DNA of 40,446 nt from a candidate division TA06 bacterium JGI_Cruoil_03_38_101 (GTDB lineage Bacteria; Hydrothermota; UBA3072), in the NCBI GenBank assembly GCA_002215665.1, contig NGFL01000023.1, forward strand, positions 24,329-64,774, given 5' to 3'. The notes below the pieces were generated by a model. It saw only the letters and a program-made list of their open reading frames with translations, was not told the DNA's origin and made no database searches. The position numbers and the translations under genes are program-made. Every line of letters starts with the position of its first letter. Positions within the stretch are counted from its first letter, which is position 1. Shown one piece after another: positions 1-40,446 of this stretch.

Positions 1-261
1 TACCTCTTCTTTCAACTTATCCATAATTTTGTTCTTCTCTCCCAATTTCCTTGTGGATAACTCCATCCTTGCATGACTTAAAACCCTTTCCATCTCTCTC
101 TTACGTGCTCTTTCTGCTTTCTCTTCTCCTCTCTTCTCTATCTCTCTTACTTCCTTTCTTGCTTTGTTTTTTATACTTTTCGTACTCTCGCGAGTTTTCT
201 TGATTATCTCTTCTTTTTTTTCATTCGCTTCTTTAAGGATTCTTTTTGCTACCTTACCCAT
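1..261 (-). CDS. atpE: V-type ATP synthase subunit E, partial (runs off the window start)
   Basis: Open minus-strand frame from ATG at 261: MGKVAKRILKEANEKKEEIIKKTRESTKSIKNKARKEVREIEKRGEEKAERARKREMERVL...; charged coiled-coil stalk subunit directly downstream of subunit K. Confidence 0.7.
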   Translation of the reverse strand, partial: MGKVAKRILKEANEKKEEIIKKTRESTKSIKNKARKEVREIEKRGEEKAERARKREMERVLSHARMELSTRKLGEKNKIMDKLKEEV

Positions 262-266
262 TCACT

Positions 267-737
267 CTATCCAATAGCGTTAATCATTAAGAAACTCGTT
301 ACAAAACCAAGGATAGCATAGGTTTCTACCATAACTGCAAAGATTACCACTCTCATCGTCGCTTCAGGTTGCTTGGCAGCAAGTTCAACCCCTGATGTAC
401 AAACAAGAGACTGGTGAATCGCGGATACAAGGCCCAAAATTGCAACAGGAAGTGCAGCCATAAGATATCGAATACCCTCAAGCACTTCCATATCAAAGTT
501 AACTGAGCCGCTAAACATACCCAATTTCATCATCATAAACATAGCCGCAATAAATCCATAGAAGCCCTGAGTTGAAGGTAGAACAACAAGAATGAAAGTC
601 CTTCCAAATCTCTCGGGCTGTTCTGAGAGAACTCCTGCAGCAGCTCTTGCAGGTATACCAACTCCAATGGATGAACCAATCCCTGTAAGAAGAGCAGCAA
701 CTCCAACACCTGCCATTGCTATCCAGAAACCATTCAC
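267..737 (-). CDS. atpK: V-type ATP synthase subunit K (two-hairpin c-subunit)
   Basis: 156 aa with two helical hairpins, LPSTQGFYGF and VMVETYAILGF motifs; SD ggaggtataagtga before ATG. Confidence 0.9.
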   Translation of the reverse strand: MNGFWIAMAGVGVAALLTGIGSSIGVGIPARAAAGVLSEQPERFGRTFILVVLPSTQGFYGFIAAMFMMMKLGMFSGSVNFDMEVLEGIRYLMAALPVAILGLVSAIHQSLVCTSGVELAAKQPEATMRVVIFAVMVETYAILGFVTSFLMINAIG

Positions 738-750
738 TTATACCTCCTTT

Positions 751-2697
751 TTATGTTTCAATTCTTGTATATCTATTTTCCAGTCCAAAAGGTTCAAATT
801 TCTCTCCTCCTCCCTCATAAAAGTAGGAGAAGAATTCAGCGAATTGAAGCCTCATCGTATGAACAAAACCACTCAATGTATTTATCGCAAGAGAAAAGGT
901 ATGACCAAGAATAAATACAAGGACTGCCAGTATCGGGCCAATAACGGGAAATAGATCCCTTACTATCATAACGAGAATATTCACAGACATTGCTAGACCC
1001 GCTGTTACAAGCCCAAGAGCCATAATTCGACTGTATGATAGGATATCTCCCAAGAAACCAATCAAACCTCTAAATAATCTAAACCCACCTTTTGCTATTT
1101 GTTTTATCCAGGAATTACTTCTCCAGGAGAATAATAATATTGTAAGTATAGGCAAAAAACCCAGATAAATAAATATCTTTATTCCTTTTGTATAGCCTAT
1201 GCCGACAAATATAAAAAACAGAAACCAGGAGATTTCATTTGCTATTGCATCCAGATAATTCCCTTTTCTAATTCTCTCTTTCATTGCAATAATAAGGCCT
1301 GCTCCAATTTGAAGGACTCCAAAACCGAGAGAGAGTTTGAGGAAATTCAGAGGATTCTTAAATGGATCAAAGAGCATCAATTTGTTTCTGAATTTAACAA
1401 TGCCAGAAAAGGCAGGGAAAGCCACCTCAAGATTATTCCCGAGCCAACCTCCTGTTAAGGAGCCTGCAAAAATTGTCATAATTCCACCAGCAATAAATAT
1501 CCAGAGATATTTCCTACCCTCAGGTAGTTTTGGGAGAAGGAAAAACGAAATTGCTATAAGAGCGATTCCGTAGACTGCATCTGTCAAACAGAATGCAAAG
1601 AAAAAGGCAAAGAACAAAGAAATGTAGGGGGTTGGATCAACTTCATTGGGCTTTGGATAGGCATATAAACCGGTCAGAACCTCATAGGGTTCACTTAGCT
1701 TATTATTCTCAAGTTTTACCGGCGGTCTCTCATCCTTTCTTGGTTTTACCCATGTGAGATCCACTCCCCTGTAAGAGGATACGAGTTTTTCCAGGACATC
1801 CTTACTATTTTCTACAATCCAACCCTCGATGAAGAAAACATTCTTGGTCATAAGAGTTTTGTTTAGCACTTCTGTTCTTTTTATTCTGGAAAGAAAATAG
1901 TCATACAGGACAAGATATTTTTCAAATTCAGAACTCTTCTTTAATAACTTTTTCGAAATCCCGGATATTTCTGATTCAATCTCTTTCATTTTACTCCTGC
2001 ATTCTGAAAATATCTCCTTTGGGCTTCTCTCCCTATCCCGGAAATCCACGGACTCTGCACCGTATTCAGAGATTATCTCATTAAATTCCTTTTCAAATCC
2101 TTTGTAAATAAAAAATACAATCCCAATTTTGGCAGTATTTTTAAAGACAATAGAATAGTCAACGGGAATGTCCTTTAATGCTTCTTCTAAATCTTCCAAC
2201 TTTCCTTTTATTTTATATATCTTAACAATAACATTCTTTACTTCCTCAAGTTTAACAATCGGAGTCTTCATCTTTTTCCATTCCTCATAAAATTCCTTTT
2301 TTTCTTCGAATTCTGTAAGCTGATTATGCAGATGATAAAGTCTATCGTCCCACTTGCAAATCTCCATAATCTCATCCGGATCAAAATTCTTTACAATGGT
2401 TTTATATCTTTCGGGTGATATCCCTGTCTTCAAATCGATGAATTGGCCAAGAATTCCTTTATTGTTGGAATGGGGTTTAAAGATTTCAACAACTCGTCCA
2501 ATCTTATTGAATATTTCTTCGCCTTCCTTATCTGTAAGTTTCTTATCCGGAATTAAATCCGGATACTCATCCACAAGAGGGGAAGAACGAGAATCTGTGA
2601 TATGAAACATTTCAAGATCCTGAAGTTCCTTTAAGAACTTTTCCCTTTCATCTTCGTATAAAATAAGAGTAGCCTTTTGGAGTTTTGTAAGACCCAT
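751..2697 (-). CDS. atpI: V-type ATP synthase subunit I
   Basis: 648 aa, long soluble N-terminal domain followed by multi-TM C-terminal half (ILSYSRIMALGLVTAGLAM), located between H-like and K subunits. Confidence 0.9.
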   Translation of the reverse strand: MGLTKLQKATLILYEDEREKFLKELQDLEMFHITDSRSSPLVDEYPDLIPDKKLTDKEGEEIFNKIGRVVEIFKPHSNNKGILGQFIDLKTGISPERYKTIVKNFDPDEIMEICKWDDRLYHLHNQLTEFEEKKEFYEEWKKMKTPIVKLEEVKNVIVKIYKIKGKLEDLEEALKDIPVDYSIVFKNTAKIGIVFFIYKGFEKEFNEIISEYGAESVDFRDRERSPKEIFSECRSKMKEIESEISGISKKLLKKSSEFEKYLVLYDYFLSRIKRTEVLNKTLMTKNVFFIEGWIVENSKDVLEKLVSSYRGVDLTWVKPRKDERPPVKLENNKLSEPYEVLTGLYAYPKPNEVDPTPYISLFFAFFFAFCLTDAVYGIALIAISFFLLPKLPEGRKYLWIFIAGGIMTIFAGSLTGGWLGNNLEVAFPAFSGIVKFRNKLMLFDPFKNPLNFLKLSLGFGVLQIGAGLIIAMKERIRKGNYLDAIANEISWFLFFIFVGIGYTKGIKIFIYLGFLPILTILLFSWRSNSWIKQIAKGGFRLFRGLIGFLGDILSYSRIMALGLVTAGLAMSVNILVMIVRDLFPVIGPILAVLVFILGHTFSLAINTLSGFVHTMRLQFAEFFSYFYEGGGEKFEPFGLENRYTRIET

Positions 2698-3018
2698 TTA
2701 TTTTTCTTTTTTCAGGATATTGTTTACAGCCAATTTTCTGGCTTCTTTTAATTTTTTTGAAGCTTTTTTCTTTATCTTCTCGATCTCCCTTTCCATCTTT
2801 TTTTCTAATTTCTTTTTCTCCTCTTCCGCCTCTTTCCTCCCCTCCTCCTTTTTTACCTGGATCATTCCCTTTATTTCACCTTCTGTAGTCTGGATAATGG
2901 ATTCCGCCTCTTTCTTTGCCTTCTCTATTATCCCTCTTGCCTCTTCCCTTGCCTTTTTTATTATATCATCTGCCTTTTTTTCAGCTTCTTTTATTTCCCT
3001 AATAAGATCCTCCGGCAT
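2698..3018 (-). CDS. V-type ATP synthase subunit H/G-like stalk protein
   Basis: 106 aa Lys/Glu-rich coiled coil (MPEDLIREIKEAEKKADDIIKKAREEA...), first gene of the V-ATPase operon. Confidence 0.75.
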   Translation of the reverse strand: MPEDLIREIKEAEKKADDIIKKAREEARGIIEKAKKEAESIIQTTEGEIKGMIQVKKEEGRKEAEEEKKKLEKKMEREIEKIKKKASKKLKEARKLAVNNILKKEK

Positions 3019-3041
3019 TCTACCTCCTTTTGTCGGTTGAA

Positions 3042-3067
3042 AATATAATAAAAATTCCCTTTGTCAA
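3042..3067 (-). promoter_or_regulatory. Putative sigma70-type promoter of the V-ATPase operon
   Basis: Minus strand TTGACA (3067-3062) followed by AT-rich TATTTT/TATATT-like -10 about 14-16 nt downstream, then aaaaggaggtag SD and ATG 3018. Confidence 0.5.
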
Positions 3068-3077
3068 GGGCTCATTA

Positions 3078-3101
3078 GGGACAGGGGTTGACATTTTGGC
3101 A
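3078..3101 (+). repeat. Left inverted repeat of the transposase element
   Basis: gggacaggggttgacattttggca; 23/24 match to the reverse complement of 4034-4057. Confidence 0.85.
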
Positions 3102-4010
3102 CTATACATCATTTGCTATTAATCTATCTTTTGCTCTTTTGTACAATTTACCAAGAGATGAATATTTTAACGGTCTAAATGGAGAATACTTCATTATCTC
3201 CTTATACTTTAATCCTGCTATATCCTTTAAACGAACCATAAGTTCAGAACGTAAGTTTTTACCTCTAAAGGTATCAACCCTTATACCAGTTATTTTTATC
3301 CCTTTTTCTTGCTCAAACTTTTCAATAACTTCTTCCGGAGATTCAAATATATAATCCTCTTTCCTCATTCTTCTTGAATAACCTTTGCCCTTTCTTCTGT
3401 CAAACTTCTTTATCGCATCTTGTTCAAAATCTTCTCTTCCAATTATCTCACCATATCGGGTCTTCTTTATGGGGAGTTCCTTACCTAACCATTCTCCGAG
3501 TAATTCTTCGAATACTTTTTTACTTTGAAATATATGCTCTACATACTTATTATCAACTATCTTATCCCTATTCTCTTTGAAATATTCTCCTATACTTGAC
3601 CATCTGTATTCATATGGATTCTTTGTTATTCCTGCCCTTACAGGATTAAGTAAAACATACACAATTGCCATACTTAAATAGGGATCTTCCTGTATTAATG
3701 TAGATTTATATCTATCCTGAAATACATGCCCACGACCACCATTCTTCTTCCTATAATTTATTCCATATTGCCCATTCAATTGTCTCATAAAGTCAGGTAG
3801 TCTACCAGAACTATTCTGTAAAACTAAATGATAATGACTATCCATTACACAATATGCAAAAATCTTTACCTTCAATATCTTTCTTTTCTCTTTTAGTAAT
3901 TTTAGAAAATATTCCTTAGATTTATTATCGAGGAAAATATTTTTTCCTTCTATCCCCCTGTTCATTACATGATGATATGCACCTTTATATGTTACTCTCG
4001 AAGTCCTCAT
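3102..4010 (-). CDS. REP-associated tyrosine transposase (Transposase_17/Y1_Tnp family)
   Basis: MRTSRVTYKGAYHHVMNRGIEGKNIF...FAYCVMDSHYHLVLQ...YVLLNPVRAGI; HUH-like YHHV/HYHLVLQ motifs and a C-terminal DnaA-C-like helical region. Confidence 0.9.
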   Translation of the reverse strand: MRTSRVTYKGAYHHVMNRGIEGKNIFLDNKSKEYFLKLLKEKRKILKVKIFAYCVMDSHYHLVLQNSSGRLPDFMRQLNGQYGINYRKKNGGRGHVFQDRYKSTLIQEDPYLSMAIVYVLLNPVRAGITKNPYEYRWSSIGEYFKENRDKIVDNKYVEHIFQSKKVFEELLGEWLGKELPIKKTRYGEIIGREDFEQDAIKKFDRRKGKGYSRRMRKEDYIFESPEEVIEKFEQEKGIKITGIRVDTFRGKNLRSELMVRLKDIAGLKYKEIMKYSPFRPLKYSSLGKLYKRAKDRLIANDV

Positions 4011-4018
4011 ATTATGTA

Positions 4019-4047
4019 AATATAACTTACTACTGCCAAAATGTCAA
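4019..4047 (-). promoter_or_regulatory. Transposase promoter, -35 inside the right inverted repeat
   Basis: Minus strand TTGACA (4047-4042)-N17-TATATT (4024-4019), 8 nt before ATG at 4010. Confidence 0.7.
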
Positions 4048-4057
4048 CCCCCGTCCC
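4034..4057 (-). repeat. Right inverted repeat of the transposase element
   Basis: tgccaaaatgtcaacccccgtccc; see left repeat. Confidence 0.85.
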
Positions 4058-4069
4058 TTCATCCCTTTG

Positions 4070-5191
4070 CTACAACTCAGGGGAAGAGCCGAGTTCTTTA
4101 TCCAGTTCTTCAAGTAGCCCTTGAGCCTTTCTTGAAACCTTCTTCGGAGTCCAGATATAGACTTCAGCCAGGAGATTTCCCTTGCCTCTTCCGTAAAGGC
4201 TACCCATTCCTTTACCCCTCAATACGAATACCTTGCCCGAATTGGTGTGGGGTGGAATGGTAATCTTCACTCTACCATCTAAAGTAGGAATTTTTACCTC
4301 CCCACCCTCAATTGCTGTTTTATAACTTACTGGAATTTTAATCCTTAGATTATTTCCTTCTCTTATAAAGCGACTATCTTCCTTAACTTTTATCTGAATG
4401 ATGATGTTTCCTCTCATTCCTCTTCTTCTTCCAACATTTCCCTCGCCTCGGAGAGTTATGTAATTATCGCTCTCTACCCCGGGAGGAATCCTTACTGACA
4501 ATTGTTTTTCTTTCTTTACCCTACCTTCACCATAGCAGTATGGACAGGTGTCCCTTATTACTTCACCTGTTCCCCTGCACGCTGGACAGGTTGAAACAGA
4601 AACCATTTGACCGAATATTCCTGAGTGGGCAGTTCGAACTTCACCTGTTCCATTACACATTGAGCATGTAGTGGTTACTCCACCCTTCCCATCGCAATGT
4701 CGACACTTTTCAAATAAACGAACCTTGATTCTTTTGGTAGTTCCTTCTGCTGCTTCTTTAAGGGTTATATTAAGTGGAATTCTAAGATCCTCTCCTACGG
4801 AATATTGAGCCCTTGGTCCAGTCCTTGCCCTCGTGCCTTGCCCAAAAATCTGGCTGAAGAAGTCACCCCCACCAAAACCACCAAAGAAATCCTTAAATAT
4901 ATCCTCAAGGTCTGCTTGATGAGTAAAGTCTTCCCATGAAAACTGACCACCTTCAAAATATACACCTTCTTTTCCAAATCGATCATATCGGGCTCTTTTA
5001 TCGGGGTCTGCCAGGATTTCATAGGCTTCAGATATCTTCTTAAACTTTCTCTCAGCTTCCTCCTTGTTGTCTTTATTCATATCAGGATGGTATTTTCTGG
5101 CGAGTTTCTTATAAGATTTTTTAATCTCTTCTTTAGTTGCGTCCCTTGAAACGCCCAAAGTTCCGTAATAATCGTTGTCTCTCGTTTGTAT
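4070..5191 (-). CDS. dnaJ: Molecular chaperone DnaJ; start apparently non-AUG (ATA 5191 or ACG 5185)
   Basis: J domain DNDYYGTLGVSRDATKEEIKKSYKKLARKYHPD plus four CxxCxGxG zinc motifs. The track ORF (5158, TTG) omits DNDYYGT; no ATG/GTG/TTG lies between the in-frame TAA at 5203-5201 and 5158. Confidence 0.85.
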   Translation of the reverse strand: MQTRDNDYYGTLGVSRDATKEEIKKSYKKLARKYHPDMNKDNKEEAERKFKKISEAYEILADPDKRARYDRFGKEGVYFEGGQFSWEDFTHQADLEDIFKDFFGGFGGGDFFSQIFGQGTRARTGPRAQYSVGEDLRIPLNITLKEAAEGTTKRIKVRLFEKCRHCDGKGGVTTTCSMCNGTGEVRTAHSGIFGQMVSVSTCPACRGTGEVIRDTCPYCYGEGRVKKEKQLSVRIPPGVESDNYITLRGEGNVGRRRGMRGNIIIQIKVKEDSRFIREGNNLRIKIPVSYKTAIEGGEVKIPTLDGRVKITIPPHTNSGKVFVLRGKGMGSLYGRGKGNLLAEVYIWTPKKVSRKAQGLLEELDKELGSSPEL

Positions 5192-5200
5192 GCCCCCTAA

Positions 5201-7135
5201 TTACTCCTCTTTATTTTTATCTTTATCTTCCTCCTCATCAATTACTTCATAGTCTGCTTCAACTTCTCCTTCTTCACCCTTTTCCTCTTTCTTCTCTTCA
5301 GATTTTGTTTCAGTTGATTTCTGCTGTGCTTCTGCTTGAGCTTTCTTATAGATTTCTTCAGCTATGGCATGCGAAGCTTGTTGCAATTCTTCCATTTTTT
5401 GCCTGATTTTGATTACCTCTTCACCCTTCATCGCCTCTTTCAGATCTTTAACTGCACTCTGAACTTTCTCTCTTTCTCCCTTTGGAACCGAATCTCCTTG
5501 TTCCTTTAAAGTTTTTTCAACAGAGTAGATAAGAGTATCCGCCTGGTTTCTTGTGTCAATGAGTTCTTCTTTCTTTTTATCCTCTTCTGCATGAGCCTCA
5601 GCTTCTTTCCTCATTTTTTCTATCTCTTCTTCAGAGAGACCTGATGAGGATTCTATCCTGATCGATTGTTCTTTCTTTGTTCCGAGGTCTTTGGCAGAGA
5701 CATGAAGGATTCCATTGGCATCTATATCAAAAGAGACCTCTATTTGTGGAATTCCCCTTGGAGCCAGAGGAATCCCTCCTAATTCAAATCTTCCAAGGGT
5801 CCTGTTGTCAGGAGCCATTGATCTTTCCCCCTGGAGAACATGGATAGTAACTGCAGGCTGGTTATCCTCTGCTGTGGTAAATATCTTACTCTTCATGGTA
5901 GGTATTGTAGTATTTCTCGGGATGATTCTCGTCATTCTCTCCCCAAGAGTTTCAATCCCGAGGGAGAGTGGGGTTACATCAAGGAGGAGAATATCCTTGA
6001 TATTGCCAGCAAGTATTCCACCCTGGATTGCAGCTCCAATTGCTACCACTTCATCAGGGTTAATTCCCTTATGAGGTTCTTTGTTAAAGAGTTCCTTTAC
6101 CTTTTCCTGGACAACGGGCATTCTCGTCATACCTCCTACGAGGATAACTTCATCAATATCGCCTTTGGTCAGCTTTGCATCTTTAAGAGCCTGTCTTACA
6201 GGCTGCTCAACCCTCTTTAGTAAATGCTCTGTCAGGGATTCAAGCTTTGCACGGGTGAGTTTCTTTTCTAAATGCCTTGCCCCTGTTTCGTCTCCTGTAA
6301 TATACGGCAGGTTAATGGTTGTTTCTTTCATTGTAGAAAGTTCGCATTTTGCTTTCTCAGAAGCGTCTCGAACCCTCTGAACAGCAGTTCTATCTTCTGA
6401 GAGGTCAATCCCTGTTTCTTTTTTGAACTCTTCAATCAACCAGGTCATTACCACATGGTCAAAATCATCACCGCCGAGATGCGTATCTCCATTTGTAGAA
6501 AGGACTTCAAATACACCTTCACTGATTTCGAGGATGGATATATCAAACGTTCCTCCTCCAAGATCAAAAACTGCTATCTTTTCTTCTTTATTCTCGTTAA
6601 GACCATAGGCAAGAGAAGCTGCAGTAGGCTCGTTAATTATCCTAAGGACTTTCAAACCTGCAATCTCTCCTGCATCCTTTGTTGCCTTTCTCTGGGAATC
6701 ATTGAAGTAAGCAGGAACAGTAATTACAGCCTCGGTAACCTTTTGTCCAAGATGATCCTCTGCCGCTTTTTTTAGATACTGGAGAACTTTAGCAGAAATT
6801 TCAGGGGGCGAATAGACCTTATCACCGACCTTTATTCTTGCATCGTTGTGGGGTCCTTTCTTGACATCAAATGGTACTTCTTTTATCTCATTTTTTACCT
6901 CTCCAAACCTTCTTCCCATAAACCTTTTAACCGAGTAGACCGTCTTTTTAGGGTTGGTCAATTGCTGTCTTTTTGCCTGAAGACCAACCAGTTCTTCTCC
7001 ATCTTTAAAAGCAACAACAGATGGTGTTGTTCTTCCTCCTTCTGGATTTGTAATTACCTCTGGCTCTGATTGCTCTACAATGGCAACGACAGAATTAGTT
7101 GTTCCAAGGTCAATACCAATTACCGGTTCTTTCAT
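5201..7135 (-). CDS. dnaK: Molecular chaperone DnaK (Hsp70)
   Basis: [22 protein letters not shown]...; start placed at internal Met (7135) with ggagg SD, rather than 7204 of the track. Confidence 0.95.
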
Positions 7136-7136
7136 T

Positions 7137-7700
7137 CTACTCTTCCTCCTTATTTTTGTTTTCTTTGGTATCCTCTGATTTATCCTCTTTTTCCTTCGCC
7201 ACAATAACCTTTGATGGGCGAAGGATTTTATCTCCTATCTTATAACCTTGTTCGACTTCCTCAAGTATCTTCCCTTCCTCTTCCTCACTTTCTATCACAT
7301 GAACCGCTTCGTGCCTGGATGGATCAAATTCTTTTCCTTTTGAGTGGAAGGGTTCTATCTGATATTTTTTCAGGTTATTTTTTAGTTTTAAATGAATAAG
7401 ATGCATTCCCTCGATGAAAGACCTGGATCCTTTCTTTTTACCATCTTTTTTAAGAACATCGAATGCTCTGGAGAAATCGTCTAAAATGGGGAGTATTTCC
7501 CTAAAAACCTCCTCAATTGCAAAATTATAGATTTTTACTTTCTCCTCCTGTGTTCTCTTTCTCAAATTTTCATAGTTAGCCAAAGCTCGGAGGTACTTAT
7601 CCATCAACTCTGCCTTTTCCTCTTTCAATTTTTCAACAATATTCTTTGACTTTTTAGAAATTTCTCCTCTTTTTTCTTCTATTTCTTTCTTTTTAGTCAT
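7137..7700 (-). CDS. grpE: Nucleotide exchange factor GrpE
   Basis: [21 protein letters not shown]...[45 protein letters not shown]; directly upstream of dnaK. Confidence 0.95.
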
Positions 7701-7724
7701 TTTCTCTCCTTCCCTTTTTATATA

Positions 7725-7752
7725 AATTTATAAAGAAGATTGCTTATGTCAA
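7725..7752 (-). promoter_or_regulatory. grpE-dnaK-dnaJ promoter
   Basis: Minus strand TTGACA (7752-7747)-N16-TAAATT (7730-7725), followed by aaggagag SD and ATG 7700. Confidence 0.6.
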
Positions 7753-7805
7753 CCCCAAAAACTGTAAATCTTGTAAATAATCTTATTAATTTCTGAATTT
7801 CAGCC

Positions 7806-7833
7806 TTTACTTTTTTTCTTTTTTATATATGAT
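7806..7833 (+). promoter_or_regulatory. Candidate promoter for the glycosyltransferase operon
   Basis: TTTACT (7806-7811)-N16-TATGAT (7828-7833); ATG at 7840 lies at the expected +1. Confidence 0.4.
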
Positions 7834-7839
7834 ATTGAT

Positions 7840-8916
7840 ATGAATATTTGCCTTATGGGAGGATGGAATACAGATTCTGGTGCTTCTTTACATGGCGAAT
7901 TGATAGGTAGGGAGTGGGTAAAACAGGGCCATCAATTGGCTGTCCTCACATTCAAGGATTATGCCTTCCATGGAACACAGATAACGGGTGAAGATGAAGA
8001 ATATGTTAATCGTTGCTTTACAGTCAAAGGATATTCACCCGAGGAATTCGATCCAATACCCTTTCTGACCGCCAACTATGAAATATTCGTCATTGAGGAT
8101 CTCGGGATGCTCCCTCTGAATTCTCTTAGGAAAATTTACAACAGGATAAAAAAGAAATCCTCTGTGGTCAATATTATTCATGATGGGAAGTTATCAAGCG
8201 AACCCTCATTCTATCAGTTTGATTGGGATGCAATTGTCTGCTTTGACTCTCGATACAGAGAATTTCTTACAAGAGTTTATGATCCAGAAAAGATTCATAT
8301 AATTCCCTATCCCTGCCATCCTCTAATGAACATTAATAGGGAAAAAGCAAGGAAGAAGTTAAATTTACCTCTGGATAGGAAAATAATTTTTGGATTCGGA
8401 CCTGCTTCCGAGAAAATATTAACGAACATTGATGTCATCTTTGAGTTGGCTAGAGAATATCCCATTCTTCTCCTCATCACAACAAAGAATAAAAAAATCA
8501 TAGAGAAATATAGAGAGTTGAAGGGAAAAGGACCTCTAAAAATTGAAGTCAGAGAAGAAGCTCCTGATAACAAGGGATTATACGATTATCTCCATGCCGC
8601 AGATCTCTTACTTCTCAATAAAAAAGCACCTCTTTGGGTAGTGATATCATCCACTATTTATCAGTGTCTTGGTTCCGGTTGTCCTATTGTTGCCCGTGAT
8701 TCAGGTTTTGTTGAAGATTTGGATAGAGAAGTCATTAAATTTTCCAATCGCAAAGGACTAAAGAGTTCTATCAGATCTGTATTTGAAAAGGACAAAATCT
8801 ATAAAGAAACTATCAAATCTGCTTCTTTATATGTGAAGAAAAATTCTGCATCTCAAATTGCATATCGGTATATTGAACTATTTAAATCTCTAAAAAAATT
8901 GGAGGGAAAATGTTGA
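7840..8916 (+). CDS. Glycosyltransferase (GT4-like)
   Basis: MNICLMGGWNTDSGASLHGELIGREWVKQGHQ...; glycosyltransferase-like architecture with C-terminal YQCLGSGCPIVARDSGFVEDL. Confidence 0.7.
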   Translation: MNICLMGGWNTDSGASLHGELIGREWVKQGHQLAVLTFKDYAFHGTQITGEDEEYVNRCFTVKGYSPEEFDPIPFLTANYEIFVIEDLGMLPLNSLRKIYNRIKKKSSVVNIIHDGKLSSEPSFYQFDWDAIVCFDSRYREFLTRVYDPEKIHIIPYPCHPLMNINREKARKKLNLPLDRKIIFGFGPASEKILTNIDVIFELAREYPILLLITTKNKKIIEKYRELKGKGPLKIEVREEAPDNKGLYDYLHAADLLLLNKKAPLWVVISSTIYQCLGSGCPIVARDSGFVEDLDREVIKFSNRKGLKSSIRSVFEKDKIYKETIKSASLYVKKNSASQIAYRYIELFKSLKKLEGKC

Positions 8917-9827
8917 AACGATTTGAAGGGAATCCCATTCTAAAACCAACCTTTGAACATCCCTGGGAATCAAGAATGGTTTTTAATACTGCGGCAATCT
9001 ATTTAGAGGGTAAGGTTCACCTTCTCTATCGGGCAAGAGGGGTGGACGGAGGCATCTCAAGATTCGGTTATGCATCCAGTCCTGATGGATTTCATATAGA
9101 AGAGCGCCAGGATAAACCTGTTTTTTGCCCTCAAGTGGATAATGACTTTGAGTGTTTGGGTGTTGAAGATCCAAGACTCACAAGATTCGAAGATCGTATC
9201 TATCTGCTATATACAGCTTACGGTCTTGTTCCAGGGATAAACAGGAGGGTTCAGTCAATTCAGATAGGTATGACCTCAATTAAAGTGGATGATTTTCTAT
9301 CCCATAACTGGAATTGGGGTGAAAGAATTTATCCGTTTCCCAGAGTTGAGAATAAGGATGCTTTCCTTTTCCCGGAGAAGATCAATCATAAGTGGGTTTT
9401 GTATCATCGTATTTCTCCGTATATATGGATTTCTTATTCTGAGAATCTCAAGGAATGGAATACTGCAAAGATCTTAATGAAACCCAAATTTAATTGGGAA
9501 TATTATAAGATTGGTGGAGGAGGACCTCCTCATAAGACTGAGAAGGGCTGGCTTTTTGTATACCATGCAGTGGATCGGGAATTCAACTACCAACTTGGTA
9601 TGGCAATGACAGATATATCTGATCCAGGTAAGATAATCTGGAGATATAACCAGCCTGTTCTCTTCCCCGAAGAGGATTATGAGAAGCATGGGGAAGTTCC
9701 AAATGTAACATTTACCTGTGGCTCAGTTGTAATTGATGGGACTCTCTTTGTTTATTATGGTGGAGCTGACACTGTAATTTGTTTGGCAACTGCTTCCATA
9801 GATGATATACTAAAAGAGGTAGTTTGA
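8910..9827 (+). CDS. Glycoside hydrolase family 130-like phosphorylase (beta-1,4-mannosyl phosphorylase type)
   Basis: LKRFEGNPILKP...WESRMVFNTAAIYLEGKVHLLYRARG...GVEDPRLTRFEDRIYLLYTAY...GGGGPPHKTEKGWLFVYHAV...YYGGADTVICLATA. Confidence 0.88.
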   Translation: MLKRFEGNPILKPTFEHPWESRMVFNTAAIYLEGKVHLLYRARGVDGGISRFGYASSPDGFHIEERQDKPVFCPQVDNDFECLGVEDPRLTRFEDRIYLLYTAYGLVPGINRRVQSIQIGMTSIKVDDFLSHNWNWGERIYPFPRVENKDAFLFPEKINHKWVLYHRISPYIWISYSENLKEWNTAKILMKPKFNWEYYKIGGGGPPHKTEKGWLFVYHAVDREFNYQLGMAMTDISDPGKIIWRYNQPVLFPEEDYEKHGEVPNVTFTCGSVVIDGTLFVYYGGADTVICLATASIDDILKEVV

Positions 9828-9877
9828 ACTCATAAAAAGGATAAAGAGATGAAAACTATAAATAAGGCTTTATCATT

Positions 9878-10597
9878 ATGAAGAAAAAAGGAATTTTTCT
9901 TCTCCATGGAATAACAAAATCATCATCAGAGTTTTCTAAAATAAAAGAAAATCTTGAAGAACTTGGCTATTTTGTTGAAACCCCTAACCTTCCTCGGCAT
10001 GGGTCTTGCCCAAGGGAATATGAAACCTGCTGGAGGGACGTACTTGAACTTACCAAAGATGAATTATTAAAAGGGTCTGAAGAGAAGTTTAAAAAGTTCA
10101 GAGAGAAGTTTGATGAGGTATTTGTGGGGGGAAATTCTCTTGGTGCGAATATTGCCTTTTACCTTGCAGGAAAGTATCCTGTAAATGGAATCATTGCAAT
10201 AGGACCTGTTTATAAGTTGAATAGAGGTCTTGAAATTATCCTATCATTTGAGTCAAAGATAGGGGGTTTTCTCACAGGGAATAGAGAAGAAGATTCAAAC
10301 GGTTATAGATATCACGATTTTAATATCGATGGTGTTCTTCAGCTAGTAGAAGTTGCTAAGAACGCTCCTGAGTATATAAAAGATATTTCTGTTCCCACTC
10401 TTCTTATCTTCTCAAAGAACGATAATGTTGCTTCTCCTCAAAATGCAAAATATTTCATTAAATGGTTGAAGGAAAACTCTGAGGTTCATCTATTTGATAA
10501 TCTGGGGCATGGGCTACCGGAGAGCCAGGATATCTTCCCGGTAGTACAGGAGTTTTTAAACAAATGTTCAAGGAGATCTTCAAATATAAAAAGATAA
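9878..10597 (+). CDS. Alpha/beta hydrolase (monoacylglycerol lipase/carboxylesterase-like)
   Basis: GIFLLHGITKSSSEF..., nucleophile GNSLGAN, acid SKNDNVASP, His GHGLP. Confidence 0.8.
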   Translation: MKKKGIFLLHGITKSSSEFSKIKENLEELGYFVETPNLPRHGSCPREYETCWRDVLELTKDELLKGSEEKFKKFREKFDEVFVGGNSLGANIAFYLAGKYPVNGIIAIGPVYKLNRGLEIILSFESKIGGFLTGNREEDSNGYRYHDFNIDGVLQLVEVAKNAPEYIKDISVPTLLIFSKNDNVASPQNAKYFIKWLKENSEVHLFDNLGHGLPESQDIFPVVQEFLNKCSRRSSNIKR

Positions 10598-11490
10598 AAA
10601 AGACTAAAAAGAGATTACTTGAAAAGAAATGGGATTATGACATAATGGAACTATTGTGGGATTCCCCAATAAAAACCAAATTTGAAGAAAACAACACCTG
10701 CTACTCCCTTGTTTATAGACCGAAATTAAGGAGGAGGGAAAGGTCTATAATTCTTATCCCTGGTCTTCGTTCCTCCGTTTTCTATGAAAAAGGAATGGCA
10801 AGGATCTTTGCAAAATCGGGCTTTGATGCCTATATTTATATTCTTCCTTACCATTTAAAGAGGACACCTTCTGGTTATAAGAATGGAGAACTTTACCTCT
10901 CCTCGAAACTTGAACTCTCAGGGGATGCATTCTTTCAATCGATAACAGAGGTAATGGCTCTTGCTGACATAACGCCAGGCAGAGAAAAGGGCCTATTTGG
11001 AATCAGTCTTGGCGGAATTCTTACCCATATTCTTATGGGGATAGATGATAGATTTACAGGGGGTGTAACTGTATCAGCAGGAGGAAATATAAACAGGATT
11101 CTCTGGACAGGCCTTCTTGGATGGGTTGTAAAAAGGGAAGTGAAGAGAAGAGGCGCAACGGAGAAAGACTATCGCGAAACTTTAAAGAAATTCGATGATT
11201 TTCTACGAGATATAAGGAAAGGTAATTGGAGGGAGCCAGATTATCCCTGGTTTTTAATCGATCCACTCACCTATGCTCATCTTAATCACCCGAGGAATGT
11301 CCTGATGTTTAATGGGTTGTTCGACCCTATTATTCCCTTAAAATCAATATTTGAACTGAAGAATGATATTGGAACTCACTTTTTTGTTCTTCTCCCTGCT
11401 GGTCACTTTTCAATCTTGCTATTTTGTTTTTATATTTTCCTTTCATCCATCGATTTTTTTATAAAATGGGATAGAGCAGTAAGAAAATAA
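10564..11490 (+). CDS. Alpha/beta hydrolase family protein
   Basis: IILIPGLRSS, nucleophile GISLGGI, FDPIIP, AGHFS; overlaps the preceding gene by 34 nt. Confidence 0.7.
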   Translation: MFKEIFKYKKIKKTKKRLLEKKWDYDIMELLWDSPIKTKFEENNTCYSLVYRPKLRRRERSIILIPGLRSSVFYEKGMARIFAKSGFDAYIYILPYHLKRTPSGYKNGELYLSSKLELSGDAFFQSITEVMALADITPGREKGLFGISLGGILTHILMGIDDRFTGGVTVSAGGNINRILWTGLLGWVVKREVKRRGATEKDYRETLKKFDDFLRDIRKGNWREPDYPWFLIDPLTYAHLNHPRNVLMFNGLFDPIIPLKSIFELKNDIGTHFFVLLPAGHFSILLFCFYIFLSSIDFFIKWDRAVRK

Positions 11491-11497
11491 CCTCGGG

Positions 11498-11525
11498 TTG
11501 ACATTATTCTTATTGTTCCTATCTT
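11498..11525 (+). promoter_or_regulatory. Promoter of the putative lipoprotein gene
   Basis: TTGACA-N16-TATCTT, 7 nt before ATG 11533. Confidence 0.55.
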
Positions 11526-11532
11526 ATAAAAA

Positions 11533-12144
11533 ATGAAAAAATACTTATTAATTATATCTATTCTTATTCTCCCGGGATGTACTAAAAAAACTCTATTTTT
11601 CAGGGGTTCTGTTGGTGTATTTCCCGAAAATCAAAAAAAATTCTGGTCTTTGATCCAGTTTCCTGACTATAGATTTGTAGAAAATGCAAAGGTACTTTTG
11701 GATAGCACAATAGGTGTACCATTTTCCAAAGATGCAGGTGGATATTATAAAGAAGGAATATCTGAATTAACTTATGACTCCGAGCATACAATCGAGGTAA
11801 AAGCTGAAGATAATGAGAATATCTATGGATCCGTAGAAATTCCTTCATTTTTCACTATTAATTCACAAGCTAAGGGAGAATCTCTTTTGGTCCAATGGAC
11901 CCCTGCTGACTCAATCGCAACATCTCCTGACAGGTGGTTGGTTATAGTAACTCAGAATCAGGATACCTTATATCAGAAGACATTTTCTAATACGGAGAGC
12001 AAGGTTAAGCTCTTTCCCATAATTTCTTTTGATAATATTGAGGTTACAATAGATGCAATTAGATATGGAGATTTAAAAGGAGCAAGAGGAGGTTCAGTAT
12101 TTGCAGGTGTTGTTCAGAAGAGAAAAAATATCAAAACTTATTGA
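11533..12144 (+). CDS. Putative lipoprotein of unknown function
   Basis: MKKYLLIISILILPGC lipobox-like signal peptide, no recognised domain. Confidence 0.65.
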   Translation: MKKYLLIISILILPGCTKKTLFFRGSVGVFPENQKKFWSLIQFPDYRFVENAKVLLDSTIGVPFSKDAGGYYKEGISELTYDSEHTIEVKAEDNENIYGSVEIPSFFTINSQAKGESLLVQWTPADSIATSPDRWLVIVTQNQDTLYQKTFSNTESKVKLFPIISFDNIEVTIDAIRYGDLKGARGGSVFAGVVQKRKNIKTY

Positions 12145-13090
12145 CGATCTTTTCTAATTTCCCTTCCAATTCATTTTTAAAAGTTTCTAAATCACCCCTT
12201 ATTGTAAACCCAGCGGCTGTTTTATGTCCTCCACCACCATATTCTGCTGCAAGTTCCTGAATTGAGACACCATTTTTTGAGCGCAGGGATACCTTTAACA
12301 TTCCATCATCCTTCTCTTTTATTATAGCAGTAGCTTTAATCCCTTTTATAGAAAGACCATAGTTTACAAATTCTTCTGTATCTTCTTCTTTTGCTCCCCA
12401 TTTTTTTAGCATATCCTTTGTTACAATCATAATACTGAAATTTTTATGAAGAGTTATTCTCTGGAGAACATCTCCCAGCAATTTTATTCTTGCAGGTGGA
12501 TCACTAAACCATACAAATTCAGAAACCTGTGAAGTGATTACTCCGTAATCCACAAGTTCTGCAGCTACCTTTAGAGAATGGGAGGTAGTGTTTGGATAGC
12601 GAAAGGAACCAGTATCTGTTAGGATGCCAATATATAAATAGGTGGCGATATCCTTATCCAGATCAATGAGTTTGTCCAGTAATTCATAGATAATCTCTGC
12701 TGTGGAAGAATAATCACCCTTTACTATATTTATATCACCAAACTTTTCGTTACTTATATGGTGGTCTATATTTATTATCGTTTTTTTGAAGTTTATTTCA
12801 TCTTTAATATTCCCAATACGATCAATCTCTGCACAATCCACAATGAATATGATATCTTCATTAAACTCTTTCTTATCTGTATGAATAAGACCTGCTTTAT
12901 CAAACCTTGAATACCTATTTGAGGGAGGATCCTGGTTGTAGATGTAAACCTTCTTGCCCAATTTTCTCAACCCCAGAGCAAGAGCAATCTCAGAACCTAT
13001 AGAATCTCCATCTGGATTCTTATGGGACACGATCAAGAACTTCTTATTGTTTTTTATCAAGCTTAGTACTTCTTTAATTTTCTTTCCCAT
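12131..13090 (-). CDS. nrnA: Bifunctional oligoribonuclease/PAP phosphatase, DHH family (NrnA)
   Basis: SHKNPDGDSIGSEIAL, VDCAEIDRIGN, INIDHHISN, C-terminal GGGGHKTAAGF. Confidence 0.9.
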   Translation of the reverse strand: MGKKIKEVLSLIKNNKKFLIVSHKNPDGDSIGSEIALALGLRKLGKKVYIYNQDPPSNRYSRFDKAGLIHTDKKEFNEDIIFIVDCAEIDRIGNIKDEINFKKTIINIDHHISNEKFGDINIVKGDYSSTAEIIYELLDKLIDLDKDIATYLYIGILTDTGSFRYPNTTSHSLKVAAELVDYGVITSQVSEFVWFSDPPARIKLLGDVLQRITLHKNFSIMIVTKDMLKKWGAKEEDTEEFVNYGLSIKGIKATAIIKEKDDGMLKVSLRSKNGVSIQELAAEYGGGGHKTAAGFTIRGDLETFKNELEGKLEKIVNKF

Positions 13091-13421
13091 TTTCCTCTTT
13101 TATAAGCTTTTCAATTCTTTCGAGTCTTTCAATAAAGGGATTAAACTCAAAGTGTAGTTTAGGTGTATATTTAAGCCTGAGGAGGTCTGATAGTTTATGC
13201 TGAATGAAACCTCTCGCATGATTTAATAATTCACTGTTTTTCTTTCCCTCATTCTCTCCATCATGGACAGTAAAATACACTGTTGCATATTTTAGATCGG
13301 AACTGGTTTTTACTGAAGTTACCGTAACAAAACCAATTCGTGGATCCTTTAAATCTCTCTCTATTATCTCAGACACCGTCTCCATTATAAGTGAATTCGT
13401 TCGTTTCTGTTTCAAATCCAT
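13074..13421 (-). CDS. rbfA: Ribosome-binding factor A
   Basis: QKRTNSLIMETVSEIIERDLKDPRIGFVTVTSVKTSSDLKYATVYFTV. Confidence 0.92.
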   Translation of the reverse strand: MDLKQKRTNSLIMETVSEIIERDLKDPRIGFVTVTSVKTSSDLKYATVYFTVHDGENEGKKNSELLNHARGFIQHKLSDLLRLKYTPKLHFEFNPFIERLERIEKLIKEENGKEN

Positions 13422-13701
13422 TGCTTACCTTTATTCTCCAATTTATAATATTGACATTTCTATTGTCTCTTATTCTATTTACAACCTTCTGCAAAAGAGA
13501 TTGGATAAATTTAGAATCATTTGATACTGCCACAATTCCAATAAGCGCCCGTTGCCATTTATCCATATAACCAACTTCACTTATCCCCACATTGAACTGT
13601 ACTCTTATCGCTGACTTGATGCTATTTATGATCCGCCTTTTTGATTTCAGTGAGCTCATCCCCGGTAAGAAGAGATCTACTGTGCTAACACCAACGAACA
13701 T
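13369..13701 (-). CDS. DUF503 (YlxP-like) family protein
   Basis: MFVGVSTVDLFLPGMSSLKSKRRIINSIKSAIRVQFNVGISEVGYMDKWQRALIGIVAVSND; located between infB and rbfA. Confidence 0.9.
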   Translation of the reverse strand: MFVGVSTVDLFLPGMSSLKSKRRIINSIKSAIRVQFNVGISEVGYMDKWQRALIGIVAVSNDSKFIQSLLQKVVNRIRDNRNVNIINWRIKVSNGFETETNEFTYNGDGV

Positions 13702-13709
13702 CTTTATTG

Positions 13710-15692
13710 CTATATAGTTCTCTCCTTTTCAACAACTTTATAGGTTTCTATTATATCTCCTGCTTTGAAGTCTTCAATAACCTCTAATTTTATTCCGCAC
13801 TCATAACCTTCTTCAACAACTTTCACATCATTATCGAATCTCTTAAGTGTTTCAATTTTTGTTTTTCCTAATTCTTTACCATCCCTGATCAAAACCGCTA
13901 TGTCTTTATTATGTACTTCCCCCGAACGGACATAGCAACCTGCAACCTTACCAATGGTGGAACCTTCGAAGATTTGTCTAATCTCTACCTCCCCACACTT
14001 AACCTCTTCTTTTTCAGGTTTAAGAAGTCCAACCATAGCCAGTTTTACATCTTCAATTATCTCAAAAATTACGCCGTAGGTTTTGATCTCCACTCCACGC
14101 TTCTTTGCTTCCTTTTTCGCTCTTGAATAGGGATGGACTTTAAAACCTATAACGATTGCTTTGGATGCAGAAGCAAGCATTACATCATTTTCTGTTATCG
14201 GACCCACACCAGCGTGAATGACCTGGATCTTAATTAGATCAGTAGATAAGTCTTTCAAAGAATCAGAGAGAGCTTCAACAGATCCTGCATCATCACCTTT
14301 GATTACCACCTTTAATATTTCTTTTTTCCCTTCTTCAATCTTTTCATAGAGAGAACTAAGGCTTACTGATTGTTGTTGACTCAGTTCTCTCTCCCTTTCC
14401 CTCATTTTCATTATCTCAGAAAGACTTCGGGCTGTTCTTTGATCCCTAACAACCCTGAAAGTATCTCCGGCTTCGGGAAGATCTTCAAATTGCGAAATCT
14501 GAATCGCAGAGGAAACACTAACTTTTTCAAGCTTTTTATCGTTTTCATCGAGGATTAGACGAACTTTACCGCAGGTTGAACCTGCGACGAAAGAATCGCC
14601 CGTCTTTACTTCCCCCTCTTTTACTACTACAGTTGCTATATTACCGAGCCCTTTCCTAATTTTTGTTTCAAGAATAGTCCCAATACCAAGACCCTTCGTG
14701 GGAGCTTTTAAGCCCAAATCTTCCGCCTGGAGGATAATGGCATCCAGTAATTCATCTATTCCTTCACCTTTAAGGGCGGAGGTCTTAACAGCCAGGACAT
14801 TTCCACCGTATTCTTGAACCACAACTCCATTTTTTGAAAGTTTTGATAAGACTTTATCAGGATTAGCGGAAGCAAGGTCCATCTTGTTTATTGCCACCAC
14901 AATAGGAACACCCGCTGCTCTTGCGTGGTCAATCGCTTCTACAGTTTGAGGCTTAACCCCTTCGTTTGCAGCAACAACGAGGACAACAATATCTGTAACA
15001 TTGGCCCCCCTTGCTCTCATAGCAGTAAATGCTTCATGTCCTGGGGTATCAATAAAGGTTATCTTGTGTCCATTATATTCAATATTGTATGCCCCAATCT
15101 TTTGAGTGATACCTCCTAATTCCTGGGCTGCAACTCTTGTCTTTCTAACATAATCAAGAAGGGTTGTTTTTCCATGGTCAACATGACCCATAACCGTAAC
15201 GACAGGGGTTTTCTTTTTTATTTCATATCGTTCTTCCTCAATCTCTGGAACATTAAAATCCTCTGCTAGTTTAGTAGTATAACCGAATTCTTCCGCTATA
15301 AGGCTTGCAGTATCAAAGTCTAATCTCTGGTTGATTGTAACCTGCATCCCAAGTTTAAGGCAGGATCCAATAATCTCATTCGCTGGGACATTCATAAGTT
15401 CTTCCAATTCAGAGACTGATATCGCTCTTCCTATGGTGATTGTATTATCTTTTATTTCTTCTTTTTTGTGTATGTTCTTTCCCTTTTCTTTCTTTTTCTT
15501 CTTCTCTTTTTTCCCTTCTTTAACCTTGCTCTTTTTAACTAATTGATTTGCAATCTTCCCTGGAATGGTAGATAGACTGGAGGTGACTTTATATCCTTCT
15601 TTTTCTAATAACTTGATGAGTTCCTTACTTTGGATACCAAGATTTTTTGCTAATTCATATACCCTTATTTTCCCCTGATCGTTCTCTCGCAT
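13710..15692 (-). CDS. infB: Translation initiation factor IF-2
   Basis: [41 protein letters not shown]-terminal IF2 domains. Confidence 0.96.
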
Positions 15693-15695
15693 AAA

Positions 15696-16970
15696 CTAAT
15701 CCCGACTTATTGTTTTATGAATTGCAGAGTATATTTTATCCACCAGCCTATTCCCTAAACCTTTTATCTCCATTAATTCTTCTTTAGTCTGAGCAACTAT
15801 ATCCTGCGCATTTTTATACCCTGCATTTTTTAGAAGTTTTTTTATATAATCACTAATTGGTAATTTATCAATTGTTACCTTTTTTCTCCTTTCATTTTCT
15901 ATCTCTTTCCTGTATTCACTCCGGCCCCTTATTTCTATATTAAGACCTGTAAGTTCTGCTGCTAAGCTTACATTCTCACCCACTTTGCCAATTGCACCTG
16001 TTAACTCATCATCAGGAACTATGCAGAGGACTTTTTTCTCATTGATCATTTTAGATTCTACCACCTTTACAGGAGAAAGAGCCTCTGCTGCTTGTTTTGC
16101 TTTATCCTTTTCCCATCGGATAACATCCACTCTTTCACCTGAGAGTTCTCTAACAATTGATTGGATCCTATTCCCTCTATGGCCTACGCAAGAACCAACG
16201 GCATCTATCTTCTCATTTTTTGAATAAACAGCTACCTTTGTCCGAGTGCCCGCTTTTCTTGCTATACCTTTTATTTCCACCTCTGAGTGTAAAACTTCAG
16301 GTGTTTCGAATTCGAGCAGATGGAGTACGAATTCTGGTTCAATCCTTGAAAGATATACAATTGGTCCTTTAATGCGGATCCTTTCTTCATCCCCTTCCTT
16401 TGGGCTGGTAGTTATATCCTTTATCAAAGCCTTTATTGGATTTCCTCGGCGCAAGCGTTCCTCTGGTATTTGTTCCTCCCTGGGTAAGAATGCTTCGATA
16501 TCTCCAATCTTGACATACGCTCCAGTTGAATAGATTCTAGAAACGGTTCCGCTTACCAGTTCTCCTTCTTTGTTCTTGTATTTTTCATAAAGCATTTCCT
16601 TTTCGTTAGTTTTAATCTTTTGAATGAGAGTATTCTTTACAATGTTAATTGCATTCCTGCCGAATTCTTCTATTGGGATTTCTTCTTTAAAAGTGGCTCC
16701 TAATGCAATAGTCGGTTTTAATCTCCGGGCTTCCTCTAAAGAGATTTCTGTGCTCTGATCCTTAACTTCTTTCTTTACAGTTTTCTCCCTGTAAAGAGTT
16801 ATCTTGCCCGAAGCCTCAGATATTTCACATTCAAGGCTTTCATCTAGTCCATATTGTTTTTTGGCAGCAGTAATGATACTCTCTTTCAATATCTCAAGGA
16901 CAAATTCCTTATCCAATTCTCGTTCTGCTGTAAGTTCCGATAACATTGCAACAATCCCTCGATCAATCAT
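15696..16970 (-). CDS. nusA: Transcription termination/antitermination factor NusA
   Basis: S1 and KH domains (VGSCVGHRGNRIQSIVRELSGERVDVIRW), C-terminal helix-hairpin-helix; SD aaggaggtaaaATG. Confidence 0.95.
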   Translation of the reverse strand: MIDRGIVAMLSELTAERELDKEFVLEILKESIITAAKKQYGLDESLECEISEASGKITLYREKTVKKEVKDQSTEISLEEARRLKPTIALGATFKEEIPIEEFGRNAINIVKNTLIQKIKTNEKEMLYEKYKNKEGELVSGTVSRIYSTGAYVKIGDIEAFLPREEQIPEERLRRGNPIKALIKDITTSPKEGDEERIRIKGPIVYLSRIEPEFVLHLLEFETPEVLHSEVEIKGIARKAGTRTKVAVYSKNEKIDAVGSCVGHRGNRIQSIVRELSGERVDVIRWEKDKAKQAAEALSPVKVVESKMINEKKVLCIVPDDELTGAIGKVGENVSLAAELTGLNIEIRGRSEYRKEIENERRKKVTIDKLPISDYIKKLLKNAGYKNAQDIVAQTKEELMEIKGLGNRLVDKIYSAIHKTISRD

Positions 16971-17239
16971 TTTACCTCCTTGGAAAGACCTGGTGATGAG
17001 ATTTCAAGATTGTAAGATCCTGGAAATAAATCAAGCACATCGAGTTGAACAGATAGTTCTCTGGAAATTCTCGCACAATCGTCTATCGTTATTCCACCTG
17101 GCTTATCAATAAGTGCTCTTACGAGACTCCCTCTTTTTTTATCTTTTACCACCAATTTTAAAAGGGTAAATTCTTCTCCCATACCTGAAAGTAGATTATT
17201 TATTGGTTTTTTTATCTTTCCTTCTACAGATTTCCCCAT
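16967..17239 (-). CDS. rimP: Ribosome maturation factor RimP, N-terminal domain only
   Basis: 90 aa; LVRALIDKPGGITIDDCARISRELSVQLD...YNLEISSPGLSKEVK*; ends where the C-terminal SH3-like domain normally begins; ATGA overlap with nusA. Confidence 0.8.
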   Translation of the reverse strand: MGKSVEGKIKKPINNLLSGMGEEFTLLKLVVKDKKRGSLVRALIDKPGGITIDDCARISRELSVQLDVLDLFPGSYNLEISSPGLSKEVK

Positions 17240-18912
17240 ATTTTCTTTACTACCTCTTTTACCTCTTTGGAAACAACCTTCTTTATTTCTCCAGTTTTTC
17301 TGTTTTTTATCTCTATCATTCCCTTTTTTAGACCTTTACTTCCTACAATTATTTGAATGGGTATACCTATCAAATCAGCGTCATTAAACTTATACCCTGC
17401 CCTTTCATCCCTATCATCATAGAGAACTTCGAATTCTTCTCCTAATAATCTATATAAATCTTCACACAGTGCAACCCCTTTTGAATCTGAGGCGTTAAGA
17501 TTTATAAGGAGAATTTGATATGGGGCAATGGATGCTGGCCAGATAATGCCATTTTTGTCGTGAGATACTTCTATAACTGATGCCATAATCCTTTCAACCC
17601 CAATACCATAACTCCCCATAACTATTGGTTTCTTTTCCCCATTCTCATCTATAAAGTATGCACCCATTGCTTTTGAATATTTTGTACCCAGTTTAAAGAT
17701 ATGGCCCAGTTCTATCGCATTCTTCCATTCAACAGGAGTTCTACATTCAGGACAGAGATCTCCCTTTTTGAATTTCCTTAGATCCACAAACTTCTTCATA
17801 TCTAAATCCCTATTGGGATCGACCCCAGTATAGTGATAATAATCTTCATTAGCTCCTGATACAAAACCCAATCCTTGCTTTATAGAGAGGTCTGCAATAA
17901 CTGGAAGGTTTAAACCAATTGGGCTTACATAACCTACTGAAGCTCCTGCAACTTCTTTAACTTCTTCCTGGGTTGCAATTCTTATACCTTTAAATTCTTT
18001 TTTTAACTTCTCTTCATCCACTTCATAGTCACCTCTTATGACTATCCAGACCGGCTTATCTTTCTTTATATAAAGGAGACTCTTCATTAGTTTTGAAGGT
18101 GGAACATTCAAGAATCTGGAGATTGCATCTACAGAACCTTCAACAGGTGTCCCCACCTTCTTGAGTTTTCCGTTCTCAAAATTGACAGGGGTCGGCAGTA
18201 GATTTGCTACTTCTAAATTCGATGAATATCCGCAATTCGGGCAATTAACGATTCTATCTTCACCAGATTCAGAAATTACCATAAATTCCTTTGAATTTGA
18301 CCCACCCATTAGACCACTTGAGGCTCTAACCTCTACAGGCTTGAGCCTACAGGATGAAAAAATCCTTCTATAGGCTTCTTCATGAAGAGAAAAACTCTTC
18401 TGAAGACCAGTCTCGTCTTGATCAAGGGAATAGGAATCCTTCATTATAAATGTTCTGGCGCGGAGAACAGCTCCTCTCGGTCTCATTTCATCTCTATATT
18501 TTGTTTGTATTTGGTACCATATCTGAGGTAGAGAACGGTGGGATCTGATATGATTCCTTACAATGGTGGTTATAACCTCCTCATGGGTAGGAGCAAGGGC
18601 CATTTCACTCTCTTTTCTGTCCTTTAGACGGAACATCTCATCACCGTAGTCCTCCCATCTACCTGACTCTTTCCAAATGGAAGAAGGAGTAAGGGCTGGC
18701 ATCAACAATTCCTGTGCTCCGATTCTATCCATCTCCCTTCTCATAATCTTCTGTATTTTTTTAAGAACTCTCCATCCAAGAGGGAGGTAGGTATACACCC
18801 CAGAAACTTGAGGCTCAATAAGCCCTGCTCGAAGCATAAGTTTATGAGAAACACTTTCTGCTTCTTTTGGCACTTCTTTTCTGGTCGGTATAAATATTCT
18901 ACTCCAGCGCAT
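17224..18912 (-). CDS. proS: Prolyl-tRNA synthetase
   Basis: MRWSRIFIPTRKEVPKEAESVSHKLMLRAGLI...; start placed at 18912 because it lies directly behind a promoter and the extra 24 residues of the track ORF are atypical. Confidence 0.95.
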   Translation of the reverse strand: MRWSRIFIPTRKEVPKEAESVSHKLMLRAGLIEPQVSGVYTYLPLGWRVLKKIQKIMRREMDRIGAQELLMPALTPSSIWKESGRWEDYGDEMFRLKDRKESEMALAPTHEEVITTIVRNHIRSHRSLPQIWYQIQTKYRDEMRPRGAVLRARTFIMKDSYSLDQDETGLQKSFSLHEEAYRRIFSSCRLKPVEVRASSGLMGGSNSKEFMVISESGEDRIVNCPNCGYSSNLEVANLLPTPVNFENGKLKKVGTPVEGSVDAISRFLNVPPSKLMKSLLYIKKDKPVWIVIRGDYEVDEEKLKKEFKGIRIATQEEVKEVAGASVGYVSPIGLNLPVIADLSIKQGLGFVSGANEDYYHYTGVDPNRDLDMKKFVDLRKFKKGDLCPECRTPVEWKNAIELGHIFKLGTKYSKAMGAYFIDENGEKKPIVMGSYGIGVERIMASVIEVSHDKNGIIWPASIAPYQILLINLNASDSKGVALCEDLYRLLGEEFEVLYDDRDERAGYKFNDADLIGIPIQIIVGSKGLKKGMIEIKNRKTGEIKKVVSKEVKEVVKKIWGNL

Positions 18913-18917
18913 GGTCA

Positions 18918-18945
18918 ATACTAATATTTTTCTCCGAGAAGTCAA
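18918..18945 (-). promoter_or_regulatory. proS-rimP-nusA-infB operon promoter
   Basis: Minus strand TTGACT (18945-18940)-N16-TAGTAT (18923-18918), 5 nt before ATG 18912. Confidence 0.6.
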
Positions 18946-19001
18946 CCTTTCTAAAAAAGACCTCCTCGAGACCTTACAATTCAAAAGAACCGTTTAGAGC
19001 C

Positions 19002-19030
19002 TTGACATTTCAAGCTAAGTTAGTTATATT
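19002..19030 (+). promoter_or_regulatory. Promoter of the type IV pilus operon
   Basis: TTGACA (19002-19007)-N17-TATATT (19025-19030), 7 nt before ATG 19038. Confidence 0.75.
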
Positions 19031-19037
19031 CAAAAAT

Positions 19038-20732
19038 ATGAGAGTTGGAAGAATTTTGCTAATAGAAGGTTGCATAAATCAGCAACAATTAAATCAAGCT
19101 CTGAGAAGACAGAGGAAAGAAGGTGGACGTTTGGGTTCAAACCTCATTGAATTGGGATATATTGATGAAGGGACATTAATTAAGGCTCTTGAAAAAAACA
19201 GAGAGGTAGAGGGTGTTGTTTTATCTGGTTATCCCTTTGAAAATAAAATTTTAGACTTACTTTCTCCTGATATTGCCAATGCTTATGGGGTTGTTCCATT
19301 AAAACTAGATGGCAATACATTGTACCTGGCAATGATAAACCCCAATGATATTCAAACTCAGGAGGATATTCGCTTTAGGACAGGTTATGAAGTAAAACCA
19401 TTAGTGGCTGCTGAAAAGTCAGTTAAAAGAGTCTTAAAAGAACACTATGAAACTAAAGCCCTTGAAGATGAGGTGGCTGAAGAAATGGGTCTCACAGAGG
19501 ATTCTTTGGAATTAGTAGAGGAGGAAGAGGAGGAGGAAGCCGTTTCAGAGCTTGCGGCGCAGATTGATTCTGGACCTGTAGTTCGATATGTTAATTATGT
19601 CTTAAAGGAGTCCGTAGAAGCAGGAGCTAGTGATGTGCACATTGAGTCGTTTGAAAAGGATGTCCGCGTTAGGATTCGTATTGACGGCATTCTCCATAAC
19701 TTTAAATCCCCACCCTGGAAGCTCAGGAAGGCTGTAATCTCCAGATTGAAAGTAATGTCGAATCTCAAAATACAGGAGAAAAGAAGGCCTCAGGATGGTA
19801 GATTTCAGGCTCGGATTGATGGAAGGAAGATCGATTTCAGGATTGCTACGGTCCCGACTGTCTTTGGAGAGAAAGTGGGAATTCGAATCCTTGACTCAGA
19901 GAGTATTGAGTTTGATCTTACCAAATTGGGCTTTGAAGAGGTTTCGTTAAAGGATACAATGAAGGCTATAAAGAAGCCCCATGGCATAATATTGGTAACA
20001 GGACCAACCAGCTCTGGGAAGACAACAACCCTTTATTCTATCTTACGAGAAATTAATAATATCGAGACAAATATTTCCACTGCTGAGGACCCGGTTGAAT
20101 ATACGCTTTTTGGAATTAATCAATTGCAAGTTCGAGAAGAAATAGGTCTTAATTTTGTCTCCGCTCTAAAGTCTTTCCTCAGGCAGGATCCAGATATAAT
20201 TATGGTCGGAGAAATCAGAGATAAGCCTACTGCAGATATCGCAATACGATCCGCTTTAACAGGTCATCTTGTTCTCTCTACAGTACATACAAACTCTGCT
20301 GCTGCCACAGTGACCCGCCTTACCAATATGGGAGTTGCCCCTTTTCTTCTGGCTTCCACTCTAGAACTAATTATATCTCAGAGATTGGTAAGGAAAATTT
20401 GCTCCCATTGTAAAGAGCCTCTGAAAATTTCCGATGAAGAGATTCTGAGAATGGGCTTTCATCCAGAGGTTTTTGCCGGTAAAGAACTCTCCCATGGAAG
20501 AGGTTGTGAATATTGTATGGGAACTGGCTATAAAGGGAGAGTTGGTCTATTCGAGACTCTACCGATGAGTTCTGAGATTAGAAAAATGATTATTGATGAA
20601 GCTACATCAGACGATATTGAAGCCTGGGCGATAAAGAAAGGAATGAATACTCTTCGCCAAGAGGGAATAAAAAAGGTGCTCAAAGGCATAACTACTCTTG
20701 ATGAGGTAAAAAAAGAAACACAGGTGAGGTAA
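19038..20732 (+). CDS. pilB: Type IV pilus assembly ATPase PilB-like (MshEN domain + GspE/PilB ATPase), copy 1
   Basis: MRVGRILLIEGCINQQQLNQALRRQRKEGGRLG...; GPTSSGKTT Walker A; GEIRDKPTADIAIRSALTGHLVLSTVHTN; zinc motif CSHC...CEYC. The track start at 19002 is the -35 box itself. Confidence 0.93.
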   Translation: MRVGRILLIEGCINQQQLNQALRRQRKEGGRLGSNLIELGYIDEGTLIKALEKNREVEGVVLSGYPFENKILDLLSPDIANAYGVVPLKLDGNTLYLAMINPNDIQTQEDIRFRTGYEVKPLVAAEKSVKRVLKEHYETKALEDEVAEEMGLTEDSLELVEEEEEEEAVSELAAQIDSGPVVRYVNYVLKESVEAGASDVHIESFEKDVRVRIRIDGILHNFKSPPWKLRKAVISRLKVMSNLKIQEKRRPQDGRFQARIDGRKIDFRIATVPTVFGEKVGIRILDSESIEFDLTKLGFEEVSLKDTMKAIKKPHGIILVTGPTSSGKTTTLYSILREINNIETNISTAEDPVEYTLFGINQLQVREEIGLNFVSALKSFLRQDPDIIMVGEIRDKPTADIAIRSALTGHLVLSTVHTNSAAATVTRLTNMGVAPFLLASTLELIISQRLVRKICSHCKEPLKISDEEILRMGFHPEVFAGKELSHGRGCEYCMGTGYKGRVGLFETLPMSSEIRKMIIDEATSDDIEAWAIKKGMNTLRQEGIKKVLKGITTLDEVKKETQVR

Positions 20733-20733
20733 A

Positions 20734-22461
20734 ATGAGGAAACTCGGACAGATTTTAATCCAAGCTGGTAAGATAACTCCCGAACAATTAGCTACAGCTT
20801 TAAAGAAACAAAAGACGGAAGAAAAAAAACTGGGAACGATTCTTATTGAGGAAGGGTATATTTCCGAACAAGAACTTGCAAAAACCCTAAGCCAAAAATT
20901 TCGTGTATCATCAATTGATATAAAACCTGAAAATGTTGATACAAAACCAATTGAGCTAATCCCTTCTTATATGGCACAGAAGTTTCAGATATTCCCTATT
21001 AATAGAAGAGGAAGAAAGTTGATCCTTGGAATGGTAAATCCTGCAGATCTGGAAGCAATAGAAGCTGTGGAATTTAAGACCGGATTTAAAGTTGAACCTT
21101 TAGTTGTTAATTATTATACCATGAAGAAATTATTGGAAAAGTATTACCCCCTAACAGAAAAAGTGGAAAAGGGCAAAGAGAAGGAAGAGGAATTTGAGTT
21201 CGGTAAGGATGGCCTGGAGGACATTTTCGTAAAAGAAGAAGAAAAAGAGGAAGAAGAGCTTTGGAGGGAAGAATCTAGAGAGAAACCAGTGATAAAGCTG
21301 GTTAATTATCTTATTGCATCCGCTGTCAAAAAAGGAGCCTCAGATATACATATAGAGACATATGAGGGAACTTTGAGAGTTCGATTCAGGATTGATGGTG
21401 TACTCCAGCAGGTAGCAGAACCCCCTTATAGATTGAAGGGCGCTATAGCCACAAGAGTAAAGATAATGACAGGCACAATGGATGCATCAGAAAGGAGGCT
21501 TACACAGGACGGAAGAATAAAGATAAGAGTCGATGGAAAACCAATAGATATTCGTGTTAGCATAATTCCGACTGTGTTTGGGGAAAAGGTGGTGATGAGG
21601 ATCCTGGATCCTTCTTCCCTAATGCTTAATATGGAGCTCCTTGGATTTGAGGCCAAAGCTCTAAAGAGATTCCGTGATTCAATTTATAAGCCATACGGTC
21701 TTATCCTTGTCACTGGACCTACAGGAAGCGGCAAATCCACAACTTTGTATTCTGCCCTCTCATCATTAAACTCTCCGGAGATTAATATTATGACCGTGGA
21801 GAACCCTGTGGAGTACAATATAAATGGTATAAACCAAGTTCAGGTTAATCCAGATATAGGTTTTGATTTTGCTGTGGCTTTGAGAGCATTTCTCAGACAA
21901 TCACCCAATGTCATATTAGTTGGGGAGATTAGGGAAATCGATACAGCAACGATTGCAATTAGGGCAGCCCTCACCGGTCATCTTGTCCTCTCAACCCTTC
22001 ACACAAATGATGCACCCAGTGCCGTAAACCGATTGGTTGATATCGGGGTAAAACCTTTTCTTATTGCGAGTTCATTGAACCTAATTCAGGCGCAGAGGCT
22101 TCTCAGGAAAGTCTGCAAAAATTGTAGAAAAAAAATAAAGCCAAGTGATACTGATAAGCTCAGGATTTTGGAGGAAATAGGCTTGAGTAAGGAAGAAATA
22201 AGAAATAATGAGTTCTACACTGCAGGAGAGGGATGCCCAGAATGCAATTCATCAGGTTATAAAGGTAGAATCGCCATAACAGAAGTGATGCCCATTTCAA
22301 TGGACTTAAGGAAGATGATTCTTGAGGGCGTCTCTGCAGATGAATTGAGAGAAAAAGCTCATGATGAAGGAATGCAAACTCTTAGAGAAGATGGGTTGGT
22401 TAAATTAAAGAAAGGGATAACCACTCCCGAAGAAATTCTGAGAGTAACGGTTGAGCCATAA
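20734..22461 (+). CDS. pilB: Type IV pilus assembly ATPase PilB-like, copy 2
   Basis: MshEN N-terminus, GPTGSGKST Walker A, GEIREIDTATIAIRAALTGHLVLSTLHTN, zinc motif CKNC...CPEC. Confidence 0.93.
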   Translation: MRKLGQILIQAGKITPEQLATALKKQKTEEKKLGTILIEEGYISEQELAKTLSQKFRVSSIDIKPENVDTKPIELIPSYMAQKFQIFPINRRGRKLILGMVNPADLEAIEAVEFKTGFKVEPLVVNYYTMKKLLEKYYPLTEKVEKGKEKEEEFEFGKDGLEDIFVKEEEKEEEELWREESREKPVIKLVNYLIASAVKKGASDIHIETYEGTLRVRFRIDGVLQQVAEPPYRLKGAIATRVKIMTGTMDASERRLTQDGRIKIRVDGKPIDIRVSIIPTVFGEKVVMRILDPSSLMLNMELLGFEAKALKRFRDSIYKPYGLILVTGPTGSGKSTTLYSALSSLNSPEINIMTVENPVEYNINGINQVQVNPDIGFDFAVALRAFLRQSPNVILVGEIREIDTATIAIRAALTGHLVLSTLHTNDAPSAVNRLVDIGVKPFLIASSLNLIQAQRLLRKVCKNCRKKIKPSDTDKLRILEEIGLSKEEIRNNEFYTAGEGCPECNSSGYKGRIAITEVMPISMDLRKMILEGVSADELREKAHDEGMQTLREDGLVKLKKGITTPEEILRVTVEP

Positions 22462-22481
22462 AATAAAAGGAGGAGATCTTT

Positions 22482-23558
22482 ATGGATTATGATATGAAGG
22501 ATTTATTAGAAGAAATTATAAAAAGAGGTGCTACTGATCTCCATCTTACAGTAGCAGCACCTCCAATGTTCAGGAAAGATGGAAGATTAGAACCCTCTAA
22601 TTATGATCCCCTTTCTCCAGGGCAAGTAGAAAAACTGGTCTATTCGATTCTGAACGATGAACAAAAGAAGAAATTCGAGATGACAAAGGAGCTCGATCTG
22701 AGTTTTGGGGTTCCTGGTCTCTCTCGTTTCAGGGCGAATGTCTTCCATCAGAGGGGTCAAGTTGCCTGTGCAATACGCACGATTCCATTTAAAATTAGAT
22801 CTTTTAAACAACTGGGGCTTCCTCCTGTAATTGCGGAAATGGCAAATAAACAGAAAGGCCTTGTCCTTGTCACCGGTCCTACAGGTTGTGGAAAATCCAC
22901 TACCCTTGCCGCTATTATAGACAAAATAGACCAGGAGAGAAAGGTTCATATTGTGACAATAGAAGATCCCATTGAATATCTTTTTAAGCATAAAAGAGCA
23001 ATAGTAAACCAGAGACAGATTGGTTCAGATACTGATAAATTCAGTACAGCCCTAAAATATATTCTAAGACAAGATCCTGATGTGGTGATGATAGGAGAGA
23101 TGAGAGATCGGGAAACAATGGAAGCAGCATTAAATGTTGCTGAGACCGGTCACTTAACTCTCGCTACTCTTCATACGAATTCTGCTGCGGAATCGATTTC
23201 AAGGATTGTTGATACATTCTCGCCCGAAAGGCATTCTCAGGTTCGTGCTCAAATATCTTTCGTGATTGTGGGCATTATAACTCAGAGTCTAATACCCAAA
23301 ATTTCTGGGGGAAGGGCTCTTGCTGTGGAGATACTTTATGGGACGCCTGCCGTAAAGGCCTTAATAAGAGATGGAAGAGGACATCAGATATATTCCCATC
23401 TTCAAGCAGGTTTTAAATATGGTATGGTCACTATGAACCAGTCACTTTATAAGTTATATATGGAACATCAGATTTCTCTGAGTGATGCAATGACCTATTC
23501 CAGGCTACCAAAAGAGCTGGAAGAAATGATTCAGAAAAAAGTATTAATTTTGCATTAA
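22482..23558 (+). CDS. pilT: Twitching motility ATPase PilT
   Basis: GATDLHLTVAAPPMFRKDGRL, GPTGCGKSTT, GEMRDRETMEAALNVAETGHLTLATLHTNSA. Confidence 0.95.
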   Translation: MDYDMKDLLEEIIKRGATDLHLTVAAPPMFRKDGRLEPSNYDPLSPGQVEKLVYSILNDEQKKKFEMTKELDLSFGVPGLSRFRANVFHQRGQVACAIRTIPFKIRSFKQLGLPPVIAEMANKQKGLVLVTGPTGCGKSTTLAAIIDKIDQERKVHIVTIEDPIEYLFKHKRAIVNQRQIGSDTDKFSTALKYILRQDPDVVMIGEMRDRETMEAALNVAETGHLTLATLHTNSAAESISRIVDTFSPERHSQVRAQISFVIVGIITQSLIPKISGGRALAVEILYGTPAVKALIRDGRGHQIYSHLQAGFKYGMVTMNQSLYKLYMEHQISLSDAMTYSRLPKELEEMIQKKVLILH

Positions 23559-23569
23559 GGAGGTAACAA

Positions 23570-24778
23570 ATGCCTATTTATTTATGGAAAGGCAGGACAC
23601 CAAGTGGATCAATCGAAAGTGGAGAGATAGTAGCAACTAATCCTACAGAGGTTCATCGGATACTTAGAGAACGAAAAGTTGTCCCGACTTCTGTCCGTTC
23701 GAAACCAAAAGAAATAACTCTACCCTTTTTAAAAGGAAGGGTTTCAAGTAGAGATATCTCTGTTTTTACAAGGCAGTTTTCTGTAATGATAAACGCGGGT
23801 TTGCCTTTGATAAAGTGCCTTGATATCCAGGTACAACAGGTTCAATCAGAGAAGTTTAAAGAAATACTTAGGGGTCTTATCTCTTCTGTAGAGGGTGGTT
23901 CGACCCTGGCTGATGCTCTCCGCAAGTATAAAGATACTTTTGGAGACCTCTATATTAACATGGTGGAGGCTGGAGAAAAAGGCGGTTCACTTGCATCGAT
24001 CCTTGCTCGACTTGCTGAATACCTTGAAAAGGCGGATGAAATAAAAAGAAAGATCAAGGGGGCGATGATTTACCCTGCAATGATTCTTCTTGTTGCTATC
24101 CTCGCTGTTGCTGTTTTGCTACTGTTTGTTATTCCTACTTTTTCACAGATGTATGCCGGGATTGGATCTCAGTTACCAGGTGCTACGAGGATGGTAATTG
24201 CTCTGAGTAACTTTCTGAAAAAAAATATAGTTTTTATAGTAGGAATCCTGGTTGGCTTAGCAATAGCTGTTCGATATTACTATCGCACTGAGCAAGGACA
24301 TCTCCAGATTGACAGATTCATTATAAAGGTCCCAATATTTGGGACACTTATAAAGAAACAGGCAATCTCAAGGTTTTCACGGACTCTTTCGACGCTTATC
24401 GCAAGCGGCGTCAATATCTTGGATGCCCTTGAGATAACTTCTGGAACAACAGGAAATAAAGTGGTTGAGAATGCAATATTGCGGTCTCGGACTTCAATTG
24501 CTCAAGGTGAATCCATAGCCGAACCTTTAAGCAAGGAAAAGGCTATTTTTCCTCCTATGGTGGTCCAGATGATAACCGTCGGAGAGCAAACCGGAGGTCT
24601 TGATGAAATGTTGGCAAAGGTCGCTGACTTCTATGACGATGAAGTGGATCAAGCAGTAGAAAACCTGATGAGTGCACTTGAACCAGTAGTTCTTCTTTTC
24701 CTTGCTGTTATTATCGGTGGTATGGTTGTGGCAATGTACCTCCCGATCTTCAAGTTAGCTTCCCAATTCACAGCATGA
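23570..24778 (+). CDS. pilC: Type IV pilus inner membrane platform protein PilC (GspF family)
   Basis: FTRQFSVMINAGLPL, two GspF domains, C-terminal LEPVVLLFLAVIIGGMVVAMYLPIF. Confidence 0.95.
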   Translation: MPIYLWKGRTPSGSIESGEIVATNPTEVHRILRERKVVPTSVRSKPKEITLPFLKGRVSSRDISVFTRQFSVMINAGLPLIKCLDIQVQQVQSEKFKEILRGLISSVEGGSTLADALRKYKDTFGDLYINMVEAGEKGGSLASILARLAEYLEKADEIKRKIKGAMIYPAMILLVAILAVAVLLLFVIPTFSQMYAGIGSQLPGATRMVIALSNFLKKNIVFIVGILVGLAIAVRYYYRTEQGHLQIDRFIIKVPIFGTLIKKQAISRFSRTLSTLIASGVNILDALEITSGTTGNKVVENAILRSRTSIAQGESIAEPLSKEKAIFPPMVVQMITVGEQTGGLDEMLAKVADFYDDEVDQAVENLMSALEPVVLLFLAVIIGGMVVAMYLPIFKLASQFTA

Positions 24779-26286
24779 TAAAAACCCGGGTGAATCACTT
24801 TAGGAGGTATTTCCTATATCGCTCTGTTCTCTTTATTACTCTTCTTGGAATTACTCTATTCTTCCTAAAACAAAGTGAAGGGTTAGTTCCTCTTCTTATA
24901 CTTACTTCTGTTTTCATTATAGATGAGATCCTTGTCTATTTCTTTCAGAAGGGGGTCTATCTTTTCAACATTCTGATTGATTTTGCATATCTTTCCATAT
25001 TCATTGTTTTTACAGGTGGCTCTTTAAGCCCATTTGTTCCCTTCTACCTCCCCCTCATCGTCCTTGGCGCTTACCTTTTTTTTCCTCTGGATTCCTTTAT
25101 AATCGCTGGTTGTTCTGCTGCGTTCTACGGGGTAATCTCCCTTGTTCTTGCCGGGCGTATTCCAGATAGTCTTCTCTTAATTGAAGTGCCAGAGATTCCC
25201 TCTCTTCCTGAGGCTTTACTTGGGTTTATAGTCTATTCCTTATCTTTCCTATTTACTGCAGCACTCTCTTCTTTTATTATTCAGAGATTCAGGAAGGAAA
25301 ATGTCCGTTTGAGGGTTACCACTTCGGACATATTAGAAGCGATTGATTATGGAATTATAACAGTAAATGAAGATGGGAATATTGCATGGAGTAATTCAAA
25401 GGCTGCTTCCATTCTTGGAGGAAAACTTCCATCAAATGAAAATCTTTCAAAGATTGTTCATAATGAGTTCTTAGAGCCTATGAGTAAGATATTAAAAAGA
25501 GAAAAGAAAGAAGTAGAGCTTCGAGTTGAGGATAAAGTATACAAGATTAGAGGCAATGATTTATTTGATGGTGAAGGTACAATTTTAATGATCAACGATA
25601 TAACTAAAGAAAAGGAAATGGAGAGGAAGATGCAGATGCAGGAAAAGTTAGTCACCCTCGGGCAGTTTGCAGCAAACCTTGCTCATGGAGTTCGAAATCC
25701 AGTATCTTCAATAAGGGCTTCTGCAGAATTAATTGATACAAAAGTGCAAAATCCAAAAAAAACTAATCGACTCAGAGAGTTAATTATTGAAGAATCCGAC
25801 CATCTGGAGAACCTAGTAAATAACTTTCTGGACTTTACAAGAAATTTTAAATTAAAAAAGGAAGAGATCAACCTTCATAGTCTCACGAATGAAGTGATTC
25901 CGAGCCTTAAGAGAAGTAAATATTTTCATGATAAGGTTCGAATCATTAACAAGATTGACAAAGGTTTAAAGATAAAAGGGGATTATACTCTCCTTAAAAA
26001 TGTTCTGATTAACCTTGGAACGAATTCCTTGAAGGCTATGCGAGATGGAGGAAATCTTATCTTTGATGTTACCATGAACGAAAAAATTACAATTGTAATT
26101 GAAGATACAGGTTGCGGGATAAAAAAGGAAGATTTAGATAGGATTTTCTCACCCTTCTATTCTAGTTTTAATGATGGATTCGGGTTTGGGTTATCTATAG
26201 TCAAGAAGATAGTTCGGTTACATAATTGGGATATAAAAGCCGAGAGTAAGTTGGGTGGGGGTACAAAATTCAGGATTATCCTATGA
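24775..26286 (+). CDS. pilS: Sensor histidine kinase, PilS-like (TM domain, PAS, HisKA, HATPase)
   Basis: NLAHGVRNPVSSIRASAEL phosphoacceptor region, IEDTGCGIKKEDLDRIFSPFYSS; ATGA overlap with pilC. Confidence 0.88.
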   Translation: MIKTRVNHFRRYFLYRSVLFITLLGITLFFLKQSEGLVPLLILTSVFIIDEILVYFFQKGVYLFNILIDFAYLSIFIVFTGGSLSPFVPFYLPLIVLGAYLFFPLDSFIIAGCSAAFYGVISLVLAGRIPDSLLLIEVPEIPSLPEALLGFIVYSLSFLFTAALSSFIIQRFRKENVRLRVTTSDILEAIDYGIITVNEDGNIAWSNSKAASILGGKLPSNENLSKIVHNEFLEPMSKILKREKKEVELRVEDKVYKIRGNDLFDGEGTILMINDITKEKEMERKMQMQEKLVTLGQFAANLAHGVRNPVSSIRASAELIDTKVQNPKKTNRLRELIIEESDHLENLVNNFLDFTRNFKLKKEEINLHSLTNEVIPSLKRSKYFHDKVRIINKIDKGLKIKGDYTLLKNVLINLGTNSLKAMRDGGNLIFDVTMNEKITIVIEDTGCGIKKEDLDRIFSPFYSSFNDGFGFGLSIVKKIVRLHNWDIKAESKLGGGTKFRIIL

Positions 26287-27605
26287 AAATGAGAATACTC
26301 GTTATAGATGATGAAAAGTATCTACTTGAAGTAATAATGATGGGTCTAGAGGAAGAAGGCTACAGGGTTGATGGGTTTTCCAATCCAAATGAGGCTCTGG
26401 AAAAATTTAAAGAAAATCCCTATGACGCTGTAATAACTGATATCAGAATGCCAGAAATCTCCGGTCTTGAAGTTTTAAGGCGCTGCAAGGAGGTCTCCCC
26501 CGAGACAGCGGTTTTATTAATAACGGCATACTCTTCAATTGATTCGGCAATTGAAGCTATTCGAAGCAATGCCTCTGATTACATTAGAAAGCCTTTCAGG
26601 ATGAAAGAGTTGGTATTAAGGCTGAAGGCAGCATTGAAAAAGGCAAGAATAGAAGAGATGATAGGAAATCTGCAAGAAGAGAAACTTGAAGAGTTTAAAA
26701 TAATCGGAAAGAATTTAAAAGTAGCGGAGATAAGAAGCAAGATAAAAAAAGTTGCCCCAACCACTTCTCCCGTGTTTATCATTGGTGAAAGTGGAACCGG
26801 AAAGGAATTGGTCGCGAATCTCATCCATTACAATTCAGGTAGATCAGGGAAGTTTGTTCCTGTAAATTGCTCTGCTTTTCCCTCTGATTTACTTGAATCA
26901 GAACTATTCGGATATAAGAAAGGGGCATTTACAGGAGCGGACAAGGATAAAGAAGGCTTATTTAAAGCTGCAAATAGAGGAACCCTTTTTTTTGATGAAA
27001 TAAGTACTCTCCCACTAGAGCTACAGCCAAAGCTCCTTCGTGCAATCCAGACGATGAAGTTTACCCCTCTTGGCAGCACCAAAGAGGAAGAAGTAAATGT
27101 GCGAATAGTAAGTGCTACAAATAGAGGTATTGAAGAACTCGTTGAAAAAGGAGATTTTAGAGAAGATCTATACTACCGTTTGAATGTCATACCTATCGAA
27201 ATACTGCCTCTACGGGAGAGGAAAGAAGATATTCCTTTATTAATCCAGCATTTTACCAAAAAAATATCCAGAAGGTTAAATATTAAAGAGAAGAAATTTA
27301 CAGATAGAGCAGTAAAAAAACTTATGAACTATGAATGGAAAGGAAATGTCAGAGAGTTAGAGAACCTCCTTGAGAGAATTATGGTCTTAGAAGATTCGCT
27401 CATAATTGATGAAGATTCAATTCCAGATGTAGAAAAAGGAAAAAAGGGAACTAAGACCCTAAATCTCGAAGAACTTGAGAGGAAAACAATTTTAAGGGCT
27501 CTTGAAATCTCAAATAATGATAAGAATGAGACTGCCGGCCTTTTGGGTATCCATCTTTCAACTCTGTATCGAAAGATAAAGAAACTGAATATAGACATTC
27601 CTTGA
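26283..27605 (+). CDS. pilR: Sigma-54-dependent response regulator, PilR/NtrC-like
   Basis: Receiver domain ITDIRMPEISGLEVL, AAA+ GESGTGKELVANLIH, GAFTGAD, C-terminal Fis-type HTH. Confidence 0.92.
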   Translation: MKMRILVIDDEKYLLEVIMMGLEEEGYRVDGFSNPNEALEKFKENPYDAVITDIRMPEISGLEVLRRCKEVSPETAVLLITAYSSIDSAIEAIRSNASDYIRKPFRMKELVLRLKAALKKARIEEMIGNLQEEKLEEFKIIGKNLKVAEIRSKIKKVAPTTSPVFIIGESGTGKELVANLIHYNSGRSGKFVPVNCSAFPSDLLESELFGYKKGAFTGADKDKEGLFKAANRGTLFFDEISTLPLELQPKLLRAIQTMKFTPLGSTKEEEVNVRIVSATNRGIEELVEKGDFREDLYYRLNVIPIEILPLRERKEDIPLLIQHFTKKISRRLNIKEKKFTDRAVKKLMNYEWKGNVRELENLLERIMVLEDSLIIDEDSIPDVEKGKKGTKTLNLEELERKTILRALEISNNDKNETAGLLGIHLSTLYRKIKKLNIDIP

Positions 27606-27629
27606 CATTTCGCTGAACTTAGTTAAATT
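27602..27629 (+). promoter_or_regulatory. Promoter of the GWxTD gene pair
   Basis: TTGACA (27602-27607)-N16-TAAATT (27624-27629), 6 nt before ATG 27636; sequence closely resembles the pilus operon promoter. Confidence 0.6.
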
Positions 27630-27635
27630 ATAGTT

Positions 27636-28760
27636 ATGATAGTTATTTTCTTGATTTTATCAACTATTAATGTTGATTTCGAAGTCGAAAGAGATACTTC
27701 TCTAATACCTTATATTTACGTCAATTATAGGATCTCTTATTCGGAGATTGTTTTCTATAAAAAGGACACTATTTATGAGGCTGAATATCTCAATTCACTA
27801 ATTATCAGAAAGGATAAAGAACAGGTAGGGGGTCAGACTCAGAGGAGAAAAGTTAGTGTTAGGGATTACTCCAAGACTATTTCTCATGATGAATTCACTT
27901 CAGGACAGATAAAACAGAAACTTTCTAATGGCAAAGTTAAGGTAATTTTTTACACCTGGGATCTGAACTCAGAGAGACGATGGAAAAGAGAAAGGGAGAT
28001 TGAAATTATAGAACTATCCCCAACTGATATTGGCTCTATTCGTTGGCTTTCAGGGCCATCCCGTAGTGTATCTTCAGAGGATACCATAAAAATCAAAATG
28101 AGTTTATTTAATTCTGAAGGGAACGGTGTAAATTTATCCTATCTTTTCAGCAGTGAAACCGGGAGTATTCTTTATAAGACTGATACAGTTCTTAAAGGAA
28201 AAAAGAAATACCTTGCATACATTAAATTTCCAGGAAATAGATTTCCAGAGAACCGTTATACATTTGAGGCTCGTCTGAGTAAGATTGGGAGCAAAGAAGT
28301 CCATAAAAGAACTCTTCAATTTGAGGTTCAAAAACCTTTTTTCCGGTCAAAAAGGTTTATTGAAAGAGTAAGGCAACTTTTGTATATAGGAACATCAAAA
28401 GAAATAAATGGAATGCTCGATGCACCCATTGAAGAGAGGAAAGAACTCTGGGATGAGTTCTGGAGAAAGAGAGATCCCACCAGCGGCGATGAAGAAAATG
28501 AAGTCAGGGATGAGTATTTCAGAAGAGTGGATTATGCTAACGCACGCTTTTCTGGTCTCATGGATGGGTGGAGGAGCGATAGAGGGAAGGTTTATATAAT
28601 CTTGGGTCCTCCGGATTATATAGAACGGCATCCCTTTGAATTATGGAGTAAAGCTTATGAGATATGGTATTATGATGAAAAAGGCTATCAATTGATTTTT
28701 GTTGAGAGGTATAGTATTGGAGAATATGAGTTAATAAATCCTTCAAGAGAAGTTCTGTGA
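27636..28760 (+). CDS. GWxTD domain-containing protein, copy 1
   Basis: LWDEFWRKRDPTSGDEENEVRDEYFRRVDYANARFSGLMDGWRSDRGKVYIILGPPDYIERHPFE...YEIWYY. Confidence 0.85.
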   Translation: MIVIFLILSTINVDFEVERDTSLIPYIYVNYRISYSEIVFYKKDTIYEAEYLNSLIIRKDKEQVGGQTQRRKVSVRDYSKTISHDEFTSGQIKQKLSNGKVKVIFYTWDLNSERRWKREREIEIIELSPTDIGSIRWLSGPSRSVSSEDTIKIKMSLFNSEGNGVNLSYLFSSETGSILYKTDTVLKGKKKYLAYIKFPGNRFPENRYTFEARLSKIGSKEVHKRTLQFEVQKPFFRSKRFIERVRQLLYIGTSKEINGMLDAPIEERKELWDEFWRKRDPTSGDEENEVRDEYFRRVDYANARFSGLMDGWRSDRGKVYIILGPPDYIERHPFELWSKAYEIWYYDEKGYQLIFVERYSIGEYELINPSREVL

Positions 28761-30028
28761 TAATTTTCTTATTATTAGCAGGTGAAATTAATTTAGATAT
28801 ATCTCAATTTTCTCTATCTTCTGATAAAACTTATTGCGAGGTCTACTATTCACTGCCCACAGGTAAACTTGACTTCAAGGAGAAAGGGGGTAGGTTTAGC
28901 GCCACCCTTTCAATGATCTTAAGGGTTAAGAATGAAACTTCAAACAAGACATTTCTGGACACTCTCCAAAAGATTGTTACTGTTTCTGATACAACTTCAG
29001 GGGGAAGGTACTTTGATACTCAGCCCATTATCATTTCATCAGCCAACAGATTTAGAATAGACTTAAAGACCCAGCCAATTAGAGGATCGGTGTGGGAGGC
29101 TTCAACTACTTTTGTTGCGCGAAAGTGGAATAATGGATTCAAACTCAGTGATATCCAGGTTTCCCATACTCTTATTCCTACAACAGAAAACAACAGATTT
29201 GTGAAGAACGGTTTCAAACTGATTCCTTACCCCTCGAGGAAGTTTAACAAAAATCGTTATTTACTGACAAGTTATTGTGAAGTATATGGAGCAGTTAGAG
29301 ATTCAATCTTACTGACTTATCTTATTGAAGGACAGGCGAATGGAATAGATACACTATTCAATGATTATTCTCCAACTTCGGATGATGTAATGGCAATACC
29401 TATGGTATTTAATTTACTGGGTTATAATCCAGGTTCCTATACTTTGAAATTGATAGCGAGAACTGGTTCTGACGAAGCCATTGCAACAAAGGATTTCTGG
29501 ATCGAGGGAGTTCTACGGAATGTTTCACCCTCCATTCCAGACTCTATTATGGGATATGCATCTTTTATTAGATATATTGCCTCTCCTGAAGAAGTCTCAC
29601 AAATGAACGCCCTTACCGGCAAGGCTAAAGAGTTGTTTCTCCTTAGGTTCTGGTCAAAGAGGGATCCAAATCCAGCCACAAAGGAAAATGAGGCATTAAA
29701 TTTCTTTGTGAAAAGGGTGAAATATGCTGATAGTCGTTTTTCAGTTGGTGGAACACAAAGGCAAGGGCGAATTACCGATATGGGGAGGGCTTATATAAAA
29801 TATGGTCAACCGGATGATATAATAAGAAGGACAGCAGAGTTGGAAGTTGATCCTTATATCATCTGGCACTATTTTGCTCGGGATGAATGGTTTATATTTA
29901 TGAATAGAGATATGACAGGAGAGTATAAGACAATATATTCAACAGTTGAGGGAGAACCGATTATTACTGGGTGGATGAGTTTAATACTTCCTGAAGATAG
30001 AAATGAAATAACTGCTTCAAATTTTTGA
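28757..30028 (+). CDS. GWxTD domain-containing protein, copy 2
   Basis: FLLRFWSKRDPNPATKENEALNFFVKRVKYADSRFSVGGTQRQGRITDMGRAYIKYGQPDDI; GTG start overlaps the previous TGA. Confidence 0.82.
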   Translation: MIIFLLLAGEINLDISQFSLSSDKTYCEVYYSLPTGKLDFKEKGGRFSATLSMILRVKNETSNKTFLDTLQKIVTVSDTTSGGRYFDTQPIIISSANRFRIDLKTQPIRGSVWEASTTFVARKWNNGFKLSDIQVSHTLIPTTENNRFVKNGFKLIPYPSRKFNKNRYLLTSYCEVYGAVRDSILLTYLIEGQANGIDTLFNDYSPTSDDVMAIPMVFNLLGYNPGSYTLKLIARTGSDEAIATKDFWIEGVLRNVSPSIPDSIMGYASFIRYIASPEEVSQMNALTGKAKELFLLRFWSKRDPNPATKENEALNFFVKRVKYADSRFSVGGTQRQGRITDMGRAYIKYGQPDDIIRRTAELEVDPYIIWHYFARDEWFIFMNRDMTGEYKTIYSTVEGEPIITGWMSLILPEDRNEITASNF

Positions 30029-30088
30029 AGTCATTTAAAATTCTCAGCTTTGCTTGATTCTGATAGGCCTGGAGTTTCCAAGGAACCC

Positions 30089-30116
30089 TTGACAGAATAA
30101 AAAAAGCTATTATTTA
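30089..30116 (+). promoter_or_regulatory. Promoter of fba-pfk
   Basis: TTGACA (30089-30094)-N16-TATTTA (30111-30116), followed by SD aaaggagggtaataATG. Confidence 0.5.
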
Positions 30117-30187
30117 TGTCAACAATGTGTAAATTTTTAAAGATAAAGAAAAGTAAATAAAACAAAAACTTTAAAAGGAGGGTAATA

Positions 30188-31183
30188 ATGCCATTCTTAA
30201 GCGGCAATGAGCTTGAAAAAGTCTGTAAAAAAGCAAAAAGGGAGGGTTATGGCTTTATAGCATCAAATATCGCCGAGCCTAATGTTCTAATTGGAGTCTT
30301 GGAAGCTTCCAAGAACAAGAAGTCTGATCTCATCTTACAACTGAGCACAGGTGCAGCCAAGTTCGCCGGAGGCGAAGATCTTATTACTGGCCTTCGAGTT
30401 GTAACGAAGTATATACAGATACTAGCTAAAAAGTATGATATAGGTGTTTTTCTTAATCTTGACCATTGGAAAAAGAAAGATATGGATTTCATTAAGATGG
30501 CCATCGAGGAAAAACTTGCATCTTCAATTATGATTGATGCTTCCAAGGAATCTTTCGATGAAAATGTTAGAATTACTCACGAGGTTGTCAAAATGGCTGA
30601 GGGAAAAGGTATACTAATAGAAGGTGAACTGGGTAAAATCAAAGGGGTGGAGGAGAAAGGAACCGCTTCTGCTGAAGCCTTCTATACCAATCCAGATGAG
30701 GCTGTTGAATTTGTGGAAAAGACAGGGCTCGATCTGTTAGCCGTCTCTATTGGAACCCAGCATGGTGTAAGTAAAGGAAAAAACATAAAACTCCGCACTG
30801 ATCTGGCTCAAAAGATAAACAATGCCTTAATAGATGCCGGTAAAGAGGTTCCTTTGGTACTTCATGGATCCTCAGGACTTACGGAAAAACAAGTAAAAGA
30901 AATCATCAAATATGGTATCTGTAAGGTAAACAAAGATACACGCTATCAGTACGAATATGCCAGAACGTCTTTAGATTATTATTTCGAACATAAGGATTCA
31001 ATCTTGCCTCCAAAGGGCGAACCTGACAACCGAGATGGCTTTTTCTCTGATTCGAAATGGAGTCCTGTAAAAGCTGACTTTGACCCAAGGGTTGTCTCAA
31101 AGCTTATCCGAAAGCAAGTAGAGAAGACTGCTGAGAAGTTAATCGATCAAGTGGGCTCTGCAGGGAAAAGCCTTTACTTATGA
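30188..31183 (+). CDS. fba: Class II fructose-bisphosphate aldolase
   Basis: VFLNLDHWKKKD, IMIDASKESFDENV, IEGELGKIKGVEE, AVSIGTQHGVSKG, VLHGSSGL. Confidence 0.92.
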   Translation: MPFLSGNELEKVCKKAKREGYGFIASNIAEPNVLIGVLEASKNKKSDLILQLSTGAAKFAGGEDLITGLRVVTKYIQILAKKYDIGVFLNLDHWKKKDMDFIKMAIEEKLASSIMIDASKESFDENVRITHEVVKMAEGKGILIEGELGKIKGVEEKGTASAEAFYTNPDEAVEFVEKTGLDLLAVSIGTQHGVSKGKNIKLRTDLAQKINNALIDAGKEVPLVLHGSSGLTEKQVKEIIKYGICKVNKDTRYQYEYARTSLDYYFEHKDSILPPKGEPDNRDGFFSDSKWSPVKADFDPRVVSKLIRKQVEKTAEKLIDQVGSAGKSLYL

Positions 31184-31207
31184 TGAAATAACCATGGAGG
31201 ATTTAAA

Positions 31208-32239
31208 ATGAAAAAAATAGGAGTAATTACTGGGGGTGGTGACTCACCAGGAATCAACGCAGCTATTAGAGCCATTGTTAAAAGAGCAAATTTGGATGGG
31301 ATCGATATACTCGGATTTAAAGACGGCTGGGCTGGTTTAATCAAAAACGACTGGCAAGAGTTAGGGTTAAAAGAAGTTTCGGGTGTTCTCCCAAGTGGAG
31401 GAACTTTACTCGGGAGCTCCAGGACTAATCCCTTCAAAACCGAAGAAGGTGTTTCTAAGGTGAAGGAAACTTATAAAAAAAACGGTCTGGATGCATTAAT
31501 CGCTATTGGCGGTGATGATACGTTAGGGGTGGCTCACAAACTGAAAGATTACGGAATAAAAGCTGTGGGGATACCTCAAACGATAGACAATGATCTGGCT
31601 GAAACCGAATTTGCTATAGGTTTTGACTCTGCTTTGGCAAGGGTGACAGAGGCTATAGATGGGCTACATACCACAGCCTATTCCCATCACCGAGTAATGG
31701 TAGTAGAAGTCATGGGTCGTGACTCAGGCTGGATAGGGCTATTTGGAGGTCTTGCAGGTGGTGCAGATATAATCTTAGTTCCTGAAGAACCTTACACAAT
31801 TAAAGAAATAAAGAAAAGGATTGAAGAACGAAGAGCAAAGGGGAAAAATTTTTCAATAGTGGTAATCTCCGAGGGTGCAAAACCAATTGAACTAGATCAA
31901 CAAATAACAAAAGGAACTGAAGCCGATGAATTTGGACATGTAAGGCTGTCTGGAATTGGGCATTATCTTGCGGATCAACTCCGGGAAATCCTGAATATGG
32001 ATGTTAGAGTAACAAGACTTGCTTACCTGCAACGGGGTGGCCAGGCAACACCTTTCGATCGCTTACTGGCAACACGATTTGGGGTACTAGCTGCAGAACT
32101 GTGCATAAACGGAGACTTCGATGAGATGACCGCTCTAAAAGCCAGCAAGGTAGTACCTGTTGAACTTGAAAAAGTGTTATCTAAGTCACCAAAACCCATA
32201 GATAAAAAACTTTTGGATTTGAGAAAAATATTCTACTAA
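31208..32239 (+). CDS. 6-phosphofructokinase family (phosphoryl donor uncertain)
   Basis: GVITGGGDSPGINAAIRAIV, IGGDDTLGVA, PQTIDNDL, VMGRDSGWIGL; SD ggaggatttaaaATG. Confidence 0.93.
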   Translation: MKKIGVITGGGDSPGINAAIRAIVKRANLDGIDILGFKDGWAGLIKNDWQELGLKEVSGVLPSGGTLLGSSRTNPFKTEEGVSKVKETYKKNGLDALIAIGGDDTLGVAHKLKDYGIKAVGIPQTIDNDLAETEFAIGFDSALARVTEAIDGLHTTAYSHHRVMVVEVMGRDSGWIGLFGGLAGGADIILVPEEPYTIKEIKKRIEERRAKGKNFSIVVISEGAKPIELDQQITKGTEADEFGHVRLSGIGHYLADQLREILNMDVRVTRLAYLQRGGQATPFDRLLATRFGVLAAELCINGDFDEMTALKASKVVPVELEKVLSKSPKPIDKKLLDLRKIFY

Positions 32240-32323
32240 TTTCTACCAGGTCAATTGAAATAAGATTCATTCAATAAGTTGAAATTTTAATCTTTGGGAA
32301 TCTAAACTAAAAAGGAGAGAAAA

Positions 32324-33583
32324 ATAAATATCTTTTTTATTGTTATCTCAATTCTTCCTTCTGATTCAACAATATCTCTTGAAAGTAACGAGAAAAATCT
32401 TCCATCAACCTCCATAAATGTCTTTCTGGATTTTGCTTTTGGTGGAAGATATGGATATGTAGATTACATTAAAACAGAAATTCCCTTTATAAATTACGTT
32501 CGTGATCGTAACCAGGCAAATCTCCATATCATATTATCAAGCGAGCATACAGGTGGTGGTGGAAGAAAATATACAATGTTTTTTTATGGTAAAAAGAGCT
32601 TTGAGGGTATGTGTGATACCCTGAGCTATTTTTCAAATGTTACAGATTCTGAAGAGACTATCCGAAGTGAAATTGTAAGAGTCCTAAAAATGGGGTTGGT
32701 TCGTTACATTTCTAAAACCCCTTTATCTAATTATCTTTCAATTTCCTATAAGGAAACTGAAGAGAAAAGCAAAGAAGAATCAGAGAAAATAAAGGATAAA
32801 TGGAATTATTGGGTTTTCAGGATCTCTGGAGACGCTGATTTAGATAAAAAAACTTCCGAAGAGGATTATGACTTTAATTTTGATCTATCCGCGTCTCGAG
32901 TAACAGAAGCATTAAAAATCAATCTTTTCGCCAGATTAGATCGACACTATAATAATTATAAAATTGACAGTGAGGAATATAGCAGTTACAGGAAAGGACA
33001 ATTTATTAAAGGTCTGGTTGTAAAAAGCCTGGGGAACCATTTTTCTGCCGGAATTTACGGAACTGTCATTTCCCAAACTTATGGTAATATTAAGGTTTCT
33101 TACGGTGTTGCTCCTGCTGTTGAATACAATATCTTTCCGTATTCAGAATCCATCAGAAGAGAACTTACCTTTTTATACAGAATTGGAGGCGGTAAAACTT
33201 CTTACTTCGAGAAAACAATCTTTGATAAAACTGAAGAACAATTATACCAGCAAGCTCTTGAGATTGACTATGGCATTAAGGAACAATGGGGTTCTATAGA
33301 TTTTAGGTTAGATGCAGCGAATTATCTACATGATTTCAATAAATATCACTTGACCTTTCATGGGGGATTATCTTTACGTTTATTTGAAGGGTTTTCTCTT
33401 TATGGGTATGGATCCGCGAGTGCAATTCATGATCAATTATCATTAGTAAAAGGTGGCCGAACAATAGATGAAATCTTGCTACAAAAGAAACAACTCGCAA
33501 CTGACTACGATTTCTCATTCAGGATAGGGATTAGCTATTCCTTTGGATCTATTTATAGCAACGTTGTTAACTCTCGTTTCTAA
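32324..33583 (+). CDS. Exported beta-barrel-like protein; apparent ATA start at 32324
   Basis: Open frame continues upstream of the track start (32576): [ATA]NIFFIVISILPSDSTISLESNEKNLPSTSINVFLDFAFGGRYGYVDYIKTEIPFINYVRDRNQANLHIILSSEHTGGGGRKYT|MFFYG...; SD GGAG at 32314-32317; no ATG/GTG/TTG in frame between TAA (32303) and 32576. Confidence 0.75.
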   Translation: MNIFFIVISILPSDSTISLESNEKNLPSTSINVFLDFAFGGRYGYVDYIKTEIPFINYVRDRNQANLHIILSSEHTGGGGRKYTMFFYGKKSFEGMCDTLSYFSNVTDSEETIRSEIVRVLKMGLVRYISKTPLSNYLSISYKETEEKSKEESEKIKDKWNYWVFRISGDADLDKKTSEEDYDFNFDLSASRVTEALKINLFARLDRHYNNYKIDSEEYSSYRKGQFIKGLVVKSLGNHFSAGIYGTVISQTYGNIKVSYGVAPAVEYNIFPYSESIRRELTFLYRIGGGKTSYFEKTIFDKTEEQLYQQALEIDYGIKEQWGSIDFRLDAANYLHDFNKYHLTFHGGLSLRLFEGFSLYGYGSASAIHDQLSLVKGGRTIDEILLQKKQLATDYDFSFRIGISYSFGSIYSNVVNSRF

Positions 33584-33602
33584 ATTCAGGCTTATATTTC
33601 CC

Positions 33603-34073
33603 TTAAGGCACAACTTTTAAATGCTTTTTCTTATCCTTGATAAACAGCACTACACTACCAATTATACCAATCAAAAACCCTATTGGACACAGGAAGATTG
33701 CCATAATGAAGAAGAGGGGTTCATCGTTTACGCCAATTCTAACCCAAAAATCTGCACCGAACCAGTGAATAAACAGGCCATAAATAACGTTGTGTAAAAT
33801 CTCGCTGACAAAAAATCCTGCAGAGGAAGCCCCTGTTAATATTAAGAAAAATTTAAGCTTTCCACTCACTTTTTGCTTCAAAGTTAAAAATATTAATGCC
33901 ACACCTAATAAAAAGAAGGCTGTTCCTGAGATGATTATAAATGAAAGATTCATATATTTTCTAAATGCAGGAATTGTCATTACACTTGCTATCACAACGA
34001 AAATTCCTGCTAATGCATAAATTATCGCTTTTAGTATAATTATTCCTTTCCGATTTCCTGAAAACGAATCCAT
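33603..34073 (-). CDS. Predicted four-TM membrane protein
   Basis: Four hydrophobic segments (IIYALAGIFVVIASVMTIPAF..., FLIGIIGSVVLFIK), no recognised family. Confidence 0.6.
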   Translation of the reverse strand: MDSFSGNRKGIIILKAIIYALAGIFVVIASVMTIPAFRKYMNLSFIIISGTAFFLLGVALIFLTLKQKVSGKLKFFLILTGASSAGFFVSEILHNVIYGLFIHWFGADFWVRIGVNDEPLFFIMAIFLCPIGFLIGIIGSVVLFIKDKKKHLKVVP

Positions 34074-34318
34074 TTTTATTACCTCCTTTTCACTTACAAG
34101 CTTTTTGATCCAAGTAAATAATCTTTATATTTTATATGCAAAGTATATGTGAAAGAAAAACAAAAGTCAAGCTATCTTAAATTCAGGGCTTAGCAGACTT
34201 AAAGCAATTAGTAAATCCACTGTTGCTTTGAAGTCTACCTTAATTTATTATGTCAATCTAATTACTCTTCAGGAATATCTTGCACTGTAAAAATTCATAA
34301 CTATAAAAGCAAAGCCAA

Positions 34319-35149
34319 TTAACTCAAAATCTTTTGTCGGATTTCTTCTTTTGAAGCACCCAATAGCCAAAAATTCGGTTTACCATTTACATAGATGCCG
34401 TAACCAAGCCCATATTTTCTGATAACATCTGACTCAAGCTCATTAGTTATCACCTCTTTTATGATTACCTTATCCCCAAATTCATCCAGCACTTCCTTCA
34501 ATAACTCAACACTTATTTGATTATGTGGACACCTGCCACTCCAGACTATTTCTACAACCACCCTCCCGGTTTTTGATTTTTGTTTATAGCCATACTTTTG
34601 CCTTAAAAATTTAGGAGATTCGGTAGGCTGAAATTTCTTAAACATAAGAAGTTGTTTAATACTCCCATTTTGACTATCAACGACTTTATAACCTCTTTTT
34701 GCAAAGTAATCCGCTGGCATCCATTCTGGATGTTTATGGGCTATCACTGCAATACCTCTGCTAATTTTTTCGGCTTCCTCTTCCGCTTCGTAAAGCAAAA
34801 ACTTGCTATAGCCTTTGTCTCTACTCCCTGGAATAATAAAAATACAATTAATCAAGGTAATATCCTTTCCAGAGATGCTCTCTTTTTGTGCTTCAATAGG
34901 CAAGTAATCAATAAATCCGATTGGTTTTTCGGCTTCATAAGCAATCTTTGCTCCATAACCTAAGGGTAACCTTTTCTTTATCCAATCAACCCTCATTACT
35001 TTACCTTTGGCAAAACCCTCCTTCACTCTTTTTATATTTACATCGTAGTCCTTTGCAAACCATTCAACACATTCATCGCAAACGCATATCCTTGCAATAT
35101 CTTCCAGGTTCTTTTTGCTGAGGCTCTTAATTTCCAATTTTTGCCCCAT
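34319..35149 (-). CDS. GNAT acetyltransferase fused to a thioredoxin-like YoaP-type domain
   Basis: GNAT-like INCIFIIPGSRDKGYSKFLLYEAEEEA followed by VEIVWSGRCPHNQISVELLKEV (thioredoxin-fold motif). Confidence 0.7.
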   Translation of the reverse strand: MGQKLEIKSLSKKNLEDIARICVCDECVEWFAKDYDVNIKRVKEGFAKGKVMRVDWIKKRLPLGYGAKIAYEAEKPIGFIDYLPIEAQKESISGKDITLINCIFIIPGSRDKGYSKFLLYEAEEEAEKISRGIAVIAHKHPEWMPADYFAKRGYKVVDSQNGSIKQLLMFKKFQPTESPKFLRQKYGYKQKSKTGRVVVEIVWSGRCPHNQISVELLKEVLDEFGDKVIIKEVITNELESDVIRKYGLGYGIYVNGKPNFWLLGASKEEIRQKILS

Positions 35150-35180
35150 AAAATGCCTTTCTCTCTTTCATTTTTCCTCC

Positions 35181-35361
35181 CTACCCAGGATAAAAATTTG
35201 TTGCACGGCAACCTTCACAATTTTTATTATAGCTTAAGCAATTTTTAACCCAGGGTGAAATTCCATAAAGTTCAACAGAAATCTTTAATGGTTCTTTACC
35301 TTCGTAAATTTCCAGTGGGTGAAGTAATTTTCCCTTCCAATTTAATCACTAACTTAGTCAA
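35181..35361 (-). pseudogene. Small Cys-rich ORF interrupted by an apparent frameshift
   Basis: TTG start: MTKLVIKLEGKITSP, then +1/-1 shift near 35312-35320 into LEIYEGKEPLKISVELYGISPWVKNCLSYNKNCEGCRATNFYPG*. Confidence 0.4.
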
Positions 35362-35395
35362 TCAGGCTTCCTCTTTTCTCCTCTAATTCAAAATT

Positions 35396-35534
35396 TTATT
35401 TAAGGTGCTCATTAACGCCGAAATAGTAATCACAACCTATTTTCCGTTACTAAAACTTCGAGGTTACCATCGATTTTTGAAATCTTTTCAGATATTATCT
35501 TTGCAGCAGATAAGAACTCGCTGTAGAAGAAGTC
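35396..35534 (-). pseudogene. Degenerate coding remnant with frameshift
   Basis: DFFYSEFLSAAKIISEKISKIDGNLEVLVTENR, then shifted frame GCDYYFGVNEHLK*; no start codon. Confidence 0.35.
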
Positions 35535-35549
35535 TTAAACTTTAATCAG

Positions 35550-36137
35550 CTAAATCTTTCCTGCATTCTCTATAGTCGGTTCTATCCCCCCTTCCCCGGG
35601 CTTCCAACCTGCCGGTGTAACTTTGCCTGTCTCTTTAACAAACTTGAAAGCCTGAAGTTGTCTGAAGGTTTCCTCAAGGTTCCTACCGACTGTGGCGTTT
35701 AACACCTCATAACCCCGAAGGATACCTTCAGGGTCAACGATGAACCTTCCTCTGGTCTCAATGCCTTGGTCTTCATCAACAACTCCATACTTTCTGCCAA
35801 TTTCAAATGTTGGATCTGCAACCATAGGCATTGGAGGAAACTTCCTCCCTGTCTCTTTCAAGGCAGCAGTTATTGCTGGGCTCGTCTCTGCCCAAACTTT
35901 ATGAGAATGAACCGAGTCAGCGCTAATGGCAATGCCTGCTCCGCCAAACTGCTTCAGGCTTTCATAGTTCCCAATTATACCGGCAACTTCAGTCGCACAA
36001 ACATAGGTAAAGTCTCCAGGATAAAAGCATACCAATACCCATTTTCCTCTGTAATCAGAGAGTTTTACATTTGTCAGTTTACCTTCAAAATAGGCATTCC
36101 CCACAAAATCTGGAGCTAATTTATCTACTATTAACAT
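35550..36137 (-). CDS. Peroxiredoxin (AhpC/Prx1-like)
   Basis: VLVCFYPGDFTYVCATEVAGI peroxidatic Cys region; C-terminal KVTPAGWKPGEGGIEPTIENAGKI. Confidence 0.93.
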   Translation of the reverse strand: MLIVDKLAPDFVGNAYFEGKLTNVKLSDYRGKWVLVCFYPGDFTYVCATEVAGIIGNYESLKQFGGAGIAISADSVHSHKVWAETSPAITAALKETGRKFPPMPMVADPTFEIGRKYGVVDEDQGIETRGRFIVDPEGILRGYEVLNATVGRNLEETFRQLQAFKFVKETGKVTPAGWKPGEGGIEPTIENAGKI

Positions 36138-36252
36138 TTTATCTGCCTCCTTTATTTTTATTTAATTTATATATACTTCTGCCACACCCCTATGAATGTC
36201 GCAGTAAGAAGAGAGTTTAAACTATGCTATGCGGGAGTATCATCCACAGGTT

Positions 36253-36648
36253 TCAGACGATCTTTATCTCCTTGGCAGCTTGCCAGAGTCCGTGAATGTT
36301 ACAAAAAGCCAATGCATAGAGTGTACCGGACTTGTTAATTTTGAGCTCTGTAGTAATCCCATGGTGTGTGTATACTGAACCCTTGTTAGCTCCCTGAGCT
36401 GACTCACCGTGAGCGCTAAACTCGTAGTACCCGACTTGGTATGTAAACTTTTCACCATCTGGATGGAAGAAGAGTGATATCCAGCGTATATGATGTTCGG
36501 TTGTATTCGGATGAGAAATTTCTTTGCCTAAACTGACCTTTATCTCAAATAGCTCACCCGCCTTAACCTGATCAGGGCACTCAATAACCGGAACATGCTT
36601 TTCTGTTTTCCAGTCCGCTTCCTGGAGCCGCTCTCCTAATTTCACCAT
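36253..36648 (-). CDS. Superoxide reductase, neelaredoxin type (1Fe-SOR)
   Basis: TEKHVPVIE, TEHHIRWISLFFHPDGEKFTYQVGYYEFSAHG, C-terminal CNIHGLW; ATG 36648 with ggagg SD 5 nt upstream. Confidence 0.92.
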   Translation of the reverse strand: MVKLGERLQEADWKTEKHVPVIECPDQVKAGELFEIKVSLGKEISHPNTTEHHIRWISLFFHPDGEKFTYQVGYYEFSAHGESAQGANKGSVYTHHGITTELKINKSGTLYALAFCNIHGLWQAAKEIKIV

Positions 36649-36650
36649 TT

Positions 36651-37139
36651 TCACCTCCGTTCTCTTAAATCCTCTAAGATAGCTTGAAGGTCTTCTTCGT
36701 GCTCCACCTCATCCTCGAGTATTTCCAAGGCCATATGATAAGTAACCGGGTCTTTATCCTTGGTGATCTCGAGTAGTTTATTATAAACCTCAATTGCACA
36801 CTGTTCACCCTTAATGTTTTGCTCCAACACAGGTACCACAAAATGGTCTGTGGGAGCATCATATCCGCAGTTAGTCATTCTATACCAATCTTCTGGATTG
36901 AGTATCGGAGTACCGCCAAGCTGAGTAATTCTTTCTATGAGCATTTGTGCATGTTCAAGTTCCTCTCCCGCATGCTCTTCAAGTTCAGAAGTAACTTGCC
37001 CACGCATTGGTCCTTTAACTACTTTTGCGCCAACCCAGTATTGGTAATAAGCCAACCATTCATCTGCAAAAGCCTTGTTAAGCAACTCTATAAGTTCGCT
37101 CACATCCATACTGACCATTTCTCTTCCTTTTGTTCCCAT
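36651..37139 (-). CDS. Dps-like/ferritin-like protein (DPSL/thioferritin-like, with two Cys)
   Basis: ADEWLAYYQYWVGAKVVKG...ELEEHAGEELEHAQMLIERI...MTNCGYDAPTD...KGEQCAIEVYNKL...EDEVEHEEDL diiron ligand pattern. Confidence 0.82.
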   Translation of the reverse strand: MGTKGREMVSMDVSELIELLNKAFADEWLAYYQYWVGAKVVKGPMRGQVTSELEEHAGEELEHAQMLIERITQLGGTPILNPEDWYRMTNCGYDAPTDHFVVPVLEQNIKGEQCAIEVYNKLLEITKDKDPVTYHMALEILEDEVEHEEDLQAILEDLRERR

Positions 37140-37157
37140 TTTTACTACCTCCTTTTT

Positions 37158-37283
37158 TTATTTTACTAACTTCATTGGTTGACCACAGCAGAATAACTCA
37201 CCACCGCCAACCTCTTTCACTTCAACCACATTTCCACAGATTTCACATCTATAAATTTCTACGACTTCTTTCACTCTTGCTAT
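37158..37283 (-). CDS. Desulforedoxin-like small FeCys4 protein (41 aa); apparent ATA start
   Basis: Absent from the ORF track: [ATA][40 protein letters not shown]; CxxC...CC ligand set; SD GGAGG 7 nt upstream of ATA. Confidence 0.82.
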
Positions 37284-37298
37284 TTTCTCACCTCCTTT

Positions 37299-38498
37299 TT
37301 AGCCCTCACTTTTAATGATATTACATTCCTTATGTTTATTCAAGATTTCATCTGCTAACCTATCCAACGCTCTGAAATCATCTTCTTTTGGAAATCCTTT
37401 TATAACAACGGGAGCCAGTATTTCTACCTTTAAATTGGTAATTACCCCTGTAAGTTGTTCTATCATTTTACCACCCCAGCCATAGGATCCGATGATTGAC
37501 GCAAATTTCAACTTTGGCCTTAAGGCATTTGCAAGATAAGCCGCATAAACGACATTTGGATGCGGGCCAACTAATACTGTGGGTGAGCCAATTACAATTG
37601 TAGCAGCATCTACTAATGCCATCGCCAATTTTCCAATGTCAGTCTTCGCCAGATTGAACTGCTTCACAGTTATACCTCTTTCAATCAAACATCTTACGAA
37701 GTAATCCACCATTTTCTTTGTGCTACCATGCATTGAGACGTAAGGTATAACAACTTCATTTTTTACCTCGTCAGAAACCCAATCTCTATAGGCATTGAGA
37801 ATAAAATCAGGTTTATTATAGATTGGACCATGACTTGGTGCAATAATATCTATCTTTAAATCTTTTATCTTCTCCAGATTTTTCTTAATTGCTTTTCTAA
37901 AAGGCATCATTATTTCTGCATAGTACCTCTTTGCTGCCTCATAAACTGTTAACTCATCGGTTACAAACAATTCACTTGTTGCGAGGTGAGAACCGAAAAA
38001 ATCACAGGTAAACAAAATTTTGTCTTCTCTCAGGTATGTGAGCATTGTTTCTGGCCAGTGAACCCAAGGCGCATGAATGAACCACAGCGTTTTATCGCCC
38101 AATGAGAATGTCTCCCCATCATCCACTATTATGAATTTATCATCAGGGATTAAAAGCAAATCCATAAGCATAGATTTACATTTGGGTGTGCAAACGACCC
38201 TGGATGAGGGATAAATATCGAGGATTTTTGGTAAAGATCCTGAATGATCCTGCTCGGCGTGGTTAGCGATAACATAATCTACAACTTTGACCTCAAGTCG
38301 TTTGAGATTCTCTATCAATGCGTCTTCCATCGTTGGGTCCACTGTATCTATCAGAGCTGTCTTTTCTCCACCCTTAACCAAATAGGCATTATAGCTAGTC
38401 CCGTCGGGCAGAGGTATGAGTTCATCAAATAATCTTCTATCCCAATCAACGGCTCCAACTGAGTAAATATTTGGTTTTAATTGCCTTGCCACACTCAT
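37299..38498 (-). CDS. Flavodiiron protein (A-type, FprA/ROO family)
   Basis: ANHAEQDHSGSLP, TCDFFGSHLA, C-terminal flavodoxin domain VVIPYVSMHGSTKKM. Confidence 0.95.
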   Translation of the reverse strand: MSVARQLKPNIYSVGAVDWDRRLFDELIPLPDGTSYNAYLVKGGEKTALIDTVDPTMEDALIENLKRLEVKVVDYVIANHAEQDHSGSLPKILDIYPSSRVVCTPKCKSMLMDLLLIPDDKFIIVDDGETFSLGDKTLWFIHAPWVHWPETMLTYLREDKILFTCDFFGSHLATSELFVTDELTVYEAAKRYYAEIMMPFRKAIKKNLEKIKDLKIDIIAPSHGPIYNKPDFILNAYRDWVSDEVKNEVVIPYVSMHGSTKKMVDYFVRCLIERGITVKQFNLAKTDIGKLAMALVDAATIVIGSPTVLVGPHPNVVYAAYLANALRPKLKFASIIGSYGWGGKMIEQLTGVITNLKVEILAPVVIKGFPKEDDFRALDRLADEILNKHKECNIIKSEG

Positions 38499-38500
38499 TT

Positions 38501-39190
38501 CTATTCTACTCTTTCAAACTCATCTTTACTGGCACTACATACAGGGCATACCCAATCGTTAGGAATATCTTCAAATTTTGTTCCCGGTGCTATTCCACCA
38601 TCTGGGTCACCTTTTTCTGGGTCATACACATATCCGCAGACTTCGCACCTGTATTTAGCCATCTTTTCAACCTCCTTTTTTATTTCTTCTTTAATATACG
38701 TCGGCGCGGTCTTCGGTGCTTTACCACGCTTCACTTCATGATAATAGGCATAGGTCATAGGCTCTTTATCATTAATGATTTCGGCTTCTACTACTTTCCC
38801 AATAAAAACAGTGTGAGTTCCAACATTAACTTCTTTAATTACTTCGGCAGTAAGATAGGCAACAGCATTTTCTAAAACTATAGGAACATCGGCATTGCTA
38901 ACCTTATAATTTACATCTTTGAACTTATCTATCTTTACACCAGATTTGAAGCCAAAATGCCCGATAAATTTCATTGGAGTCTCTTTTGATAGAATTGAAA
39001 TGGCAAATTTTCGACTTTCTTTAATAAATTGATGAGTAAGATTTTGTTTATTGATACTCACTGCTATAGTTGGTGGCTCTGATGTAACTTGAAAAACAGT
39101 ATTTGCAATCTGTCCGTTAAAATTATTCCCCTTCTTAGAACTCACCACATATAAGCCGTAACTAAACTTATGTAAAGTTTTATAATTCAT
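38501..39190 (-). CDS. Flavin reductase-rubredoxin fusion (high-molecular-weight rubredoxin, Hrb-like)
   Basis: N-terminal split-barrel flavin reductase ([40 protein letters not shown]) plus C-terminal rubredoxin ([44 protein letters not shown]). Confidence 0.93.
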
Positions 39191-39242
39191 TTCTTCTTTT
39201 CCTTTTTAATAAAATTTTAACCAGTCTTTGACCCAGAAATGT

Positions 39243-39309
39243 AAATTTAGCCCTCATTAACTTCTATATTACTTGATTTTGTCATATTGTCAAGAACCGG
39301 GCTAAATTT
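39243..39309. repeat. 11-bp perfect inverted repeat flanking the redox-island promoter
   Basis: aaatttagccc (39243-39253) and gggctaaattt (39299-39309), 45-nt spacer containing the -35 and -10. Confidence 0.75.
39266..39293 (-). promoter_or_regulatory. Promoter of the redox island (hrb-fprA...)
   Basis: Minus strand TTGACA (39293-39288)-N16-TAATAT (39271-39266). Confidence 0.65.
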
Positions 39310-39315
39310 CTCATA

Positions 39316-39672
39316 TTACATCCTTCCTTTTTCTACCTCGCGATAAATTGCTATCCATGGGCTTCCAAAGAATTCTCTTTCTTCCCTCGTTGCCCTTCGA
39401 TAATCTCCCTTTCCACCCTTTCTGTATTTCCCAAAGGGTTCCAGACGAGACTCGGGTTTGTGTGAGTAGGCATAAAGCCTGTTTGCAAGGTATGTCGCCA
39501 CTGTGTATCTTTTCTTTTCGCCAAATAAACCAAATCTCTCAACGAGTTTCTGCCATTCATCAGGAAATAACTTCTTGAAGACTTCCATAAAATCAAGGAT
39601 AGTGAAAGAACTCTTGGGTAATTTTTTTATCGTTTTAATAATTTTTCTCTCTTCAAGAATTGTCATTTTCAT
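39316..39672 (-). CDS. Hypothetical protein (118 aa)
   Basis: MKMTILEERKIIKTIKKLPKSSFTILDFMEVFKKLFPDEWQKLVERFG...; ATGA overlap with the upstream small ORF. Confidence 0.6.
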   Translation of the reverse strand: MKMTILEERKIIKTIKKLPKSSFTILDFMEVFKKLFPDEWQKLVERFGLFGEKKRYTVATYLANRLYAYSHKPESRLEPFGKYRKGGKGDYRRATREEREFFGSPWIAIYREVEKGRM

Positions 39673-39797
39673 TTCTTTCTCATCTCTTTAAGTTGGTTTA
39701 AAGCTTCCCCATATTTCTTGCTTCCTTTAGCCCAATCGTTGAGCTTCTCGCAAGGAAAATCCTCACAATGATAGCAAAAATCCAATCCTTTCTTCAT
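39669..39797 (-). CDS. 42-aa Cys-rich ORF resembling the C-terminal part of DUF3795 proteins
   Basis: MKKGLDFCYHCEDFPCEKLNDWAKGSKKYGEALNQLKEMRKK*; ggaaggaagtaagtATG; TGA overlaps the ATG of 39672. Confidence 0.45.
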   Translation of the reverse strand: MKKGLDFCYHCEDFPCEKLNDWAKGSKKYGEALNQLKEMRKK

Positions 39798-39961
39798 ACT
39801 TACTTCCTTCCGCTTCTTGATACCGCAATTTCACATAAGGTCCTCGGTGCAAAAGAAGTTCAGCGAAGCAGAATTTGGGTGTAGTGAAACCAAGCTTTTT
39901 ACCCGCTATTGTATGAAGTTGCGACTTCGTTTTTGCCTGAAACATTTCAAGAGATGTTATC

Positions 39962-40446
39962 TCAATATTTAAACAGATAGTTATATATAACACTACCCTG
40001 ATACATTAGAAAGAAAAATGCCACGGTTATTACCTGAACGACCTTAGCCCGCTGAGTTACCAGATTGAAGGCTCTACAAAATTTCGCCCGTACTGCTCCA
40101 AAAAAGAGCACAAGAAATATTGCTGATGTGATAATTCCAGGTATCCAGATAACCATGGGAGGTATGGAACCAAAACGCACGATATTTGCCATGTCACCCC
40201 TCGGTACAATCCCACGAATAATTGTGTAGTTAGACCACCCACCAATTCCAAAAAAAGCAAGGCTATAGAAGAAAAACAATAAGGCTCTACGACCAATTGT
40301 GTTTTGCCAATAAAATTTTAGTAGAAAAATAAGAGATAAACAAGCAAAAAGGAAGTTGACAAAAGGCCCTGCAGCTGCGATTGTTACCCCCTGCCAACCG
40401 GGGAGCTCCGCAACCTTACTATAATCTACATTTTCATCAATGCCAA
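39962..40446 (-). CDS. Multi-TM membrane protein, possibly M50-peptidase-like, partial (runs off the window end)
   Basis: Frame open to the window edge: IDENVDYSKVAELPGWQGVTIAAAGPFVNFLFACLSLIFLLKFYWQNTIGRRALLFFFYSLAFFGIGGWSNYTIIRGIVPRGDMANIVRFG... Confidence 0.5.
   Translation of the reverse strand, partial: GIDENVDYSKVAELPGWQGVTIAAAGPFVNFLFACLSLIFLLKFYWQNTIGRRALLFFFYSLAFFGIGGWSNYTIIRGIVPRGDMANIVRFGSIPPMVIWIPGIITSAIFLVLFFGAVRAKFCRAFNLVTQRAKVVQVITVAFFFLMYQGSVIYNYLFKY

Follow-up and report, generated by a model that had tools for sequence, protein, structure and literature searches.

AUA as a probable start codon of a predicted outer-membrane-type gene and of further genes in a candidate division TA06 bacterium

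The closest described systems are the infC genes, which start with AUU in E. coli and with AUC in Streptomyces and whose product IF3 is autoregulatory (PMC5472188, PMC13009471). Non-canonical starts are repressed by IF3, and for Streptomyces sigR, which starts with GTC, this repression was shown by experiment (PMC5472188). In S. aureus, AUA is the start codon of infC, ccpN and citZ, and cvfC1 starts with AUU; AUA reporters of ccpN and citZ reached about 10-30% of the AUG yield (PMC13009471). A reconstruction of 61,358 ancestral AUG starts, which rests on annotated starts, counted 0 switches to AUA and 1 to AUU (PMC5622118). Single AUA starts are already known; what would be new in the genome described here is their frequency and their presence in essential genes, and a literature search, largely outside subscription journals, found no report of a lineage with many AUA starts.

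The window, the whole stretch of 40,446 nucleotides that was analysed, carries a gene that resembles the infC systems in having an AUN codon behind a strong Shine-Dalgarno (SD) sequence and no canonical start, and the genome's own infC also has ATA at this position. It differs from them in that AUA would here serve an outer-membrane-type gene and, infC apart, seven or more others. The likeness to S. aureus ccpN and citZ lies in AUA combined with an extended SD, ccpN being conserved from S. aureus to B. subtilis (PMC13009471). Four non-canonical sites in all were reported for S. aureus (PMC13009471); the approximately nine ATA and few ATT starts of the present genome were read from sequence, and the ATA genes found in 72% of its 1.6 Mb include essential tRNA synthetases, unlike the S. 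aureus set. With Streptomyces sigR the genes share a non-canonical start outside infC and a proposed low, IF3-responsive expression; the codon differs (GTC in sigR), and IF3 repression is experimental there whereas it is proposed by analogy for the AUA set.

The window gene is located on contig C5 of a draft genome (1.62 Mb, 73 contigs, 95% complete). Its 5' neighbours encode a class II aldolase and a phosphofructokinase, the latter gene ending at 32239, co-directional with the window gene and separated from it by about 85 nt. Standard ORF callers take an internal ATG (32576..32578, plus strand, codon 85), giving a called ORF of 32576-33583, whereas the frame is open from an in-frame TAA (32303..32305), its upstream limit, to the stop TAA at 33583. 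The sequence-only reading had given the codons from this limit onward as TAA ACT AAA AAG GAG AGA AAA ATA AAT ATC TTT TTT ATT GTT, and the same codons were found over 32303-32350, with ATA AAT ATC following the SD region from 32324. GGAG (32314-32317), which it had placed 6 nt ahead of ATA 32324, indeed lies there and is part of a longer SD, AAAGGAG (32311..32317), that pairs with the tail of the genome's own 16S rRNA (...CACCTCCTTTCT). Inspection of the frame also bore out the claim that no ATG, GTG or TTG is usable upstream of the called start, as none of the three occurs between 32303 and 32576. With the proposed start codon ATA (32324..32326), read as fMet and separated from the SD by 6 nt, the full CDS would comprise 419 codons and the stop (32324..33583, plus strand) and encode a predicted outer-membrane-type protein. 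It would begin with a short hydrophobic, signal-like segment (NIFFIVISILPSDST, 32327..32371), a putative signal peptide of atypical form without Lys or Arg at its front, as in the homologs L002 and L003. When the 117 nt behind the stop were shuffled with dinucleotide composition preserved, only 11 of 20,000 sequences contained an ATA in frame at 4-8 nt after AAGGAG.

The window protein is carried by 22 of the 147 genomes of the phylum, its own genome counted, and also by an Aminicenantes MAG (L014). Alignment of the homologs, which have an overall identity of 43-46%, reaches the region upstream of 32576 and covers codons 33-84 with the common block VFLDF...YVDYIKTEIPFINYVRDRNQANLHIILSSEHTGGGGRKYT; the pattern shared in this region is V[FY][LI]D...YIKTEI.F[IV]NYVR...A..HI..T..TG.GG..YT. 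These residues constitute a conserved N-terminal domain (32420..32575) with predicted strands at residues 49-54, 65-75 and 81-91, which would be lost if translation started at 32576, and the frame is thus protein-like back toward TAA 32303, as had been claimed. A canonical start, nearly always ATG, is available in 21 of the 22 homologs with an intact N-terminus; it precedes the conserved block by about 10-52 residues, compared with 32 residues for the window ATA. The homologs start behind an SD at the place corresponding to the window ATA, so that the alignment, which the sequence-only reading had suggested as a means of fixing the N-terminus, places it at about 32324. The nearest homologs are approximately 45% identical, start with ATG and are too distant to show conservation of the ATA. 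One distant homolog (L007/L019) has no ATG, GTG or TTG at its start; its start region reads GGAGGATCAA CTG AAA, and GGAGG ATCAA CTG points to a possible CTG start. In another genome (G059, L006/L034) the homolog is split over two frames with its middle missing and is probably a broken copy, and in the Aminicenantes MAG the protein occurs as two tandem paralogs (L014:2947-5619).

Searches with the window protein gave no sequence match in Pfam, NCBIfam or PDB. An AlphaFold run on a three-row alignment (mean pLDDT 58.5) predicted an N-terminal alpha/beta domain, the first strands of which precede residue 85, followed by long antiparallel beta strands in a barrel-like arrangement (residues 162-408, 32807..33547). 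The best PDB matches obtained with Foldseek were outer-membrane barrels (porins, e.g., OmpG) with an E value of 4e-6 but a TM-score of only 0.23. The earlier designation of the protein as outer-membrane-like therefore gained from the predicted strands and the barrel-type fold matches but was weakened by the low confidence of the model, and we regard it as plausible.

The genome was scanned with a codon model trained on it, and ORFs with coding signal upstream of the first canonical codon were sought in 1.164 Mb (72% of the genome, 1029 genes). A strong SD was defined as AGGAG or GGAGG, with the in-frame codon 4-6 nt behind it; such codons were ATG in 231, GTG in 26 and TTG in 24 cases over the 1.164 Mb. 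In the set of genes in which 8 or more coding-like codons preceded the first canonical codon, ATA occupied 9 of 26 positions against a background of 3.4% (P = 1.2e-7, a value that assumes independent positions and comes from a selected gene set, so that the comparative evidence weighs more). The next commonest non-canonical codons in this set were AGA and ATT with 3 each, and none exceeded 3. The ATA count is a minimum, since the scan misses genes that have an in-frame canonical codon close by. Of the nine genes, six were confirmed by family models: tyrS, glyQ, clpB, infC, ftcD and an isopropylmalate-dehydrogenase relative. The other three are the window gene, an rsmB-like gene and a lipoprotein gene (putative lipobox IKNLLLIFSTTVLIIAGC), the last two of which were assigned by our own reading of the sequence. 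An ATT (or ATC) start is likely for genes encoding the TatD nuclease, an inositol-monophosphatase relative and an alcohol dehydrogenase. Applied as a control to E. coli K-12 (400 kb), the scan flagged infC only (ATT, the known case). For G018, from another family of the phylum, 400 kb yielded a single ATA gene, TatD; the 400 kb scanned of G002, from the same family as the genome itself, yielded two clear ones, with tyrS among them. The best explanation of these data is that AUA serves this genome as a minor fourth start codon, in about nine genes within 72% of the assembly. A short Lys/Arg-rich ORF on contig C15 (33441-33728, minus strand, L319) combines a strong coding signal with the lack of a canonical start; there, ACG comes after AGGAGGTAAAT.

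The start regions of these genes were compared with those of relatives. The single-copy tyrS (G000:C1:53828-55015, plus strand, L042:13828-15015) reads AGGAGG AAAGAA ATA at its start and has no ATG, GTG or TTG for 182 codons. ATA behind an SD, with no canonical codon near the start, was found for tyrS in the genome itself (G000) and in G001, G002, G004 and G005, i.e., in five species of four genera of the family with independent assemblies; in G003 and in relatives farther away, the codon is ATG. The 5' flank of tyrS (L155, L156, L157, L158) contains family-conserved DNA of the type GAAACTCAC(C/T)CC(A/T)CTTCTTAATAT, for which no Rfam match was obtained and which may be a leader or the end of a peptide; a T-box or another known RNA element ahead of tyrS was rejected, the search having found a tRNA gene only. 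The glyQ gene (L186:18691-19530, minus strand) is likewise single copy without a canonical start. Its start codon is ATA in G000, G003 and G005, ATC in G006, GTC in G007, ATG in G002 and GTG in G009, so that the codon varies within one class and its place stays constant (also L252, L254, L259, L260); in G005 there is an additional upstream ATG, without SD. In ftcD the ATA of the genome takes exactly the position of the ATG of G001-G005 and G008. For clpB, ATG was found in G001, G002, G003 and G009 and TTG in G005; for the isopropylmalate-dehydrogenase relative, ATG was found in G001, G003 and G004. In clpB, ftcD, glyQ and the isopropylmalate-dehydrogenase relative, the ATA is in exact register with the ATG of relatives. 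The infC gene of the genome reads AAAGGAGG TAAGCT ATA GCA, and ATA or ATT occupies the infC start across the class, in all nine nearest relatives examined (ATT in G002 and G005). An in-frame TGA in infC of several families was considered as recoding and rejected, as this TGA is the genuine 3'-terminal stop codon. The TatD nuclease gene has ATT in the genome (L277), ATG in G001 and most relatives and ATA in the distant G018 (L280). In rpsE (L197:12700-13260, minus strand; L306-L312), an ATT behind AGAAGGAGG is conserved in six genomes of the family, and in G000 and G004 no canonical start precedes the conserved S5 domain; this ATT was not counted as a proven start because its 'SD' AGAAGGAGG also codes for the end of rplR (EGG).

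The components of the initiation machinery were inspected in the genome. Among the tRNAs read there are three with a CAU anticodon, one of which is a standard initiator with the GGG/CCC anticodon stem and the acceptor-end C-A mismatch, and none with UAU; a special initiator tRNA was rejected, the initiator being ordinary. The 16S rRNA residues G926, A790, G1338 and A1339 and the anti-SD are likewise ordinary. Altered decoding or grip residues, among which G1338A loosens start selection (PMC11497404), were rejected, as G1338 and A1339 are normal. IF3 of the genome keeps Y75, R116, R131, R147 and R168, and Arg99 is replaced by Tyr at a position that is variable elsewhere in the phylum. Most of the fidelity residues of E. 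coli IF3 are thus kept, and a loss of such residues as the cause was rejected, no relaxed-fidelity lesion being evident. With an ordinary tRNA, an ordinary 16S rRNA and mostly kept IF3 residues, the likely route is therefore fMet-tRNA(CAU) acting on AUA. The 7-base Shine-Dalgarno helix would place the initiator tRNA on AUA 32324, and fMet-tRNA(CAU) would read the codon despite the third-position mismatch, with rescue by the strong SD; non-Watson-Crick pairs are tolerated at the third base only (PMC10158994). By analogy with infC and Streptomyces sigR, initiation at AUA is probably weak, of low yield and sensitive to the IF3 level, giving a protein with an N-terminal fMet. IF3, which would damp AUA starts, would itself be made from an AUA start.

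In summary of the locus, AUA 32324 is very probably the start codon, used with fMet through the ordinary initiator tRNA and the SD as one case of a habit of the lineage. Initiation at this codon, as the sequence-only reading had proposed, is supported by the position of the homologs' N-terminus and by at least eight further genes of the genome that also show AUA starts. Points against it are the ATG starts and low similarity of the nearest homologs, the atypical signal-like segment and the kept IF3 residues. That the ATA instead stems from faulty assembly or base calling, or from a start codon lost recently, the gene being ATG-started or a fresh pseudogene, would fit a draft in 73 contigs and a family whose relatives use ATG, but it is unlikely: the remainder of the 419-codon frame is intact, eight other genes have ATA at the start position, where random errors would not concentrate, and the ATA of tyrS is common to independent assemblies of four genera. 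The ATG-to-ATA replacements fall at the start codon behind an SD and therefore do not form a sequencing-error pattern.

Slightly less probable still is a start at another non-canonical codon of the leader, e.g., ATC 32330 or ATT 32339. The clade does use ATT in infC of G002 and G005 and ATC in glyQ of G006; however, these two codons sit 12 and 21 nt behind the SD, beyond normal spacing, whereas ATA lies at 6 nt, and the codon enriched in the genome is ATA. Initiation in another frame, or coupling to the upstream phosphofructokinase gene followed by a frameshift, is highly improbable despite the shared direction and short gap of the two genes, since the upstream gene ends at 32239, the in-frame TAA 32303 is followed by a self-contained SD and ATA, and sequence inspection found no SD-backed ATG, GTG or TTG in the other frames near 32324. 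The called ATG 32576 is the least credible start of all. It is the first canonical codon, but its use would delete the signal-like segment and the domain conserved in homologs with an intact N-terminus, and it is not the start because these homologs share residues encoded at 32420-32575.

Tentatively, and with a little less than even confidence, we suggest that AUA is a regular fourth start codon throughout the family, accounting for about 3% of strong-SD starts and long kept in tyrS and glyQ, and that the set responds to IF3 and is tied to an IF3 that is itself AUA-started. Since the reconstruction of ancestral starts found no switch from AUG to AUA (PMC5622118), several such replacements within a single genome would not have been expected. 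Common gene callers accept ATG, GTG and TTG only, so that genes with AUA starts are truncated or lost; the window gene is shortened by 84 residues in standard calls, the signal-like segment included, and an annotation might list tyrS or glyQ as defective. The genome offers a natural system for studying bacterial tolerance of weak start codons in essential genes, and for asking whether the IF3 level regulates genes beyond infC.
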